Shown here piece by piece: positions 1-64,000 of a stretch of DNA of 64,000 nucleotides (the first letter of the stretch is position 1; each line of letters starts with the position of its first letter). This DNA is from Bradyrhizobium sp. Ash2021 (lineage in GTDB: Bacteria > Pseudomonadota > Alphaproteobacteria > Rhizobiales > Xanthobacteraceae), in the NCBI RefSeq assembly GCF_031202265.1, contig NZ_CP100604.1, forward strand, positions 124,001-188,000, given 5' to 3'. Both the position numbers and the translations under genes were made by a program. The notes beneath the pieces were generated by a model. The model saw nothing but the letters and a program-made list of their open reading frames with translations, was not told the DNA's origin and did not search any database.

Positions 1-739
1 CGCCGGGCGGATCGAATTTCTGCAGCACCGCGAGAACGGCATCGACGTCTTGCTGCGGCGCACCAAGCCGTTCGGCGGCCTGCCCGAGATCCGGCGGCAG
101 ATAGCCGGCGTCGTCGACCAGATCGATCAGATACTGCCCGATCATGCGCTGCGCCGGCTCGGTGAAAGCGACGGACAATTGCTCGGCGAGATGGCTGCCA
201 AGGGTGACCTCGGCGGCGACAAAGGCCTCGAGATTGTAGTCGTCGTCGTTGGAGGCGCCGCCGCCCCATTCGGTATAGGCGGTCGGCGCCGCGTCCTGCG
301 CGACACGCGCGGCCGCCTCGGCGGGCTCCTCGGAGAATACGTTGTCGAGGCCCGTATCCAGCGTCTGCTCGATCTCGGTGCGGGTGCCGAGATCGCGGTT
401 CATCCACTCTTCCTGGCCGGGCTCAAAGCTGTCGCCGGCGGAGCCGCCGGCCATGCCCGCGGCATGTTCGGCGCCGGAATCGTCGCCAAAACTGTCGGAA
501 TCGCCGGATTCGGAGAATTCCACCCGTTCGTCGGCCCGCTCCTGGGTGGGTTCGCCCGCGACCGGGGCTTCCGGCCCGTCATTGGCGCGTTCCAGCAGCG
601 GGTTCCGTTCCAGTTCCTCCTCGACGAACGCCGAAAGGTCGAGGTTCGACAGCTGCAGCAGCTTGATCGCCTGCATCAACTGCGGCGTCATCACCAGCGA
701 CTGCGACTGTCGGAACTCTAGTCTTTGCGTTAGCGCCAT
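1..739 (-). CDS. rpoN: RNA polymerase sigma-54 factor, N-terminal part (runs off window)
   Basis: Reading the minus strand from an ATG at 739 gives an uninterrupted frame of 246 codons to the window edge, so only the N-terminal half is present. The protein opens MALTQRLEFRQSQSLVMTPQ and continues with a Gln/Leu-rich stretch, which is the sigma-54 region I activator-contact domain. An acidic linker follows (residues about 50-130) and then the start of the core-binding region (AEQLSVAFTEPAQR, LVDDAGYLPPDL). Sigma-54 directs transcription at -24/-12 promoters with enhancer-binding ATPases, for example in nitrogen and carbon control. It lies 92 bp downstream of lptB on the same strand, the usual rhizobial order. 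Identification is firm; the C-terminal DNA-binding RpoN box is outside the window. Confidence 0.95.
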   Translation of the reverse strand, partial: MALTQRLEFRQSQSLVMTPQLMQAIKLLQLSNLDLSAFVEEELERNPLLERANDGPEAPVAGEPTQERADERVEFSESGDSDSFGDDSGAEHAAGMAGGSAGDSFEPGQEEWMNRDLGTRTEIEQTLDTGLDNVFSEEPAEAAARVAQDAAPTAYTEWGGGASNDDDYNLEAFVAAEVTLGSHLAEQLSVAFTEPAQRMIGQYLIDLVDDAGYLPPDLGQAAERLGAPQQDVDAVLAVLQKFDPPG

Positions 740-831
740 GGAGGCAAGAACCGTTCCCTGAAAGTTGGTCCGATTCTTGCTTATATTAGTCCGGAGCCGA
801 TGTACACGGCTTGACGAATGCTAAAAATGGG

Positions 832-1848
832 CTACAGGCGGAATTCCTCGCCAAGGTAAAGACGGCGTACATCCGGATTGTTAACGATCTCATCCGGACT
901 TCCCTCGGTCAAGATTTCCCCGGCATAGACGATATAGGCACGATCGGTGAGGCCGAGCGTTTCACGCACATTGTGGTCGGTGATCAAGACGCCGATGCCG
1001 CGATTGGTGAGGTGGCGGACCAGGTCCTGAATGTCGCCGACCGCGATCGGATCGATGCCGGCAAAGGGTTCGTCGAGCAGCATGTAATTGGGACGCGTAG
1101 CGAGCGCGCGCGCGATTTCGACGCGGCGGCGCTCACCGCCGGACAGCGCGATCGACGGTGTTTTACGCAAGCGCGTGATGTTGAATTCATCGAGCAGCGA
1201 ATTCAGTTCCGCCTCGCGTTTTTTCCTGGAGGGCTCGACCACTTCCAGCACCGCGCGAATATTCTGCTCGACGGTCAGGCCGCGAAAGATCGAGGCTTCC
1301 TGCGGCAGATAGCCGATGCCGAGCCGCGCCCGCTGATACATCGGCAGCTTGGTGACGTCGTGGCCGTCGAGTTCGATGGCGCCGCGATCGGCCTTGATGA
1401 GGCCGGTGATCATGTAGAAAACCGTAGTCTTGCCGGCGCCATTGGGCCCAAGCAATCCGACTGCCTCGCCACGCCGGACATAGATGCTGACGCCACGCAC
1501 GACCTGGCGGGTGCCGAAGCTCTTTTCCACGCTATGCACAGCCAGATAGCCCGGCCGCTTGATCAGGCGCGGCGCCGCGGCGCCATTGGTCTTGCTCGCA
1601 GGCCTGCCGGGCTTGGGGCTGGGACGCGGGGCTTCCGCCCGTGGCGGTTCGGCTGTCGGCTGCGGGATCGGCAGATCCAGCCCGGGCACCGGTGCGGTGC
1701 GGGCCATCGGCGGCGCGTCGCGCACCGGGCTCGTCAACATCTCGCCGAAGGAGTCGCCAAGCGCGGTGATGTCGTCCCGCGAGCGCGCAAATCCTGCCGG
1801 ACCGCGTTTCGCAGGACGTCGACGGAAGATGCCGAGAATGTCCACCAT
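832..1848 (-). CDS. lptB: LPS export ABC transporter ATP-binding protein LptB with N-terminal extension
   Basis: This 338-residue protein is the cytoplasmic ATPase that powers LptB2FG extraction of lipopolysaccharide from the inner membrane. The ABC domain starts near residue 101. It has Walker [10 protein letters not shown] (134-142), a Q-loop (LPQE, about 181-184), the signature LSGGE (235-239) and Walker B MLLDEP (256-261), followed by the LptB-typical [10 protein letters not shown]. LptB is normally about 240 residues. Here about 95 residues of Pro/Arg/Ala-rich, low-complexity sequence precede the domain. The ATG at 1848 is the furthest upstream reasonable start; internal starts near the domain are not obvious. 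It lies 209 bp downstream of lptA and upstream of rpoN. ATPase identity is certain; the role of the extension is unknown. Confidence 0.95.
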
Positions 1849-2057
1849 CCCGCTTCGCTTAAGCCTTTCACGGTGATCCCGCGACCCATCCGCGGTGATT
1901 CGATTCGCTCGCGAACCATGAATTAATGGGCGCCCCTTGCCCAGCGATCCGCCTCAATCCCCTGCTGCGGATATCCAACCCGGCCGCCCCAGTAGATACA
2001 GGGTCGCGCCGCCCGCTTCAACCTCGCGGTCGCAACATAGTATTTAAGTAACTGATC

Positions 2058-2741
2058 TTATTTCTGTTTATTTGAGCCGCCCGGGGCTGGGGCTGCGGAA
2101 AGCGGTGCTCCGGGTATTGCCGGCCCACCTTGGCCTGACGATTGGAACAGGCCCTGGACGCGTCCACTGTCGGATTCCACCCGGGACACACCCGTCGCCA
2201 TGTCCACCTTCAGCCGGTCGCCACGCAACACATTCTTGCCTTGGGTCAGGACCACACCGCCGAGCATCGTGATCAGGTTTTCCTTGGTGTCGAAAATCGC
2301 GGTTTCGCCGGTCACCACTTGATCCTTCTGAGTCACGACCACGCTGCCTTTCGCCTCCAGCCGGCGGATCGACGAACTGCCGCCCGGGCCGGGTGTTGCC
2401 GACTGCATCGGAGCGGATTTCGTACCCTTCGAATTTGCCGGCGGCGTGGCTGACGACGAGCTTGAATCGTAGAACACCACCAGCGTTTTCGATGTCATGG
2501 TGGTATCGCCCTGCACCACCTTCACATTGCCGGCAAACGTCGCTTCCTTTTTCTTGTCGCGCATCTCAAGCGAAGCGGCCTCGATCTGAATCGGCTGATC
2601 TCTGTTCTGCGAAAAGCCCTGCATCGCGTTGGGCACGCCCGACACGGCACCCTGCGCGCAGGCTTCGCCGCCGGCGATCAGCGCGAGTGCGAATGCCGCT
2701 ACCGCAAAACTGCGCGAAGAAAACTTCATCTTGAAAATCAT
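2058..2741 (-). CDS. lptA: LPS transport periplasmic protein LptA (OstA family)
   Basis: A 227-residue exported protein. An N-terminal signal peptide (about residues 8-29, AVAAFALALIAGGEACA then Q) is followed by an OstA/LptA beta-jellyroll domain (about 50-170). Repeated strands such as KEATFAGNVKVVQGDTTMTS and ENLITMLGGVVLTQGKNVLRG are characteristic. LptA forms the periplasmic bridge carrying LPS from LptC to LptD. A Ser/Pro-rich insertion (about 94-122) and a Gly/Pro-rich tail are unlike the enterobacterial protein but common in rhizobia. Its start overlaps the lptC stop by 4 bp (ATGA), indicating translational coupling. Confidence 0.93.
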   Translation of the reverse strand: MIFKMKFSSRSFAVAAFALALIAGGEACAQGAVSGVPNAMQGFSQNRDQPIQIEAASLEMRDKKKEATFAGNVKVVQGDTTMTSKTLVVFYDSSSSSATPPANSKGTKSAPMQSATPGPGGSSSIRRLEAKGSVVVTQKDQVVTGETAIFDTKENLITMLGGVVLTQGKNVLRGDRLKVDMATGVSRVESDSGRVQGLFQSSGQGGPAIPGAPLSAAPAPGGSNKQK

Positions 2742-3496
2742 TTCGTATGGGACGGTTTGGCGGCAACCGACCGCGTCTTCGGCTGCGGCGCGGCAGGTTC
2801 AGGTGCAGCGGGTTCGTTGGCGGGCTGGCCGGACGCGCTATCGTCACCCAGCTTGTCCAGGTTCATCACGACATTGCCTTCGAACCGCACCACCTCGCCG
2901 CTGTTGAGAATCCTGAGTTTGTCTGATGTGAGCGTTCCGTTGAGCAATTTGACGTCGACATGTTCGTCCGACGTCACCGTGCCCTTGTTGATATCGACAT
3001 AGGCCTGCGACATGCGGGCTTCATAGCCGGTGGAGGATTGCAGGAAGATATCTTTGCGCAGGTCCAGCATTTGCTGCTTGCTGTCGTAGTAGCCGGTGCG
3101 CGCGTCCATCGTCACCGTCGACTTGTCTTCCATCAAAACCTTGGCCCGCAACGTCTTGAGTTCGACGTGATCGGGATCGGTCAGATCCTGGATCGCGGCC
3201 TTGGCCCACATTTCGTAGGGCCGCTGGTCGGTCGAAAACCCGGCGAGATGCGGCGATTCCATCGTGACCCTGGTGCCGGATACCACGAGATTTCCGATGT
3301 CGACCGGCAGCTTGGAGAATTGCATGTTGTGGAACGGGTTGAGGACCGACGACACCAGCACGATGCCCGCCAGCGCCAGGACGACCGCCGCCGGAACCGC
3401 GATGCGCAACAGCCGCACCATCCGGCTGTGGCGCGCCGCGCGGGCAAAGCGCGCCTCCAGTCCGATCAGGTAGGCTGGGTTCTGTATCGAGTTCAC
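2738..3496 (-). CDS. lptC: LPS export system protein LptC
   Basis: A 252-residue, single-pass inner-membrane protein. A basic N-terminus precedes one transmembrane helix (about residues 28-50, LLRIAVPAAVVLALAGIVLV). A periplasmic LptC domain of about 150 residues follows and a Pro/Ala/Lys-rich tail ends the protein. LptC receives LPS from LptBFG and passes it to LptA. Identification rests on topology, size, the LptC-like strands (e.g. LDLRKDIFLQSSTGYEA) and the position directly before and overlapping lptA. The gene upstream is rnd, 132 bp away, so they may share a transcript. Confidence 0.9.
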   Translation of the reverse strand: MNSIQNPAYLIGLEARFARAARHSRMVRLLRIAVPAAVVLALAGIVLVSSVLNPFHNMQFSKLPVDIGNLVVSGTRVTMESPHLAGFSTDQRPYEMWAKAAIQDLTDPDHVELKTLRAKVLMEDKSTVTMDARTGYYDSKQQMLDLRKDIFLQSSTGYEARMSQAYVDINKGTVTSDEHVDVKLLNGTLTSDKLRILNSGEVVRFEGNVVMNLDKLGDDSASGQPANEPAAPEPAAPQPKTRSVAAKPSHTK

Positions 3497-3628
3497 CGCT
3501 GCTCCAAAGCGCGAGACGATCCCGCCATTGTACCCGGCATTGCCTGACTGTGCAGCCCGGACGTGGTCTCAGCAGTGTGACGGAAACGGGGCGGAAACGA
3601 CCCCCGGCGGCCTTTCTAACGGTCACGG

Positions 3629-4243
3629 TTACGAATGCGCGAAAATGTCCTCGGCCTCCCAGCCGTCCAGATCGAGCCTGGCCCGGGTCGGCAGGAATTC
3701 GAAACAGGCTTTTGCCAGTTCGGTGCGGCCCTCGCGCGCCAGCATGGCATCGAGCCGTTCGCGCAGGCCATGGAGATGCAGCACGTCGGAAGCAGCATAG
3801 GCCAGTTGCGCCTCGCTGAGAGCTGGCGAGCCCCAGTCGCTCGATTGCTGCTGCTTCGACAGGTCGATATTGAGCACCTCGCGCACCAGGTCTTTCAGGC
3901 CATGCCGATCGGTGTAGGTGCGGGTGAGGCGGGAGGCGATCTTGGTGCAGTAGACCGGCTGCGGCATCACGCCGAAGGCGTTGTAGAGTGCCGCGAGATC
4001 GAAGCGGGCGAAGTGAAAGATTTTTGTGATGTTCGGATTGCCGAGCAGCGCCTTCAAGTTCGGCGCGTCGGCGTGCCCCTTCGGAATCTGGATCACATCG
4101 GCGCTGCCGTCGCCGTTCGACATCTGCACCACGCAGAGCCGGTCGCGATGCGGGTGCAACCCCATGGTCTCGGTATCGATCGCAACCGATTCCTTGTAGC
4201 GGGAGAGATCGGGCAGGTCGCCGCGATGCAGGCGGATGGTCAT
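3629..4243 (-). CDS. rnd: Ribonuclease D-type 3'-5' exonuclease (short, no HRDC)
   Basis: A 204-residue DEDDy exonuclease. The first acidic pair is in AIDTETMG (D23, E25). The second site is FHFARFDLAAL (D82), and the third is YAASDVLHL (Y149, D153). RNase D trims the 3' ends of tRNA and other stable RNAs. It lacks the C-terminal HRDC domains of the E. coli enzyme, as in many alphaproteobacteria. The start was taken at the ATG at 4243, giving MTIRLHRGDLPDLSRY. A longer frame to 4321 exists, but its extra 26 residues are not family-like. It is the first gene of the rnd-lptC-lptA-lptB-rpoN series. Confidence 0.9.
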   Translation of the reverse strand: MTIRLHRGDLPDLSRYKESVAIDTETMGLHPHRDRLCVVQMSNGDGSADVIQIPKGHADAPNLKALLGNPNITKIFHFARFDLAALYNAFGVMPQPVYCTKIASRLTRTYTDRHGLKDLVREVLNIDLSKQQQSSDWGSPALSEAQLAYAASDVLHLHGLRERLDAMLAREGRTELAKACFEFLPTRARLDLDGWEAEDIFAHS

Positions 4244-4374
4244 GAATTGAAGCCTCGTGTCTTTGGTCGATTCGACGCGAGACACTAGCGTCCAAAGCCC
4301 CGTGAGGCGAGCGGCAGGCACGCCCCGGACGCTATAAAACAGCCATATCGGCGCGATTTTCCGGCGGCGGGCGG

Positions 4375-4710
4375 CTATTTGGCGCGAAGCTGGCCGATGG
4401 CGCTGAGCCAGTCCTCCATGTGGAAGGTTTTCGCGATTCTGCCGTCCCGGGTGGTCTGGATATCGACGGCCATGATTCGAAAGCTATTGCCGCTATGCGG
4501 CATGCCGAACAATTCGCCGGCGGGCGTGCCCGTCACTTCGCCGCGCACGATGACGCGGTCGCCTGCGACCAGCACTTCCTTGATGTCGAATTTCATGTCC
4601 GGAATCGTGTTTGCGAAATTGGCTTTGACGTCGCCGCGGCCGGCAACATTGAACAGGCTGTACCAGGGTGCGATGATGGCGCGGGCTGTTGGCTCGGTTA
4701 GAACAGTCAC
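4375..4710 (-). CDS. SnoaL-like / ester cyclase family protein
   Basis: A 111-residue protein of the NTF2-like SnoaL (polyketide cyclase-like) fold. It has an early LFNVAGRGDVKANFANTIP segment and strands DIKEVLVAGDRVIVRGEVTGTPAGEL and GNSFRIMAVDIQTTRDGRIAKTFHMEDW. Such stand-alone proteins are mostly of unknown substrate. The start is GTG at 4710 with a good ribosome binding site (GGAGAAGGA, 6 bases before). The frame of the upstream DUF4267 gene runs into it. At 111 residues it is slightly short for the family. It is probably the target of the TetR-type regulator encoded divergently upstream. Family assignment is good; function unknown. Confidence 0.75.
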   Translation of the reverse strand: MTVLTEPTARAIIAPWYSLFNVAGRGDVKANFANTIPDMKFDIKEVLVAGDRVIVRGEVTGTPAGELFGMPHSGNSFRIMAVDIQTTRDGRIAKTFHMEDWLSAIGQLRAK

Positions 4711-4996
4711 GATGTTTCCTTCTCCGCCGCCACAGCAGCGCCACGGTGACCGTCACGAGAATGGCCAGCGGCGTCCATTGCCGCGAAACCAGGAAAATCG
4801 CGCCGGCGAAGGCAATAACGAAATTGCGGGACAGATAGACCCGATAGAACAGCGCGCCGGCGGGGTCGGTGACCTCCGCGCCGAAACGCGCGGAAGCCAG
4901 TTCGGGAACCGTCATTCCGCGAATGGAAAGAACCGCGAACGCCAACAGCAGCAGCGCTGCCAGAACGATGGCGGCGAGATCGAGCGACTTTTTCAC
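4493..4996 (-). pseudogene. DUF4267-like membrane protein, 3' truncated and read into next gene
   Basis: From a GTG at 4996 (ribosome binding site GGAGG 6 bases before) the frame encodes two hydrophobic helices, DLAAIVLAALLLLAFAVLSI and an FVIAFAGAIFLV/PLAILVTVTVAL pair. This resembles the first part of the roughly 120-residue DUF4267 family. The membrane-like sequence then stops (LLWRRRRKHRDCSNRANSPR) exactly where the downstream gene's ribosome binding site begins. The remaining codons are simply the SnoaL-like gene read in another frame, down to a stop at 4493. I infer that a deletion removed the 3' half and joined it to the next gene. The family call is tentative because only half the domain remains. 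Confidence 0.5.
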
Positions 4997-5052
4997 ATCG
5001 AACCTCCGCAAGCGGGTTGGGAGACCGGCGGCAGCGATGATTTCGGTTGTAT

Positions 5053-5087
5053 GTATGTTGACCTACATATTATGAAGGTCAACATAC
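5053..5087. promoter_or_regulatory. Palindromic operator for a TetR-type regulator
   Basis: Two perfect 11-base arms, GTATGTTGACC (5053-5063) and GGTCAACATAC (5077-5087), are separated by 13 bases. The palindrome lies between the divergent DUF4267/SnoaL genes and the TetR gene, where such repressors usually bind. It is intact although the regulator reading frame is not. Confidence 0.65.
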
Positions 5088-5091
5088 CGAT

Positions 5092-5686
5092 TTGAAATTG
5101 ATATTTTTTTGCAGGCCAAAAGCTACTGATTCCAAAGGAAAAACATTGGCGGCTGCGGCGAAACTGTTGCGCCAGCAGGGCTATCACGGCACCGCGCTGC
5201 ACGACATTCTGGCCGCCGGAGGCTCGCCGCGCGGGTCGCTCTATTTCCATTTCCCTGGGGCAAGGAGCAGATCGGCGAGGCGGCGTTGACGCTGGCCGGC
5301 GAGGCCGTGCGCGAGGGCATCGCAAGGGCTGCCGAAGCGTCCGAGGGCGCCGAAATCTTTCTGGTGCGGATCGTGCGCGGCATGACCGCGGACCTCGAAC
5401 GCTCCGACTACCGGGAAGGCTACCCTATTGCGACCACGGCGCTGGAAACCTCCGCCCAATCCGAGGTGCTCGCCGCTGCGACACGCACCGCGTTTCAAAA
5501 ATGGGAGAGCGAAATCAAGCGCGGCCTGGAGCGCTTCGGTATGACGGCGGAAGAAGCCGATCTGTTGCGACCATCGTGCTCAGCCAGGTCGAAGGCGCGC
5601 TGTTGCCGGCGCGGACCTACCGCAGCCCCGCGCCGCTACACCGCGCCGAGCAGGCGCTGAAACTTCTTCTCACGTCATCGAAATAA
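5092..5686 (+). pseudogene. TetR/AcrR-family transcriptional regulator, two frameshifts
   Basis: Three overlapping frames together give a TetR protein of about 197 residues. The helix-turn-helix part (RPKATDSKGKTLAAAAKLL, then GYHGTALHDILAAGGSPRGS, LYFHFPG) is in one frame. The ligand-binding domain (EAVREGIARAAEASEGAEIF onward) starts in a second. The C-terminal helix (TIVLSQVEGALLPARTYRSP) is in a third. One missing base near 5258 (CCTGGGGCAAGG, expected to encode PGGKEQIG) and one near 5570 (CTGTTGCGACC, expected LLATIV) would restore a single frame. The only start in frame is a TTG at 5092 or 5098. Either a real pseudogene or two sequencing errors in G runs. Confidence 0.75.
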
Positions 5687-5901
5687 CAAGATCGCATCCG
5701 TTCGGAACCTTGCGCCGCATCATTACGATACGTTGCGTTGGACCCTCTCGTCCATTTTTCCCTCTCAAGCATGCCGACGCGAAACTTTGCAGTGTGCCAG
5801 CCTCGTGAAATCGCGCGAGACCCACCCTATCTGTTGCGGGCAAGCATCGCACCCGCCGGCGGGCCGCACCTCCGCTCTCCCCGCCACAAAAAAGAGTCTG
5901 C

Positions 5902-7173
5902 ATGACCGAACAAACTTTGGCCACGCCCATCGACGACCGGCAGGAACAGGAGCGCGGTTTTTCACGCTACCAGTCACTCCTCATTGCGCTGCTTGCGCTC
6001 GCGCAATTCACGATCATTCTCGACTTCATCATCATGTCGCCGCTCGGCGCCATCCTGATGCCCGCACTCGACATTACCGCCGGCCAATTCGGCGTGGCGG
6101 TTTCGGCCTACGCGTTCAGCGCCGGGATTTCGGGCGTCCTTGCCGCCGGCTTCGCCGATCGATTCGACCGCAAGCGCTTTCTCTTGTTGTTCTATGTCGG
6201 CTTCACGCTGGGAACGCTGCTCTGCGCGCTGGCGCCGAACTATCATTTGCTTTTGCTCGGCCGAATCGTGACCGGCCTGTTCGGCGGCGTGATCGGCTCC
6301 GTCGTGCTCGCCATCGTCACCGACCTTTTTCCGCTACATTTGCGCGGCCGCGTGATGGGGTTCGTTCAAACCGCATTCGCCGCAAGCCAGGTGCTCGGCA
6401 TTCCGGCCGGCCTTTTTCTCGCCAACCATTGGAACTGGCACATAGCTTTCGGAGCGATCGTCGGCCTGTCGATCGCGACGATGGCGGCCGTCGTGTTCGT
6501 GATGCAGCCGGTGAACGCGCATCTCGGGCTCAAGCAGGACAAAAACGCCTTTCGGCACCTGATCGCGACCGTCGGACAACCGCGCTACACGCTGGCCTTC
6601 GCGGTGACGACACTGCTGGCGACAGGCGGGTTCATGCTGATGCCGTACGGCAGCGCCTACACCGTGCATAATCTCGGGATCGACATCCTGCATCTGCCGA
6701 CGATCTACCTCGTCTCCGGCCTGTTCAGCATTTTCATCGGGCCGCTGGTCGGCCGGGCGAGCGACGCTTTCGGCAAGTTTCCCACCTTCATGTTCGGCAG
6801 CGCGGTGTCGGTGGTCATGGTGCTGATCTACACCCACCTCGGTCAGGTCACATTGACGACCGCGATCATCGTCAACGTCGTGATGTTCGTGGGCATCTTT
6901 TCGCGCATGATCCCGTCGCAGGCGCTGATCTCGGCGATACCCGACGCCAGTCAACGCGGCTCGTTCAGCGCGGTCAGCGCTTCCCTGCAGCAGTTCTCCG
7001 GCGGGCTCGGGTCCGTCTTCGCCGCAGCGATCATCGCGCAAAATCCGGACGGTTCGCTCCGGCATTTCGATTGGCTGGGCTACATCGTCGTCGCGACGTC
7101 GATCGTCTCGCTCATCACGATGTACTTTGTGCAGAAGCCGATCGCGAAGCGGGCCGGCAGGCGATTTGTCTGA
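5902..7173 (+). CDS. MFS transporter, DHA1-like
   Basis: A 423-residue membrane protein with 12 predicted helices in two bundles. It carries MFS motif A in the loop between helices 2 and 3 (GFADRFDRKR, about 81-90), and a second weaker copy after helix 8 (GRASDAFGK). The N-terminus is a hydrophilic 25 residues. The family exports drugs or small metabolites by proton antiport; the substrate cannot be read from sequence. It stands alone, 215 bp after the broken TetR gene on the same strand and before tRNA-Leu on the opposite strand. The ATG at 5902 was chosen because longer frames have no family-like sequence. Confidence 0.85.
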   Translation: MTEQTLATPIDDRQEQERGFSRYQSLLIALLALAQFTIILDFIIMSPLGAILMPALDITAGQFGVAVSAYAFSAGISGVLAAGFADRFDRKRFLLLFYVGFTLGTLLCALAPNYHLLLLGRIVTGLFGGVIGSVVLAIVTDLFPLHLRGRVMGFVQTAFAASQVLGIPAGLFLANHWNWHIAFGAIVGLSIATMAAVVFVMQPVNAHLGLKQDKNAFRHLIATVGQPRYTLAFAVTTLLATGGFMLMPYGSAYTVHNLGIDILHLPTIYLVSGLFSIFIGPLVGRASDAFGKFPTFMFGSAVSVVMVLIYTHLGQVTLTTAIIVNVVMFVGIFSRMIPSQALISAIPDASQRGSFSAVSASLQQFSGGLGSVFAAAIIAQNPDGSLRHFDWLGYIVVATSIVSLITMYFVQKPIAKRAGRRFV

Positions 7174-7272
7174 GACAGGGGATTGGGCTTGCGGCGGCGA
7201 CCCGGTCGCCAAAAACGGCGGCGGTCGTGACTCGCCGGGCGGCGGCACCATTCTGCGCGAATCCGCGCAAAA

Positions 7273-7359
<87 letters not shown>

Positions 7360-7506
7360 CCGGGCCGGTTACTAAGGACCGGTGGCGCGCTTGTCAAATT
7401 GGCAAACTGCGGTCCAAATGGTCTGTACAGCGCTGACATGATGGCGTATCGCGAATCCGCTAAATATGCCCATTATCGACCGAATTTGACCGGCAGGAAC
7501 TGACCT

Positions 7507-8472
7507 ATGGCATCGAACCTCGAAACGCTCGTCACAGTCTATGGCGGATCGGGTTTTATCGGGCGAAGCGTGGTGCGGGCGCTCTGCAAGCGCGATTACC
7601 GGGTCCGGGTGGCAGTGCGGCGGCCGGAACTGGCCGGGCATCTGCAGCCGCTCGGCCGGGTCGGCCAGATCCACGCCGTGCAGGCCAATCTGCGCTATCC
7701 GACGTCCGTCGAGGCCGCGATGCGCGATTCCCATGTCGCCATCAACCTGGTCGGCATTCTGGCCCCGGGCGGCGCGCAGACCTTCGAGGCGGTGCAGGCC
7801 AGGGGTGCCGGCGCCGTGGCCAAAGCGGCCGCCGCGACAGGCGCCCGGATGGTGCATGTTTCGGCGATCGGCGCCGACGAAAATTCGCTGTCCGCCTACG
7901 CGCGCTCCAAGGCCGCCGGCGAAAAGGCCGTGCTGTCGGCCGTGCCCTCCGCCACGATCCTGCGGCCCTCGGTGGTATTCGGGCCCGAGGATCAATTCAC
8001 CAACCGTTTCGCTGCGCTTGCCCGCCTGTCGCCGGCGCTGCCATTGATCGGCGGCGGCCTCACCAAACTGCAGCCGGTCTATGTCGGCGATGTCGCAAGC
8101 GCGGTTGCCGATGCGGTCGACGGCAAGGCCAAGGCTGGCGCGACCTACGAGCTCGGCGGGCCGGAAGTGCTGACCATGCGCGAGATCATGGAAATCATCC
8201 TGGATATCACCGAGCGCAAGCGCATGCTGATTCCGCTGCCGTTCGGTCTGGCCCAGCTCCAGGCGCTGTTCCTGCAGTTCGCGCCGGGCGCGCTGAAGCT
8301 GACGCCGGACCAGGTGGTGCTGTTGCGGTCCGACAATGTGGTCTCCGATGCGGCAAAGGCCGCGGGGCTGACGCTGGAAGGGCTCGGGATCGCGCCGGAC
8401 TCGATGGAAGCGATCGGCCCGCAATATCTCTGGCGCTTCCGCGCCGCCGGGCAATTCCAGAAGAGCGCGTAG
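7507..8472 (+). CDS. Complex I NDUFA9-like NAD(P)-binding protein
   Basis: A 321-residue atypical short-chain dehydrogenase/epimerase-fold protein. A Rossmann motif (VYGGSGFIGRSVVRAL, about 11-26) is followed by VRRPELAG. The segment YARSKAAGEKAVL has the Tyr-x-x-x-Lys-like arrangement, and ILRPSVVFGPEDQF is typical of the NDUFA9/NmrA-like group. In mitochondria the relative NDUFA9 is an accessory subunit of complex I; the bacterial proteins are linked to respiration or quinone metabolism only by homology. The gene begins at ATG 7507 with GGAAC upstream and stands alone, next to tRNA-Leu and uppP. Confidence 0.85.
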   Translation: MASNLETLVTVYGGSGFIGRSVVRALCKRDYRVRVAVRRPELAGHLQPLGRVGQIHAVQANLRYPTSVEAAMRDSHVAINLVGILAPGGAQTFEAVQARGAGAVAKAAAATGARMVHVSAIGADENSLSAYARSKAAGEKAVLSAVPSATILRPSVVFGPEDQFTNRFAALARLSPALPLIGGGLTKLQPVYVGDVASAVADAVDGKAKAGATYELGGPEVLTMREIMEIILDITERKRMLIPLPFGLAQLQALFLQFAPGALKLTPDQVVLLRSDNVVSDAAKAAGLTLEGLGIAPDSMEAIGPQYLWRFRAAGQFQKSA

Positions 8473-8483
8473 GTTTTTCAACC

Positions 8484-8616
8484 CGTCGTCCCGGCCAAGC
8501 GAAGCGCGAGCCGGGACCCATAAACACCGTTATTTGTGTTGCGCAGAGCTGGGGCCACAGCGTGTTTAATCAACACGCATTCGTTGCTATGCGTCCCCGC
8601 TTTCGCGGGGACGACG
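8484..8616. repeat. Intergenic palindromic repeat (CGTCGTCCCGG type)
   Basis: The segment begins with CGTCGTCCCGGCCAAGCGAA and ends with GTCCCCGC TTTC GCGGGGAC GACG, so the ends are inverted and each carries its own hairpin. It lies between the convergent NDUFA9-like gene and uppP and may also act as a two-way terminator. Related sequences occur at 13105-13213. Confidence 0.65.
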
Positions 8617-8628
8617 TGGGAGAGAGTG

Positions 8629-9447
8629 TTACTTCCCCATCGCCAGCGCGATCAGGCCGAGCGTGCCAACGATCACGCGCCACCACGCGAAGAATGTGAA
8701 GCCGTGGCGGGTGACGTAATTCAGGAACGTCTTCACCACGATCATCGCGGTGATGAACGAGACCACGAATCCGATCGCGATGATGCCCACGTGATCGGTC
8801 GTCATCTCGGCGCGGTTCTTGTAAAAATCATAGGCAAATGCGCCGACCATGGTCGGGATGGCCAGGAAGAACGAGAATTCCGCCGCCGCGCGCTTGTCCG
8901 CGCCCAGGAACATCGCCGCCACGATGCTGGCGCCAGAGCGCGACACGCCGGGAATCATGGCGAGGCACTGCGCAACGCCGATCCACAGATACATCAGCAG
9001 CGGAAATTTCGTGGCATCGTGTTCGTGCGGTTTGTGATCCTGCTGATCGACCCACAGCAGAATCGCGCCGCCGACAATCAGCGAAAAGCACACCACCCAC
9101 GGATTGAACAGCACTTCCTTGATGTACTTGCCGACGATCAGGCCGATGACCACCGCCGGCAGGAACGCTACCAGCACGCCGATCACGAAGCGCCGGTCGG
9201 CGGGATTGGAAAACATGCCGAGCGCGATCTGCCACAATTTCGCGAAATAGATCACGACGATCGCAAGGATCGCGCCGAGCTGAATCAACACCGCAAAAGT
9301 CTGCCAGAAACTGCCTTCGCCGAGACCGAAGAAGCGTTGCGCCAGCAGCAAATGTCCGGTCGAGGAAACCGGCAGAAATTCCGTGACACCCTCGATGATG
9401 CCAAGAATTACCGCCCTCAATGTATCCGACATCATGATGGGGTCCAT
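8629..9447 (-). CDS. uppP: Undecaprenyl-diphosphate phosphatase (BacA/UppP)
   Basis: A 272-residue polytopic membrane enzyme that recycles the cell-wall lipid carrier by hydrolysing undecaprenyl pyrophosphate. Both signature loops are present: EGVTEFLPVSSTGHLLL near residue 19 and PGVSRSGAS near 165, containing the catalytic Glu, Ser and Arg positions. The length matches the family. Three possible starts lie close together (ATG 9447, 9435, 9432); 9447 is given. It also confers bacitracin tolerance when abundant (known of the family). The gene stands alone. Confidence 0.95.
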   Translation of the reverse strand: MDPIMMSDTLRAVILGIIEGVTEFLPVSSTGHLLLAQRFFGLGEGSFWQTFAVLIQLGAILAIVVIYFAKLWQIALGMFSNPADRRFVIGVLVAFLPAVVIGLIVGKYIKEVLFNPWVVCFSLIVGGAILLWVDQQDHKPHEHDATKFPLLMYLWIGVAQCLAMIPGVSRSGASIVAAMFLGADKRAAAEFSFFLAIPTMVGAFAYDFYKNRAEMTTDHVGIIAIGFVVSFITAMIVVKTFLNYVTRHGFTFFAWWRVIVGTLGLIALAMGK

Positions 9448-9547
9448 TTTGACTGGAAAATCCGCGCTCTTCTCGCCTATTCCCCCTTTTGCTGCAATCG
9501 CAAAAAAACGGCAAACACAGGTTGCCTCGGGCGCTTGCTTGGCTATA

Positions 9548-9614
9548 GCGTTTTCGAGCGAGAGCCTGTCCCGGACTTGATCGGGGTGGATGCCGGTTCG
9601 CGTAAGGAAAACGC
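9548..9614. repeat. Small dispersed palindromic repeat (GCGTTTTC type)
   Basis: The outer arms are GCGTTTTC (9548-9555) and GAAAACGC (9607-9614). Read on the minus strand, the sequence TTGACGCGTTTTCCTTACGC then GAACCGG matches the element at 49394-49437, with extra bases inside. It lies in the 296-bp gap between uppP and the GST gene, which otherwise shows no gene. Confidence 0.55.
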
Positions 9615-9743
9615 GTCAAAACTAAGGCTGGAGCCTCGGCCCTGATTCAAACAGAATTGAACAAGCTCCAGTGACCCCCATTCGATACGCGGCCGGATCC
9701 GGTTGAGGGTTTCTTAAGCACCGCGAACTAACCCAAGGACTTC

Positions 9744-10436
9744 ATGTACACGCTGTTTCATCATCCGTTCTGCCCGCATTCGCGCTTCATTCGCCTGGTC
9801 CTTGGCGAATACGGCCTCGATCTGCGGCTGGTCGAGGAACGGGTCTGGGAACGGCGCGAAGCATTTCTCGCGCTTAACCCCGCGGCGACGACGCCGGTGC
9901 TGATCGCCGAGGGCTTCCCTCCTATTCCGGGCGCCGGGATCATTGCCGAATATCTCGACGAGGCGCACGGCCTGGAGGTTGGCGAACGGCGGCTGTTGCC
10001 GGCTTCGATGGCGGAGCGCGTCGAGGTGCGCCGGCTGATGGCGTGGTTCAACGATAAATTCTTCGAGGAGGCCGCCAATCCGCTGGTGACCGAGCGCATC
10101 TACAAGCGCTTCATGAGCGAAGAGGATGGCGGCGGCGCGCCGGCGGCGGAAGTGATCCGCGCGGCCAAGGTCAATGTGCGCTATCATCTGACCTATATCG
10201 GCTGGCTGGCGCGGACGCGGAACTATCTCGCCGGCGACCGGATCAGTTACGCGGACCTCGCCGCCGCGGCGCATCTTTCGGCGATCGATTATCTGGGCGA
10301 CGTGCCATGGAGCGAGGACGACGCGGCAAAGGCGTGGTACGCGCGGGTGAAATCCCGCCCGTCGTTCCGCCCGCTCCTGAGCGAATGGCTGGCGGGCGTG
10401 CCGGCATCGCGGACCTACGTGGACCTCGACTTCTGA
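9744..10436 (+). CDS. Glutathione S-transferase family protein
   Basis: A 230-residue two-domain GST. The N-terminal thioredoxin-like half carries HHPFCPHSRFIRLVL (residues 6-20), where the Cys/Ser pair is the usual catalytic region. The cis-proline loop (NPAATTPVLI) and the glutathione-binding EYLDEAHG follow. The C-terminal half is all helical, with a typical N-cap (GDRISYADLAAAAHLSAIDY). GSTs conjugate or reduce electrophiles using glutathione; the substrate is not predictable. Its 3' end overlaps the start of queG by about 49 bases, suggesting co-transcription. Confidence 0.88.
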   Translation: MYTLFHHPFCPHSRFIRLVLGEYGLDLRLVEERVWERREAFLALNPAATTPVLIAEGFPPIPGAGIIAEYLDEAHGLEVGERRLLPASMAERVEVRRLMAWFNDKFFEEAANPLVTERIYKRFMSEEDGGGAPAAEVIRAAKVNVRYHLTYIGWLARTRNYLAGDRISYADLAAAAHLSAIDYLGDVPWSEDDAAKAWYARVKSRPSFRPLLSEWLAGVPASRTYVDLDF

Positions 10437-11593
10437 ACGAAACCGTCAAGCTTTCCCCGGCCGATCTGAAAACCGCGCTTGCGCGCCAGGCCCGTTCGCT
10501 CGGCTTCGATTGCATCGGCGTCACCGGTCCGGAGGCAATCGCTGCCGCCGGAAAATACTTTCGCGAGTTCCTCGAGTCGGGTGGCCATGGTTCCATGGAC
10601 TGGCTCGCCGCCAGCCCCGAGCGCCGCACCGATCCGCGCGTGCTGTGGCCCGGCGTTCGTTCGATCATCATGCTCGGCGTCAATTACGGGCCCGACGAAA
10701 ATCCGCTGGAGATTCTTGAAAAACGCTCGTGCGGCGCGATCTCGGCCTATGCGCAAGGCGACGACTATCACGACGTGATCAAGAAGCGCCTGAAGGCGCT
10801 GGCGCGATGGCTGGTCGCGACAACGGGCGATGACGTGAAAGTATTCGTCGATACCGCAGCGGTAATGGAAAAGCCGCTGGCGCAGGCGGCGGGCCTCGGC
10901 TGGCAGGGCAAGCACACCAATCTGGTGTCGCGTGAATTCGGCTCATGGCTGTTCCTGGGCGCGATCTTCACCGCCTCCGACCTGCCGCGCGATGAATCCG
11001 ACATCGATCATTGCGGCTCATGCCAGGCTTGTCAGGATATCTGCCCGACCGCGGCGTTTCCCGCGCCCTACAAGCTCGACGCGCGGCGCTGCATTTCCTA
11101 TCTCACGATCGAGAACAAGGGCCCGATCCCGCACGAGTTCCGCAAAGCGATCGGCAACCGCATCTATGGCTGCGACGATTGCCTGGCCGTATGTCCATGG
11201 AACAAGTTCGCGCAGCAGGGCCGCGAAACCAAGCTTGCGGCGCGCGAACAATTGCGTGCGCCACAGCTTTCGGAATTGGCGCGGCTCGACGACACGACGT
11301 TTCGCGCGCTGTTTGCGAAATCACCGGTCAAGCGCATCGGCCGCGACCGCTTTATTCGCAATGTGCTGATTGCGATCGGCAACTCGAACCAGGCCGCCCT
11401 GGCGCAAGAGGCCGAGCGATTGCTCGGCGACGAAAGCTCGCTGGTCCGTGGTGCTGCGGTATGGGCGCTGTCGCAATTGCTGGGGCGCGAGAAGTTTTGC
11501 ACGTTGGCGGCGAAGACGCTTGGCACCGAGGCCGATGACAGCGTGCGAGAGGAATGGCAGCTCATAAGCACCGCTGCCAGTCCCTCATCCTGA
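10388..11593 (+). CDS. queG: Epoxyqueuosine reductase QueG
   Basis: QueG performs the last step of queuosine synthesis, reducing epoxyqueuosine in the tRNA wobble position with a cobalamin cofactor and two 4Fe-4S clusters. The two cluster motifs are visible: CGSCQACQDICPTAAF (about residue 208) and CDDCLAVCPWNKF (about 262). The N-terminal flavin-reductase-like domain and a C-terminal HEAT-like tail (LVRGAAVWALSQLLG) complete the family pattern. The start is uncertain: family-like sequence begins around 10434, where no ATG, GTG or TTG occurs, and the nearest upstream ATG is 10388 inside the GST gene. That gives 401 residues, slightly longer than the usual 380 or so. Confidence 0.93.
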   Translation, partial: AGGRAGIADLRGPRLLNETVKLSPADLKTALARQARSLGFDCIGVTGPEAIAAAGKYFREFLESGGHGSMDWLAASPERRTDPRVLWPGVRSIIMLGVNYGPDENPLEILEKRSCGAISAYAQGDDYHDVIKKRLKALARWLVATTGDDVKVFVDTAAVMEKPLAQAAGLGWQGKHTNLVSREFGSWLFLGAIFTASDLPRDESDIDHCGSCQACQDICPTAAFPAPYKLDARRCISYLTIENKGPIPHEFRKAIGNRIYGCDDCLAVCPWNKFAQQGRETKLAAREQLRAPQLSELARLDDTTFRALFAKSPVKRIGRDRFIRNVLIAIGNSNQAALAQEAERLLGDESSLVRGAAVWALSQLLGREKFCTLAAKTLGTEADDSVREEWQLISTAASPSS

Positions 11594-11680
11594 GGAGCGC
11601 GCTTCGCGCGCGTCTCGAAGGATGAGAGCCGGGCTCTCATGGTTCGAGACGGCGCGGCGCGCCTCCTCACCATGAGGATC
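11584..11680. repeat. Palindromic repeat (CTCATCCTGAGGAG type)
   Basis: CTCATCCTGAGGAGCGCGC at one end mirrors GCGCGCCTCCTCACCATGAG at the other, with an inner pair TCGAAGGATGAG/CTCATGGTTCGAGA. The imperfect 97-bp hairpin starts within the last codons of queG and ends before the thioesterase-like gene. It is of a kind I recall as common in Bradyrhizobium genomes. Confidence 0.65.
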
Positions 11681-11725
11681 AGCACCCTTGATTTCATCGC
11701 GCAAATTCCGCCATGGTCGCGCGCC

Positions 11726-12520
11726 ATGAAAAATCAGCCTTTCTTCACCAAAGACCGTGACGCCTTCATCCCCACGTTCGTCGCGAACGGGCCGTGGGAC
11801 CCCAACTCGCTGCACGGCCGCGTCATCATCGGCCTGCTGGCCTTCGAGATCGAACAGCGCCACGGCTCGGACGATTTCGTGCCGGCGCGATTGACGGTCG
11901 ACATGTTTCGCCTGCCAAAAATGGCGCCGATCGAGGTCGAGACAAGAATCATCCGTGACGGGATGCGCATCAAGGTGGTCGAGGCCGAGTTCTTCTCCGG
12001 CGGCACCAGCATGGCGCGCGCTTCGTGTCAGTTATTGCGCAAGACGGAAAATGCACCGGGCAATGTGTGGTCGCCGCCGAACTGGGACGTGCCGCAGCCG
12101 GCGGACATTGCCAAACCCACCGATCCCAGGCTCGGCATGAACGGCAAATGGACCACGCGGCCGATCGCAGGCCACATGGGTTCGCTCGGGCCGCGCCGGC
12201 TATGGATGAGCGAAGTGCGCGAACTCGTCGAAGGCGTGCCGATGACGCCGTTCGTGCATGTCGCCACCGGCGCCGATTTCGCCAGCCCCTTCGCCAATGC
12301 CGGCGATCAGGGCCTCGGCTACATCAACAGCGACGTGACGATCTATCTGCATCGCCTGCCGGTGACGAACTGGATCGGGTTTGAGGTGGTGAACCATCAT
12401 GCCACGGAAGGCATCGCGATCGGAGAGTGCTGGCTCTATGACGAAAAGGGCCCGATCGGCACGTCGACGGTGGCAGCCCTTGCGCAACGCAAGCCAATGA
12501 CAAATCCGCCGCCACCGTGA
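11726..12520 (+). CDS. Acyl-CoA thioesterase-like hotdog protein
   Basis: A 264-residue protein with a double-hotdog thioesterase pattern. An early glycine/histidine loop (SLHGRVIIGLLAFEIEQ) precedes the strand ARLTVDMFRLPKMAPIEVET. The second repeat contains ASPFANAGDQGLGYINSDVTIYLHRLP, and the end has GECWLYDEKGPIGTSTVAAL. This matches the acyl-CoA thioesterase/TesB-like group, which hydrolyses or binds acyl thioesters in the cytoplasm. The ATG at 11726 (MKNQPFFTKD) is preferred; the longer frame to 11639 lies inside the repeat element. It stands alone between two palindromic repeats. Confidence 0.7.
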   Translation: MKNQPFFTKDRDAFIPTFVANGPWDPNSLHGRVIIGLLAFEIEQRHGSDDFVPARLTVDMFRLPKMAPIEVETRIIRDGMRIKVVEAEFFSGGTSMARASCQLLRKTENAPGNVWSPPNWDVPQPADIAKPTDPRLGMNGKWTTRPIAGHMGSLGPRRLWMSEVRELVEGVPMTPFVHVATGADFASPFANAGDQGLGYINSDVTIYLHRLPVTNWIGFEVVNHHATEGIAIGECWLYDEKGPIGTSTVAALAQRKPMTNPPPP

Positions 12521-12530
12521 GAGTTCCTGC

Positions 12531-12618
12531 CGTCATTGCGAGGAGCGACAGCGACGAAGCAATCCATCTATCCGTTATGCCGCGCCATAGATTGCTTCGC
12601 TACGCTCGCAATGACGGT
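12531..12618. repeat. Palindromic repeat (CGTCATTGCGAG type)
   Basis: CGTCATTGCGAG at 12531 is exactly inverted as CTCGCAATGACG ending at 12616, with an inner pair (GAAGCAATCCAT / ATAGATTGCTTC). It separates the thioesterase-like gene from the NTF2-like pseudogene and could fold into a long hairpin in either transcript. Confidence 0.75.
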
Positions 12619-12627
12619 GAGAGAGAA

Positions 12628-13090
12628 TCACGCCACCAAATGCCGCGCCATCTCGGGCCGAGCCTTCAGCGCCGCGCCCTGTTTTGCAAATATCTTCGCG
12701 ATCCGCTCGGGCGCGAAGTTCATGTCGACGAAGCCGGGCGCGGTGTTGGCGACCTCGTGATATGTCGCGATCTTGCCATCGCGCAGCGTCATGATCGCGA
12801 CACCCTCGAACATCGCACGCGCCCCCTTGGCCTCCGGCAGCGTCGAGCGGTAGCTGAACGTGTAGCGCGCATAGAGGGTATGGCCGTCGCTGACCGGCGC
12901 GTGCATGTCCCAGCGAAAATCGGTGGCCGTGCGATAGAACCAGTCGTCGATCATTTCAGCTATGGCCCGCGAACGCGCCGTAGAACACATCGTGATAGAC
13001 GCCATCCTCGGTGAACAATTCCGAAAACGCCTTGCCGTTGCGCTGTTCGACCGCATCGCAGAAGGCGCGGAGCATGGCTGATGTATTCAT
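12628..13090 (-). pseudogene. NTF2-like (SnoaL) protein with a frameshift
   Basis: The N-terminal 42 or so residues (MNTSAMLRAFCDAVEQRNGK, then FSELFTEDGVYHDVFYGAFAG) start at ATG 13090. The rest (IAEMIDDWFYRTATDFRWDM to the end at 12628) is in another frame. The two meet near 12962, where the first frame ends in a TGA just after AFAGHS. Joined, they give a normal NTF2-like protein of about 150 residues. Homologous proteins usually have a few residues between the FAG and IAEMIDDW segments, so a small deletion of a few bases is the likely lesion. Function unknown. Confidence 0.75.
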
Positions 13091-13104
13091 GGCGTTTCTC
13101 CCGG

Positions 13105-13213
13105 CCGTCATGCCCCGCGAAAGCGGGGCATCCAGTATTCCAGAGCACGTGAGATGAATCGATAGGCCGCGGCGTACTGGATCGTCCGCTTTCGCGGACG
13201 ATGACACTGTGAC
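13105..13213. repeat. Palindromic repeat with two hairpins
   Basis: GTCATGCCCCGC GAAA GCGGGGCAT and ATCGTCCGC TTTC GCGGACGATGAC form strong hairpins at the two ends. Between them CCAGTA and TACTGG are also inverted. It fills the gap between the NTF2-like pseudogene and the hydrolase. Confidence 0.7.
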
Positions 13214-13226
13214 TAACGGTGAGAGT

Positions 13227-14021
13227 CTACCCTATCTCCGCCACCGCCGCGATGATCCGCGCGATGTCCTGCGGGCGCGACAGGCGGTGATCGCCGTCCT
13301 GGATCATGGTCAGCACCACGTCTTCGCTCGGCAGCCGGTGCACCAGCGCGAAGGCGTGCTGCCACGGCACGTCCGGATCCTGCGCGCCCTGCAGGATGCG
13401 GACCGGACATCCGACCTCGATGGCGCTGCCGAGCAGCAAATGATTGCGGCCCTCCTCGATCAGCGCGCGCGTGATCGGATACGGCGCGCCATCGCCATAT
13501 GGCGACGGCCGCTGCCACACCCCCTTGGTCCGGATCTCCTCGCGAATGTCCTCCGAAAAGCCGTTCCACATCAATTGTTCGGTGAAGTCGGGCGCCGGCG
13601 CGATCAGCACCAGCCCGGCCAGCGAGGCGTGGCTTGGCTCGCGTCGGGCGATTTCGCGCGCCAGCAGCAGCGCCATCCAGCCACCCATCGATGATCCGAT
13701 CACGACCTGCGGACCTCGGCAGAACCGCTCGAATACCGCGACACTTTCTTCCAGCCAGCGCCCGATGGTGCCGTCGATGAAGGCACCGCCGGATTCGCCG
13801 TGACCGGAATAATCGAACCGGACGCAGGCGCGGCCCTGTTCGGCAGCCCATGCATCCAGCGCCAGCGCCTTGGTGCCCCTCATGTCGGAATTGAAACCTC
13901 CGAGCCAGAACAGCCCGGGGTCGGACCCTGCGCGGGCGCGCACCGCTATCCGGCGCCCGCCGTCGTCCTTCCCGACCTCGATGAAGGCCGGTTCCTGATC
14001 GATTACAGCCGAATTGGTCAT
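13227..14021 (-). CDS. Alpha/beta hydrolase
   Basis: A 264-residue alpha/beta-hydrolase with the nucleophile elbow GSSMGG (109-114, Ser111). The acid is probably in ILQGAQDPDVPW, and the final histidine is in MIQDGDHRLSRPQD. The oxyanion region GGFNSDMRGTKA and the strand RFDYSGHGESGG place it with the small serine-hydrolase group related to 2-hydroxymuconate-semialdehyde hydrolase and palmitoyl-thioesterase-like (ABHD10) proteins. The substrate is unknown and no signal peptide is visible. The start ATG 14021 is followed upstream by an 11-base tandem repeat. Confidence 0.82.
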   Translation of the reverse strand: MTNSAVIDQEPAFIEVGKDDGGRRIAVRARAGSDPGLFWLGGFNSDMRGTKALALDAWAAEQGRACVRFDYSGHGESGGAFIDGTIGRWLEESVAVFERFCRGPQVVIGSSMGGWMALLLAREIARREPSHASLAGLVLIAPAPDFTEQLMWNGFSEDIREEIRTKGVWQRPSPYGDGAPYPITRALIEEGRNHLLLGSAIEVGCPVRILQGAQDPDVPWQHAFALVHRLPSEDVVLTMIQDGDHRLSRPQDIARIIAAVAEIG

Positions 14022-14031
14022 GGTTTAGCTA

Positions 14032-14086
14032 CTCTTGCTGGACTCTTGCTGGACTCTTGCTGGGCTCTTGCTCGACTCTTGCCCGC
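14032..14086. repeat. Five tandem copies of an 11-base unit
   Basis: The unit CTCTTGCTGGA occurs at 14032, 14043, 14054, 14065 and 14076; the first two copies are exact and the last three carry 1-4 changes. It lies just upstream of the hydrolase start (14021, minus strand), in its leader or promoter region. Confidence 0.85.
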
Positions 14087-14292
14087 TGCTTTTTCGATGA
14101 GCACACGCCATCGCTTAACGGATCCCGATGGCGGTCTATCCTTGCGGAACATCCCGTCGCGCTTTATTTGCCCGGCGTGACCAAAATGCCTCGCATTTGA
14201 CGGTTTTCGCGCGTAAGCCGCGAGTTCGCTTGCCCGCCGACGCGTATTGCTTCAAACTATAGCCCTTCCTTCACAACTTTGGAGAGTTACCC

Positions 14293-14832
14293 ATTCGCCG
14301 TCCCAACAGAGCCCCGCCCACCGCATCAAAAGATGGGCCGCGCACCAATGATGAAATCCGCAACGCGCAGATCCAGCTGATCGATCAGAACGGCACCAAC
14401 CACGGAACAGTCGAGACCGTGGTGGCTGTCAAGATGGCCCTTGAAGCGGGCATGGATCTTGTCGAGATTTCGCCGAACAACAATCCTCCCGTTTGCAAGA
14501 TCATGGACTACGGGAAGTTCAAATATTCCGCGCAGAAGAAAGCCGCCGAAGCCCGCAAGAAGCAGAAGGTCGTCGAGATCAAGGAGATCAAGCTGCGGCC
14601 GATGATCGACGATCACGATTACGACGTGAAGATGCGCGCGATGCAGCGGTTCTTCGAGGAAGGCGACAAGGTCAAGATCACCTTGCGCTACCGCGGCCGC
14701 GAAATGGCGCACCAGGAGATCGGCACCAAGCTTTTGGACAAGGTCAAGGCCGACGTCGCCGAATACGCCAAGGTCGAGCAGGACGCACGTTTCGAAGGCC
14801 GCCAGGTCGTCATGGTGCTGGCGCCGCGCTGA
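14293..14832 (+). CDS. infC: Translation initiation factor IF-3 (AUU start)
   Basis: A 179-residue IF-3. The N-domain begins [20 protein letters not shown] and continues [13 protein letters not shown] sequence. The linker [15 protein letters not shown] and the C-domain ([28 protein letters not shown]) are typical. IF-3 discriminates start codons on the 30S subunit. The reading frame upstream of the first ATG (14419) is clearly IF-3, and the only plausible start is the ATT at 14293, preceded by GGAGAG 6 bases away. AUU starts are known for infC in E. coli, where IF-3 represses its own poor start codon; the same autoregulation is inferred here. A hairpin terminator follows. Confidence 0.95.
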
Positions 14833-14862
14833 TTTGAACTGGTGATTGCTCGAAATAACAAC

Positions 14863-14896
14863 GGCCCGTCAGTTCCTCTGGCGGGCCGCTTGCTTT
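14863..14896 (+). terminator. Hairpin terminator after infC
   Basis: GGCCCG T CAG (14863-14872) pairs with CTG G CGGGCC (14878-14887) around a 5-base loop, followed by GCTTGCTTTT. It lies between infC and the convergent secreted-protein gene and could serve both. Confidence 0.7.
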
Positions 14897-14905
14897 TGCC
14901 AACCA

Positions 14906-15337
14906 TCAGCCTCGCGTGGCCTGCCAGGTGCCGGCGCAGCGATCACCGGTAATGATGCCGCTCCACGAACCAGCGCCGCTATTGCCAGCGAGCCGGCCGC
15001 CGCCGCTCGCTTTGGAGGCGCCAACCGACACATTGACGGCCACGGCGCCGGCGCGGCTGACCGAGCCCGAAACCCGGCCTCCGCCTGCCGACGAAACGCG
15101 GCCGCGCCATACCGAGAACGGGACGCTATAGCCTGAACTGCAGTTCCCCCGCGTGGTGGCAAAGACCACGTTCCAGGTGCCGTCATAGGCGCCTGAAGCC
15201 CTCCCTCTCGCGTCCGCGGTAGCCGGTGCCGCCACCGCGGCGAGAACCGCGCATACCGGGAGCCATCGCAGGGTCCGCAGACTAGAAAAGGTAGCAAATC
15301 GAGCAATCGATCGATCAAAATGGGTCATTTTCTTCAT
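14906..15337 (-). CDS. Small secreted Ser/Gly-rich protein, unknown function
   Basis: A 143-residue protein from an ATG at 15337 (MKKMTHFDRS). A signal-type segment (LRWLPVCAVLAAVAAPATAD, cleavage likely near ADA) is followed by YDGTWNVVFATTRGNCSSGY and repeated short Gly/Ser/Ala strands, ending SGIITGDRCAGTWQATRG. The two cysteines after cleavage could form a disulfide. Similar small proteins with a DGTWNV opening are frequent in Bradyrhizobium, but I know no function. A longer start at 15409 is possible. The gene lies between infC and rpmI on the opposite strand. Confidence 0.7.
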   Translation of the reverse strand: MKKMTHFDRSIARFATFSSLRTLRWLPVCAVLAAVAAPATADARGRASGAYDGTWNVVFATTRGNCSSGYSVPFSVWRGRVSSAGGGRVSGSVSRAGAVAVNVSVGASKASGGGRLAGNSGAGSWSGIITGDRCAGTWQATRG

Positions 15338-15540
15338 GCTCCGGGCTCGCGCAACAACGACTTCAATGACTACGTCACCGTCGAGGGCTCCACGGTTCAT
15401 CGTTGCCAATTCGCTCTCGGTCTGCCATAAGCCCTGCCTTCATCGCCCGGCTGATCAAGGGCTGCCGTGTCGATGTCCATGCAGGCTGTCTCATTTCGGA
15501 AATAGCCAAGCATTTTCAACGCTCTAACGAGCATTTTCGC

Positions 15541-15572
15541 CACAAAAGCGCCCCTCGGGCGCGTCTTTTGTG
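15541..15572 (+). promoter_or_regulatory. Leader hairpin before rpmI (attenuator or ribosomal-protein site)
   Basis: CACAAAAG CGCCC, loop CTC, GGGCG, bulge CGT, CTTTTGTG forms a 13-bp stem. It sits 8 bases before the rpmI ribosome binding site (GGAGAG at 15581). The U-rich descending arm resembles an intrinsic terminator, so it could be an attenuator, or part of an L20-binding leader as known in other bacteria. Confidence 0.5.
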
Positions 15573-15590
15573 CGGCAACAGGAGAGCCAA

Positions 15591-15791
15591 ATGCCCAAGC
15601 TGAAGACCAAGTCGGGCGCTAAAAAGCGCTTCAAGGTAACTGCCACCGGCAAAGTAATGGCCGCCCAGCGCGGCAAGCGCCACGGCATGATCAAGCGGAC
15701 GAAGAAGCAGATTCGTCAGCTCCGCGGCACCCGCGTGCTGTTCAAGACCGACGGCGACAACATCAAGAAGTATTTCTTGCCGAACGCCTGA
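15591..15791 (+). CDS. rpmI: 50S ribosomal protein L35
   Basis: A 66-residue, highly basic ribosomal protein with the L35 opening [20 protein letters not shown] and the segment [20 protein letters not shown]35 sits on the surface of the large subunit. The ATG at 15591 follows GGAGAG at 5 bases. It is 78 bp upstream of rplT, the near-universal pair. Confidence 0.98.
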
Positions 15792-15869
15792 TCGTTCTTG
15801 CGATCCCATTGAGCCGGCCGCGTCCGCGCGGCAATCCGTCACCGAATTTTCAGATCAAGGATATCCGTC

Positions 15870-16229
15870 ATGTCTCGCGTCAAACGCGGTGTGACCTCTC
15901 ACGCCAGGCACAAGAAAGTCTACAAGGCCGCCAAGGGTTTCTCCGGCCGCCGCAAGAACACCATTCGCGCCGCCAAGGCCGCTGTCGAAAAGGCCGGGCA
16001 ATATGCCTTCCGCGACCGCAAGCGCAAGAAGCGGACCTTCCGCGCGCTCTGGATCCAGCGCATCAATGCCGCGGTCCGTCCGTTCGGCATGACCTACAGC
16101 GTGTTTATCAACGGCCTGTCCAAGTCGGGCATCACGGTCGACCGCAAGGTGCTGTCGGATCTCGCGATCACCGAGCCGGCGGCGTTCCAGGCGATCGCTG
16201 AAAAGGCCAAGGCCGCGCTGGCGGCCTGA
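15870..16229 (+). CDS. rplT: 50S ribosomal protein L20
   Basis: A 119-residue L20 with the conserved opening [20 protein letters not shown] and the central motif [21 protein letters not shown]20 binds 23S rRNA early in 50S assembly and in other bacteria represses the rpmI-rplT message. Its last codons (LAA then TGA) form the first copy of a 16-base tandem repeat. Confidence 0.98.
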
Positions 16230-16265
16230 GGCACTGGCGGCCTGAGGCACTGGCGGCCTGAGGCA
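16218..16265. repeat. Three exact tandem copies of a 16-base unit over the rplT stop
   Basis: CTGGCGGCCTGAGGCA occurs at 16218, 16234 and 16250. The first copy contains the last three codons and the TGA of rplT; the others are non-coding. The protein is not changed by the repeat number. Confidence 0.9.
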
Positions 16266-16271
16266 ACAGCG

Positions 16272-16688
16272 CTAGCGGGGCTTCAACGGCCTCGCGGCTT
16301 TTAGTGCCCGCTGAGAGTAGCGCTGAGCGACTTCCGCCCGGCAAAAGGCCGTGAACGAGCGATACATGGTGCCGGACTCGTTCCGGTACTTTCGATCGCA
16401 AACGCCCATCTCGCGCTGGTAGGCTTGCTTTTGCGGTGCCTTGAGGCGGCTCAGGAAATCGCCCTCGCATTTCTTCTCGACGGCGGCGCCAAGATGGATA
16501 TCGCCGCTGGTGCTGTATGCGCAGTCCTGAAACAGCTTCATCGCCCGCTCGCATCCCGGCGTGGCGTTGATCGCGCCGATGGTCTCCTCGAGGGTCATCG
16601 ATTTGCCGAGACAGATCGAAGCGAGCGCGGGACCGGCGCTGAACGAAAAAATGACGGCCAGAACGGCCACCGAGGGAGCAAAACGCAT
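16272..16688 (-). CDS. Small secreted cysteine-containing protein, unknown function
   Basis: A 138-residue protein starting at ATG 16688 with GGAGTG 5 bases upstream. A signal peptide ([17 protein letters not shown], cut near residue 24) precedes about 114 mature residues with five cysteines ([37 protein letters not shown] region). I do not recognise the family with confidence. It is convergent with rplT and divergent from pheS. A longer start at 16742 is possible but lacks a ribosome binding site. Confidence 0.65.
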
Positions 16689-16841
16689 CGCGCACTCCTT
16701 GATCGAACTCATCTTGGTAGGGCGCCCGGGATAAGGGTTCAAACGCGCCGGATCGCCGGCTTCCTGTTACAGGCTTTTTGCTTGACGTTTTGGCCCGGGA
16801 GCGGCGACAACCGGCCGCCTTTTGCGAGAGAGATTTTGACC

Positions 16842-17924
16842 GTGTCCGACCTTCCAACCCTCGAACAAACCATTCTCACCGAAATCGCCGCCGCCGGCGA
16901 CGAGGCCGCCCTCGAAGCCGTGCGCGTCGCGGCGCTCGGCAAGAAGGGCTCGATCTCCGCGCTGCTGTCGACGCTCGGCAAGATGTCGCCGGACGAGCGC
17001 AAGACCCAGGGCGCCGCGATCAACCTCGCCAAGGACAAGGTCACGCAGGCGCTGACCGCGCGCCGCGATATCCTGAAATCGGCGACACTGGACGCCCGCC
17101 TTGCCTCCGAGACCATCGACGTCACGCTGCCGCTGCGCGAGGCCCCGGCCGAGCAGGGCCGCATCCATCCGCTCAGCCAGGTCTTCGAAGAGGTCAACGT
17201 CATCTTCGCCGACATGGGTTTTTCGATCGCCGAAGGCCCGGACATCGAGACCGACGACTATAATTTCACGAAACTGAATTTTCCCGAGGGCCATCCGGCG
17301 CGAGAGATGCACGACACCTTCTTCTTCAATCCTGGGGAAGACGGTTCGCGCATGCTGTTGCGCACCCACACCTCGCCGGTGCAGGTGCGTACCATGCTCA
17401 CCCAGAAGCCGCCGATCCGCATCATCTGTCCGGGCCGCACCTATCGCATCGATTCGGATGCCACCCACACGCCGCAATTTCACCAGGTCGAAGGCCTCGT
17501 GATCGACAAGGGCTCGCATCTCGGCCACCTCAAATGGATTTTGCACGAGTTCTGCAAGGCGTTCTTCGAGGTCGATCACATCAACATGCGGTTCCGGCCG
17601 TCGTTCTTTCCGTTCACCGAGCCGTCGCTCGAGGTCGATATCCAGTGCCGCCGCGACAAGGGCGAAATTCGCTTCGGCGAAGGCGAGGACTGGCTGGAGA
17701 TTCTCGGCTGCGGCATGGTGCATCCGAGCGTGCTGCGTGCCTGCGGTATCGATCCCGACGTCTATCAGGGCTTTGCCTGGGGCATGGGCATCGACCGCAT
17801 CGCGATGCTGAAATACGGTATGTCCGATCTGCGGCAGCTGTTCGACAGCGACGTGCGCTGGCTCTCCCATTACGGCTTCAAGCCGCTCGATGTCCCGACC
17901 CTGGCGGGAGGGTTGAGTTCGTGA
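16842..17924 (+). CDS. pheS: Phenylalanyl-tRNA synthetase alpha subunit
   Basis: A 360-residue class II synthetase subunit; the alpha2beta2 enzyme charges tRNA-Phe. Motif 2 ([20 protein letters not shown], with the Arg/Glu positions) and motif 3 ([17 protein letters not shown]) are intact, and PHPLSQVF-like [11 protein letters not shown] marks motif 1. The N-terminal coiled-coil domain is about 90 residues. The start is a GTG at 16842 after GAGAGAGA; longer frames are not family-like. The stop overlaps the ASCH gene start by 4 bases. A weak hairpin (GCGGC at 16801, GCCGC at 16814, then CTTTT) precedes it. Confidence 0.97.
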
Positions 17925-18337
17925 GCTCAAGCGCCGTCCCCGAAAAGTATCGGAGCCTGCGTTCGTTCGCGTTCGGCGACGGCCCGGCGCTCGCCGACGA
18001 GCTGCTCGAACTCGTGCTGAACGGCGTGAAGACCGCGACCTGCAGCACCGAAGACGAGCCCAACACCTCGACGCCGGGCGAGCTCTGGATTGTGCTCGAC
18101 GGGCGTGGCGCGCCGCGCTGCGTGATCGAAACGCTCGAAGTGACCTACCGCCGCTTCGGCGATGTGGATGCCGCCTTTGCCTATGAAGAGGGCGAAGGCG
18201 ACCGCAGCCTCGCCTATTGGCGCGACGCGCATCGCCGGTATTTTGGACGACAGGGAAAATTCAGCGAAGACATGATGCTGATGTGCGAGCGTTTTCGTCT
18301 GGTAGAGATTTTTGCCGATCGCAGGGTTGCATCATGA
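17921..18337 (+). CDS. ASCH-domain protein between pheS and pheT
   Basis: A 138-residue protein of the ASCH (PUA-like) superfamily. Family features are [20 protein letters not shown] near the start, [20 protein letters not shown], and [22 protein letters not shown] domains are predicted to bind RNA or nucleotides, and one member is an RNase; the role here is unknown. The GTG start overlaps the pheS stop (GTGA, 4 bases, ribosome binding site GGAGGG) and its stop overlaps the pheT ATG (ATGA). So it is translationally coupled on both sides, and a role linked to tRNA-Phe charging or general translation is a reasonable inference only. Confidence 0.85.
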
Positions 18338-20742
18338 AATTCACGCTCTCCTGGCTGAAAGAACATCTCGACACCGACGAGCCGCTGGAAAAGCTCGCCG
18401 ACAAGCTCACCATGATCGGGCTCGAGGTCGAGCATATCGAGGACAAGGCGAAGCAGCTTTCGCCGTTCAGCATCGCGCGCGTGATCTCCGCCGAGCAGCA
18501 TCCGAACGCCGATCGCCTGCGCGTCTGCATGGTCGATACCGGCGACGGCGGCGCACCGGTGCAGGTCGTTTGCGGCGCGCCGAATGCGCGTGCCGGCCTC
18601 ATCAGCGTGTTCTCGGCTCCCGGCACCTTCATTCCCGGCAAGAACATCACGCTCGGTGTTGGCACCATCAGAGGCGTCGAGAGCCGCGGCATGCTGTGCT
18701 CGGCCGCCGAACTGCAAATCTCGGAAGACCATGACGGCATCATGGAACTGCCGGCCGATGCGCCGATCGGCAAAGGCTATGCGGAATGGGCCGGGCTCGG
18801 CGATCCCATGCTCGAGATCAATCTGACGCCGAACCGGCAGGACTGCACCGGCGTGCACGGCATCGCGCGCGACCTTTCCGCCGCCGATATGGGCAAGTTC
18901 AGGGATCCCGGCATCAAGCAGATCAAGGGTGAATTCCCCTGCCCGGTGAAGGTGACGGTCGAAGACGCCACGCTGTGCCCGGGCTTTGCGCTGCGGCTGG
19001 TGCGCGGCGTCAAGAACGGCCCCTCGCCGGAGTGGCTGCAGAAGCGCCTGACCTCGATCGGATTGCGGCCGATCAATGCACTGGTCGATATCACCAACTT
19101 CATGACCTACGACCGCGCTCGTCCCTTGCATGTGTTCGATGCCAGGAAAGTGACGGGCAATCTCACCGTGCGCCGCGCGCGCGACGGCGAGACCCTGCTG
19201 GCGCTGGACGGCCGCACCTACACGCTCGACCGCGGCGTCTGCGTCATCGCGGACGAACACGGCGTCGAATCGCTCGCCGGCATCATGGGCGGCGAAGCCT
19301 CCGGCTGCGACGAGAACACCACGGACGTGCTGATCGAATCGGCGCTGTGGAACGAAATCAACATTGCGCAGTCCGGCCGCAAGCTCGGCATCAATTCGGA
19401 CGCCCGCTATCGGTTCGAACGTGGCGTCGACCCGGCCTTCATGGTGCCGGGGCTGGAGATGGCAACCCGGCTGGTGCTGGAATTGTGCGGCGGCACGCCG
19501 TCGGAGAACGTCGTCGTCGGCAATCCCTTTGGCGAAGACCGCGTGATCGATTTCCCGCTCGCCGAGATCAAGCGCCTCGCCGGAATCGAGGTGCCGTTCC
19601 CCGAAGTGCGGCGCATCCTCGGCCATCTCGGCTTCATGATGGCCGGCAGCGGCCCGGTGGTGAAGGTCGCGATACCCTCGTGGCGCACGGACGTTCACGG
19701 CAAGGCCGATATCGTCGAGGAGATCGTGCGCATCGTCGGCGTCGACAAGGTGCCGATGACGCCGTTCGATCGCGGCGACGCACCGCGCAAGCCGGTGCTC
19801 ACCACGATCCAGCTCCGCACCCGCCGCGCCAAGCGCGGGCTCGCCGCGCGCGGCATGGTCGAAGCGGTGACGTGGTCGTTCATCTCGAAACCATCAGCCG
19901 AATTGTTCGGCGGCGGCCAGGCTGAACTCACGCTGGCCAACCCGATCGCGTCGGATCTCTCGGACATGCGGCCGAGCCTGCTGCCAGGTCTGGTCGCAGC
20001 CGCGCAGGCGAATGCCAATCGCGGCTCGTCCGATGTCGCGCTGTTCGAGGTCGGTCAGGTCTTCAAGGGCGACAAGCCCGAGAATCAACTGGTCGCGGCC
20101 GCTGGCGTGCGCCACGGCTTTGCGTCCGCGAAAGGCATGGGGCGGCATTGGTCGGGTGCGGCCATGGCGGATGCGCTCGACGCCAAGGCCGACGCGTTTG
20201 CGGTGCTCGCGGCTGCGGGCGCGCCGATGCAGGCGCTGCAAATCGTGCCCGGCGGGCCCGGCTGGCTGCATCCGGGCCGTTCCGGCACCATCCAGATCGG
20301 TCCGCAAAACGTGCTTGGATATTTCGGCGAGCTGCATCCGCGCGCTCTGGAGGCGCTCGGCGCCGATGGTCCGCTGATCGCGTTCGAAGTGATCCTCGAC
20401 CGCGTTCCCGATGCCAAGCAGCGGCCGACCCGCGCCAAGCCGGTGCTTGAACTCTCCGCATTCCAGCCGGTGTCGCGGGATTTCGCCTTCATCGTCGATC
20501 GCGGCGTCAAGGCCGGCGACATCGTGCGCGCGGCGCAGGGTGTCGACAAGAAGCTGATCACGGATGTCACGGTGTTCGACGTCTACGAGGGCAAGGGCAT
20601 CGATGAGGCTAAGAAATCGATCGCGATTGCGGTGACCATCCAGCCGCGCGAGAAGACGTTGACCGATCAGGAGATCGACGCGGTCGCCGCGAAGATCGTC
20701 GCTGAAGTCACGAAGAAGACGGGTGGAACATTGCGGGGATGA
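18334..20742 (+). CDS. pheT: Phenylalanyl-tRNA synthetase beta subunit
   Basis: An 802-residue beta subunit. It has an EMAP-type tRNA-binding domain (about 40-150, [11 protein letters not shown]) and the B3/B4 editing domain, which hydrolyses mischarged Tyr-tRNA-Phe. B5 contains the [18 protein letters not shown] and [15 protein letters not shown] segments. A C-terminal FDX-anticodon-binding domain ends with [17 protein letters not shown]. The ATG at 18334 ([20 protein letters not shown]) overlaps the preceding stop by 4 bases. Length and domain order are normal. Confidence 0.97.
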
Positions 20743-20781
20743 TGCGGAAAAGTGGGGAGCGGTTTTCCGATGACATCATGC
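20742..20781. repeat. Short dispersed repeat (GCGGAAAAGTGG type)
   Basis: GCGGAAAAGTGGGGAGCGGT and TTTCCG directly after pheT match, on the other strand, the ACCGGTACCCACTTTTGCGG core at 56638-56658. The arms GGAAAA/TTTTCC are inverted. Confidence 0.5.
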
Positions 20782-20795
20782 TCAGGGAATAGGGC

Positions 20796-21572
20796 ATGAG
20801 TCCTTTGGGCCTCATCCCCTCCGACGTCAGCCTCAACGCCGCGATCGCGGTCTGTGCCATCGCCTTTGTGTCGGGCACCGCGCGCGGATTTTCCGGCTTC
20901 GGCTCCGCGCTGATCTTCATGCCGCTGGCGAGCAGCATCGCCGCCCCTCGTCTGGTCGCCGCGCTGCTGCTGATCATCGATTTCATCGCGGCCGCGCCGC
21001 TGCTTCCGAATGCCTGGAAGCAGGCCGACCGCAAGGCGACCGCGGTCATAGTGCTTGGCGCCCTGGTGGGCGTACCCATTGGAACCTACTTCCTCAGCCG
21101 GCTCGAGCCGGTGACGACACGCTGGATCATCTCGGGATTCGTGTTCGCGCTGTTGCTGCTGCTGCTATCGGGCTGGCGTTACCGGGGCAAGGACCATGCG
21201 GCGATTTCCGTCGGCATCGGCGGACTATCCGGCTTTTGCAGCGGTCTGGCCCAGACGGGCGGGCCGCCGATCGTCGGCTACTGGCTGGGACGACCGATTG
21301 TTTCCACGATCGCACGCGCCAACATCCTGCTGTTTTTCGGCGCCTCGGATTTCTTTTCCGTGGTCAGTTATTCCCTGACCGGGCTGATCACGGCGGATTC
21401 GATCAAGTTTTCGCTTGTCGTCGGCCCGGTCTACGCCATCGGCGTCTGGTTCGGCGCGTCGTTGTTCGGCAAGGCCAGCGAGGCACTGTTTCGCGCGATC
21501 TGCTACGCCCTGATCGCGGCGGCGGTTCTCATCGGCCTGCCGGCGCTCGACGGCGTGCTGCGCAGCGGCTAG
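20796..21572 (+). CDS. Sulfite exporter TauE/SafE family membrane protein
   Basis: A 258-residue protein with about eight hydrophobic helices. It shows the TauE/SafE pattern of two related halves, each with a Gly/Pro-rich loop: GTARGFSGFGSALIFMPLAS and LSGFCSGLAQTGGPPIVGYW. Members export sulfite, sulfoacetate or other organosulfur or organic anions; the substrate is not evident. It follows pheT by 53 bp on the same strand but is probably independent. Confidence 0.85.
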   Translation: MSPLGLIPSDVSLNAAIAVCAIAFVSGTARGFSGFGSALIFMPLASSIAAPRLVAALLLIIDFIAAAPLLPNAWKQADRKATAVIVLGALVGVPIGTYFLSRLEPVTTRWIISGFVFALLLLLLSGWRYRGKDHAAISVGIGGLSGFCSGLAQTGGPPIVGYWLGRPIVSTIARANILLFFGASDFFSVVSYSLTGLITADSIKFSLVVGPVYAIGVWFGASLFGKASEALFRAICYALIAAAVLIGLPALDGVLRSG

Positions 21573-21612
21573 GCTGGCTGCAACGGACAAGAAAATTCAG
21601 GGGGAGAGCGTT

Positions 21613-22557
21613 ATGATCGATCGCCGCAATGCGCTGAAACTGACGCTCGGCGGCGCCGCAGCACTGGCCGCGCCTGCCGTCTTGGCGCAGGCACCGACGA
21701 AACCGCGCACGAAAATCGTGTTCCTCGGCACCAAAGGCGGACCGCGCGTCGGCGTCGGACCTTCCAACCCGGCCAATCTGGTGATGGTGAACGACACGCC
21801 GTTCGTGATCGACTGCGGCATGGGCGTCAGCCACCAACTCGTCAGCGCCGGCGTGCCGCTGGAATCGGTGAAGTATATTTTCATCAGCCATCACCATTCC
21901 GACCACAACCTCGAATACGGCAACCTCGTCTACAACGCCTGGGCCACCGGCCTGTCGGCGCCGATCCACTCGTTCGGCCCCAAGGGTATCGAGGCGATGA
22001 CCAAGACCTATTGGGAGCTGAACAAATTCGACGTCGATACACGCATCGAGGACGAAGGCCGTCCCGATCCGCGCAAGCTGTTGATCGCCAAGGACATCAC
22101 CGAGGACGGCGTGGTGCTGCAGACGCCGGACGTGAAGGTGACCGCGTTCCGGACCCCGCACCCCCCGATCACTGACAATTTCGCCTATAAGTTCGAGACG
22201 CCGGATGGCACGATCGTGTTCTCCAGCGATACCAATTACAATCCGAAGCTGGCCGAATTCGCCAAGGGAGCCGACGTGCTGGTGCACGAAGCGATCTATC
22301 TTCCCTGGGTCGATCGCCTGGTGACCAGGGTCAAGAACGGCGCCACGCTGAAGAAGCATCTGCTCGAGAGCCACACCGCCGCCGAAGACGTCGGCCGCAT
22401 CGCCGACGCCGCGCAGGTCAAGGTGCTGGTCATGAGCCACCTCGTGCCCGGCGAGCTCGACGTGACGGACGAGCAATGGAGCAGCGAGGCGAAAAAGCAC
22501 TTCAAGGGCCGCCTCATCGTCGCCAGGGATTTGATGGAATTGAAGCTGCCGGTGTAA
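21613..22557 (+). CDS. Exported metallo-beta-lactamase-fold hydrolase
   Basis: A 314-residue protein with a twin-arginine-type leader (DRRNALKLTLGGAAALAAPA, cut near AQA) and an MBL domain. The metal motif HxHxDH is at 93-98 (HHHSDH), and further ligands are likely in PHPP (about 179-182) and VFSSDTNY. The fold resembles the RNase Z/arylsulfatase-like branch (FLGTKGGPRVGVG near the start). A Tat leader suggests a folded metalloenzyme in the periplasm. The substrate is unknown. It converges with the Tat-type amine oxidase downstream. Confidence 0.85.
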   Translation: MIDRRNALKLTLGGAAALAAPAVLAQAPTKPRTKIVFLGTKGGPRVGVGPSNPANLVMVNDTPFVIDCGMGVSHQLVSAGVPLESVKYIFISHHHSDHNLEYGNLVYNAWATGLSAPIHSFGPKGIEAMTKTYWELNKFDVDTRIEDEGRPDPRKLLIAKDITEDGVVLQTPDVKVTAFRTPHPPITDNFAYKFETPDGTIVFSSDTNYNPKLAEFAKGADVLVHEAIYLPWVDRLVTRVKNGATLKKHLLESHTAAEDVGRIADAAQVKVLVMSHLVPGELDVTDEQWSSEAKKHFKGRLIVARDLMELKLPV

Positions 22558-22586
22558 CTTTCACCCCCTGGAGGGTAAGAACGCCA

Positions 22587-24014
22587 TCATTGGATCGGCG
22601 ACGCCGGCGCTGCCGATCTTGACGGCGCCGAACGCCGCCGCTGCTTCGGCGCCCGCGCGGGTGCTCCCACTGGTTCGGCGTCTTTCAAGGCGCCGATCCG
22701 TCGCAACGCCGCTTCCGCCGCCCGCTCGCCGCTTTCCCAGGCGCCGTCGATGGTGCCCCACAACGTTTCATGGGTGGCTTCGCCCGCGAGGTACATGCAG
22801 CCGATCGGCTCGCTCAGGATTTTTCGCGACGGCTGCGCGCCCGGCGCCGCCACCGACATTGCGCCCAGCGCAAACGGCGCGGCATTCCAGCGGGTGGCGC
22901 TCGATTTCTTGACCGCGGCGGCAGCATCGCTGCCGAACAGTTTCGTCAGCCACTCCACTGCGAACGCCACCATGGCCTGCTCGCCCTGGGCGGAGAGATC
23001 GCGGCCGAACGAACCCGCGACATCGATCGTACACAGCGAGGATGCACCCATGTTGGCGAACAACAGCGCCGTTCGCGTCGAAGTGCTCTGCTCGATGATG
23101 ATGTCATCGCGGGCCAGGTTCAGTGGATTGCCCGGCATCTGCAGCGCGATCCGGTCATAACTGCCGAGGCTCAATTTGGCCGCGGCGTCGAGCGTGCGCT
23201 TGGGAATGTCGGGGGCGAATTTGATGTTGCCGGCGGCCAGTACATTGCTCGACACGGTGATAACAGCGGCGCGTGCGACGATCTTGCCCGCCGGTGTCTC
23301 CACCGTGACGTCGCGGCTACCCCAGGAGATGCGGTTCGCCGGCGTCGAGAGCGACAACGGAATCGGCTCGCCGAGCTTGGCGATCAGCGTGCCGAGCCCC
23401 TGACGGCAGGTGATCGCGGTGTTGCGATCCTGCGCGCGGGCCTTGTCGGCGACGGAGACATCCTTGAGGTCCTTGCCCGAAAAATTGGCGCCGAGCAAGA
23501 ACTCCGCCGTGCCCGCCCATTCGCCGAGATCCTTTGGCAACACCGACGCGCAGGAAATATCCGATTTGCGCGAGGCGTCGTCGATGGCGCGGTTGGCGCG
23601 CACCAGAGCGGCCAGAAATTCCTCGGTTTCGCCTGGGCGAGCGTTGCGGCGGCCGATGCGAATCTTCTGGCCTGAGGGCGCGGTCGTGATCTCAAGCCCC
23701 GCGGCGCGCGCGAGCCTGATCATCGGGTTGGTCTCGGGATTGTGCATCCAGCGCGCGCCGCGATCGAACGGCACCTCGAAGGTCGAGATATCGGTCTGAC
23801 ATCGGCCACCGATCTGGCTCGCCGCCTCCACCACGATCACCTTGCGGTTCGCGGCCTGGATCCGCCGCGCCGCAGCAATGCCGGCGGCGCCGGCGCCGAT
23901 CACGACAATGTCAGCATCGCGTGACAATTGTGCGCCAAAGACCCTGCCGCCAAGCATCGGCGTCACCGCGAGGCCAGCGGACGCCGACAGGAAATCGCGG
24001 CGGGTCATTGTCAT
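22587..24014 (-). CDS. Exported flavin amine oxidase
   Basis: A 475-residue FAD enzyme with a Tat leader (TMTRRDFLSASAGLAVTPML). The dinucleotide-binding motif is VVIGAGAAGIAAARRI near residue 36, followed by the amine-oxidase signature GGRCQTDISTFEVPFDRGAR. The C-terminal FAD site is CMYLAGEATHETLWGTIDGA with WESGERAAE. The family oxidises mono- or polyamines to aldehydes, releasing ammonia and peroxide. A Pro/Arg/Ala-rich tail of about 25 residues follows. No partner gene is evident. Confidence 0.85.
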   Translation of the reverse strand: MTMTRRDFLSASAGLAVTPMLGGRVFGAQLSRDADIVVIGAGAAGIAAARRIQAANRKVIVVEAASQIGGRCQTDISTFEVPFDRGARWMHNPETNPMIRLARAAGLEITTAPSGQKIRIGRRNARPGETEEFLAALVRANRAIDDASRKSDISCASVLPKDLGEWAGTAEFLLGANFSGKDLKDVSVADKARAQDRNTAITCRQGLGTLIAKLGEPIPLSLSTPANRISWGSRDVTVETPAGKIVARAAVITVSSNVLAAGNIKFAPDIPKRTLDAAAKLSLGSYDRIALQMPGNPLNLARDDIIIEQSTSTRTALLFANMGASSLCTIDVAGSFGRDLSAQGEQAMVAFAVEWLTKLFGSDAAAAVKKSSATRWNAAPFALGAMSVAAPGAQPSRKILSEPIGCMYLAGEATHETLWGTIDGAWESGERAAEAALRRIGALKDAEPVGAPARAPKQRRRSAPSRSAAPASPIQ

Positions 24015-24206
24015 GTCATGGTTTCCGGAGACTTGAAAGAAAGAGAACAGCTAGCGAACTGTGCCGCATCTCACGGCGCGCAGCAACACTCATGGTAAAT
24101 CAATCATGATTGATCGACGCGATGCATGAACTAAATTGAAACGGCTTGCGACCATGCTAAGGGACAAGAAAAAAGCGGACGGGAAGCCGCTCTTGGGGAG
24201 AGTTTC

Positions 24207-25178
24207 ATGGGCGTAATGCTCGATACCATCGGCCAGCTGATTGCGGGGTACCTGCAGAAGGAAGTCCCGGGCTATGAGCCGTTCACGCCCAGCGATCCGG
24301 AACATCTGCGTGGCGTGGTCCAGGCCGGCGACGTCCTGCTGGTCGAAGGCAACAACCGAATTTCCGGCATCATCAAATACCTCACGCAGTCGACCTGGTC
24401 GCATGCAGCGCTGTATGTCGGCGCAATCGATGGCGCGACCGAACCCGACGGCGAGCCGCATGTCCTGATCGAGGCCAATATCGGCGAAGGCGTCACCTCG
24501 GCGCCGCTGTCGAAATATTATCCGTATCACACCCGCGTGTGCCGCCCGGTCGGCCTGTCCTATGAAGACCGCACCACGGTGTGCCGCTATGCCATCAACC
24601 GGATCGGCTTCGGCTACGACACCAAGAACATCGTCGATCTGATGCGCTATCTGATTCCGTTACCGGTGCCGCAGCGATGGCGGCGGCGCATAATTGCGTT
24701 CGGCTCCGGCGATCCCACCAAGATCATCTGTTCGGCGCTGATCGCGCAGGCGTTCGACGCCGTGCGCTATCCGATCCTGCCCAAGATCACGCGCGCCGCC
24801 TCCCGGAAGGCCCGGCGCGAAATTCTGCACATCCGCGATTCGTCGCTGTACATGCCGCGCGATTTCGATATCTCGCCCTATTTCGAAGTCGTCAAACCCA
24901 CCATCGTGCACGGCTTCGACTATCTGGCCCTGCATTGGGCCGACAAGCAGAAGCCGCTCCAGGAGGTAGCCGGCGAATTCGGTGTGTTTCCAGAGATCGA
25001 GTCGCCGTCACTTGTTCCTGAAGAGACTGACCAAGAGGCGCCGCTTCCGGTTGCGGAAGTGAGCGAAGCCGCGCGGGTCGAGCGCGTGACCGTGTCAGAG
25101 CATTTCCTCGCGGTCGAATATGTTCCGGTGCGACCGCCAGAGCGCCGCACCCGTCCCCGCGGGAAGGTGGCCGCTTAG
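24207..25178 (+). CDS. YiiX/YebB-like permuted NlpC/P60 cysteine hydrolase
   Basis: A 323-residue protein. GDVLLVEGNNRISGIIKYLT (about 41-60) then WSHAALYVG places a conserved His at 66. VLIEANIGEGVTSAPLS supplies the acidic residue, and TKIICSALIAQAF gives Cys175 at the start of a helix. This order (His before Cys) is the permuted NlpC/P60 arrangement of YiiX, whose members act on lipids, peptides or amide bonds. No signal peptide is visible; the last 80 residues are Glu/Pro/Val-rich and probably disordered. Bradyrhizobium relatives are often called lipo-like proteins. Function unknown. Confidence 0.75.
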   Translation: MGVMLDTIGQLIAGYLQKEVPGYEPFTPSDPEHLRGVVQAGDVLLVEGNNRISGIIKYLTQSTWSHAALYVGAIDGATEPDGEPHVLIEANIGEGVTSAPLSKYYPYHTRVCRPVGLSYEDRTTVCRYAINRIGFGYDTKNIVDLMRYLIPLPVPQRWRRRIIAFGSGDPTKIICSALIAQAFDAVRYPILPKITRAASRKARREILHIRDSSLYMPRDFDISPYFEVVKPTIVHGFDYLALHWADKQKPLQEVAGEFGVFPEIESPSLVPEETDQEAPLPVAEVSEAARVERVTVSEHFLAVEYVPVRPPERRTRPRGKVAA

Positions 25179-25210
25179 AGCGTGCATCGATGGCCCTCTC
25201 CTCGGCATCA

Positions 25211-25831
25211 TCAGTTCGGCCGGGCGCTGCCTTCATACATGAACGTCATCGGCCTCGGCCCCGGCCCCGGGATATAGCCGGTCTCGATCCGGTCAATAGC
25301 AAAACCCGCGCCTTCGATCATCGAGCGAATCGGGCGATTGAGATGGCAGCCTCCGCTGCAGCATTTCCATACTGGCGTCAGCCGATCCTGCCACCAGCGC
25401 ACGCCCGCGTCGGGTGCCTGACCGTGCTCGACGAACAGGAGCTTGCCGCCCGGCCGCAATACGCGCCGCATCTCTGCGAGTGCGGTAGCGGCGTGCGGGA
25501 TCGAGCACATGGTCCAGGTCGTGACGATGGTATCGACGCAATGTTGGTCGAGCGGAATGGCCTCGGCGGAAGCCTCGAGGAAGCTGACCGGCGTCTTCGC
25601 CTGGTGTGAGACGCCACGCGCCATACGCACAAGCCGTGGCGACGGTTCGAGCGCCAGGACCTCCTGCACGGACGAACGATAGAACGGCAGGTTCAATCCC
25701 GAGCCGACACCGATCTCGAGCACCCTGCCCTCCGCTGCACCAATCACGCGCTCACGAAAAGGCAGAAGTTGCGCGTTGCGCATCGCAAGATCGCAGAGCC
25801 TCGGCAGGATGACGTCGTTGTAAAATCCCAT
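25211..25831 (-). CDS. Class I SAM-dependent methyltransferase
   Basis: A 206-residue Rossmann methyltransferase. Motif I is VLEIGVGSGLNLPFY (about 37-51), the acidic loop is ALEPSPRLVRMA, and motif IV/post is ILRPGG-like RRVLRPGGKLLFVEHG. The C-terminal CCSGGCHLNRPIRSMIEGAG segment is typical of the METTL7/UbiE-like type 11 group. The acceptor is unknown. It lies convergent to the YiiX-like gene and 220 bp from csoR, with no operon partner; that gap shows nothing recognisable. Confidence 0.8.
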   Translation of the reverse strand: MGFYNDVILPRLCDLAMRNAQLLPFRERVIGAAEGRVLEIGVGSGLNLPFYRSSVQEVLALEPSPRLVRMARGVSHQAKTPVSFLEASAEAIPLDQHCVDTIVTTWTMCSIPHAATALAEMRRVLRPGGKLLFVEHGQAPDAGVRWWQDRLTPVWKCCSGGCHLNRPIRSMIEGAGFAIDRIETGYIPGPGPRPMTFMYEGSARPN

Positions 25832-26051
25832 CGCGCACTCCTGAATTCCCGACGCCGGGAGGGCAGGTCACGTCATTCCGGCCAATGTGGGCACGGAACC
25901 GTCGCACGGAAGGCCCTGCTTTGCGATGGTGCGGATATTCCGCTGTCCCATTACAGAGGCGTGATCCGGATCAACGCGCGATGGGCATACAGATAGCTTC
26001 AGGCTGCAACTCCCGCTTGGGCTCCGAGCATGTGAGCCGGCCGGCGTGAGA

Positions 26052-26327
26052 CTAGCGGTCAGACCGGCCAATCACCGCCATCAGTTCCGCGATCTTTTCC
26101 CGTTGGTCGGCCTTGTTGCCGCTGGTGATCGCATGTTCGACGCAATGCGACACGTGATCCCGGAGCACCTCTTCCTCGACGCGCCGCAGCGCGGCACGCA
26201 CCGCGGAAATCTGCGTGACGATGTCGATGCAGTAGCGGTCCTCGTCGACCATTTTCGACAGGCCACGGACCTGGCCTTCGATCCGGCTCAGGCGCTTTTG
26301 ACAGGAAGCCTTGATGTCTTTTCGCAT
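26052..26327 (-). CDS. csoR: Copper-sensing transcriptional repressor CsoR
   Basis: A 91-residue all-helical repressor of the CsoR/RcnR (DUF156) family. The copper ligands of CsoR align: Cys33, His58 and Cys62 have the same 25- and 4-residue spacing as Cys36-His61-Cys65 of the Mycobacterium tuberculosis protein. It also keeps an N-terminal Cys9. Copper(I) binding releases DNA and induces efflux. It is divergent from a copper-type P1B ATPase, with a palindromic operator between them. The ligand set plus context make copper much more likely than formaldehyde or nickel. Confidence 0.88.
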   Translation of the reverse strand: MRKDIKASCQKRLSRIEGQVRGLSKMVDEDRYCIDIVTQISAVRAALRRVEEEVLRDHVSHCVEHAITSGNKADQREKIAELMAVIGRSDR

Positions 26328-26335
26328 CCCGCCTA

Positions 26336-26354
26336 TATACCCCTACAGGGTATA
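26336..26354. promoter_or_regulatory. CsoR-type operator between csoR and copA
   Basis: TATACCC CTACA GGGTATA is a palindrome with 7-base arms and a C/G tract, the form known for CsoR/RcnR-family operators. It is 8 bases before the csoR start and 28 before copA, so one site could control both. Confidence 0.75.
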
Positions 26355-26382
26355 GGTTACAAGTGGATATTGGGAAAGTGCG

Positions 26383-28752
26383 ATGAGCGAAGCGAAGACC
26401 GGTTGCTGCGGCGGGGCTCACGATCATGCCGGCCACGGCCATGGCGACCATCATGCCCACAGCCACGCAACTGCGCGCGACCCCGTCTGCGGCATGTCGG
26501 TCGATCCCGCGACCAGCAAGCATCAGTTTGATTACCGCGACGAGACTTTTCATTTCTGCTCGGCCGGCTGCCGGACCAAATTTGTCGCCGATCCCGCAGC
26601 CTATCTCGAAGGCAGCAAGCCGAAAGCCGACGTGCCGGAAGGCACGATCTACACCTGTCCGATGCATCCAGAGATCCGTCAGGCCGGCCCCGGAAGCTGC
26701 CCGATCTGCGGCATGGCGCTGGAGCCCGATGTCGTAAGCCTGGATGCGCCGCCCAACCCCGAACTTGCCGACATGACGCGACGGTTCTGGGTCGGCCTGG
26801 TGCTGGCCCTGCCGGCCGTCGTTCTTGAAATGGGCGGTCATCTGGTCGGCGGACACGGCTTGATCGATCAGACCTTGTCGAACTGGATTCAGCTCGCCTT
26901 CGCAACACCCGTTGTGCTCTGGGCGGGCTGGCCGTTCTTCGTGCGCGGCTGGCAATCGCTGCTGACGCGCAATCTCAACATGTTCACCCTGATCGCGATG
27001 GGCACCGGCGTGGCCTATGTCTACAGCCTCGTCGGCACCGTCGCGCCGGATATTTTCCCGGCAACTTTCCGCGGACATGGTGGCGCGGTTGCGGTCTACT
27101 TTGAGGCCGCCGCCGTCATCACCGTGCTCGTCCTTCTTGGCCAGGTTCTCGAACTCCGCGCGCGCGAGGCCACATCGGGCGCCATCAAGGCGCTGCTCGA
27201 ACTGGCGCCCAAAACCGCGCGGCGCATCGGCGATGACGGTGCCGACCATGAGGTCGAAATCGACAGCCTCCAGGTTGGCGACCGGTTGCGCGTCCGGCCG
27301 GGCGAGAAGGTTCCGGTGGACGGCGTCATTCTCGAGGGCCGTTCCGCGCTCGATGAATCGCTGGTGACCGGCGAATCGATGCCGGTCACGAAGGAGACCG
27401 GCGGCAAGGTGATCGCGGGCACGCTCAATCAATCCGGCGGGTTTGTGATGCGCGCCGACAAGGTCGGGCGCGACACGCTGCTTTCGCAGATCGTCAAGAT
27501 GGTGGCGGAGGCGCAACGCTCGCGCGCACCGATCCAGCGGCTGGCCGACCAGGTGGCCGGCTGGTTCGTGCCGACCGTGATCGTCGTGGCGCTGATCGCC
27601 TTTGCCGCCTGGGCCTGGTTCGGACCGGAACCGCGGATGGCGTTCGGCCTCGTTGCCGCCGTCAGCGTGCTCATCATCGCCTGTCCCTGCGCGCTCGGCC
27701 TTGCCACGCCGATGTCGATCATGGTCGGCGTCGGCCGCGGCGCCCAGGCCGGCGTCCTGATCAAGAACGCCGAAGCGCTGGAGCGGATGGAAAAAATCGA
27801 CACGCTGGTGGTCGACAAGACGGGAACGCTGACCGAAGGCAAGCCGAAGGTGGTCTCGATCGTTGCCGCGGCTGGCTTTCAGGAAGCCGAAATCCTGCGG
27901 CTGGCCGCCAGCGTCGAGCGCGCCAGTGAGCATCCGCTGGCCGACGCGATCGTCAGGGCCGCCCGCGAACGCAACCTCGATGTGGGCGAGGTCGAGGATT
28001 TCGATTCGCCGACCGGCAAGGGCGCGACCGGCAAGGTCGACGGCAAGACGGTTCTGTTGGGCAATGCGAACTATTTCGCATCGCTCGGCATCGAAACTCA
28101 GTCGCTGCACGAACAGGGCGAACGCCTGCGCGGCGATGGCGCCACGGTGATCAACATTGCCGTCGACGGCAGACTGGCCGGACTGTTTGCCATCGCCGAT
28201 CCGGTCAAGGCGACGACGCCTGAGACGCTGAAGGCACTGGCGGCGGAGGGCGTCAAGGTCATCATGCTGACCGGAGACAACCGCACCACGGCGAGCGCCG
28301 TCGCGCGGACGCTCGGGATCACAGATGTCGAGGCGGAAGTGCTTCCGGATCAGAAGAGCGGGGTGGTCGCCAGGCTACAGAAGGCCGGCCGGATCGTCGC
28401 CATGGCCGGGGACGGCGTCAACGACGCCCCGGCCCTTGCCGCCGCCGAAGTCGGCATCGCCATGGGCACCGGCACTGACGTTGCGATGGAGAGTGCCGGC
28501 ATTACGCTGTTGAAGGGCGATCTCGGCGGCATCGTCCGCGCCCGCCTTCTGTCGCAGGCGACCATGAGCAACATCCGGCAGAACCTGTTCTTCGCGTTCA
28601 TCTACAACGCCGCCGGCATTCCGATTGCGGCCGGCATTCTCTATCCGGCCTTCGGACTGCTGCTGTCGCCGATCATCGCCGCCGCTGCCATGGCGCTGTC
28701 ATCGGTGAGCGTGGTCGGCAATGCGCTGCGGCTGCGGGTGACGCGGCTGTAA
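26383..28752 (+). CDS. copA: Copper-translocating P-type ATPase with His-rich, YHS and metal-binding N-terminus
   Basis: A 789-residue P1B ATPase that expels Cu(I) from the cytoplasm. The N-terminus is unusual: a His-rich start (residues 13-29), a YHS domain ([10 protein letters not shown], about 33-75) and a heavy-metal-binding domain ([20 protein letters not shown], about 90-115) replace the usual HMA domain. The transmembrane CPC motif is at Cys434 ([13 protein letters not shown]), the phosphorylation site is Asp478 (DKTGT), and the actuator has VTGES. The hinge is [13 protein letters not shown]. It is divergent from csoR and presumably repressed by it. Silver transport is also possible. 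Confidence 0.93.
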
Positions 28753-28800
28753 TTGAGCCGCATCGCTGGATGCGAGCGTGCTCGTCGGCACGCGCGAGAG

Positions 28801-28950
28801 GTCACCTCGCCCCGCTTGCGGGGAGAGGTCGGATTTTACGCGTAGCGAAAAATCCGGGTGAGGGGGTACTGGTCTATCGTGAGGTCTCAGATCTTGGAGA
28901 GAGCCCCTCACCCCAACCCTCTCCCCGTAAGTACGGGGCGAGGGAGAAGT
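28801..28950. repeat. 150-bp palindromic element, copy 1 of 4
   Basis: It starts GTCACCTCGCCCCGCTTGCG then GGGAGAGGTCGG, and ends CCCCTCACCCCAACCCTCTC then CCCGTAAGTACGGGGCGAGG. Each end is a hairpin and the two ends are imperfect inverses. Other copies are at 36744, 41766 and 62885. Only the central 40 or so bases differ strongly between copies. Confidence 0.9.
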
Positions 28951-28953
28951 AGA

Positions 28954-29913
28954 TCACGCCGCCTTGGCCGCCGTTCCGCACGGCAGCCCGGCGCGGGCCA
29001 GCCCGCCATACAGCGTCTCGCCCGGCATTTCCGCGCGCAGGATCGCGCGGACCGCGATCAGTTTTTCCAGATCGATGCCGGTCGGAAATCCCTTGCTCTC
29101 GCACAGGAACACGAGGTCCTCGAACACCACATTGCCGGTGGCGCCGGGCGCGAACGGGCAGCCACCGAGCCCGCCGAGCGAGCCGTCGAGCACGCGCGCC
29201 CCGGCATCGAGGGCGGCAGACGCATTGGCGATGCCCATGCCGCGGGTATCGTGCAGATGAACGCAGACCGGCTTCGATCCCGCGATCCTGACCGCGCCCT
29301 TGGTCAACTCACCCACCTGCTTCGGCCCGGCATAGCCGACGGTGTCGGCGATCGCGACCATATCGACGCCCGCCTCATACAATTTTTCGGTCAGCCGCAG
29401 CACTTCATTGGGATCGACGGGACCAACGATCGAACAACCCAGCGCCATCGAGATCGCGGCATTGACGACCGGTCTGTGCGCGCTGGCGTCGCGCAATTCG
29501 CAGAGGCGCTTGACGTTGGCGATCGCGGATTCGCGCGAGCGGTTGGCATTGGCCTGGCTGTGCTCCTCCGTCGCCGAGACCACGGTGGCGACTTCGGCAA
29601 CCCCCGACGCCAGCGCCTCGTTGACGCCGCGTTCGTTCAGCGCCAGTGCGATACCATAGGCGCCCGGCAGCGACGCCACGGTCTGGACGATATCGCGGAC
29701 ATCGGCGAATTGCGGAAACGTCTTGGCGGGCAGGAATGAGCCGACCTCGAAATTCCGCACGCCGGCGGCGTATTCGTCGCGGATCCAGCGCTGTTTTGCC
29801 GCGGTCGAGGGAAACTTCTTCACCAGCTGCAGGCCGTCGCGCAGGCCCACTTCGCGCAGGATCACCTTGTTGTCGGGATAGACATCTTGGACGCGGGTCA
29901 TCTCAGGCCTCAT
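28954..29913 (-). CDS. Hydroxymethylglutaryl-CoA lyase family protein
   Basis: A 319-residue TIM-barrel lyase. HMG-CoA-lyase hallmarks are visible: ILREVGLRDGLQ near the start (catalytic Arg/Asp), the metal-binding HLHDTRGMG, and the active-site cysteine loop GGLGGCPFAPGATGN. The enzyme cleaves HMG-CoA to acetoacetate and acetyl-CoA. Its start (ATG 29913) overlaps the stop of the CoA-transferase gene by 4 bases, so both are one operon. This fits activation of an acid to its CoA ester followed by cleavage. Related lyases acting on citramalyl-CoA or similar esters cannot be excluded. Confidence 0.85.
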   Translation of the reverse strand: MRPEMTRVQDVYPDNKVILREVGLRDGLQLVKKFPSTAAKQRWIRDEYAAGVRNFEVGSFLPAKTFPQFADVRDIVQTVASLPGAYGIALALNERGVNEALASGVAEVATVVSATEEHSQANANRSRESAIANVKRLCELRDASAHRPVVNAAISMALGCSIVGPVDPNEVLRLTEKLYEAGVDMVAIADTVGYAGPKQVGELTKGAVRIAGSKPVCVHLHDTRGMGIANASAALDAGARVLDGSLGGLGGCPFAPGATGNVVFEDLVFLCESKGFPTGIDLEKLIAVRAILRAEMPGETLYGGLARAGLPCGTAAKAA

Positions 29914-31079
29914 GCAGCGTTGTCGGTTGAGGAAAGATTCTGCCGTTCGAGTTCGGCGCGAACCTTTTCGGTGTCGGCGCCGAGCACGGGCACTTTGAGT
30001 CCTTCGCCGATATTACCGCCATTCCATTCGATCGGAAGCGCGGGAACCCGGAACGGGGCACCGTCGGCATTGAAGTTCTGCACCAGCCCGCCGGGGCGCA
30101 GCACGTGCGGATCCCTTAACAAATCTTCGGGGCGGTTGATCGGCGAGAAGCAGATATTGAGTTCGTCGAGCTTGGCGGACAGATCCGTCACGTTCCAGCG
30201 CTTGATCACTTCAGCGACGCGCGGAATGATCCGGGCCCGCGCCAGAATGCGATCGGTGGTGTTGCGCAGGGTCGGATCGTCGGAAAATTCCTGCAAGCCG
30301 AACTCGCGGCAAAAGCTCTGCCAATGGCCCTCGGTGACGACGCCGATGAAGATGCGGCCACCGCCGGCGGTATCGAAAATGTCGTAGATCGGCCAGGCGT
30401 GCTCGCGTTCCGGCATCGAGCGCGGCTTCCGGCCGGTCATTTCATATTCGACCATGTGCTGCGCGACCAGGAACAGGCAGTTCTCGAACAGCCCGATCCG
30501 GATATCGGCGCCGTCGGTGCGGCCGCCGCGCTTCTGGTACAGCGCCGCCAGGATCGAAATCGCGCCGAACATGCCGCCCATGATGTCGTTGGCGGACGAG
30601 CCGACCCGCTGCGGCTTTTCCTGGGTGCCGGTCATGGCGGCGAGCCCCGACATCATCTGCACGACCTCGTCGAGCGCCGGGCGGTGTTCATAGGGTCCGG
30701 ACAGAAAGCCCTTGTGACCGGCGACGATCAGATGCGGATGTTTTCTGCGCAACTCTTCGGTGCCGAGGCCCTGCTTCTCCAGCTGCCCATCGCGAAAATT
30801 CTCCAGAAAGACGTCGGCGCTGGCGAGCAGCCGGTGCATCGTCTCGCGGTCCTCGGCCTTGGCGAAGTCGAGCACGACGCTGCGTTTTCCGCGGTTGAAC
30901 AGCGGGAAGAACGAGGTTCCCATGCCGCCAAGAGAGCGGGTCTTGTCGCCAGCGGGTGGTTCGACCTTGATCACCTCGGCGCCCAGTTGCGCCAGAATCA
31001 TGCCGCAGGTCGGACCCATCACCATATGGGTCATCTCGACGACCCTTACGCCGTCCAGCGGCAGTCCCGTCCCGGTCAT
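29910..31079 (-). CDS. CaiB/BaiF family CoA-transferase
   Basis: A 389-residue class III CoA-transferase. The opening LDGVRVVEMTHMVMGPTCGM and the KVEPPAGDKTR segment are typical. The catalytic aspartate is probably Asp165 in SSANDIMGGMFGA. HAWPIYDIFDTAGGGRIFIG marks the second part. It moves CoA from a donor thioester to an organic acid. It is first in an operon with the HMG-CoA-lyase-like gene and divergent from a LysR gene destroyed by an insertion sequence. Confidence 0.88.
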   Translation of the reverse strand: MTGTGLPLDGVRVVEMTHMVMGPTCGMILAQLGAEVIKVEPPAGDKTRSLGGMGTSFFPLFNRGKRSVVLDFAKAEDRETMHRLLASADVFLENFRDGQLEKQGLGTEELRRKHPHLIVAGHKGFLSGPYEHRPALDEVVQMMSGLAAMTGTQEKPQRVGSSANDIMGGMFGAISILAALYQKRGGRTDGADIRIGLFENCLFLVAQHMVEYEMTGRKPRSMPEREHAWPIYDIFDTAGGGRIFIGVVTEGHWQSFCREFGLQEFSDDPTLRNTTDRILARARIIPRVAEVIKRWNVTDLSAKLDELNICFSPINRPEDLLRDPHVLRPGGLVQNFNADGAPFRVPALPIEWNGGNIGEGLKVPVLGADTEKVRAELERQNLSSTDNAA

Positions 31080-31186
31080 GTCTTCTCCCGTACCCGTTGG
31101 ATCTTGGTCTTAAGCTAGGCCTTCACACGCCATCTGAAAAATATAATCTGTCGAATAGTGCATTCACCATTCTAGAACGCAAATTC

Positions 31187-31299
31187 ATGGATTCGCGCCA
31201 GCTTCGGTATTTCATCGCCGTTTACGAGCAGCGCAACCTGTCGCGGGCGGCGGATCAGGCCAATGTCGCGCAATCGGCGCTCAGCCATCACATACGCAT
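31187..31299 (+). pseudogene. LysR-family regulator, 5' fragment
   Basis: The first 37 or so codons of a LysR regulator: MDSRQLRYFIAVYEQRNLSR, then AADQANVAQSALSHHIR, the N-terminal winged helix-turn-helix. Translation then runs into an insertion sequence. Joining base 31299 to 33062 restores one open frame of 933 bases (310 residues). It is divergent from the CoA-transferase operon, so it was probably its regulator. Confidence 0.92.
31292..31299. repeat. Target site duplication, left copy
   Basis: ATACGCAT directly precedes the left end of the insertion sequence and is repeated exactly at 33054-33061 beyond the right end. Confidence 0.93.
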
Positions 31300-33053
31300 T
31301 GCCTCATCAATAATGTTACCGGAGAACTGACCGTCAGGATTAGGGCGGCGATACCGAATCGGATCGGTGTCGCCGATGGCAGGACGGATCAGCATGGGTG
31401 CGCGGCGCGAGATCACGGCGGCGGTGGTAGACCGCTATCGATCTGCGGGGCGGGCAGATAAGGGGCGCATTCTCGACGAGCTTTGCGCGGTGACGGGCTG
31501 GCATCGCAAGCACGCGGTTCGGGCGCTTGCCATCCATGTCGCAATTTCGCCGGAGGCCCGGCGGCAGCGAAGGCCGACCTATGGCGCCCCTATCAGGGAT
31601 GCGCTGGTGGCGCTGTGGGAGGCCTCGGATCGGATCTGCGGCAAGCGGCTCAGGGTAATGATTCCGACGTTGCTGCCTTCGCTGGAGCGGCATGGCCGGC
31701 TCAAGCTCGACCATGCCGATCGAGCGCTGGTGCTCGGCGTCAGCGCAGCCACGATTGATCGCCTGCTGGTCGAGACCAAAATTGCCGCAGCCGGCGGTAA
31801 GCGCCGGCGGGTCGGCTTTTATTCGGCGGTACGGCGTGAAGTTCCGATCCGGACGTTCAACGACTGGCACGATCCGCCGCCGGGGTTCTGCGAGGTCGAC
31901 ATGGTGGCTCATGGCGGCACATCTGTAGCTGGCTCGTTCATTCAGACGTTGACGATGGTCGACGTCGCGACCGGTTGGACCGAATGCATGCCGTTGGTGA
32001 CGCGCGAGAGCGGCCTCGTCGTGCGAGCCATGGAGTGCGCACAGAACCTGTTTCCCTGGCTCATTCGTGGCGCCGACTTCGACAACGACAGCGCGTTTAT
32101 GAACGATGTCGTCGTGCCCTGGTGTCGCATGCAAAAGATCGAGGTGACACGCTCGCGCGCCTACAAGAAGAATGATCAGGCGTTCGTCGAGCAGAAGAAT
32201 GGCGCGGTCGTCCGGCGACTGGTGGGATACGGTCGCTTCGATGGCGTCGAGACGACACGCGTGCTGGAACGCTTGTATGCCGCATCGCGGCTGCACACCA
32301 ACTTCTTCCAGCCGTCCTTCAAACTGAAGGACAAGCGACGCGAGGGCGCGAAAGTGATCAAGCGCTATCATGTTCCGGCCACGCCCTATGCGCGCGCACT
32401 GGCGCATCCGAAGTTGAGCAAAGGCGTCAAACGGCGTCTTCGAGAGCTTTATCGCACGCTCGATCCCGTGGCCCTGCTGGCCGAGATGAGGGACGCCCAG
32501 ACGGAGCTCGGCACGCGCGTCGGCGCCCGAGCGGGCAAGCTCGCGGCAGCAGCCAGCCCACCGGCTCCGGCAACGAACGCGGCAGCGTTCGCGAAGGGGC
32601 TCGGCAATGATGTGCATCTGGGGGAGCAGCGCATCATCCATCGGCGCATGCACAAGCCATACAAAAAGCGCATGAAAATGCCATCGATGCTCGATCCGCA
32701 CCTCGCCGACATCGAGCGCTGGCTGGCGGCCGAACCTCGTCTGACCGCGCTGGCCATCCTCGGTCGTCTCGCCGAACACTCCCCCGAACAATTCGGGCCG
32801 CCGCAGCACACCATCGTGCAGCGCTTGTTGCGATCACTCAGACGCAACGCAGCCGAGGTGATCATCCCGCGCATGGCCGGGGGTACGGCACCGGCCACCA
32901 TTGGTGATCCCGGGACTGGGGCCGGCGCTGCGTGTGATGGGCACTCCGCGACGTCCCCAGTCCCTCCGATCCTGCGAGCAACGACGCAACCTCGGCCCGG
33001 CCGACAGTCGGAGCTACATCCGTCAAGCGAAAGTAACATCCTCAGATGAGGCA
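31300..33053 (+). mobile_element. Complete insertion sequence (1754 bp) in lysR
   Basis: The left terminal repeat (31300-31331) starts TGCCTCATCAATAATGTTAC. The right one (33022-33053, complementary strand) starts TGCCTCATCTGAGGATGTTA. The 32-base ends share TGCCTCATC, ATGTTAC and TGAC blocks. A perfect 8-bp duplication flanks the element. It carries one DDE transposase gene. I cannot assign the IS family without a search. Perfect duplication and an intact transposase imply recent insertion. Confidence 0.95.
31367..33049 (+). CDS. DDE (rve-type) transposase of the insertion sequence
   Basis: A 560-residue transposase from a GTG at 31367 (an internal ATG at 31376 is an alternative). A helix-turn-helix-rich N-terminus (about 1-150; VTGWHRKHAVRAL, LGVSAATIDRLL) precedes an integrase-core domain. 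The catalytic triad is Asp178 (FCEVDMVAH), Asp239 (GADFDNDSAF) and Glu275 (AFVEQKNG), with 35 residues between the last two as expected for D,D(35)E. The C-terminal 150 residues are basic. The stop codon lies inside the right terminal repeat. No frameshift is visible, so it is probably functional. Confidence 0.92.
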   Translation: MSPMAGRISMGARREITAAVVDRYRSAGRADKGRILDELCAVTGWHRKHAVRALAIHVAISPEARRQRRPTYGAPIRDALVALWEASDRICGKRLRVMIPTLLPSLERHGRLKLDHADRALVLGVSAATIDRLLVETKIAAAGGKRRRVGFYSAVRREVPIRTFNDWHDPPPGFCEVDMVAHGGTSVAGSFIQTLTMVDVATGWTECMPLVTRESGLVVRAMECAQNLFPWLIRGADFDNDSAFMNDVVVPWCRMQKIEVTRSRAYKKNDQAFVEQKNGAVVRRLVGYGRFDGVETTRVLERLYAASRLHTNFFQPSFKLKDKRREGAKVIKRYHVPATPYARALAHPKLSKGVKRRLRELYRTLDPVALLAEMRDAQTELGTRVGARAGKLAAAASPPAPATNAAAFAKGLGNDVHLGEQRIIHRRMHKPYKKRMKMPSMLDPHLADIERWLAAEPRLTALAILGRLAEHSPEQFGPPQHTIVQRLLRSLRRNAAEVIIPRMAGGTAPATIGDPGTGAGAACDGHSATSPVPPILRATTQPRPGRQSELHPSSESNILR

Positions 33054-33061
33054 ATACGCAT
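33054..33061. repeat. Target site duplication, right copy
   Basis: ATACGCAT, identical to 31292-31299, directly after the right terminal repeat. Confidence 0.93.
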
Positions 33062-33881
33062 ATCCAACCTCGAAGCCGAGTTCGCAATGCCCTTGTTCGA
33101 GCGCAAGCCGCGCGGCATGGAACCGACCGCCGCGGGCGAGCGGCTCTACGAGCACGCCCGCATCATCCTGCGCGCGATGGCGGCGGCCGAACGCGAGATC
33201 AAGGCGGGCGGCAGCGTGATCGCCGGCGATATCTCGATCGGCATGGCCAATTCCGGCGTCAAGGCGATCGGCATCCCCCTGATGCGGACCGTGCTGGCGA
33301 AATATCCTGATCTCAAACTGTCGCTGACCGAGAGCCTGTCGGGTGCGACCTTGCTGCATTTGATGGCCTCCGAGGTCGATCTCGCGCTGGTCTACAATCC
33401 GCCCTCGGAAAAGGACCTGATCGCCGAGCCGGTGCTGGAAGAGCAGATGTTTTGCGTCGGCACCGCAAAACTGATCGGCAAGAGCAAGGCGCCGATCCTC
33501 TTCGAGGAGCTGACGCGGCTGCCGCTGATCCTGCTGCGCCACGGGCTTTCCTCCCGCGCCTTGCTCGACGATCCCGTGCTGCTGAAGCGGCTCGAGGCCA
33601 ATGCGATCCTGCATCTCAACTCGATCAGCGGTATGACCGGCGCGTTGCAGGCAGGATTGGGCTGCGGGATCGCGACAAAACTGTTTGCCCGGGAACAGCT
33701 TCACGGGGGAACGCTGATCGCCCGCGAGGTGATCGAACCCACTTTGACGCGCACGCTCTATCTGTGCCGGCTGCGCAACCGGCCCATGACATATGTGATG
33801 GAGGAAATGCGGCGGCTGATGCTGGCGCTGATCGCCGAGCAGGTCGGGCGCGGCGCCTGGGAGGCGACGCTGCTGATCTAA
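33062..33881 (+). pseudogene. LysR-family regulator, 3' fragment (linker helix and effector domain)
   Basis: The remaining 273 or so codons: the end of the DNA-binding domain (ISNLEAEFAMPLFERKPRGM, EPTAAGERLYEHARIILR linker helix), then the full substrate-binding domain (ISIGMANSGVKAIGIPLMRT to EATLLI). No other lesion is seen, so the insertion sequence alone inactivated it. An open frame starting in the insertion sequence (ATG 32901) reads in frame through the right end into this fragment and could produce an effector domain without an HTH. Downstream lies the MFS transporter gene. Confidence 0.92.
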
Positions 33882-34020
33882 ATTGCTACGCTATCGAAGA
33901 TATCGAACGCTTTGTTCGATATGTTCTTCTGGATTTCTGGCTCGTAAGCGCCAAACATGGCTCCAGCTGGCACGTCCTCGCGAAGAAGGACGGCTGATCG
34001 GGTGTTTCGGGGAGGAATTC

Positions 34021-35433
34021 ATGAGCGCAATCGAAATCGGCGCGGCAAGCGATGTCGCGGCCACATCCGGCGGGGCGGACGAGATATCGCGGCGGCTCGA
34101 GAGCCTGCCGGCCTCGTCCTATGTCTGGCGGCTGGTGATCCTGCTGTCGCTCGGCGGCTGCTTCGAAATCTATGACCTTTTCTTCACCGGCTATATCGCG
34201 CCCGGCCTCAACCGCAGCGGCCTGCTGACGACCACGACGCAGGCCTTCTTCGGTTTCTCGGGGATCGGCGCCTTCGTGGCCGCGACCTTTGCCGGCCTGT
34301 TCGTCGGCACCTTCTTCCTGGGCTTTCTCGCCGACCGGTTCGGGCGGCGGGCGATCTTCACCTTCGCGCTGCTCGGCTACAGCGCGGCGTCGGTGATCAT
34401 GGCGTGCCAGACGTCGTCCGAAGGCCTGTTGCTGTGGCGATTCATCGCCGGGATCGGCATCGGCGTCGAGATCATCACCATCGACGCCTATATCACCGAA
34501 CTGGTGCCGAGCTGGATGCGCGGCCGCGCCTTTGCCGTCAATCAATGCGTGATGTTCATCGCGGTTCCCCTGGTCGCGTTCCTGTCGTGGTGGCTGGTGC
34601 CGCTGCAGCCCTACGGCGTCGACGGCTGGCGCTGGGTGGTGCTGATCGGCGCCGCCGGCAGCATGGTGATCTGGGTGTTGCGGCTGTATGTGCCGGAAAG
34701 CCCGCTCTGGCTCGCGCGCCACGGCCGGACCGAAGAAGCGTTGAAGATCCTGGCCAGGCTCGAAGCCTCCGCGGGCCCTGCCGCCGCGCGCCCAAAAACA
34801 CTCACGAACAAGTCGCCGGCACGCGCGCCCGCGACAGTCGGCTTTGCGGAGTTGTTCCGGCCGCCCTATTTGTCGCTGGTCGTGCTGTTCATGGTGTTCA
34901 ACTTCTGCCAGGCCTTTGGCTTCTACGGCTTTGCCAATTGGGTGCCGACGCTGCTGGTCGAAAAGGGCATCACGGTGACAAAAAGCCTGGAATATTCCTT
35001 CATCGTCGCGTTCGCCTATCCGATCGCGCCCTTGCTGGCCGCAAGCTTTGCCGACCGGCTCGAGCGCAAATGGATCATCTGCGGCGCCTGCGTGGCGATC
35101 ATCGCGTTCGGTGCGGCGTTTTCGCAATTCACGGTGCCGGCGCTGTTGATCCTGAGCGGGGTGCTGCTGACGGCGGCGAACATGACGATGTCCTACGCCT
35201 ATCACGCCTATCAGACCGAAGTGTTTCCGACCGCGATCCGCGCCCGGGCGTCGGGCCTTGTCTATTCGATGAGCCGGGTCAGCGCGATGTTCTCCGGCTT
35301 CATCGTCGCCTACATGCTGCGCGTCGGCGGCGTCAACGGCGTGTTCGGCCTGATTACCTCGGCCATGGTCCTGGTGATCATCGCGATCGCGACCTTCGGT
35401 CCGAACGTCCGCGGCAAGCCGCTCGACGCCTGA
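34021..35433 (+). CDS. MFS transporter, probable organic-acid symporter
   Basis: A 470-residue, 12-helix transporter starting at ATG 34021 after a strong GGGGAGG. It has the sugar-porter/aromatic-acid-type motif A (FLADRFGRRAIF, about 104-115) and the PESPLWL motif after helix 6. A 35-residue central loop contains an Ala/Pro stretch. The overall pattern resembles metabolite:proton symporters for carboxylates. It follows the lysR remnant and faces the same way; with the CoA-transferase and lyase it probably forms an uptake-and-breakdown module. The substrate is inferred, not shown. Confidence 0.85.
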   Translation: MSAIEIGAASDVAATSGGADEISRRLESLPASSYVWRLVILLSLGGCFEIYDLFFTGYIAPGLNRSGLLTTTTQAFFGFSGIGAFVAATFAGLFVGTFFLGFLADRFGRRAIFTFALLGYSAASVIMACQTSSEGLLLWRFIAGIGIGVEIITIDAYITELVPSWMRGRAFAVNQCVMFIAVPLVAFLSWWLVPLQPYGVDGWRWVVLIGAAGSMVIWVLRLYVPESPLWLARHGRTEEALKILARLEASAGPAAARPKTLTNKSPARAPATVGFAELFRPPYLSLVVLFMVFNFCQAFGFYGFANWVPTLLVEKGITVTKSLEYSFIVAFAYPIAPLLAASFADRLERKWIICGACVAIIAFGAAFSQFTVPALLILSGVLLTAANMTMSYAYHAYQTEVFPTAIRARASGLVYSMSRVSAMFSGFIVAYMLRVGGVNGVFGLITSAMVLVIIAIATFGPNVRGKPLDA

Positions 35434-35525
35434 TCGCGCGCTCCTGACATTCGATCTAAGGTTGCGCGCGGCCGCGACCCGCGATAGGCTGCGCGCGGGC
35501 AACCTTGGGGACCGAGGAGTGCGCC

Positions 35526-36698
35526 ATGATAGCCGATCGCAAATGGGTTGAGAGAAATCTTGGCTTCGATCCGATCTCGACGCCCCCGCCCGCCGCGGCC
35601 TTCACCGTCAAGACGGTGGCGGCATCCGCCGTCAAGCGCTCCGCCAAGGTCGCTCCGGAAGATTTCCAGCGCGAAATAATCGACTTCGATTCGGAGGCGC
35701 CCGAAGGCCGCGAGTTCGTCGCCTTCAGCACCGCGACCGGACTGTCGCGCTTCACCGACATACCGTGGCCGAAGGGATTGGCGCCGCAGACCGGACCGAA
35801 GCCAAAAGGCACGGGCAGCGGCCCGCTGCCGAAGGCCGACGTGCTGGTGGTGACATGGACCGTCGACGAGGGTCACGCGCTGAGCCGCGTGCTGACCCCC
35901 GGCAAGGATTCCCGCAACGACTATGTTTCCTACACGCACAATTTCGCGACCCTTTCGAAGAAATTCCGCAAAGGCGCACCGGCGCTGCAGGCCAAGCGGC
36001 TCGGCGCCTATTGGACGACGGCGATCGGCAAGAAATCGGTCGTGGTCTTCAAGTCGGACTCCCATATGTCGCAGGACGGCCCGCAACTGCCGAACATCGA
36101 CGTCTGGCGCCAGATCATCGAGGAAGTGAGGCCGAAGCTCGTGATCACCACCGGGACCGCGGGCGGCATCGGCAAGCTGGTCGAGGTCGGCGACGTCGTG
36201 GTCAGCCCCGTGGTCCGCTTCGATTGCACCTCGAAGTTCAAGAGGAAGCCTTTTGCGCAGGCGCACTACACCAGCTCGCCCGCCAAATCCTCGAAATTTG
36301 CCGTGGCAAAAGGGCTGTTCAAGGCCAATTCCGCACAGCTGCCGAAGGACAACACGCGGCCACCCAAGATCATCAAGGTGGCGCCGGCGGATTTGAAATC
36401 CTCGGTCGTGACCACCGACCTGTTCGGCTTCGATACCTCGGACAACCACTACAAACTGCAGGGGCTCGGCGACGTTTCCGAAATGGGCGACGCCATTCTG
36501 GGACTGGTGGCAAAGGACATGGGCAAGAGCGCGCCGCGCTGGCTCGCGATCCGCAATGTCTCCGACCCGCAGATCAAGGCCGAAGGGACGCTGCGGCAGC
36601 AGGCGCAGGTCGCCGCCACCATCTACAAGGGTTATGGGCGGTGGAGCTCGGTGTGCAGCGCCATCACCTGCTGGGCCAGCATCGTGGCGGAGCCGTAG
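35526..36698 (+). CDS. Phosphorylase-superfamily (PNP/MTAN-fold) protein of unknown role
   Basis: A 390-residue protein starting at ATG 35526 after GAGGAG. From about residue 100 it shows the nucleoside phosphorylase/nucleosidase fold. PKADVLVVTWTVDEGHALSR is the first strand. LVITTGTAGGIGKLVEVGDV (about 205-224) is the family glycine-rich signature. SEMGDAILGLVAKDMG followed by WLAIRNVSDPQI matches the ribose/base-binding end region. The N-terminal 90 residues, including a hydrophilic Pro/Ala/Lys part, and a 60-residue insertion (about 240-300) are not standard for metabolic nucleosidases. It stands alone with its own ribosome binding site. The substrate is unknown. Confidence 0.65.
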   Translation: MIADRKWVERNLGFDPISTPPPAAAFTVKTVAASAVKRSAKVAPEDFQREIIDFDSEAPEGREFVAFSTATGLSRFTDIPWPKGLAPQTGPKPKGTGSGPLPKADVLVVTWTVDEGHALSRVLTPGKDSRNDYVSYTHNFATLSKKFRKGAPALQAKRLGAYWTTAIGKKSVVVFKSDSHMSQDGPQLPNIDVWRQIIEEVRPKLVITTGTAGGIGKLVEVGDVVVSPVVRFDCTSKFKRKPFAQAHYTSSPAKSSKFAVAKGLFKANSAQLPKDNTRPPKIIKVAPADLKSSVVTTDLFGFDTSDNHYKLQGLGDVSEMGDAILGLVAKDMGKSAPRWLAIRNVSDPQIKAEGTLRQQAQVAATIYKGYGRWSSVCSAITCWASIVAEP

Positions 36699-36743
36699 GT
36701 CGGAAAGCTGCGAGACCGAGCTAGGGCGTGATGCGTTCAGGTT

Positions 36744-36894
36744 GTTCTCCCTCGCCCCGCTCTTGCGGGGAGAGGGTTGGGGTGAGGGGCTTTCGCAGCA
36801 AATTCGTTAGATGTGAGTGTGCTGAGAGTCCCCCTCACCCGGATCGCATCTTCGATGCGATCCGACCTCTCCCCGCAGGCGGGGCGAGGTGAAC
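36744..36894. repeat. 150-bp palindromic element, copy 2 of 4 (opposite orientation)
   Basis: CTCCCTCGCCCCGCTCTTGC then GGGGAGAGGGTTGGGGTGAG at the left and CGACCTCTCCCCGCAGGCGG then GGCGAGGTGAAC at the right. This is the reverse complement arrangement of the copies at 28801 and 41766, and the same orientation as 62885. It fills the gap before the Lrp gene; nothing else is seen there. Confidence 0.9.
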
Positions 36895-36955
36895 GACCAC
36901 CGGTGCCGACTCAAACAAAAGCCATCACGCTATAGCCTTCAGCTTCACTGCTGCG

Positions 36956-37411
36956 TCAGAACGGCAGCGCGACGTCGTATTTGATCTCTTTCAGGATCAC
37001 ATTCGTCCGCACGTGACGGATGCCGGGGATCTTGAACATGAAGTCATCGAGAAAGCGGTTGTAGGCCGCCATGTCGCTGACGACGACCCGCAGGTGATAG
37101 TCGGCGTCGCCGGTGGTCGCAAAGCATTCGAGGACCTCCGGCCGCTTGCGAACGCGCACGACGAATTCGGAGACGAATCTCTCGTCATGGCGGTCGAGCG
37201 AGACATGCAGGATGGCCGACATCGAAAATCCGGCCTTCTCGCGATCCACCAGCGCCGTATACCGCGCGATAACGCCCGCCGCTTCCAGCGAAGCGACGCG
37301 GCGCCAGCAGGCGGACGAGGACATGCCGACGCTGTCTGCCAGTTGCTGATTGCTCTGCCGGTTGTCGTGCTGGAGTTGCTGCAACAGCCGCCCATCAAGC
37401 GGGTCGATCAT
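36956..37411 (-). CDS. Lrp/AsnC family transcriptional regulator
   Basis: A 151-residue Lrp-type regulator. The helix-turn-helix is IDPLDGRLLQQLQHDNRQSN followed by QQLADSVGMSSSACWRRVASLEAAGVI (residues 2-50 in total). The RAM effector domain includes VLECFATTGDADYHLRVVVS. These proteins sense amino acids. It is divergent from the indolepyruvate oxidoreductase-type gene with 152 bp between, the usual arrangement for a local regulator of that amino-acid catabolic enzyme. The intergenic region is AT-richer than its surroundings (CATTTATACCTAAATCCCAG), as expected of a promoter. Confidence 0.9.
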   Translation of the reverse strand: MIDPLDGRLLQQLQHDNRQSNQQLADSVGMSSSACWRRVASLEAAGVIARYTALVDREKAGFSMSAILHVSLDRHDERFVSEFVVRVRKRPEVLECFATTGDADYHLRVVVSDMAAYNRFLDDFMFKIPGIRHVRTNVILKEIKYDVALPF

Positions 37412-37563
37412 TTCCCGGCCTTCCCTGATCTGGATAATTCATCCAGAATATAGCCAATTACCGAACATTTATACCTAAATCCCAGTATTTCCCGGGAAAT
37501 CTGGAAAATCCTGTCCGTGAATTAGCAGATACTTCCGTCGACCTCCTCATCAGGACGACGGAC

Positions 37564-40500
37564 ATGCTGGACATATCAGACGCGCCGCAGCCGAACCTGG
37601 ACCATTATTCGCTCGAGGACCGCTACGTCAGACAAAGCGGCCGGGTGTTCCTTACGGGCACCCAGGCGCTGGTGCGCATCCTGCTCGATCAGCGCGACCG
37701 CGACATCGCTGACGGGATCAACAGCGCCGGTTTCGTTTCGGGCTATCGCGGTTCGCCGCTTGGCGGCGTCGACATGGAGCTTTGGCGCGCCAAAAAATTC
37801 TTAGCCGATCGCCGCATCGAATTTCTCCCCGCCGTCAACGAAGACCTCGCGGCGACAGCAGTCTTGGGATCGCAGCAGGTCGAGACCAACCCGAAGCGCG
37901 AAGTCGATGGCGTATTCGGCCTCTGGTACGGCAAGGGCCCCGGGGTCGATCGCTCCGGCGACGCGCTGAAACACGGCAACGCCTACGGCTCCTCGCCGCA
38001 CGGCGGTGTCCTCGTCGTCGCCGGCGACGACCATGGTTGCGTCTCGTCGTCGATGCCGCACCAGTCCGATGTCGCCTTCATGGCGTGGTTCATCCCGACG
38101 CTCAATCCGGCCAGCGTCAGCGAATATCTTGCCTTCGGCGAATATGGTTATGCGCTGAGCCGGTTTTCCGGAATGTGGGTCGGCTTCAAGGCCATTTCGG
38201 AAACCGTGGAATCCTGCGCCTCGGTCGATCTTCCCGTCCGGCGTCGCTTCGTCCGGCCGGACTACGATATGCCGCCGGGCGGTTTGCATTACCGCTGGCC
38301 GGATCTTCCCGGTCCGCAGATCGAGCACCGCCTCGAAGCCAAGAAGAACGCGGTGCTGGCCTTCGCCGCGGCAAATCCGATCGACCGCAAAATCTATGAC
38401 ATCCCCGATGCGACCTACGGCATCGTCACAACCGGCAAGGCGCACCTCGATCTGATCGAAGCGTTGCGGCTCATCGGTCTCGACGAGGGCGAATGCCGGC
38501 GGCTCGGCATCGATATCTACAAGGTCGGCATGGTCTGGCCGCTGGCGCACCACGACGCACTGGAATTCGTGCGCGAGAAACGCGAAATCCTCGTGATCGA
38601 GGAGAAGCGCGGCATCATCGAGAGCCAGTTCAAGGAATATTTCTACGATTATCCCGGCCACAAGCCGGAATGGATGGTTGGCAAGACCGACGAGAACAAC
38701 GCACCATTGGTGCCGTGGGTAGGTGAATTGTCGCCGCGCCTGCTGGCGCCGATCGTGGCGCGGCGTCTGGACGCGATTTTTCCGGGCCTCGACCTGCAGT
38801 CCCGCGCCGCAAGGCTTGCGCCACAAAGCACCGGCATCGTCGAGATATCCGGCGCGAACCGCACGCCCTATTTCTGTTCCGGCTGTCCGCACAATACGTC
38901 AACCAAAGTGCCCGAAGGCTCGCACGCGCTGGCCGGCATCGGCTGCCATTTCATGGCGAGCTGGATGGATCGCGAGACCACGTCGCTGATCCAGATGGGC
39001 GGCGAAGGCGTGAACTGGGCGGCCTCCTCGCTGTTTACCGGCCGCGATCACGTGTTCCAAAATCTCGGCGAAGGCACCTATTATCATTCGGGATCGATGG
39101 CGATCCGCCAGGCGGTCGCCGCCAAGGCCAACATCACCTACAAGATTCTGTTCAACGACGCCGTCGCCATGACCGGCGGTCAGCCGGTCGATGGCCCCAT
39201 CAGCGTCCACAGCATCGCCCACGAAGTCCGCGCCAACGGCGTCGCGCGGATCGCGTTTGTTTCCGACGAGCCCGAGAAATTCAATGTGCGGGATTTTCCC
39301 GCCGATGTCACCTTCCATTCGCGCGGAGAGCTCGACGCGGTTCAACGCGAGCTGCGCGAGATTCCCGGCGTCAGCGTCCTGATCTATGAGCAGGAATGCG
39401 CCACCGAAAAACGCCGCCGGCGCAAGCGCGGCCAATTGGCCGACCCGCCGAAATTCGCCTACATCAACGATCTCGTCTGCGAGGGATGCGGCGACTGTTC
39501 GGTCGAATCCAACTGCCTCAGCGTCGAGCCGAAGGAAACCCCGTTCGGCCGCAAGCGCCAGATCAACCTGTCCTCGTGCAACAAGGACTTTTCCTGCCTC
39601 AACGGCTTCTGCCCGAGTTTTGTCACGGTCGAAGGCGCTACGCGGCGCAAGAAGCAGGGTCTTGAAATCGACGTGCTGGCCCGGGCGAAGTCGCTGCCGG
39701 AACCCGAACGTCCCGAGATCACCACGCCTTTCAACCTGCTCGTCACCGGCGTCGGCGGCACCGGCGTCATCACGGTCGGCGCGCTGGTGACGATGGCGGC
39801 ACATCTCGAGGGCAAGGGCGCGTCGGTGCTCGACTTCACCGGCTTTGCGCAAAAATTCGGCCCGGTCATGAGTTTCATCCGGCTCTCGGCGGAACCTTCC
39901 GACATCAATCAGGTCCGCATCGATCGCGGCGCCGCCGACGCGCTGATCGGCTGCGACATCGTCGTCAGCTCTTCATCCAAGGCAACGGCGACCTACCGTC
40001 CGGCGATGCGCGCCGTCATCAATATGGCTGAGATGCCGACCGGCGACATCGTGCGGAATCCGGATGCTAGCCTGGCCGGACCGATGCGGCTGCACAGCAT
40101 CACGCGCATCATTGGATCGCAAAATATCAGGAGTTTCGACGCCAACCGGATTTCGGACGCTTTGTTCGGCAACACCGTTTTCGCCAATGTGATCATGCTC
40201 GGCGCCGGCTGGCAGCAGGGCCTGGTTCCGGTCTCGATGGAAGCGTTGATGCGGGCGATCGAGCTCAACGGCGTTGCCGTCGAACAGAACAAGCGGGCAC
40301 TTGCGTGCGGCCGCCTTGCCGTGGCCGATGAACATTTCACCGCGCAGCTATTGGGACAAACGCAGCCCGAGGAGACGTTGGATCAGATCATCGCGCGCCG
40401 CGTCGATTTCCTGACATCTTACCAAAACGCAGAATATGCCGCGCGCTATCGCGCCACCGTGGACCGCGTTCGTGCCACCGAGCGCGATCGGGCAGCCGGA

Positions 40501-41001
40501 TCGGAGTTGCTCACATCAGCGGTGGCCCGCGCATTGTTCAAGCTCATGGCCTACAAGGACGAGTACGAGGTGGCGCGCTTGCATACGCAGACCGGGCTCC
40601 AGGACAAACTGCGGCGCGAGTTCGAAGGCGACTTCACCATCAAATATCATCTGGCGCCGCCCTTCCTGTCCGCGGGCAGGGATTCGCGGGGCCGGCCGTT
40701 GAAGCGGCAATTCGGTTCATGGATCGAGCCCGCTTTCCGGATGCTGGCGCGTCTGAAGATTTTGCGCGGCACGCCGCTGGACCCGTTCGGCTACACCCAC
40801 GAACGCCGGATGGAACGAAATTTGATCGCGTGGTACGAAGCCCTCTTGACGGAGCTGCTTCCCCTTCTACATGCGGGGACTGCCGGTTCGCTGGCCGAAA
40901 TCGCGTCGTTACCGATGGAAATTCGGGGATACGGACCGGTCAAGCAGGCGGCCGTCGAAAAGGTGAAGGCGAAGATCACAAACCTTCGCAACAAAGGATG
41001 A
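37564..41001 (+). CDS. Indolepyruvate ferredoxin oxidoreductase family protein (fused subunits)
   Basis: An 1145-residue fused 2-oxoacid:ferredoxin oxidoreductase. It combines an alpha-type pyrimidine-binding region (FVSGYRGSPLGGVDMELWRA), a TPP-binding region (FCSGCPHNTSTKVPEG, then CHFMASWMDRETTSLIQMGG and FNDAVAMTGGQPVDGPIS), ferredoxin-like cysteines (CEGCGDCSVESNCLS) and a C-terminal gamma domain (VTGVGGTGVITVGAL). The enzyme oxidatively decarboxylates aryl or branched-chain 2-oxoacids to acyl-CoA, passing electrons to ferredoxin. Such fused forms are common in aerobic proteobacteria. It starts at ATG 37564 (the preceding GGACGACGG is a weak ribosome binding site) and is followed by an EI24 gene 7 bp downstream. 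Amino-acid breakdown is inferred from the Lrp neighbour. Confidence 0.92.
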   Translation: MLDISDAPQPNLDHYSLEDRYVRQSGRVFLTGTQALVRILLDQRDRDIADGINSAGFVSGYRGSPLGGVDMELWRAKKFLADRRIEFLPAVNEDLAATAVLGSQQVETNPKREVDGVFGLWYGKGPGVDRSGDALKHGNAYGSSPHGGVLVVAGDDHGCVSSSMPHQSDVAFMAWFIPTLNPASVSEYLAFGEYGYALSRFSGMWVGFKAISETVESCASVDLPVRRRFVRPDYDMPPGGLHYRWPDLPGPQIEHRLEAKKNAVLAFAAANPIDRKIYDIPDATYGIVTTGKAHLDLIEALRLIGLDEGECRRLGIDIYKVGMVWPLAHHDALEFVREKREILVIEEKRGIIESQFKEYFYDYPGHKPEWMVGKTDENNAPLVPWVGELSPRLLAPIVARRLDAIFPGLDLQSRAARLAPQSTGIVEISGANRTPYFCSGCPHNTSTKVPEGSHALAGIGCHFMASWMDRETTSLIQMGGEGVNWAASSLFTGRDHVFQNLGEGTYYHSGSMAIRQAVAAKANITYKILFNDAVAMTGGQPVDGPISVHSIAHEVRANGVARIAFVSDEPEKFNVRDFPADVTFHSRGELDAVQRELREIPGVSVLIYEQECATEKRRRRKRGQLADPPKFAYINDLVCEGCGDCSVESNCLSVEPKETPFGRKRQINLSSCNKDFSCLNGFCPSFVTVEGATRRKKQGLEIDVLARAKSLPEPERPEITTPFNLLVTGVGGTGVITVGALVTMAAHLEGKGASVLDFTGFAQKFGPVMSFIRLSAEPSDINQVRIDRGAADALIGCDIVVSSSSKATATYRPAMRAVINMAEMPTGDIVRNPDASLAGPMRLHSITRIIGSQNIRSFDANRISDALFGNTVFANVIMLGAGWQQGLVPVSMEALMRAIELNGVAVEQNKRALACGRLAVADEHFTAQLLGQTQPEETLDQIIARRVDFLTSYQNAEYAARYRATVDRVRATERDRAAGSELLTSAVARALFKLMAYKDEYEVARLHTQTGLQDKLRREFEGDFTIKYHLAPPFLSAGRDSRGRPLKRQFGSWIEPAFRMLARLKILRGTPLDPFGYTHERRMERNLIAWYEALLTELLPLLHAGTAGSLAEIASLPMEIRGYGPVKQAAVEKVKAKITNLRNKG

Positions 41002-41008
41002 GACCGCC

Positions 41009-41761
41009 ATGTTGGACGCCGCCGTCAAGGCGCTATCGCAAATCCTGTCGCCGCCGATGCGCACCATTCTGTGGCGCTCGATCGGGCTGGCGCTGGTGCT
41101 GGTCACGGTGCTGGCGGTCGGATTGCAGCGGTTGTTGAGCTGGCTTGCGGAGAATGGCGAAACCTGGGCCGAGGCCATGCTGGGCCCCGGCTTCCACGCA
41201 ACACTCAATGTCCTCGCCTGGATCATCTCGATCGCCGCCGGCCTCGGTGTCGTGCTCGGCGGCATCTTCCTGATGCCCGCAATCACCTCGCTGGTCGCCA
41301 GCGTGTTCGTCGACGACGTCGCCGATCATGTCGAGCGCGAACATTATCCGGCGGAGCTTCCCGGCACCGCGCTGCCGCTCGGCGTCGCGATCCCGGAAGG
41401 CGCCAAGACCGCGCTGCTGACCATCCTGGTCTATCTGATCGCGCTGCCCTTCGTGTTCGTCGCGGGCGCCGGCTTCATCGCGTTTTTCATCGCGACCGCG
41501 TGGCTGTTGGGGCGTGAATATTTCGAGCTCGCGGCAATGCGGTTCCGCTCGCCGGCGGAAGCCAAGGCGATGCGCAAGGAAAACGCCGCCATCGTCTTCA
41601 CCGCAGGCCTGATCATCGCAGCCTTCGTATCGATCCCGATCGTCAATCTGGCGACGCCGTTGTTCGGCATGGCCTTCATGGTTCACATGCACAAGCGATT
41701 GAGCGGCCCGCGGCCGGAACTGATCGAGCAGGCGCGGCGGCGGGAAGTTTCCGCGCGTTGA
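41009..41761 (+). CDS. EI24/CysZ family membrane protein
   Basis: A 250-residue membrane protein with about four to five hydrophobic stretches and the EI24/CysZ pattern (GGIFLMPAITSLVASVFVDD, then FFIATAWLLGREYFELAAMR and FGMAFMVHMHKRL). CysZ of E. coli transports sulfate; most alphaproteobacterial EI24 proteins are uncharacterised. It follows the indolepyruvate oxidoreductase-type gene by 7 bases, suggesting co-transcription, but a functional link is not obvious. Confidence 0.85.
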   Translation: MLDAAVKALSQILSPPMRTILWRSIGLALVLVTVLAVGLQRLLSWLAENGETWAEAMLGPGFHATLNVLAWIISIAAGLGVVLGGIFLMPAITSLVASVFVDDVADHVEREHYPAELPGTALPLGVAIPEGAKTALLTILVYLIALPFVFVAGAGFIAFFIATAWLLGREYFELAAMRFRSPAEAKAMRKENAAIVFTAGLIIAAFVSIPIVNLATPLFGMAFMVHMHKRLSGPRPELIEQARRREVSAR

Positions 41762-41765
41762 TCTT

Positions 41766-41908
41766 GTCACCTCGCCCCGCTTGCGGGGAGAGGTCGGATC
41801 GCGAAGCGATCCGGGTGAGGGGGTACGGGTCTTTCAACTAGCACCGACCTCGCGGATAGAGCCCCTCACCCCAACCCTCTCCCCGCAAGAGCGGGGCGAG
41901 GGAGAAGC
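41766..41908. repeat. 150-bp palindromic element, copy 3 of 4
   Basis: It starts GTCACCTCGCCCCGCTTGCG and ends CCGCAAGAGCGGGGCGAGGG, in the same orientation as copy 1. It lies between convergent genes and could act as a terminator for both. Confidence 0.9.
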
Positions 41909-41935
41909 AGGCGACTCCATGCCAACCCGGACTCA

Positions 41936-43567
41936 TCAAACAGCCACGCCGCACTTCCGCAGCACACCCTTGGCAAAACCGAACGGCGCCGGCGTGAATG
42001 GACCCGGCGGCGCCCGGGTGATCAACGCCGTGAGCAACAGCGCGACCATCGCCAGCCAGAAACACAGCCAGAAGCCGTCGATATAGGCCAGCGTATTCGC
42101 CTCGCGTGCCACCTGGGCCGAAAGCGTTCCCATCGCCCGTGCCGGCGCTGTTCCGGCGCCGTGGCTGGCAAAGAAATCCGAGAGCTGCTTGAGCATGCGG
42201 GTCACATCGACGCTGCCGTTTTCAATGTGCTGTCCGAGATAATTGGAGTGGATCTGCTCGCGCACGCGCAGCCAGGTTCCCATCAGCGCCACGCCGATCT
42301 CGGCCCCGCCGAGCCGCATGATCTGGATATAGGCGGCAAACGACGTCGCGCGCGCCGGATCGGAATTGGACACAGCGAGGATGATGATCGGCAGCAAGGT
42401 GAACGCCTGTCCGATCGAGAGCAAAACGACGATGGTGACGAAATCGCCGCGCGCCCAGTCGTGGCTGAGTTGCGTGCCCAGCAAATTGGCCGTGGCGAAA
42501 GCCGAGAGCCCGACTACGAGCACGGTGCGGGGATCGAAATGCCGCAGCAGAAAGATCGATACCGGCACCAGCACGAACATCGGCAGCGCGCCGTATGTCA
42601 GCAACAACACGCCGGTCTGTTCGGGCCTGAGCTGACCGACCACGCTGAGAAAATTCGGCACCAGCGATGAATTGGACAGGCTGGTGAGGGTGTAGAGCAG
42701 GATGATGACCAGCGAGAGCCCGACATTGCGCGAGAACAGCACGTTGACGTGGGCCCAGGGCTCGGGAACCAACGCCTCGTTGATCAGGAACAGGACAAAC
42801 AGCACGCCGCCGCCGAGCAGCAGCGCCATGACCGTGCCGGATTCCAGCCAGTCCAGCCGATTGCCCTGATCGAGACCGGCATAGATCATCGAGACCGAGG
42901 TGCCGAGCAGCAGCATGCCGCCCCAGTCGGCATCGCGCAGCAGATTGCGGTTGACCGGTTCGGCCGGCGTACCGAGATAGACCATCAAGCCCATCAGCGG
43001 CGCGATCGCCACGCCCTGCCAGTACAGCCACTCCCAGCCCCAATGGTCGACGTAAAAGCCGACCAGCGAGGTGCCGCTGTCGAGCGCGAAGCCGACCCGG
43101 ATGGAATAGATCGAGATCGCCGGCAGCCACCACCGGATCGGCAAATTGCGGAACACGATCATCAACGTCGCGGGCACGAACGTCCCCAGCAACATGCCGT
43201 GCACGATGCTGAGCACGATCAGCGTGGTGTAGTCGTGGACGAACGGGATTGTCAGCGAGACCAGGGCATAGGCAAGGCTTGGAATGCCAAGCACGCGGCG
43301 CAGGCCGAATACGGTGGCGAGCCAGGCAACGGCCGGCGCGATGAAGATCTGCGAACCGATCGATGCGGTGCTGAGCCAGGCGCCCTCGTCGAACCCCAAC
43401 GAAAAGGCGCCGCGCAGATCCGGCAATCCGACCGATGTCAGCCGGCTGTCGAAATTGGCCAGAAAAGAGCCGAGCAGCACGGCGGCGACCGCGAACAGCG
43501 GGTGGCGCGCGACGCCACCGCGCGAGACCGGCCCGAGCGCCTGGTCGGCTGCGATCGTGTCAGTCAT
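41936..43567 (-). CDS. DHA2-family drug efflux permease (EmrB type)
   Basis: A 543-residue, 14-helix MFS permease. LPDLRGAFSLGFDEGAWLST followed by ASIGSQIFIAPAVAWL is typical of the DHA2/EmrB start, and the C-terminal DGFWLCFWLAMVALL ends the last helix. EmrB pumps hydrophobic compounds outward using protons, together with an HlyD-type adaptor. Here the adaptor gene is directly upstream and overlaps by 8 bases. The ending APFGFAKGVLRKCGVAV is cytoplasmic. Confidence 0.9.
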   Translation of the reverse strand: MTDTIAADQALGPVSRGGVARHPLFAVAAVLLGSFLANFDSRLTSVGLPDLRGAFSLGFDEGAWLSTASIGSQIFIAPAVAWLATVFGLRRVLGIPSLAYALVSLTIPFVHDYTTLIVLSIVHGMLLGTFVPATLMIVFRNLPIRWWLPAISIYSIRVGFALDSGTSLVGFYVDHWGWEWLYWQGVAIAPLMGLMVYLGTPAEPVNRNLLRDADWGGMLLLGTSVSMIYAGLDQGNRLDWLESGTVMALLLGGGVLFVLFLINEALVPEPWAHVNVLFSRNVGLSLVIILLYTLTSLSNSSLVPNFLSVVGQLRPEQTGVLLLTYGALPMFVLVPVSIFLLRHFDPRTVLVVGLSAFATANLLGTQLSHDWARGDFVTIVVLLSIGQAFTLLPIIILAVSNSDPARATSFAAYIQIMRLGGAEIGVALMGTWLRVREQIHSNYLGQHIENGSVDVTRMLKQLSDFFASHGAGTAPARAMGTLSAQVAREANTLAYIDGFWLCFWLAMVALLLTALITRAPPGPFTPAPFGFAKGVLRKCGVAV

Positions 43568-44720
43568 CGGTCTGAATGTTGGTCACGACCGACATTCCCG
43601 GCAGCAGGCGCTCCAGCAACGGCTGGTTCTTGTCGAGTTCGATCCGGACCGGAACGCGCTGGACCACCTTGGTGAAATTGCCGGTGGCGTTATCGGGCGG
43701 CAGCAGCGCGAATTGCGAGCCGCTGGCGGGCGAGACCCGCTCGACGCGGCCATGCAGCTTCTCGTTCGGAAAACTGTCGACCGTGATGTCGACGGGTTGG
43801 CCGGGCTTGACCCGCGTGAGCTGGGTTTCCTTATAGTTGGCCATCACATAGACATTGGGCAGCGGCACGACATTGATGAGGTTGCTGCCGATATTGACGT
43901 AATCGCCCGGCTGGACCTGGCGCTCGCCGACGACGCCGTCGAACGGCGCGACGATTTTGGTATAGCCGAGCTTGAGCCGCGCCGAGGCAAGGGCGGCCTG
44001 CGCGCCCAGCACGTCGGCGGCGCGCTGCTTCTTGGTTCCGGCCAGCACTTCCATCTGGTGACGCTGCGCGGCGATCACGGCCCGGCTGGCGCGAACATCG
44101 GCCTGCGCCTTGGCGTAGGCCGCGGTCGCCTGTTCGAATTTTTGCCTTGTGCCGGATTCGGTCTGCGACAGCGATTGCTGGCGCTCCTGTTCCTGCTTTG
44201 CCTCGACCTCTTGCGCGGCCGCCGATACAAGCTGGGCTTCGGCCTGCGCGATGGTCGCGTATTGCAGTTCGACCTGGTTGCTCAAATTGTCGAGCGCTGC
44301 TTGCGCCGCCGCGACGCTGGCCTCGGCCTGGGCGACCTGGGCCTGGTAGTCGGCGGGATCGATCTGAATCAGCAAATCGCCGGCCTTGACGCGCTGGAAA
44401 TCGTTGGCGGCAACGGTGAGGATTTCGCCGGCGACCCGGCTGCTCAGCCGGGTCATCTCGGCGCGGACATAGGCGTCATTCGTGGTCTGCACCGTGGCAT
44501 TACCGACCCATGCATCCCAGCGCAGCGTCGCCAGCGCGATGAAGCCGAATGCGGCCAGCACCGCGAACAGCGGAATCGCGAAACGGCCCCAGGAATTGCG
44601 CAAGGCAGCCGGCGGCGGCGAGGCCGGAGGAGCAGCCGGCGGAGGCGGCGCCGCAGCTATCTTCATTGCGGGCGGCGGGCTGGTTTGTTCCTGCTGACTC
44701 AAGGCAATCCCCTCACTCAT
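43560..44720 (-). CDS. HlyD-family efflux adaptor (EmrA type)
   Basis: A 386-residue membrane-fusion protein. A Pro/Ala-rich cytoplasmic N-terminus (about 1-45) and one transmembrane helix (about 50-68) come first. The lipoyl halves follow (TNDAYVRAEMTRLSSRVAGE and IVAPFDGVVGERQVQPGDYV), flanking a long alpha-helical coiled coil (about 120-225), and a beta-barrel region ends the protein. It bridges EmrB to an outer-membrane channel. The start ATG 44720 lies just beyond a remnant of nth, so its promoter must be in the 112-bp gap or further upstream. Confidence 0.9.
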   Translation of the reverse strand: MSEGIALSQQEQTSPPPAMKIAAAPPPPAAPPASPPPAALRNSWGRFAIPLFAVLAAFGFIALATLRWDAWVGNATVQTTNDAYVRAEMTRLSSRVAGEILTVAANDFQRVKAGDLLIQIDPADYQAQVAQAEASVAAAQAALDNLSNQVELQYATIAQAEAQLVSAAAQEVEAKQEQERQQSLSQTESGTRQKFEQATAAYAKAQADVRASRAVIAAQRHQMEVLAGTKKQRAADVLGAQAALASARLKLGYTKIVAPFDGVVGERQVQPGDYVNIGSNLINVVPLPNVYVMANYKETQLTRVKPGQPVDITVDSFPNEKLHGRVERVSPASGSQFALLPPDNATGNFTKVVQRVPVRIELDKNQPLLERLLPGMSVVTNIQTDD

Positions 44721-44767
44721 TCTGCCGAATGCCGGACGAGGCTATCAAGGCATGATGCATGCCGCAA

Positions 44768-44829
44768 ACCGTCGTGTGAGGCCACTGGCAGAGATCGTCG
44801 ATCAGGCATACCGCGCGGCTGGTGCCGCG
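44768..44829 (-). pseudogene. Remnant of the 3' end of an nth-like gene
   Basis: Bases 44768-44810 match 48070-48112, the 3' end of nth, at 36 of 43 positions, including 24 of 25 over GGCAGAGATCGTCGATCAGG CATA (one difference). On the minus strand the remnant reads CLIDDLCQWPHTTV against CLINDLCRWPEKTV in nth. A weaker match (AGCCGCGC) extends to about 44829 with a small gap. There is no stop where nth ends. It separates the DHA2 exporter gene from the HlyD gene. Confidence 0.75.
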
Positions 44830-44832
44830 AGG

Positions 44833-46371
44833 TCAATCCGACCGGTTCCGCGCCAATGGCACCAACAGCAGTCCGGCGATCGCGACGCAGGCGAGCATCG
44901 CCCAGGCCTCGTTGATGCACAATGCGAGCGAGGCCTTTTCGACCATCGGCCGGACGAATGCCACGGCAGCATCGTCCGGCGGTCCCGGCGGCCGGTTCAC
45001 AAACGCGGCTACGCTTAGCCCGATCGCCTTCGCGGCCGTAACATCTCCCGCCAGCAGGCGGGTGCGAAAATCCTCGGCGTAAATTCCGATCCGGCCGTAC
45101 AGGATGGTATCGATCAGAGCGATGCCGATGGCGCCGCCCAAATTCCGCATCAGGTTGAACAGGCCGCTGGCGTCCGCCACCTCCGCTTCCGGGAGCGCAC
45201 CGAGCGCAATGCGGGTCGGCGGCAATAGGCAGAACATGATCGCGATGCCGCGCACCACCTGCGGTAAAAACATTTCGTCGAAATCGGCGGTGCGGGGCTG
45301 AAACGCGCTCAGGCCCAGTCCCAGCGCGAACAGAGCGAAGCCACAAGCCGTCAGCAGGCGGGCGCCGATCCGGCTTTCGAGGATCGCGGCGAGCGGCGCG
45401 GTGACGAGTTGCGCGACCCCGGTGACGAGCATGATGGTGCCGATCTCGAACGCATCACGGCCGCGCACGAAGGCGAGAAAGACCGGCATCAGATAGACCG
45501 AACCGAACAGGCCGACCCCAAGGCAAAAGCTCAAGGCGCAGCCGGCCGCGAACGAGCGCCGCTTCAAGGTCAGGAGTTGCACGACCGGATGCGCCGATCG
45601 CAAGCTGCGGCGGACCGAAAGGGCGATACCGAAGGCGCTTGCCGACAACAGGCCGATGCATGTCAGCGACCACCAGCCACGGTGCGGCGCTTCCTTCAGC
45701 CCGATCTCGAGGCTGGCAAGCGCCGCCGCCAGCAGGATCAGCGTTAACCCGTCCAGTCTTGTCAGTTCGTTCAGATCGGTTTGCTGACGCGGCAGCAGCA
45801 ACGGTGCCGCCGAGGCTGCGATCATTCCGGGAATGACGTTGATCAGAAACAGCCACGGCCACGACCAGGTTTCCGTGATCCAGCCACCGACGACGGGTCC
45901 AACGGTCGGCGCCAGCACCGCGACCACGCCGCCGACCGTAGTGGCGACGGCGTGAAGCCGGGGCGGGAACAGCAGGAACACCGCTGAAAACACCGCGGGG
46001 ATCAACACACCGCCGGAAAATCCCTGCACCACCCGGAACACCAGCAGCACGGCAAAATGGCCGCTATAGGCGCAACCGATCGACGCCAGGGTAAACAACG
46101 AGACGGCTGTTACGAACAGCCACCGCAAGGTCAGCACGCGCGTGAACAGGCCGGTCAAGGGGATCGCGATCACCTCGGCGATCAGATAGGCGGTCTGGAT
46201 CCAGCTCATGGCGTCCGGCGAGATCGCCAGCGCATGCTGGATCGCCGGCAATGAGGTCGCGACCACCTGGATGTCGAGGATGGCCATGAACATGCCAAGG
46301 CACATCAACAGGAAGCCGGCCCATGTCGCCACGGCCGGCGCGACCGTTCGAGGCTCCGCCTGCTCACTCAC
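44833..46371 (-). CDS. DHA2-family MFS exporter in the polyketide cassette
   Basis: A 512-residue, 14-helix MFS transporter. LLMCLGMFMAILDIQVVATS (helix 1), the AYLIAEVIAIPLTGLFTRVL motif A region, and WPWLFLINVIPGMIAA are DHA2 features. The start is a GTG at 46371 overlapping the stop of the methyltransferase gene (GTGA), hence translationally coupled. A longer frame upstream is only an overlap with the methyltransferase gene. It has no adaptor of its own in the cassette; whether it exports the polyketide product is inference from the coupling. Confidence 0.88.
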   Translation of the reverse strand: MSEQAEPRTVAPAVATWAGFLLMCLGMFMAILDIQVVATSLPAIQHALAISPDAMSWIQTAYLIAEVIAIPLTGLFTRVLTLRWLFVTAVSLFTLASIGCAYSGHFAVLLVFRVVQGFSGGVLIPAVFSAVFLLFPPRLHAVATTVGGVVAVLAPTVGPVVGGWITETWSWPWLFLINVIPGMIAASAAPLLLPRQQTDLNELTRLDGLTLILLAAALASLEIGLKEAPHRGWWSLTCIGLLSASAFGIALSVRRSLRSAHPVVQLLTLKRRSFAAGCALSFCLGVGLFGSVYLMPVFLAFVRGRDAFEIGTIMLVTGVAQLVTAPLAAILESRIGARLLTACGFALFALGLGLSAFQPRTADFDEMFLPQVVRGIAIMFCLLPPTRIALGALPEAEVADASGLFNLMRNLGGAIGIALIDTILYGRIGIYAEDFRTRLLAGDVTAAKAIGLSVAAFVNRPPGPPDDAAVAFVRPMVEKASLALCINEAWAMLACVAIAGLLLVPLARNRSD

Positions 46372-46883
46372 AGCGCCCTGCGTGCGCGTTGACCGTCGAC
46401 GGCGGATAGCGCGCGGGCCTCGACGCGAATCCGGATCACGAGCACCGCGGCGTTCAAGGCCGTGAAGATCAGCGCCAGCAGAGGCAGATGCAGCGCGAGC
46501 GGCAGCAACGCGATCTCGGCGGCGACGACGGCATAATTGGGGTGCGAAAAATATTGGTAGGGTCCGGATGCGACCAGCTGCTCGCCCGGCAGCACGATGA
46601 CGCGCGTGGTCCATCGCGGCCCGAGCGTTGCGAGAATCCATAGGCGAAAGCCCTGCAGCGCGACGAACAGCGCAAGCGCCAGCCGATTCACGTCCTGATC
46701 GCGGCCCCAGACCCACAGCGCGATCAGCCAGGCTGCATGGACCGCCACAACCAGCGGATAGTGATTGGCGCCGATCTCGATGGCGCCGCGCGCCTTGAGC
46801 CTGCCGGTGTTGTATCGCGACAAGACGAGCTCGCCGATCCGCTGCAGCGTGACCAGCGCAAGAATGACGGCCGCGAGGCTCAC
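46368..46883 (-). CDS. Isoprenylcysteine carboxyl methyltransferase-like enzyme
   Basis: A 171-residue, mostly hydrophobic protein with about four membrane helices. The ICMT signature region SGPYQYFSHPNYAVVAAEIA (about 105-124) holds the His-Pro-Asn and Tyr residues that bind SAM, and IRIRVEARAL ends the domain (Arg/Glu). In Streptomyces srsB and Bacillus bpsB, enzymes of this family methylate polyketide phenolic lipids made by the adjacent type III synthase. The gene overlaps the synthase stop by 4 bases, the same pairing, so O-methylation of the synthase product is the best guess. Confidence 0.85.
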   Translation of the reverse strand: MSLAAVILALVTLQRIGELVLSRYNTGRLKARGAIEIGANHYPLVVAVHAAWLIALWVWGRDQDVNRLALALFVALQGFRLWILATLGPRWTTRVIVLPGEQLVASGPYQYFSHPNYAVVAAEIALLPLALHLPLLALIFTALNAAVLVIRIRVEARALSAVDGQRARRAL

Positions 46884-47941
46884 GCCGCGTGCCGCAACGC
46901 GACGCAGCTTGCGGTGAAGCCGGGCCCAAGCGCGGTCAGCAGCGACCGCGACGGCAGGCCGTGGGCGCGCGCGCGTTCGAGCACGAACAGCACGGTGGGC
47001 GACGACATGTTGCCATAGTCGGCGATAACTTCGCGCTCATGGTCGAGCGTGCCCTGCTCGAGCGACAGCGCCCGTTCAAGCGCGAGAATGACCTTGGTGC
47101 CACCGGGATGACAAACGAAGCGATCGATATCGTTTGCCGACAACTCCATACGGGACAGAATTTCCGCGACGGCCGGCCCGATATTATCCCGGACGAAATC
47201 GGGAATCGTGCGCTGAAAGATTACGCCGAACCCCTCCGGGTCGACGCTCCATCCCATGATGTCGAGCGTATCGGGCCACTGCTTTTCGCCGGCGGCCTCG
47301 ATCCGGGTCGCGCCGCCATCGCCGGCGCGCAGAATGGCGGCGGCTGCGCCATCGCCGAACAGGCTGGCAGCAACGACGTTGGCCTTGGTCAATTCATCAT
47401 GGCGCACCGCAAGGGTGCAGAGTTCGAGCGCGACCAACAGCACGTTGGTGCCTGGCCGCGCCTGCGCCAGCCTTGAAGCGATCGACAGGCCGGAGACGCC
47501 GCCGGCGCATCCGAGACCGAATACCGGCACGCGCGACACGTCGCTGCGGAAACCAAGTTGGCCCGCAACCCGCGCTTCCAGCGTCGGCGTTGCAATGCCG
47601 GTCGAACATACCGTGACGACAGTGTCGATATCGCCGGCCGAAAGATCCGCACGCGCCAGCGCCTTGCGCGCGACGTCGACGAACAGCGCCTCCGCGCCTT
47701 CGAGAAACGCCCGCGTTCGCTCCGGCCAGCCGCGCCGCTCGAGATACCATTCCATCGGTTTGACGCCGTAGCGATGGCGTATTCCGGTGTTGGCAAACAG
47801 GCTCGACATGGTTTCGAACTGCGGATAGCGGTCCGCCATCAGCTTGCTGGCTGCTTCCAGGATTTGTTTCTGATGAAACAGATGCGGGGGAACCGAGGTC
47901 GCAAGCGAAACCAGTGCGGCCTTGTCATTCATGTCACTCAT
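46880..47941 (-). CDS. Type III polyketide synthase (alkylresorcinol/alkylpyrone type)
   Basis: A 353-residue chalcone/stilbene-synthase fold protein. The catalytic triad is complete: Cys145 (FGLGCAGG), His278 (FVCHPGGTK) and Asn311 (YGNMSSPT). The GxGCAGG loop and TGIATPTLEARV segment fit the bacterial phenolic-lipid and alkylpyrone synthases more than plant-like ones. It condenses an acyl starter with malonyl-CoA. It is first in a coupled trio with an ICMT-like methyltransferase and a DHA2 exporter. A TATAAT hexamer (47959-47964, minus strand) lies 18 bases upstream. The start is ATG 47941 or, with better ribosome-binding-site spacing, ATG 47932. Confidence 0.9.
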   Translation of the reverse strand: MSDMNDKAALVSLATSVPPHLFHQKQILEAASKLMADRYPQFETMSSLFANTGIRHRYGVKPMEWYLERRGWPERTRAFLEGAEALFVDVARKALARADLSAGDIDTVVTVCSTGIATPTLEARVAGQLGFRSDVSRVPVFGLGCAGGVSGLSIASRLAQARPGTNVLLVALELCTLAVRHDELTKANVVAASLFGDGAAAAILRAGDGGATRIEAAGEKQWPDTLDIMGWSVDPEGFGVIFQRTIPDFVRDNIGPAVAEILSRMELSANDIDRFVCHPGGTKVILALERALSLEQGTLDHEREVIADYGNMSSPTVLFVLERARAHGLPSRSLLTALGPGFTASCVALRHAA

Positions 47942-48065
47942 CCTGCCTCTGGTACCTCATTATAGGAACCGCGGCGAGGAGCGAATATTTCAGAGGCCGC
48001 CGATGCCGGGCGCGCCGGGGCATCACTATAAATTGAAAGACGGAGGGAAGGCGCTCGCGAAAAAG

Positions 48066-48833
48066 CTACACCGTCTTTTCCGGCCAGCGGCAGAGATCGT
48101 TGATCAGGCATAACTCGCAGCGCGGCTTGCGGGCCAGACAGGTGTAGCGGCCGTGCAGGATCAGCCAGTGATGCGCATGCAACATGAACTCGGACGGGAT
48201 CACTTTCTCCAGCCCAAGCTCGACCTCGAGCGGCGTATTGCCCGGCGCCAAACCGGTGCGATTGCCGACGCGGAACACATGGGTATCGACCGCCATGGTG
48301 TGTTCGCCATAGGCCATGTTGAGCACGACATTGGCGGTCTTGCGCCCGGCGCCGGGTAGGCTTTCGATCTCGGCGCGGCTGCGCGGCACCTCGCCGCCGA
48401 ATTCGGCAATCAGTTTTTCCGACAGCGCGATGACGTTCCTGGCCTTGTTGCGGTAGAGCCCGATGGTCTTGATGTAGTCGCGGACCTGGTCTTCCCCGAG
48501 CGCGAGCATTTTTTGCGGTGTGTCGGCGACTTGAAACAGCGCGCGCGTCGCTTTGTTGACGCCGGCGTCAGTCGCCTGCGCCGACAGCACCACGGCGACC
48601 AGCAGCGTGTAGGGGTTGAGGTGCTCGAGCTCGCCCTTCGGCTCGGGATTAGCCTCGCGAAAACGGCTGAAGGCCTCGTGGACCTCCGCCGCAGTCCAGG
48701 GCCTTGGCTTTGGCGATTTTTTGGGCGCTGTGGATTTGGGCGACGATCCCGCCGCCGCCTTTTTCGCCGGCTTCCTCGGTGCGGAGCGAACGATGGTTTT
48801 TTTGGCGCGTTGAGCGCGGATGATTTTGGCCAT
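48066..48833 (-). CDS. nth: Endonuclease III with basic N-terminal extension
   Basis: A 255-residue DNA glycosylase/AP lyase that removes oxidised pyrimidines. The helix-hairpin-helix LPGAGRKTANVVL carries the catalytic Lys165, and VDTHV carries Asp183. The iron-sulfur loop is Cys232-x6-Cys239-x2-Cys242-x5-Cys248, exactly the family spacing. About 45 Lys/Ala/Pro-rich residues precede the domain, possibly for DNA contact. The start was taken at ATG 48833 (MAKIIRAQRAKK); a longer frame to 48971 overlaps the divergent DUF2244 gene. A diverged copy of its 3' end occurs at 44768. Confidence 0.95.
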   Translation of the reverse strand: MAKIIRAQRAKKTIVRSAPRKPAKKAAAGSSPKSTAPKKSPKPRPWTAAEVHEAFSRFREANPEPKGELEHLNPYTLLVAVVLSAQATDAGVNKATRALFQVADTPQKMLALGEDQVRDYIKTIGLYRNKARNVIALSEKLIAEFGGEVPRSRAEIESLPGAGRKTANVVLNMAYGEHTMAVDTHVFRVGNRTGLAPGNTPLEVELGLEKVIPSEFMLHAHHWLILHGRYTCLARKPRCELCLINDLCRWPEKTV

Positions 48834-48855
48834 GATCCGGGTATACTGACCTGTG

Positions 48856-49377
48856 ATGACCGCTAGCAACGACTTTGATCCGGAGCCGCCCGAGCCAAAA
48901 CTGTTTTCGGCACGGCTGACGCCCCACCGTTCGCTCAACCGCACCGGCTTTCTGGTGCTGATGGCGTTCATTAGCGTCGTCAGTTTTGTCGCGGGCGTGG
49001 CGTTCTGGATGATGGGCGCCTGGCCGGTGTTCGGCTTCTTCAGCCTCGACGTGCTGGTGATCTACTGGGCGTTCCGGATCAATTTCCGCCGCGCCAAGGC
49101 CACCGAGGACATCGTGGTGACGGCATCGGAATTGCGCGTGCGCCGGGTCAGCCATCGCGGCCATGTCGTCGAGTGGGTGCTCAATCCCCTGTGGGTGCAG
49201 TTTGAGCAGAAGAGCCACGCCGAATTCGGCATCGAAAGGCTTTATCTGGTCTCCAGAGGCCGCCGCGTCTCGATCGGAAGTTTTTTGGGGCCCGACGAAA
49301 AGGCCAGTTTTGCCAAGGCCTTAATGACCGCGCTGCAGGCTGCCAAGCGCGGCCCAACGTATAATCCCGTCGCCTAG
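48856..49377 (+). CDS. DUF2244 domain membrane protein
   Basis: A 173-residue protein with two adjacent transmembrane helices (about 31-53 and 56-74) and a cytoplasmic beta-rich domain (DIVVTASELRVRRVSHRGHV, then LNPLWVQFEQ, RRVSIGSFLGPDEKASFAKA). This is the DUF2244 pattern of unknown function, found widely in alphaproteobacteria. It is divergent from nth with only 22 bp between start codons. GTG at 48853 is an alternative start. Confidence 0.85.
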   Translation: MTASNDFDPEPPEPKLFSARLTPHRSLNRTGFLVLMAFISVVSFVAGVAFWMMGAWPVFGFFSLDVLVIYWAFRINFRRAKATEDIVVTASELRVRRVSHRGHVVEWVLNPLWVQFEQKSHAEFGIERLYLVSRGRRVSIGSFLGPDEKASFAKALMTALQAAKRGPTYNPVA

Positions 49378-49393
49378 GCTGTTTTTGTTTGAC

Positions 49394-49437
49394 GCGTTTT
49401 CTTCACGCGAACCGGTGCCCCCTTCGCTTGAAAACGC
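49394..49437. repeat. Small dispersed palindromic repeat (GCGTTTTC type)
   Basis: The arms GCGTTTTC (49394-49401) and GAAAACGC (49430-49437) surround CACGCGAACCGGTGCCCCCTT. The same arrangement, inverted and with extra bases, is at 9548-9614, and a related one at 56621-56665. Confidence 0.65.
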
Positions 49438-49471
49438 TACGTTATCGGAAATCGGGTGGTTGGAACGACCA

Positions 49472-50389
49472 ATGCGTCCTACATCAGACCCCATGATGAC
49501 ACTCGCCATAAATGACCAGCGCCTGACCAAGCCGGGCCCCCTGAACGCCGCGCTGCGCGACTATGATTCGGTGCGGCGCGCGATCGCCTTCATCTCCGAG
49601 CACTGGCGCGCGCAGCCGACCATCGAATCGATGGCGGAAGCCGCGAGCGTAACGCCGGACGAACTGCACCATCTGTTCCGCCGCTGGGCCGGGCTGACGC
49701 CAAAGGATTTCATGCAGGCGCTGACGCTCGACCACGCCAAGGGCCTGCTGCGCGATTCCGCCAGCGTGCTCGACGCCGCACTCGACTCCGGCCTTTCCGG
49801 TCCGGGCCGATTGCATGATTTATTCGTCACCCATGAGGCGATGTCGCCGGGCGAATGGAAGAACGGCGGCGCCGGCATGACCTTGCGCTACGGCTTTCAT
49901 CCCTCGCCGTTCGGCACCGCGATCGTGATCGCGAGCGGCCGCGGGCTTGCGGGTCTCGCCTTCGCCGATCCCGGCGAGGAGCCGGCGGCGTTCGCCGACA
50001 TGAAGCGGCGGTGGCCGAATGCAACCTATGTCGAGGACCGCGACGGCACCGCGGGTCTTGCCCAGCGCATCTTCGATACAAAGCTGTGGCGTCCGGACCA
50101 GCCGCTGCGCGTGGTCTTGATCGGCACCGATTTCGAGGTCCGGGTCTGGGAAACCCTGCTGAAGATCCCGATGGGCCGCGCGGTCTGTTATTCGGATATC
50201 GCCAACAATATCCAGAACCCGAAGGCCTCGCGCGCCGTTGGCGCCGCGGTCGGACGCAATCCGGTCTCGTTCGTGGTGCCCTGCCATCGCGCCCTCGGCA
50301 AAGGCGGCGCGCTGACCGGCTATCACTGGGGCATCACCCGCAAGCAGGCGATGCTGGGCTGGGAAGCCGGACAGGTGGGATTGCACTAA
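49472..50389 (+). CDS. AraC-type HTH / O6-alkylguanine-DNA methyltransferase fusion
   Basis: A 305-residue protein. An AraC-like HTH (about 30-110; TIESMAEAASVTPDELHHLF, LTPKDFMQALTLDHAKGLLR) precedes a methyltransferase domain with the acceptor cysteine Cys271 in FVVPCHRALGKGG and the helix-turn segment SRAVGAAVGRNP. It directly reverses O6-methylguanine by transferring the methyl group to itself. Unlike E. coli Ada it lacks the N-terminal zinc-cysteine domain that repairs phosphotriesters and triggers the adaptive response. Start candidates are ATG 49472, 49493 and 49496; the first has a GGA 8 bases away. Confidence 0.88.
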   Translation: MRPTSDPMMTLAINDQRLTKPGPLNAALRDYDSVRRAIAFISEHWRAQPTIESMAEAASVTPDELHHLFRRWAGLTPKDFMQALTLDHAKGLLRDSASVLDAALDSGLSGPGRLHDLFVTHEAMSPGEWKNGGAGMTLRYGFHPSPFGTAIVIASGRGLAGLAFADPGEEPAAFADMKRRWPNATYVEDRDGTAGLAQRIFDTKLWRPDQPLRVVLIGTDFEVRVWETLLKIPMGRAVCYSDIANNIQNPKASRAVGAAVGRNPVSFVVPCHRALGKGGALTGYHWGITRKQAMLGWEAGQVGLH

Positions 50390-50411
50390 CGGCGGAAATG
50401 CTCCGGGCATG

Positions 50412-51260
50412 CTAGCTCACGAGGGCGCGTCCGAACGGCACGACCTTGTTGCCGGCGTCGTGTCCAATATCGGCACGGCCCAACCAGGGTATGCCGGACT
50501 TCCGGCACCAGTGGCGGGCGACTTCCTCTTCGGTCATGCCAAAGTCCGGATCGTTCGGCGTGATGTCGCTGCAACGGCCCAGCATGATGCCGGCAGCCCG
50601 CCTGACCCCGGGATTGCCAGTGATGTGAAACAGCGACCGGTCGATCCGGTACATCGCCTCCGACACCTCCTCCAGCATGAGCACATGGCCGTCGAAGTCA
50701 GGCTGGTGCGGCGTGCCGAGCAAGTGACTGAGGATCGTCATATTGAATGCCGCCGTCTTGTCCGAACGACGGACGGCGGGCTCCAACGCTTCGGGCGCGC
50801 GGTCGATGATCCAGGCGAGCGCCCGTCCGATCGCTGCGTCGCCCCCGGCCCGGACGATGTCCTGCACCACCGGACCATGCGCCACGGAATTGAAGCCGGC
50901 CTGATAGAGCGCGGCCAGCAGCGTGCCGCCGTCGCTATAACCAAGATAGGTCTTTCGCGTCGACGGCGGCGTCAAGCCGGACATCACCGCCTCCACAATG
51001 CGGCAGGAGCCGTAACCGCCGCGTGCGAGCCACACCGCGTCGAAACTTTCGTCATTGGCGATGTCGAGGAAGGCCTGCGCGCGCGTTTCGTCATCGCCTG
51101 CGAAATGCCCGTGCGAAGCAAAACACTGCGGATGGAAGAAAATCTCCGGCGGCCTGTCCGGATACAGCGATGCCGCCAGCGCCTGCACTTTCTCGGCGGC
51201 CTCCAGAGACATCCGCGACGCTGGCGCGACGACGCCGATCCGGCACTTCTCCTTGCTCAT
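50412..51260 (-). CDS. ldcA: LD-carboxypeptidase (peptidase S66)
   Basis: A 282-residue serine peptidase of family S66, which removes the terminal D-Ala from cytoplasmic muropeptide tetrapeptides during peptidoglycan recycling. The nucleophile is Ser109 in LGYSDGGT, the acid is Glu197 or 198 in VLMLEEVSEAMYR, and the base is His267 in GRADIGHD. The opening KCRIGVVAPAS is typical. The start ATG 51260 was preferred to a longer frame at 51314 that overlaps the divergent ligase gene. It is paired head-to-head with a muropeptide ligase, so both steps of recycling are together. Confidence 0.9.
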   Translation of the reverse strand: MSKEKCRIGVVAPASRMSLEAAEKVQALAASLYPDRPPEIFFHPQCFASHGHFAGDDETRAQAFLDIANDESFDAVWLARGGYGSCRIVEAVMSGLTPPSTRKTYLGYSDGGTLLAALYQAGFNSVAHGPVVQDIVRAGGDAAIGRALAWIIDRAPEALEPAVRRSDKTAAFNMTILSHLLGTPHQPDFDGHVLMLEEVSEAMYRIDRSLFHITGNPGVRRAAGIMLGRCSDITPNDPDFGMTEEEVARHWCRKSGIPWLGRADIGHDAGNKVVPFGRALVS

Positions 51261-51313
51261 CCTGCCGCCCCGCCCGCGTTGCACTTGACCGGCAACGCTT
51301 GTAGATTCCGCCA

Positions 51314-52717
51314 ATGTCCCGGCTTGGAGATTACTTTTTTTGCGGCGTCGGCGGTAGTGGCATGACCCCCCTCGCTCTGATCATTCAGGCCAGGGGCGAT
51401 CGGGTCGAGGGTTCTGACCGCGCGCTCGACCAGGGGCGCAACACCGAAAGATTCGATTTTCTGCGCGCGCGCGGCGTCTCGCTGCATCCGCAGGATGGCA
51501 GCGGCGTTCGCCGGGCCGGTCAGATCCTGGTCACCTCCGCCGCCGTCGAGGAAACGATCCCTGACGTGCAAGCCGCGCGGCGCGTCGGCGCCTCCATTAC
51601 CACGCGCGCGAGGCTTCTCGCCGACCTCTTCAACGAGGCCGCCTTGGGCGTTGGTGTTGCCGGCACCAGCGGAAAGTCCACCACGGTCGGCATGATCGGC
51701 TGGATCCTGCATCGCGCAGGGAAGAGCCCAACCATCATGAACGGCGCCGATATGAAGAACTTCGCCGCCACAGACTCACCGTTCGCCAGCGCCAGGATCG
51801 GCGAGGGCGGGACATTCGTGAGCGAAGTGGACGAAAGCGACGGCTCGATTGCGTTTTTTGAGCCGCGTATCGCGGTCGTGAACAACATCTCGCTCGACCA
51901 TAAATCGCTGGACGAACTGCGTAGCCTGTTCCGGGGCTTCAGCGTCAAGGCAGAGACCGTCGTGCTGAATCTCGACAATCCGGAGACCGCCGCACTCGTG
52001 CCCGATTTGAAGCCGGGCCAGGCGACGACCTACAGTCTGACCGATGCGCGGGCCGATCTCCTCGCGTTGTCGCCGGCCCCCTCACCGGCCGGCATCGCCT
52101 TCCGCATCAAGGCGCGCGACACCGGCGAGGCCGTCGAGGTGAAACTGCAAGTTCCAGGATTGCATAATGTTGCCAACGCGCTCGCCGCGCTCTGCGCCGC
52201 GAAGGCATGCGGCGTGGCGCTGGCAGACGCCGCGTTCTATCTGGGTGAATTCAGCGGCATAAGGCGGCGGCTGGAGGTTGTGGGCACTGTCAATGGCGTG
52301 ACGGTGATCGACGATTTTGCCCATAACCCCGACAAGATATCGGCCACGCTCGAAACCATGCATGCGTTTCCCGGCCGCCTGCTGCTGATGTTTCAGCCGC
52401 ATGGCTACGGCCCGATCCGTTTGATGAAAGACGCTTTGGTGGACTGCTTTGCGAACGGCCTGCATGGTGACGACGTTCTGCTGATGCCCGAGCCCGTCTA
52501 TTTCGGCGGCACGGTTGACCGCAGCGTTGGCAGCCATGAACTCGTATGCGAAGTCGAGCGGCGCGGTCGAAAGGCCTTCGCCCTGCCGGATCGGATCGCT
52601 TGCGGTGACAGGCTGGTCAAGTTGGCCCGTCCTGGCGATCGCATCCTGGTCATGGGAGCCCGCGACGATTCGCTTTCAATATTCGCGCGTGAACTGCTGC
52701 GACGGCTTGCGCCGTAA
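51314..52717 (+). CDS. mpl: Mur ligase, probable UDP-MurNAc:muropeptide ligase (Mpl-like)
   Basis: A 467-residue Mur ligase. The N-terminal Rossmann-like domain starts [16 protein letters not shown]. The ATP P-loop is GTSGKST at 117-123, [20 protein letters not shown] and [10 protein letters not shown] are central-domain motifs, and the end domain has [20 protein letters not shown]. Mpl ligates recycled tripeptide to UDP-MurNAc; MurC adds L-Ala. The pairing with an LD-carboxypeptidase 53 bp away, and the absence of any cell-wall operon, favour Mpl-type recycling over MurC. It starts at ATG 51314. Confidence 0.82.
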
Positions 52718-52747
52718 GGCGGCGCTCGCTTGAAAGCGCTGCGGCAA

Positions 52748-53278
52748 TCAGCGATCCAGCCGCTTCCAGAACAACGCGGTGTCGCACAACCTCCCGTCCG
52801 GAAACATCGCGTAATCCGGGATGATCCCGCTTTCGGTCCAGCCGGCGCGCCGATAGAGCCGATAGCCGTTATCGCCGGGAACGGTGTCGAGCACCAAAAG
52901 CCAGCGGCCGCGATGTCGCGCTTCGTCTTCCACCCGCGCCATCAGCGCCGCGCCGATGCCGTGGCCGCGCGCGGAGCGATGCACCAGCATTTTCTTCACA
53001 TCGGCGCGGTGCGGCTGATTGGGCGGAGTGTCCAGCCCGAGCTGGACCGTGCCGATGATCTTGCCGTCGAGCTTTGCCGCCAGCAGCACGGTGTCGCCTG
53101 ACGCCACCGAGCCTGAAACCCTGCGGAAGAACGCCAGCGCCTGATCTTGCGAGAACGGCGCCATGAAGCTGACGCTGGCGCCGCCCGCGACGCAGTCGAC
53201 CAGCACGGAGGCGAGTTGCTCGAGTGCTTCATCCGCAATCGGCGTGGTGAGAACGGAGATTTCGGCAGCCGCGCTCAC
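52748..53278 (-). CDS. GNAT family N-acetyltransferase
   Basis: A 176-residue acetyltransferase. The acetyl-CoA binding motif is [20 protein letters not shown] (about 96-115), with the preceding strand [10 protein letters not shown] and the following [20 protein letters not shown]. The substrate is unknown. The start (ATG-type at 53278) overlaps the gpmA stop by 4 bases, indicating coupling with a glycolytic gene. Confidence 0.85.
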
Positions 53279-53898
53279 GCCGCCAGATCAACCTTGGAAG
53301 CGACGGTGGAATCGGCGTTGAGCCGGTAGATCACCGGCGCGCCGGTGGCGAGTTCGCGCTTCAAGATGTTTTCCGGCGTCAGCTTCTCCAGCACCATGAT
53401 CAGCGCCCGCAGCGAATTGCCGTGGGCGGCGACCAGCGTCCGTTCACCGCGCAGCACGCCGGGCAGAATCTCCTGCACGTAATAGGGCAGCGTCCGCGCC
53501 AGCGTATCCTTCAGGCTTTCGCCGCCGGGCGGCGGCACGTCGTAGGAACGCCGCCAGATCAGCACCTGGTCCTCGCCCCATTTCTTGCGGGCGTCGTCCT
53601 TGTTGAGGCCCGAGAGATCGCCATAATCGCGTTCGTTGAGCGCGAGGTCCTTTTTGGTCGGAAGCCCGGTCTGGCCGATCTCGGTGAGCATCAGATCGAG
53701 CGTGTGCTGGGCGCGCGTCAGCACCGACGTAAACGCGACGTCGAATGTCAGCCCCTGCGCCTTCAATTTGCGTCCGGCCTCCTCGGCTTCGGCTATGCCC
53801 TGCGCGGTGAGATCGGGATCTTTCCAGCCGGTGAAGAGATTCTTCAGGTTCCAGTCGCTCTGGCCATGACGCACGAGCACGAGAAGGCGGTCGCTCAT
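53275..53898 (-). CDS. gpmA: 2,3-bisphosphoglycerate-dependent phosphoglycerate mutase
   Basis: A 207-residue histidine phosphatase-fold mutase interconverting 3- and 2-phosphoglycerate. The phospho-His motif VRHGQSDWN is at 9-17, the second site [12 protein letters not shown] holds the catalytic Glu, and [12 protein letters not shown] holds the second His. The length is slightly shorter than the E. coli enzyme, as in other alphaproteobacteria. It is followed by a GNAT gene (4-base overlap) and preceded by dapB (39 bp). Confidence 0.94.
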
Positions 53899-53937
53899 TC
53901 CAGGGATTCCGTTTTCGTTTCGAAGGGTAGCTAAACT

Positions 53938-54753
53938 TTAGAAATCAGTGAGCCCAAGCACGTCGGCCATCGAGTACATCCCGGGCTTCTTGCCCTGCGC
54001 CCATAATGCGGCCTTGACGGCGCCTTGCGCGAACATGGTGCGGTCCTCGGCCTTGTGGGTCAGTTCGATGCGCTCCATCGCGCCGGCAAAGATCACGCTG
54101 TGATCGCCGGTGACGCTGCCGCCGCGCAACGATGCAAAGCCGATATCGCCCGACCGCCGCGCGCCGGTATGGCCGTCGCGGCCGCGCGCCGAATGCTCCG
54201 CCAGCGCGATCTTGCGGCCGGCGGCGGCGGCTTCGCCCAGCATCAAGGCGGTACCCGACGGCGCGTCGATCTTGGCCCGGTGGTGCATCTCCAGAATCTC
54301 GATATCGAAATCGGCATCGAGCGATTGCGCCACGCGCTTGACCAGCGCCGCCAGCAGATTGACGCCGAGGCTCATATTGCCCGACTTCACCACGATGGCG
54401 CGCGAGGTGACGCTCTTGATCACGGCGTCATCCGACGACGACAGGCCGGTGGTGCCGATGACATGGACGAGGCCGCGCTGGGCGGCGATCGCGACATTGG
54501 CGATGGTGGCACCCGGCACGGTGAAATCCAGAATGCCGTCGGCATTGGCCGTCATCGTCCACAGATCGGCGGAGAGTTTGACGCCATTTTCGGGCAGGCC
54601 GGCGAGGACGCCGGCATCCTTGCCCAAAAGTTCGGAACCGGGCGCCTCCAGCGCGCCGGCAAGAACCGCGCCTGGTGTTTCCGTAATGACGCGGGTCAGC
54701 GCGCGTCCCATCCGGCCGCCGGCCCCCGCAACGATCAAACGCATGTCTGCCAT
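53938..54753 (-). CDS. dapB: 4-hydroxy-tetrahydrodipicolinate reductase
   Basis: A 271-residue NAD(P)H-dependent reductase of the lysine/diaminopimelate pathway. The nucleotide motif [16 protein letters not shown] is at 8-23, and the active-site signature [20 protein letters not shown] holds the catalytic His-His and Lys. The C-terminal segment [20 protein letters not shown] is standard. It starts at ATG 54753. It lies 39 bp before gpmA on the same strand. Confidence 0.95.
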
Positions 54754-54908
54754 GGTTTTACCTCTTCACGCCCTATTAGCGGGAGCGGGCCGCTCCGGCA
54801 ACCGATTGGGCGTCAACTCGTCGTCATGCCCTGGCCAGTCGTCGGCTTTTCGCAGACTACGTTAACTGGTCTGCGCTCTCAGGCATCACGATAGTGGGCA
54901 TTTTTTGG

Positions 54909-55211
54909 CTACGGCTGCGGGCCGTCATAGCCTTCGATGATGACGAGGTCGGCGTTCGAATGCGGCTGCCGCACCTTGATGTTTTGCTGGTATTCCGGAG
55001 AGCGATAGCAGGCCAGCGCTGTCTCGTAGTCGGGGAATTCGATCACGACATTGCGCGAGCGGCTTTCGCCTTCGATGGCGGTGAATTTGCCGGCACGCAC
55101 CACGAAGCGCCCGCCGAATTTCTTGAAGATGGCCGGATTGGCCGCAGCGTAAGGCTTGTAGCCGTCCTCATTGTGAACGTCGACGCGTGCAATCCAGTAG
55201 CCTTTTGCCAT
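54909..55211 (-). CDS. DUF1330 domain protein
   Basis: A 100-residue ferredoxin-like alpha-beta protein of the DUF1330 family. KGYWIARVDVHN opens it, and GGRFVVRAGKFTAIEGESRS and NVVIEFPDYETALACYRSPE follow. The fold resembles dimeric alpha-beta barrels; the function is unknown. It lies between dapB and pyrF in the same direction, 30 bp after pyrF. Confidence 0.9.
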   Translation of the reverse strand: MAKGYWIARVDVHNEDGYKPYAAANPAIFKKFGGRFVVRAGKFTAIEGESRSRNVVIEFPDYETALACYRSPEYQQNIKVRQPHSNADLVIIEGYDGPQP

Positions 55212-55241
55212 TTCCGTTGTCCTTCTTGTTGTTCAACTTGT

Positions 55242-55952
55242 TCAACCCAGCGCCTGCGCGATTTCCGCCTGAATGGCGTCCGCCGCGAGCCTGGGATCGG
55301 CGGCTTCGGTGACCGGTCGCCCGACCACCAGATAATCGGCGCCGGCCGATATCGCCCGCGCCGGCGTCATGATGCGCTTCTGATCGCCGACCGCCGCGCC
55401 CGCCGGCCGGATGCCCGGCGTCACCAGATGCATCTGGTGACCGACGATCTTGCGCAGGGCGGCGGCCTCCTCGGGCGAACAGACCAGCCCGTCGACGCCG
55501 AGCACCTGCGCCTGCTGCGCCCGCGCCTCGACCAGGTCGGAGACGTTGAGCCGGTAACCCGCGGCATGGAGATCGCCATCGTCGTAGGAGGTCAGCACGG
55601 TGACGGCGAGAATTTTCAGGCTGGAGCCCGCGCGCGCCTCGACCGCGGCCTTCATGGTCTGCGGATAGGCATGCACGGTGAGGAAGGTCGCGCCCAGCTT
55701 CGCGACACTCTCGACACCGCGCGCCACCGTATTGCCGATGTCGTGCAGCTTGAGGTCGACGAACACCTTCTTGCCGCGGTCCGAAAGCTGGCGCGCCAGC
55801 GGTAATCCGCCGGCATAGCCGAGCTGATAGCCGATCTTGTAGAAGGTCACGCTGTCGCCAAGCCTTGCAATCATCGCTTCCGCCTCGGCTACGCCGGGCA
55901 GGTCGAGCGCCACAATCAACCGGTCTTTCGGAGCGATCTTGGCAGGCTGCAT
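55242..55952 (-). CDS. pyrF: Orotidine 5'-phosphate decarboxylase
   Basis: A 236-residue TIM-barrel enzyme making UMP from OMP. The catalytic motif is [14 protein letters not shown] (the Asp-x-Lys-x-x-Asp array), with [14 protein letters not shown] near the start and the phosphate loop [31 protein letters not shown] is the second phosphate site. The start ATG 55952 overlaps nothing and lies 6 bp after the FMN reductase gene, so the two are probably co-transcribed. Confidence 0.95.
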
Positions 55953-55958
55953 GTCACC

Positions 55959-56537
55959 TCACATCATGCGTTGGGAAATCTCGATCAGCTGCCGCACCAG
56001 CGCTTTCAGCGCCTCGATATCGGCGGAAAGTTTCAGGCGGTCCATCTCGTCATAGGCCTGATCGGCGAAGGACAGCGCGAGCTGGCTCGGAATGACGGTC
56101 GCATGGCAGGCGGAGAGGATCAGCCGCAGCGCCGCCAGCGCACGGGTGCCGCCGAGCCGGCCACCCGAGGCGGCCGCGATCGCAAATACCCGCTCGCGAA
56201 ATACCTGGCCGCGGCTCTCGCCTGAATCCTGCACCCGACTCACCCAGTCGATGGTATTTTTGACCAGCGCCGGAACCGACGAATTATATTCCGGCGTCAC
56301 GATCAGCACGCCATGGTGGGCGCCGATCATGCGCTTGAGATTGACCGCGTTTTTCGGCACGCCGGATTTGGCCTGCAGATCGCCGTCATAGATCGGCAGC
56401 GGAAAATCCGACAGCGAGATGCGGGTGATTTCAGCGCCCGATTGCGCCAGTTCATGGGCGATGGCCGCCGCCAGCCGCGCATTGAGCGAGCCGGTGCGAA
56501 GCGATCCCGGGATCACGAGGATTTTCAGTGCGGACAT
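55959..56537 (-). CDS. NAD(P)H-dependent FMN reductase
   Basis: A 192-residue flavodoxin-fold reductase. The FMN phosphate loop is IPGSLRTGSLNARLAAAI (about 9-26), and TPEYNSSVPALVKNTIDWVS is the conserved flavin-contact segment. This family reduces flavins, quinones, azo dyes or chromate. The start ATG 56537 lies just downstream of a repeat element. Followed by pyrF at 6 bp. Confidence 0.88.
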   Translation of the reverse strand: MSALKILVIPGSLRTGSLNARLAAAIAHELAQSGAEITRISLSDFPLPIYDGDLQAKSGVPKNAVNLKRMIGAHHGVLIVTPEYNSSVPALVKNTIDWVSRVQDSGESRGQVFRERVFAIAAASGGRLGGTRALAALRLILSACHATVIPSQLALSFADQAYDEMDRLKLSADIEALKALVRQLIEISQRMM

Positions 56538-56581
56538 ATTTAGAAATCGCGTTCAGGCGAGCCCTGCGCGACGGCGCAGGC

Positions 56582-56665
56582 GAGCATTTTCTCAGAAAAT
56601 GCTCTTAACTAAATTTTCGCGCGTATTCTACGCGCAAAACCGGTACCCACTTTTGCGGAATACGC
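56582..56665. repeat. Two adjacent palindromes upstream of pmtA's 3' end
   Basis: GAGCATTTTCT C AGAAAATGCTC (56582-56604) is a perfect palindrome. GCGTATTC (56621) and GAATACGC (to 56665) flank ACCGGTACCCACTTTTGCGG, related to repeats at 20742 and 49394. This fills the gap between the FMN reductase and pmtA genes. Confidence 0.65.
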
Positions 56666-56670
56666 GCCTG

Positions 56671-57273
56671 TCAGCCCTTGCGATACACCCAGACCCGGGC
56701 GGGCGGAAGGTTCATCCAGATCCGCTCGGAAGCTTCCGTGGACACGCCCGGCAGCGATTTCGGAATCGGCGGCGCGACCGAATAGGTGAACTGAACGAAG
56801 GGTGCGCCGGGCGCGAGCGCTGCGAAGGCATCGCGGATCAGTTTCAGGCGCGTCAGCATCGGCTTGGTCACCAGCGGCAGGCCGGAGACCACCGCCGATG
56901 CGGGGAGCTTCAGGACCTCCCACAGCGAGTCGCGCAGCTTATAGGCGTCGCCCTGCACCACCTTGGCGTGCGGATAGCGGTCGCGCAGCAGCGCGCAAAA
57001 ACCCGGATTATATTCGACCAGCACGAGGCGTTTTTGATCGATGCCATGCTCGATCAGCGCGTTGGTGATTGCGCCGGTTCCGGGTCCAAGCTCGACGACC
57101 GGGCCTTCGGAGTCGACATCGACATATTGCGCCATGGTGCGGGCGAGCACCCGGCCCGACGGCATCACGGCGCCCATATGGAGCGGCTTTTCCATCCATG
57201 AACGGAGGAAACGAACCTCGTCGTCAAGACGGAGAGGTTTCTTCAACGCACGCACGGACGATTGCAAAGGCAT
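56671..57273 (-). CDS. pmtA: Phospholipid N-methyltransferase (PmtA type)
   Basis: A 200-residue soluble class I methyltransferase. SAM motif I is VVELGPGTGAITNALIEHG (about 59-77), followed by LVEYNPGFCALLRDRYPHAK, VVSGLPLVTK (post-I) and FVQFTYSVAPPIP. The N-terminal FLRSWMEKPLHMGAVMPSGR is the lipid-binding, rhizobial PmtA-like start. The enzyme makes phosphatidylcholine by methylating phosphatidylethanolamine, important in plant-associated alphaproteobacteria. rRNA adenine dimethyltransferases share this motif, but the start region favours PmtA. Confidence 0.8.
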   Translation of the reverse strand: MPLQSSVRALKKPLRLDDEVRFLRSWMEKPLHMGAVMPSGRVLARTMAQYVDVDSEGPVVELGPGTGAITNALIEHGIDQKRLVLVEYNPGFCALLRDRYPHAKVVQGDAYKLRDSLWEVLKLPASAVVSGLPLVTKPMLTRLKLIRDAFAALAPGAPFVQFTYSVAPPIPKSLPGVSTEASERIWMNLPPARVWVYRKG

Positions 57274-57475
57274 GTCGCTACCAGGCGGGACCGCAAAAGC
57301 GAGCGGGGACTGTCAACAAACAGTCATAAAGAGGTATAGGTCGAAGCCTACATGGTCAAGCAAAACGGTATCGCGCCTGATCGGCCAGCGTGGTTGTGAT
57401 TCGGCGATAAGACCATGCACTAATTAATTATTTCAGCACGGTCGAACGCCAAACCGGACACTTTCGCCCGCCACT

Positions 57476-58609
57476 TCAGGGGTTCGCGCGGTTACCAAAG
57501 AAGTCCTTGACCTTGGAGAAGAAGCCCGCCGCCTCCGGTTGAGTTGCCCCGGACGACAGCTTTTCGAACTCCATCAGCAATTCCTGCTGCTTCTTGGTCA
57601 AATTCTGCGGCGTTTCGACCATGACCTGGACATACATATCGCCGGTCTGTCGCGAACGCAGCACTGGCATGCCCTTTGATGCAATGCGGAAACGCCGGCC
57701 GGTTTGGGTCCCGGAGGGCACTTTCACCTTGGTCTTGCCCTTGTCGATGGTCGGCACCTCGAATTCGCCGCCCAGCGAGGCCGTCACCATCGAGATCGGC
57801 ACCCGGCAATGCAGGTCGGCGCCGTCGCGCTGGAAGAATTCGTGGTTCGCCAGCGACAGGAAAATATAGAGATCGCCGGGCGGTCCGCCGCGGACGCCGG
57901 CCTCGCCTTCGCCGGCGAGTCTGATCCGCGTGCCGTCTTCGACGCCTTGCGGGATGTTGACCGACAAGGTCCGGTCGCGCGTCACCCGTCCCTGGCCCGC
58001 GCAGGACGGACAGGGGTCTTCGATCATCTGGCCGCGGCCCTGACAGCCGGGACAGGTCCGCTCCAGCGTGAAGAAGCCCTGGGCCTGCCGCACCCGTCCC
58101 TGCCCGCCGCACATCGAACAGGTCTTTGGCTTGGTGCCGGCCTTGGCGCCGGTGCCCGAGCAGGATTCGCAGGTGACCGACACCGGGATCTCGATCTGGG
58201 CGGTCTTGCCTTGAAAGGCGTCTTCCAGCGTGATTTCCATGTTGTAGCGCAGGTCGGCGCCGCGCTCGCGGCCGCCGCCGCGTCCGCGCTGGCCGGCCAT
58301 GCCGAACAGATCCTCGAAAATATCGGAGAATGAGGAGGCAAAGCCGGCGCCGAAGCCGGGACCGCCGCCGCCCATGCCTTGCTCGAAGGCCGCGTGACCG
58401 AACCGGTCATAGGCGGCGCGCTTCTCGCCGTCTTTGAGGACTTCGTAGGCTTCGTTGATTTCCTTGAACTTCACTTCGCTCTGGGCATCGCCCGGATTCT
58501 TGTCCGGATGCCATTTCATCGCGAGCTTGCGGAACGCCGCCTTGAGCTTGGATTCGTCCGCGTTTCGTTCGACTTCGAGGGTTTCGTAGTAGCAGCGCTT
58601 GGTGGACAT
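57476..58609 (-). CDS. dnaJ: Chaperone DnaJ
   Basis: A 377-residue type I J-protein. The J domain (1-70) has the HPD motif ([11 protein letters not shown]), and a Gly/Phe-rich linker follows (about 75-115). The zinc domain has four CxxCxGxG repeats ([32 protein letters not shown]). The C-terminal substrate domains include [14 protein letters not shown]. It delivers unfolded proteins to DnaK and stimulates its ATPase. It lies 154 bp after dnaK, the standard order. Confidence 0.97.
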
Positions 58610-58763
58610 GCGTCAGATCCGCCCGCAGTTTAATTCCGAAGGAATGCGTCCCAAAAGATGCAGTCCTTGAACATGAAATCTTGGGCCTATCGAAAAATGA
58701 CCCCCACCCATTGAGACGCGCTGCGTGCTCTCTGGAATGAGGGTCATGATCGATTGCCCGTCT

Positions 58764-60665
<1,902 letters not shown>

Positions 60666-60768
60666 GGTCCTCATATCCTTCTTTTTGCGGCAGGTTGGCT
60701 GGGCCCTGACGGCGCACCTAACCGAACCCCCAACGATCAAATACTCGCGATATTGCGACGGTGAGCCT

Positions 60769-60797
60769 CATATAGGAGGGGGGGTTGGGGCTGCAAG
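60769..60797 (-). promoter_or_regulatory. RpoH (sigma-32) type promoter of dnaK
   Basis: On the minus strand CTTG (60797-60794) is followed after exactly 17 bases by CCTATATG (60776-60769). This equals the alphaproteobacterial RpoH form CTTG-N17/18-CYTATNTG. Transcription would start near 60760, giving a leader of about 95 bases before dnaK. Confidence 0.8.
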
Positions 60798-61073
60798 GAC
60801 CGAACGCAACCTTGGGGCCTGAAAAGGCTGAGGTTTGAAAGATTGTGTCAGCTCAGGGCAGGGGCCGGTTCAGGCCAAAAGGCGGCGTTAACGGATGAGC
60901 AAGAAAGCCGCATCGGGGCGGCGGGAGTACATGAGGGGAACGGAGGCCCTCCCCTGTTGCACGGACATCAAAACCGCTAAAAGCGGGCCGACTGAACCGA
61001 CGCCCTTGAACCCTTTTAGGGGCTGCGCTGGCCGACCATTGAACGGCCTCAATGCAAACCCGGTAGACCCTTC
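60798..61073. other. Intergenic stretch, nothing recognised
   Basis: With 60666-60797 this makes a 408-bp gap. Apart from the dnaK promoter I see no tRNA, repeat or convincing gene. A 60-codon frame (60895-61077) overlapping the next start lacks supporting features. A promoter for the downstream secreted-protein gene is expected here. Confidence 0.5.
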
Positions 61074-62021
61074 ATGACGCCACTTCGATACCTCGCTGCG
61101 GTTGCCCTCACCATCGCCGCTACATGTTCTGCGTTTGCCGCGGACCCGGTTTTCCCGCCGGGCGCCCGGGTCGGCATGGTGCCGCTGGTCGGCCTCGTCA
61201 AAGCCAAATCATTCGTCGGGTTCGAGACCGAGAATCAGGGCGTCAAGGTGCTGGTGACGGATCTGCCGGCCGAGGCCTATGGCGAAGTCGCCAACGCCTT
61301 CAAGGCCAATCCCGCCGGCACCGGCGGCGTCAAGCCGGAGACCATCGAGACCGCGGCCGGGCTCGCCTACTACACCGTGGAAAGCGCCAAGGAGAACGCC
61401 AAGGAAGGTGCTGCCAATGTGCGGCGCTACTCGATGATCCTGCCCGGCCCCACCTTCTCCGGCTATGTCGCCGTGCAGGTGCCCGAGAATGCTTCCAAGA
61501 TCTATACCGACGACGCCGTGCGCCAGATGTTTGCCACCGCCGTGATCCGCAACGAAGTCCCGGTCGACGAGCAACTCTCCCTGATGCCGTTCAATATGGG
61601 CGAGCTCAGCAATTTCAAGAATATCCGCACGCTGGCACCGGGGGCGGCGCTCATTCTGGCCGACGGCGACGAAAAGACCGGCTTTGAAGCCGCGCCCTTC
61701 ATGATCATCGGCATCATCGGCTCGACCGCGGCATCGCCCGACGATCGCGGCCGCTTTGCCCAGCAGATCGCAACCACGATCCCCGGCGTGCGCGACGGGC
61801 GGATCACGATGTCGGAACCGGTCCGCATCGACGGCCAGCCCGGCTACGAGACGCGGATCGATGCCACCAGCGGCAAGGACAATACGCCGGTCACCATCGT
61901 GCAATGGCTGCGCTTCGGCGGCCAGAGTTCGCTGCGTATCATCGGCAGCTCACCGCGCGACGTTTGGGCGAAGGCATTTCCGCGGTTCCGCGCGGTGCGC
62001 GACGGAATTCAGCCGCGCTGA
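61074..62021 (+). CDS. Exported protein of unknown function
   Basis: A 315-residue protein with a signal peptide (MTPLRYLAAVALTIAATCSA, cut after AFA). The mature part opens DPVFPPGARVGMVPLVGLVK and contains two similar halves: KSFVGFETENQGVKVLVTDL with GPTFSGYVAVQVPE in the first, and EPVRIDGQPGYETRIDATSG in the second. No cysteine pairs or catalytic motif are seen. I have no function to offer. The start ATG 61074 has no strong ribosome binding site. The next gene, 124 bp downstream on the same strand, is an exported nicotinamidase. Confidence 0.75.
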   Translation: MTPLRYLAAVALTIAATCSAFAADPVFPPGARVGMVPLVGLVKAKSFVGFETENQGVKVLVTDLPAEAYGEVANAFKANPAGTGGVKPETIETAAGLAYYTVESAKENAKEGAANVRRYSMILPGPTFSGYVAVQVPENASKIYTDDAVRQMFATAVIRNEVPVDEQLSLMPFNMGELSNFKNIRTLAPGAALILADGDEKTGFEAAPFMIIGIIGSTAASPDDRGRFAQQIATTIPGVRDGRITMSEPVRIDGQPGYETRIDATSGKDNTPVTIVQWLRFGGQSSLRIIGSSPRDVWAKAFPRFRAVRDGIQPR

Positions 62022-62145
62022 GCCTGACACCCGTCAGCCGATATTTGGCTGCCGAAGACTCGAGCGTTCGACGCCGGTTAAACCTGCTTTACGGTCTCCC
62101 GGCGATTTGATTTGCTGGCGCAAATTCCTTGCAGGGAGATGTACC

Positions 62146-62865
62146 ATGTTGGATCGAAGGCGGATTCTCGGAGGTCTGGGCATGACGACCATCGCAACTG
62201 TTATGTCTGCGCGGGCTGGAGCGGCGACACCGATCAAACCCGACGATGCATCGGCGCTGCTGGTGATCGATGTACAGAATTGTTTCCTGCCCGGCGGCAG
62301 CCTCGCGGTCAAAGACGGCGACCAGGTCATTCCCGTCATCAACCGGATGGCAAAGAGCTTTGCCAATGTCGTGATGACGCAGGACTGGCATACGCCGGGT
62401 CATATCTCATTCGCCTCGACCCATGCCGGCAAAAAGCCGTTCGAGACCATCGATCTTCCTTACGGCAAGCAGGTACTGTGGCCCGATCACTGCGTCCAGG
62501 GAACCGACGGCGCCTCGCTATCGAAGGACCTTTCAATCCCCCAGGCCGGGCTCGTGATCCGCAAGGGATTCCACAAGGACGTCGACAGCTATTCGGCCTT
62601 CACCGAGGCCGACGGCAAGACCACGACCGGGCTCGCCGCCTATCTGAAGGCCCGCAAGGTCAGTCGCGTGTTCGTGGCCGGGCTCGCCACCGATTTCTGC
62701 GTGGCGTGGACGGCACTGGATGCGCGCAAGGCCGGGTTCGAAGCCTATGTGGTCGAAGATGCCTGCCGCGGCATCGACACCCAGGGCTCGCTCGCCAAAG
62801 CCTGGGCCGACATGGCCAAGGCCGGCGTCAAGCGCATCCAGTCCGGCGATATCGCGGCGGCTTAG
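62146..62865 (+). CDS. Nicotinamidase/isochorismatase family with export signal
   Basis: A 239-residue amidohydrolase. The catalytic triad is Asp42 (LLVIDVQNCFLPGG), Lys140 (VIRKGF) and Cys185 (TDFCVAWTALDA). The metal site is in TQDWHTPGHISF (Asp80, His82, His86). These match nicotinamidase PncA, which hydrolyses nicotinamide to nicotinate in NAD recycling. Unusually, a leader with an RRxI-type twin-arginine pattern (MLDRRRILGGLGMTTIATVM, then SARAGA) precedes the domain, suggesting a periplasmic enzyme. The start ATG 62146 has the ribosome binding site GGGAGA 7 bases upstream, so the leader is well supported. Confidence 0.9.
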   Translation: MLDRRRILGGLGMTTIATVMSARAGAATPIKPDDASALLVIDVQNCFLPGGSLAVKDGDQVIPVINRMAKSFANVVMTQDWHTPGHISFASTHAGKKPFETIDLPYGKQVLWPDHCVQGTDGASLSKDLSIPQAGLVIRKGFHKDVDSYSAFTEADGKTTTGLAAYLKARKVSRVFVAGLATDFCVAWTALDARKAGFEAYVVEDACRGIDTQGSLAKAWADMAKAGVKRIQSGDIAAA

Positions 62866-62884
62866 GCGTGATGCGCTGAAGTTG

Positions 62885-63036
62885 ATCTCCCTCGCCCCGC
62901 TCTTGCGGGGAGAGGGTTGGGGTGAGGGGCTGCCTCCGCGAAGACGGTGAAAGACGGACTCGCGGAGAGTCCCCCTCACCCGGATTTTTCGCTTCGCGCA
63001 AAATCCGACCTCTCCCCGCAAGCGGGGCGAGGTGAA
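62885..63036. repeat. 150-bp palindromic element, copy 4 of 4
   Basis: CTCCCTCGCCCCGCTCTTGC at the left and CCCCGCAAGCGGGGCGAGGT GAAC at the right, in the same orientation as copy 2. It lies between the convergent nicotinamidase and grpE genes and may serve as their terminator. Confidence 0.9.
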
Positions 63037-63082
63037 CGAACATCGGAGCTGGCCATCCACCGAAGTGGAATGCGACGCAGCC

Positions 63083-63679
63083 TTACTCCGACGCAGCCGC
63101 CGCCTTCGCGCCGCCCTTGGCGACCGCGACCAGCGCCGGCCGCAGCACGCGCTCGCCGATCATGTAACCGGCCTGCACCACCTGCACCACGGTGCCCGAG
63201 GGCACTGACGGGTCGGGGACCTCGTACATCGCCTGCTGGAAATTCGGATCGAATTTCTCGCCCGCCGGATCGAATTTCTTGACGCCGTTTTTCTCCAGCG
63301 CGTTGAGGAGCGAACGTTCGGTCAGCTCGACGCCTTCGATCAGGGCTTTCAGGCCGGGATCGGCGTTGGCTTTTGCTTCGGCCGGAACCGCATCGAGTGC
63401 GCGCTGCAGATTGTCGGCGATATCGAGCACGTCGCGGGCAAAGCCGGTGATGCCGTAGATTCTGGCATCGGCCACCTCGCGCGCGGTGCGCTTGCGCAGG
63501 TTTTCCATCTCCGCCAGCGTGCGCAGCATCTTGTCGCGCGATTCGGCGGCCTCCTTCGCCAACGCCTCGACCGATCCTTCCTCGGGATCGTCGGGCATGA
63601 TGTAGGGCTTTGAGACCACGGGCTCGCCGGTCTGGGCCGGATTTGCCGCGTCATCGTTCGGCCGGGTCGGATCGGTCAT
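63083..63679 (-). CDS. grpE: Nucleotide exchange factor GrpE
   Basis: A 198-residue GrpE. An acidic, disordered N-terminus (about 1-35) leads to the long helix [20 protein letters not shown], followed by [17 protein letters not shown]. The beta-wing domain contains [20 protein letters not shown] and [20 protein letters not shown], the family signature. GrpE releases ADP from DnaK. It follows hrcA in the same direction and is 2.4 kb from dnaK. Confidence 0.96.
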
Positions 63680-63737
63680 GGCTTGCCTTCTCGAAAAATC
63701 GCATGGAACTGGATAAATTTGGGATTTGCTGGCCCGG

Positions 63738-63766
63738 ATATCGTGCTTTGGGGGCAGAAAATCAAG
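63738..63766 (-). promoter_or_regulatory. Possible RpoH-type promoter of grpE
   Basis: On the minus strand CTTG (63766-63763, within CTTGATT) is followed after 17 bases by CACGATAT (63745-63738). It has the spacing of the dnaK promoter but a weaker -10. It lies about 60 bp before grpE, between hrcA and grpE. Confidence 0.4.
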
Positions 63767-63784
63767 CGCTGATCCGAGGCTGGA

Positions 63785-64000
63785 TCAGCCGCCGAGCAAG
63801 CGGCTGACGATCCGCGCGGCGTAATCCACCGTCGGAATCACCCTGGCATAGTTCAGCCGCGTCGGCCCGATCACGCCGAGAACGCCGACGATGCGGCCGG
63901 TGGCGTCGCTGTAGGGCGCAATGATGGTGGAGGAACCGGACAGCGAAAACAGCTTGTTCTCCGATCCGATGAAAATCCGCACGCCTTCGGCGCGTTCGGC
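63785..64000 (-). CDS. hrcA: Heat-inducible transcription repressor HrcA, C-terminal part (runs off window)
   Basis: The frame is open from the window edge to a stop at 63785, giving the last 71 residues: [20 protein letters not shown], then [40 protein letters not shown] and [10 protein letters not shown]. The [17 protein letters not shown] block is the HrcA C-terminal signature. HrcA represses groESL-type genes at CIRCE operators. It is upstream of grpE in the same direction, 105 bp away. Confidence 0.93.

What the first reader, a model, noticed from the sequence alone, without database searches (positions are those of the whole stretch)
44768..48112. A polyketide synthase cassette bounded by the nth gene and a decayed copy of its 3' end
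Bases 44768-44810 match the last codons of nth (48070-48112) at 36 of 43 positions, in the same orientation. Translated, the remnant reads CLIDDLCQWPHTTV against CLINDLCRWPEKTV. Between the two copies lie exactly three coupled genes: type III polyketide synthase, ICMT-like methyltransferase and DHA2 exporter. The HlyD/EmrB pair lies outside. A direct repeat of the 3' end of a host gene around a cargo is what an insertion at nth, or replacement by recombination with a foreign nth 3' end, would leave. The differences look like normal codon divergence, so the two ends probably come from different lineages.
Basis: partly seen in the sequence, partly recalled or inferred. Interest (0 to 1): 0.75.

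Follow-up and report, generated by a model that had tools for sequence, protein, structure and literature searches.

The report
Recombination scar with stray nth tail
In two Bradyrhizobium genomes a decayed copy of the end of a DNA-repair gene sits between two neighbouring gene sets, a scar which suggests that recombination stitched the sets together at a place where related strains carry different genes; the kind of event is known, the record of it is unusually readable.

Summary
44765-44832 (- strand) is a decayed copy of about the last 23 codons of nth: 36/43 ungapped, next best in the window 25/43. It starts at the DHA2 stop and has lost its own stop. Among the sequences searched it recurs only in B. 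erythrophlei GAS478, with two bases fewer. The nth-cysZ interval varies in the genus: of 80 fetched loci 32 lack both gene sets, 23 have pair plus trio, 17 pair only, 7 trio only, 1 the window's order. Loci with the pair but no trio have nth directly before HlyD, and remnant plus leader align to that junction, so the remnant belongs with HlyD-EmrB. The five nth ends nearest to it are pair-only loci, though HlyD-adjacent loci as a whole are not nearer (p 0.13). Which set came in is open. The trio is ordinary in composition and codon use and its tree fits the flanking genes (p 0.42), so I lean to the pair as newcomer. No tyrosine-integrase match lies within 60 kb. An ordinary kind of event with a clear scar.

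The parts
48066..48833 (-). nth, endonuclease III, intact; stop codon TAG
   Evidence: Pfam HhH-GPD, HHH and EndIII_4Fe-2S; 195 of 195 genus genomes match at E<=0.001, three incomplete ones (G100, G101, G164) only weakly
47942..48065 (-). nth-PKS spacer with an element TTCAAYTTATAGTGA ... GAAATATT that lies before PKS in most spacers listed
   Evidence: spacers, read by eye; L039, L113 and L114 lack it or part of it
46880..47941 (-). type III polyketide synthase
   Evidence: Pfam Chal_sti_synt_N/C; best solved relatives 1u0m and Pks11 4jao
46368..46883 (-). ICMT-like methyltransferase
   Evidence: Pfam ICMT 4.7e-25
44833..46371 (-).
   Evidence: Pfam MFS_1; in the relatives listed the frame runs one or more codons past the end of the tblastn match
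44765..44832 (-). decayed copy of about the last 23 codons of nth, without stop codon
44703..44764 (-). leader between remnant and hlyD, collinear with the nth-hlyD leader of other genomes
   Evidence: alignments, e.g. L098, L041, L042, L043, L059
43560..44702 (-). hlyD-type adaptor; start probably TTG 44702 (ORF listing gives ATG 44720)
   Evidence: Pfam HlyD_3, HlyD_D23; TTG or GTG plus AGTCA at this place in the alignments shown; position
41936..43567 (-). emrB-type MFS exporter, partner of hlyD
   Evidence: Pfam MFS_1
41009..41761 (+). cysZ/EI24 gene, convergent, the other border of the variable interval
   Evidence: Pfam EI24; found after the interval in 76 of 80 fetched loci; not seen in three cut pieces (L039, L042, L071) nor in L043, which has 2.9 kb after the trio

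Best explanation
The 68-bp remnant is the scar of a recombination that joined two versions of the nth-cysZ interval. One carried nth-PKS-ICMT-DHA2-cysZ, the other nth-HlyD-EmrB-cysZ. The joint fuses the very end of DHA2 to the last ~68 bp of the second version's nth, so that HlyD-EmrB kept the tail of the nth it used to follow. Pairing of a shared flank (nth on one side or cysZ on the other) would have given one homologous crossover; the DHA2/nth' joint is the non-homologous end, as in homology-facilitated illegitimate recombination. I lean (about 3 to 2) to HlyD-EmrB with a foreign nth tail being the newcomer behind a resident trio, rather than the trio being inserted at nth. It happened before the window's strain and B. 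erythrophlei GAS478 parted and after their line left the other genomes sampled; the tail has no evident use and decays. Shown: the remnant, its collinearity with nth-HlyD junctions, both source arrangements in relatives, the narrow spread. Inferred: one-sided homology, different donors, direction, transfer route. The confidence given is for the joining event whichever set came in.
For: Remnant well above chance. The leader after it aligns on with nth-HlyD junctions of other genomes (L041 75% over 440 bp, L098 73% over 445 bp). Both parental arrangements exist: 7 loci trio only (one cut), 17 pair only (two cut), of 80. The five nth ends nearest to the remnant are pair-only. Pair and trio trees differ: the pair joins window+GAS478 with L098 (98/97) and then with L041/L043/L072/L042 (100/99), while the trio rejects window+GAS478+L041+L043+L072 (p-AU 0.027 and 0.012). 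Flanking genes reject window+GAS478+L098 (p 9.5e-5), so the pair has moved between lineages here. Trio position fits the flanking genes (p 0.42; mean residual +0.7 at sd 1.8). Of 265 genus genomes only the window's own and G204 (by position probably GAS478) match the 271-bp junction throughout; two candidates per genome were scored.
Against: Direction is not fixed: without L098 the pair no longer rejects the backbone position (p 0.114), and L098 may be the recipient. L098, nearest by pair, has the lowest ungapped nth-end match to the remnant (36/52). HlyD-adjacent loci taken together are not nearer to the remnant than the rest (p 0.13), and the intact nth end is set apart from HlyD-adjacent loci (p 3e-5) mainly by the pair-plus-trio loci; against pair-only loci p is 0.086. 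The backbone does not reject window+GAS478+L041+L043+L072 (p 0.18). The trio rejections are weak, among 11 AU tests on groups chosen after trees were seen. No tract of raised identity in nth or cysZ marks a crossover. Donor unknown, so microhomology at the joint cannot be tested.
Confidence: 0.62

Rival explanations
1. First reader's version, one of the two directions of the joining event above: the trio came in with a donor nth 3' end by recombination in nth; the remnant is the recipient's own old nth end beside its resident HlyD-EmrB.
For: Fits the anatomy as well as the mirror version; pair-only loci exist (17 of 80); the pair, with L098 left out, does not reject the backbone position (p 0.114).
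Against: Trio GC, codon use and tree position are those of the neighbourhood; the intact nth shows no clear switch of affinity along its length.
Confidence: 0.25
2. No transfer: tandem duplication of the run from the nth tail to DHA2 in an ancestor with nth-HlyD-EmrB-PKS-ICMT-DHA2-cysZ, then loss of the first HlyD-EmrB and of the second trio.
For: That ancestral order is the commonest full form (23 of 80) and the DHA2/nth' joint is what such a duplication makes; L143 shows a HlyD match over 25% of its length and no EmrB match. The evidence that the two nth ends come from different lineages is only moderate.
Against: Needs three events; in GAS478 only about 25 bp separate the EmrB and cysZ matches, with no PKS leader; pair and trio trees differ.
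Confidence: 0.18
3. Site-specific integration of an element into the 3' end of nth, the two nth ends being attL and attR.
For: A direct repeat of a gene 3' end around cargo is the usual look of such islands (recalled).
Against: The nearest Phage_integrase (PF00589) match is at C1:236331, about 64 kb away and weak (serine recombinases were not searched); 23 of 80 loci hold the same genes in another order without a repeat.
Confidence: 0.04
4. Chance likeness or an unrelated coding remnant.
For: Only 43-68 bp, with indels at one end.
Against: Scores far above shuffles and random pieces and above the reverse-strand control (54 against 36); the leader is collinear too.
Confidence: 0.01

Closest known systems
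Homology-facilitated illegitimate recombination (PMC3240628, abstract and outline seen; described there for three competent species and at low rate in E. coli conjugation)
   Same: One homologous end and one non-homologous end, foreign DNA added.
   Different: Here only an old scar is seen; the homologous end and the transfer were not observed.
Orphan immunity gene arrays of Vibrio cholerae type VI clusters (PMC5361080, passages seen)
   Same: Modules added behind a conserved part, leaving displaced downstream genes beside the newcomer; a mechanism of the same kind is proposed there.
   Different: There whole immunity genes are kept; here 68 bp of nth are left and decay.
Integrase islands that rebuild the 3' end of a gene (recalled)
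   Same: Direct repeat of a gene 3' end.
   Different: No tyrosine-integrase match near, same genes elsewhere in the genus without a repeat.

Membership tests
Homology-facilitated illegitimate recombination | homologous crossover at one end | tested here: inconclusive
   nth and cysZ flank 76 of 80 loci, but no tract of raised identity remains
Homology-facilitated illegitimate recombination | non-homologous joint at the other end | tested here: met
   DHA2 end fused to nth' within about 3 bases; an exporter gene and nth are unrelated
Homology-facilitated illegitimate recombination | short microhomology at the joint (recalled) | not testable with these tools
   donor and recipient sequences of the time are unknown
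Integrase-borne genomic island at a gene 3' end | integrase gene in or beside the element | tested here: not met
   nearest PF00589 match 64 kb away; no such domain in the eight proteins scanned; serine recombinases not searched
Integrase-borne genomic island at a gene 3' end | the same repeat around the cargo in relatives | tested here: not met
   no second nth end above the control downstream of nth in 80 fetched loci or in 23 named loci besides GAS478
Type III polyketide synthase (chalcone/stilbene synthase superfamily) | both chalcone/stilbene synthase domains over cut-off | tested here: met
   PF00195 73.4 bits, PF02797 61.8 bits
Type III polyketide synthase (chalcone/stilbene synthase superfamily) | Cys-His-Asn catalytic triad | not tested
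   stretches GLGCAGG, CHPGG and GNMSSPT are in the translation but were not aligned to a solved structure

The most novel reading that the evidence does not exclude
The nth-cysZ interval of Bradyrhizobium is a docking site without an integrase, in which whole export and polyketide modules are exchanged between lineages by recombination in the two conserved convergent border genes; now and then a module drags along the tail of its old neighbour, which dates and directs the exchange.
Probability: 0.5. Interest if true: 0.45.

Novelty: new member of a known kind. Interest (0 to 1): 0.35.

Why it matters
It is a readable record of how gene modules may be swapped between soil bacteria without a mobile element: the decayed tail of a conserved gene tells which module travelled with which neighbour. 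The same interval shows five arrangements of these two gene sets among 80 loci of one genus, so it could serve to test how often such one-sided exchanges happen. It also warns against reading a duplicated gene end around a cluster as an integrase island.

Tried and rejected
Compositional sign of foreign origin of the trio: none clear in GC, GC3 or codon use within the window (PKS GC3 0.757 is lowest of the five genes for which GC3 was printed). A genome-wide codon comparison was planned but dropped.

Identity along nth, cysZ, HlyD, EmrB, DHA2 and PKS to find crossover points: no clear switch; the event is probably too old.

Backbone from more flanking genes: in the 20 upstream pieces only ada and DUF2244 were found, ldcA and mpl only in the window and GAS478, so the backbone tree rests on ada, DUF2244, nth and cysZ and has weak inner forks.

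AU tests, 11 in all, groups chosen after trees were seen: trio {window, GAS478, L041, L043, L072} 0.0265 and 0.0118 on fewer rows; pair {window, GAS478, L059} 0.0004; backbone {window, GAS478, L098} 9.5e-5, {window, GAS478, L041, L043, L072} 0.182, the same five with L098 2.2e-4; pair ingroup without window 0.0037, pair {L098, L059} 3e-5, trio ingroup without window 0.424, trio {window, GAS478, L112} 0.342; pair ingroup without window, L098 left out, 0.114. A FastTree of the trio put window and GAS478 with trio-only L095 and L112 at support 0.49 only; the IQ-TREE trio tree leaves them alone. Twelve named loci taken for genomes already sampled were left out of the trees; this was judged by likeness and contig length and not verified for each, and L122 may be a genome of its own. 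Rows under 55% filled were left out too.

The window-like order in L089 (by contig and position the same as L144, Tv2a-2) and L137 (ARR65): no nth remnant found between DHA2 and HlyD; they form their own clade in both trees, so that order probably arose apart.

Literature: five searches, judged from titles and starts of abstracts, listed no paper on this interval: 10 of 49 papers, 8 of 8 (27), 12 of 30 (38), 0 of 0 (39), 8 of 8 (48); three of them named Bradyrhizobium. Of two papers the abstract and outline or passages were seen.

Full report
What was claimed and what is there. The finding says that a decayed copy of the 3' end of nth lies at 44768-44810, 3.3 kb from nth itself, with a type III polyketide synthase (PKS), an ICMT-like methyltransferase and a DHA2 exporter between. 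The two stretches agree at 36 of 43 positions; the next best places in the window give 24 (same strand) and 25 (other strand). Local alignment of the 68-nt stretch with the nth end scores 54 against a highest of 35 in 2000 shuffles and 29 in 3000 random pieces. The stretch runs from the base after the DHA2 stop (44832) to 44765 on the - strand; 52 bp align firmly, the rest with small indels. The nth stop is lost (TGC). Pfam names the eight neighbouring proteins scanned as expected.

Where else it occurs. 80 nth loci were fetched out of 195 genus genomes: the 60 most like the window's nth in order, and 20 picked from further down with preference for PKS carriers. Scanned downstream of nth, none has a second nth end: best other score 34, reverse-strand control up to 36, window 54. 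Of 24 named loci with nth and PKS scanned in the same way only L119, B. erythrophlei GAS478, has it; there the 180-base stretch around it differs from the window by one base and a 2-bp gap inside the remnant. The other listed matches cover part of the query: the DHA2 side, or the remnant side with or without leader.

The interval. Between the convergent genes nth and cysZ, the 80 loci show: neither pair nor trio in 32; HlyD-EmrB-PKS-ICMT-DHA2 in 23 (one, L043, shows no cysZ in its piece); HlyD-EmrB in 17 (two pieces cut by contig ends; one of these genomes, G035, has PKS on another contig); PKS-ICMT-DHA2 in 7 (one cut); PKS-ICMT-DHA2-HlyD-EmrB in 1 (L089). Seven of the 80 have more than 450 bp of other DNA before cysZ. 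ORFs were read in six of these seven and in four named loci; of four proteins scanned one is a beta-lactamase-fold protein, two are substrate-binding proteins and one an IS110 transposase. Sampling leans to nth-like and PKS-bearing genomes, so the counts are not frequencies.

What the remnant belongs to. In loci with nth beside HlyD, the nth end, leader and HlyD start align in one run to the window's remnant, leader and HlyD start (L041 75% over 440 bp, L098 73% over 445 bp). So the remnant is an nth end that HlyD once followed. By gapped score the five nearest nth ends are L110, L118, L068, L096 and L103, all pair-only; L117 and L071 (pair-only) tie with L051, L104 and L111 (empty) for the next places. 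Pair-only against loci without HlyD: p 0.016. Against the reading: pair-plus-trio loci are the least like the remnant, so HlyD-adjacent loci together are not nearer (p 0.13). The intact nth end is nearest to L070, L075 and L104 (empty); HlyD-adjacent loci are further from it (p 3e-5), but pair-only loci alone hardly (p 0.086). Kinship was not corrected for (all).

What came in. The pair of window and GAS478 is sister to that of L098 (98/97), then to L041/L043/L072/L042. The flanking genes ada, DUF2244, nth and cysZ reject window+GAS478+L098 (p-AU 9.5e-5). So the pair has moved between these lines here, though L098 may be the one that received it: without L098 the pair no longer disagrees with the backbone (p 0.114). 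The trio rejects a grouping with L041/L043/L072 (p 0.027 and 0.012), which the backbone itself does not reject (p 0.18), and it accepts the backbone position (p 0.42). Trio identities to other genomes are about what the flanks predict (mean residual +0.7, sd 1.8); L112, L133 and L095 (trio only) and L137 (window order) are closer than predicted. GC and codon use of the trio are like the neighbours'. I therefore lean to a resident nth-PKS-ICMT-DHA2-cysZ into which HlyD-EmrB came with 68 bp of foreign nth, but the mirror case is nearly as good.

Mechanism. The DHA2/nth' joint is a join of unrelated genes within about 3 bp; in the relatives listed the DHA2 frame goes on for one to many codons past the match, so the joint may have set the present DHA2 stop. 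The other end left no visible mark, as a homologous crossover in nth or cysZ would. This is the picture of homology-facilitated illegitimate recombination (PMC3240628, abstract and outline; PMC5361080, passages, where something akin is proposed for Vibrio type VI modules). The nearest tyrosine-integrase match is 64 kb away, and the only tRNA in the window is at 7273-7359.

What the genes may do. The best solved relatives of the PKS are 1u0m (putative polyketide synthase) and Pks11, named for alpha-pyrone synthesis (4jao). PKS, ICMT and MFS exporter also stand together, with no nth match in the piece, in other Alphaproteobacteria such as L164, L166 and L178. A methylated, exported pyrone or phenolic lipid is the likely product by family knowledge (recalled); nothing here tests it.

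Verdict. Observation confirmed, interpretation partly supported. A known kind of event with a well-kept scar.

Noticed in passing
41771-41930: About 150 bp of palindromic repeat (by eye) between emrB and cysZ, absent in GAS478, where about 25 bp separate the two matches; the last codons of EmrB differ with it.
   Followed up: partly
47942-48065: An element TTCAAYTTATAGTGA followed by GAAATATT lies before PKS in most spacers listed, whether nth or EmrB is upstream (by eye); perhaps promoter or operator of the trio.
   Followed up: no
43560-44720: HlyD start is probably TTG 44702, not ATG 44720: TTG or GTG and the next codons are kept in the alignments shown.
   Followed up: partly
L097, L100, L115, L137, L143; L072; L069, L130, L155; L040: Other cargo in the nth-cysZ interval: substrate-binding protein genes, a beta-lactamase-fold gene, an IS110 transposase (the proteins of L155, L097, L040 and L072 were scanned, the others are named by likeness to these).
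   Followed up: partly
L143 8128-8418: MAG locus with a HlyD match over only 25% of its length right after nth and no EmrB match, ahead of PKS: the pair seems to be on its way out, or the assembly is at fault.
   Followed up: no
L089, L137: Same gene order as the window, no nth remnant found, in a separate clade: the order arose more than once or is old.
   Followed up: partly
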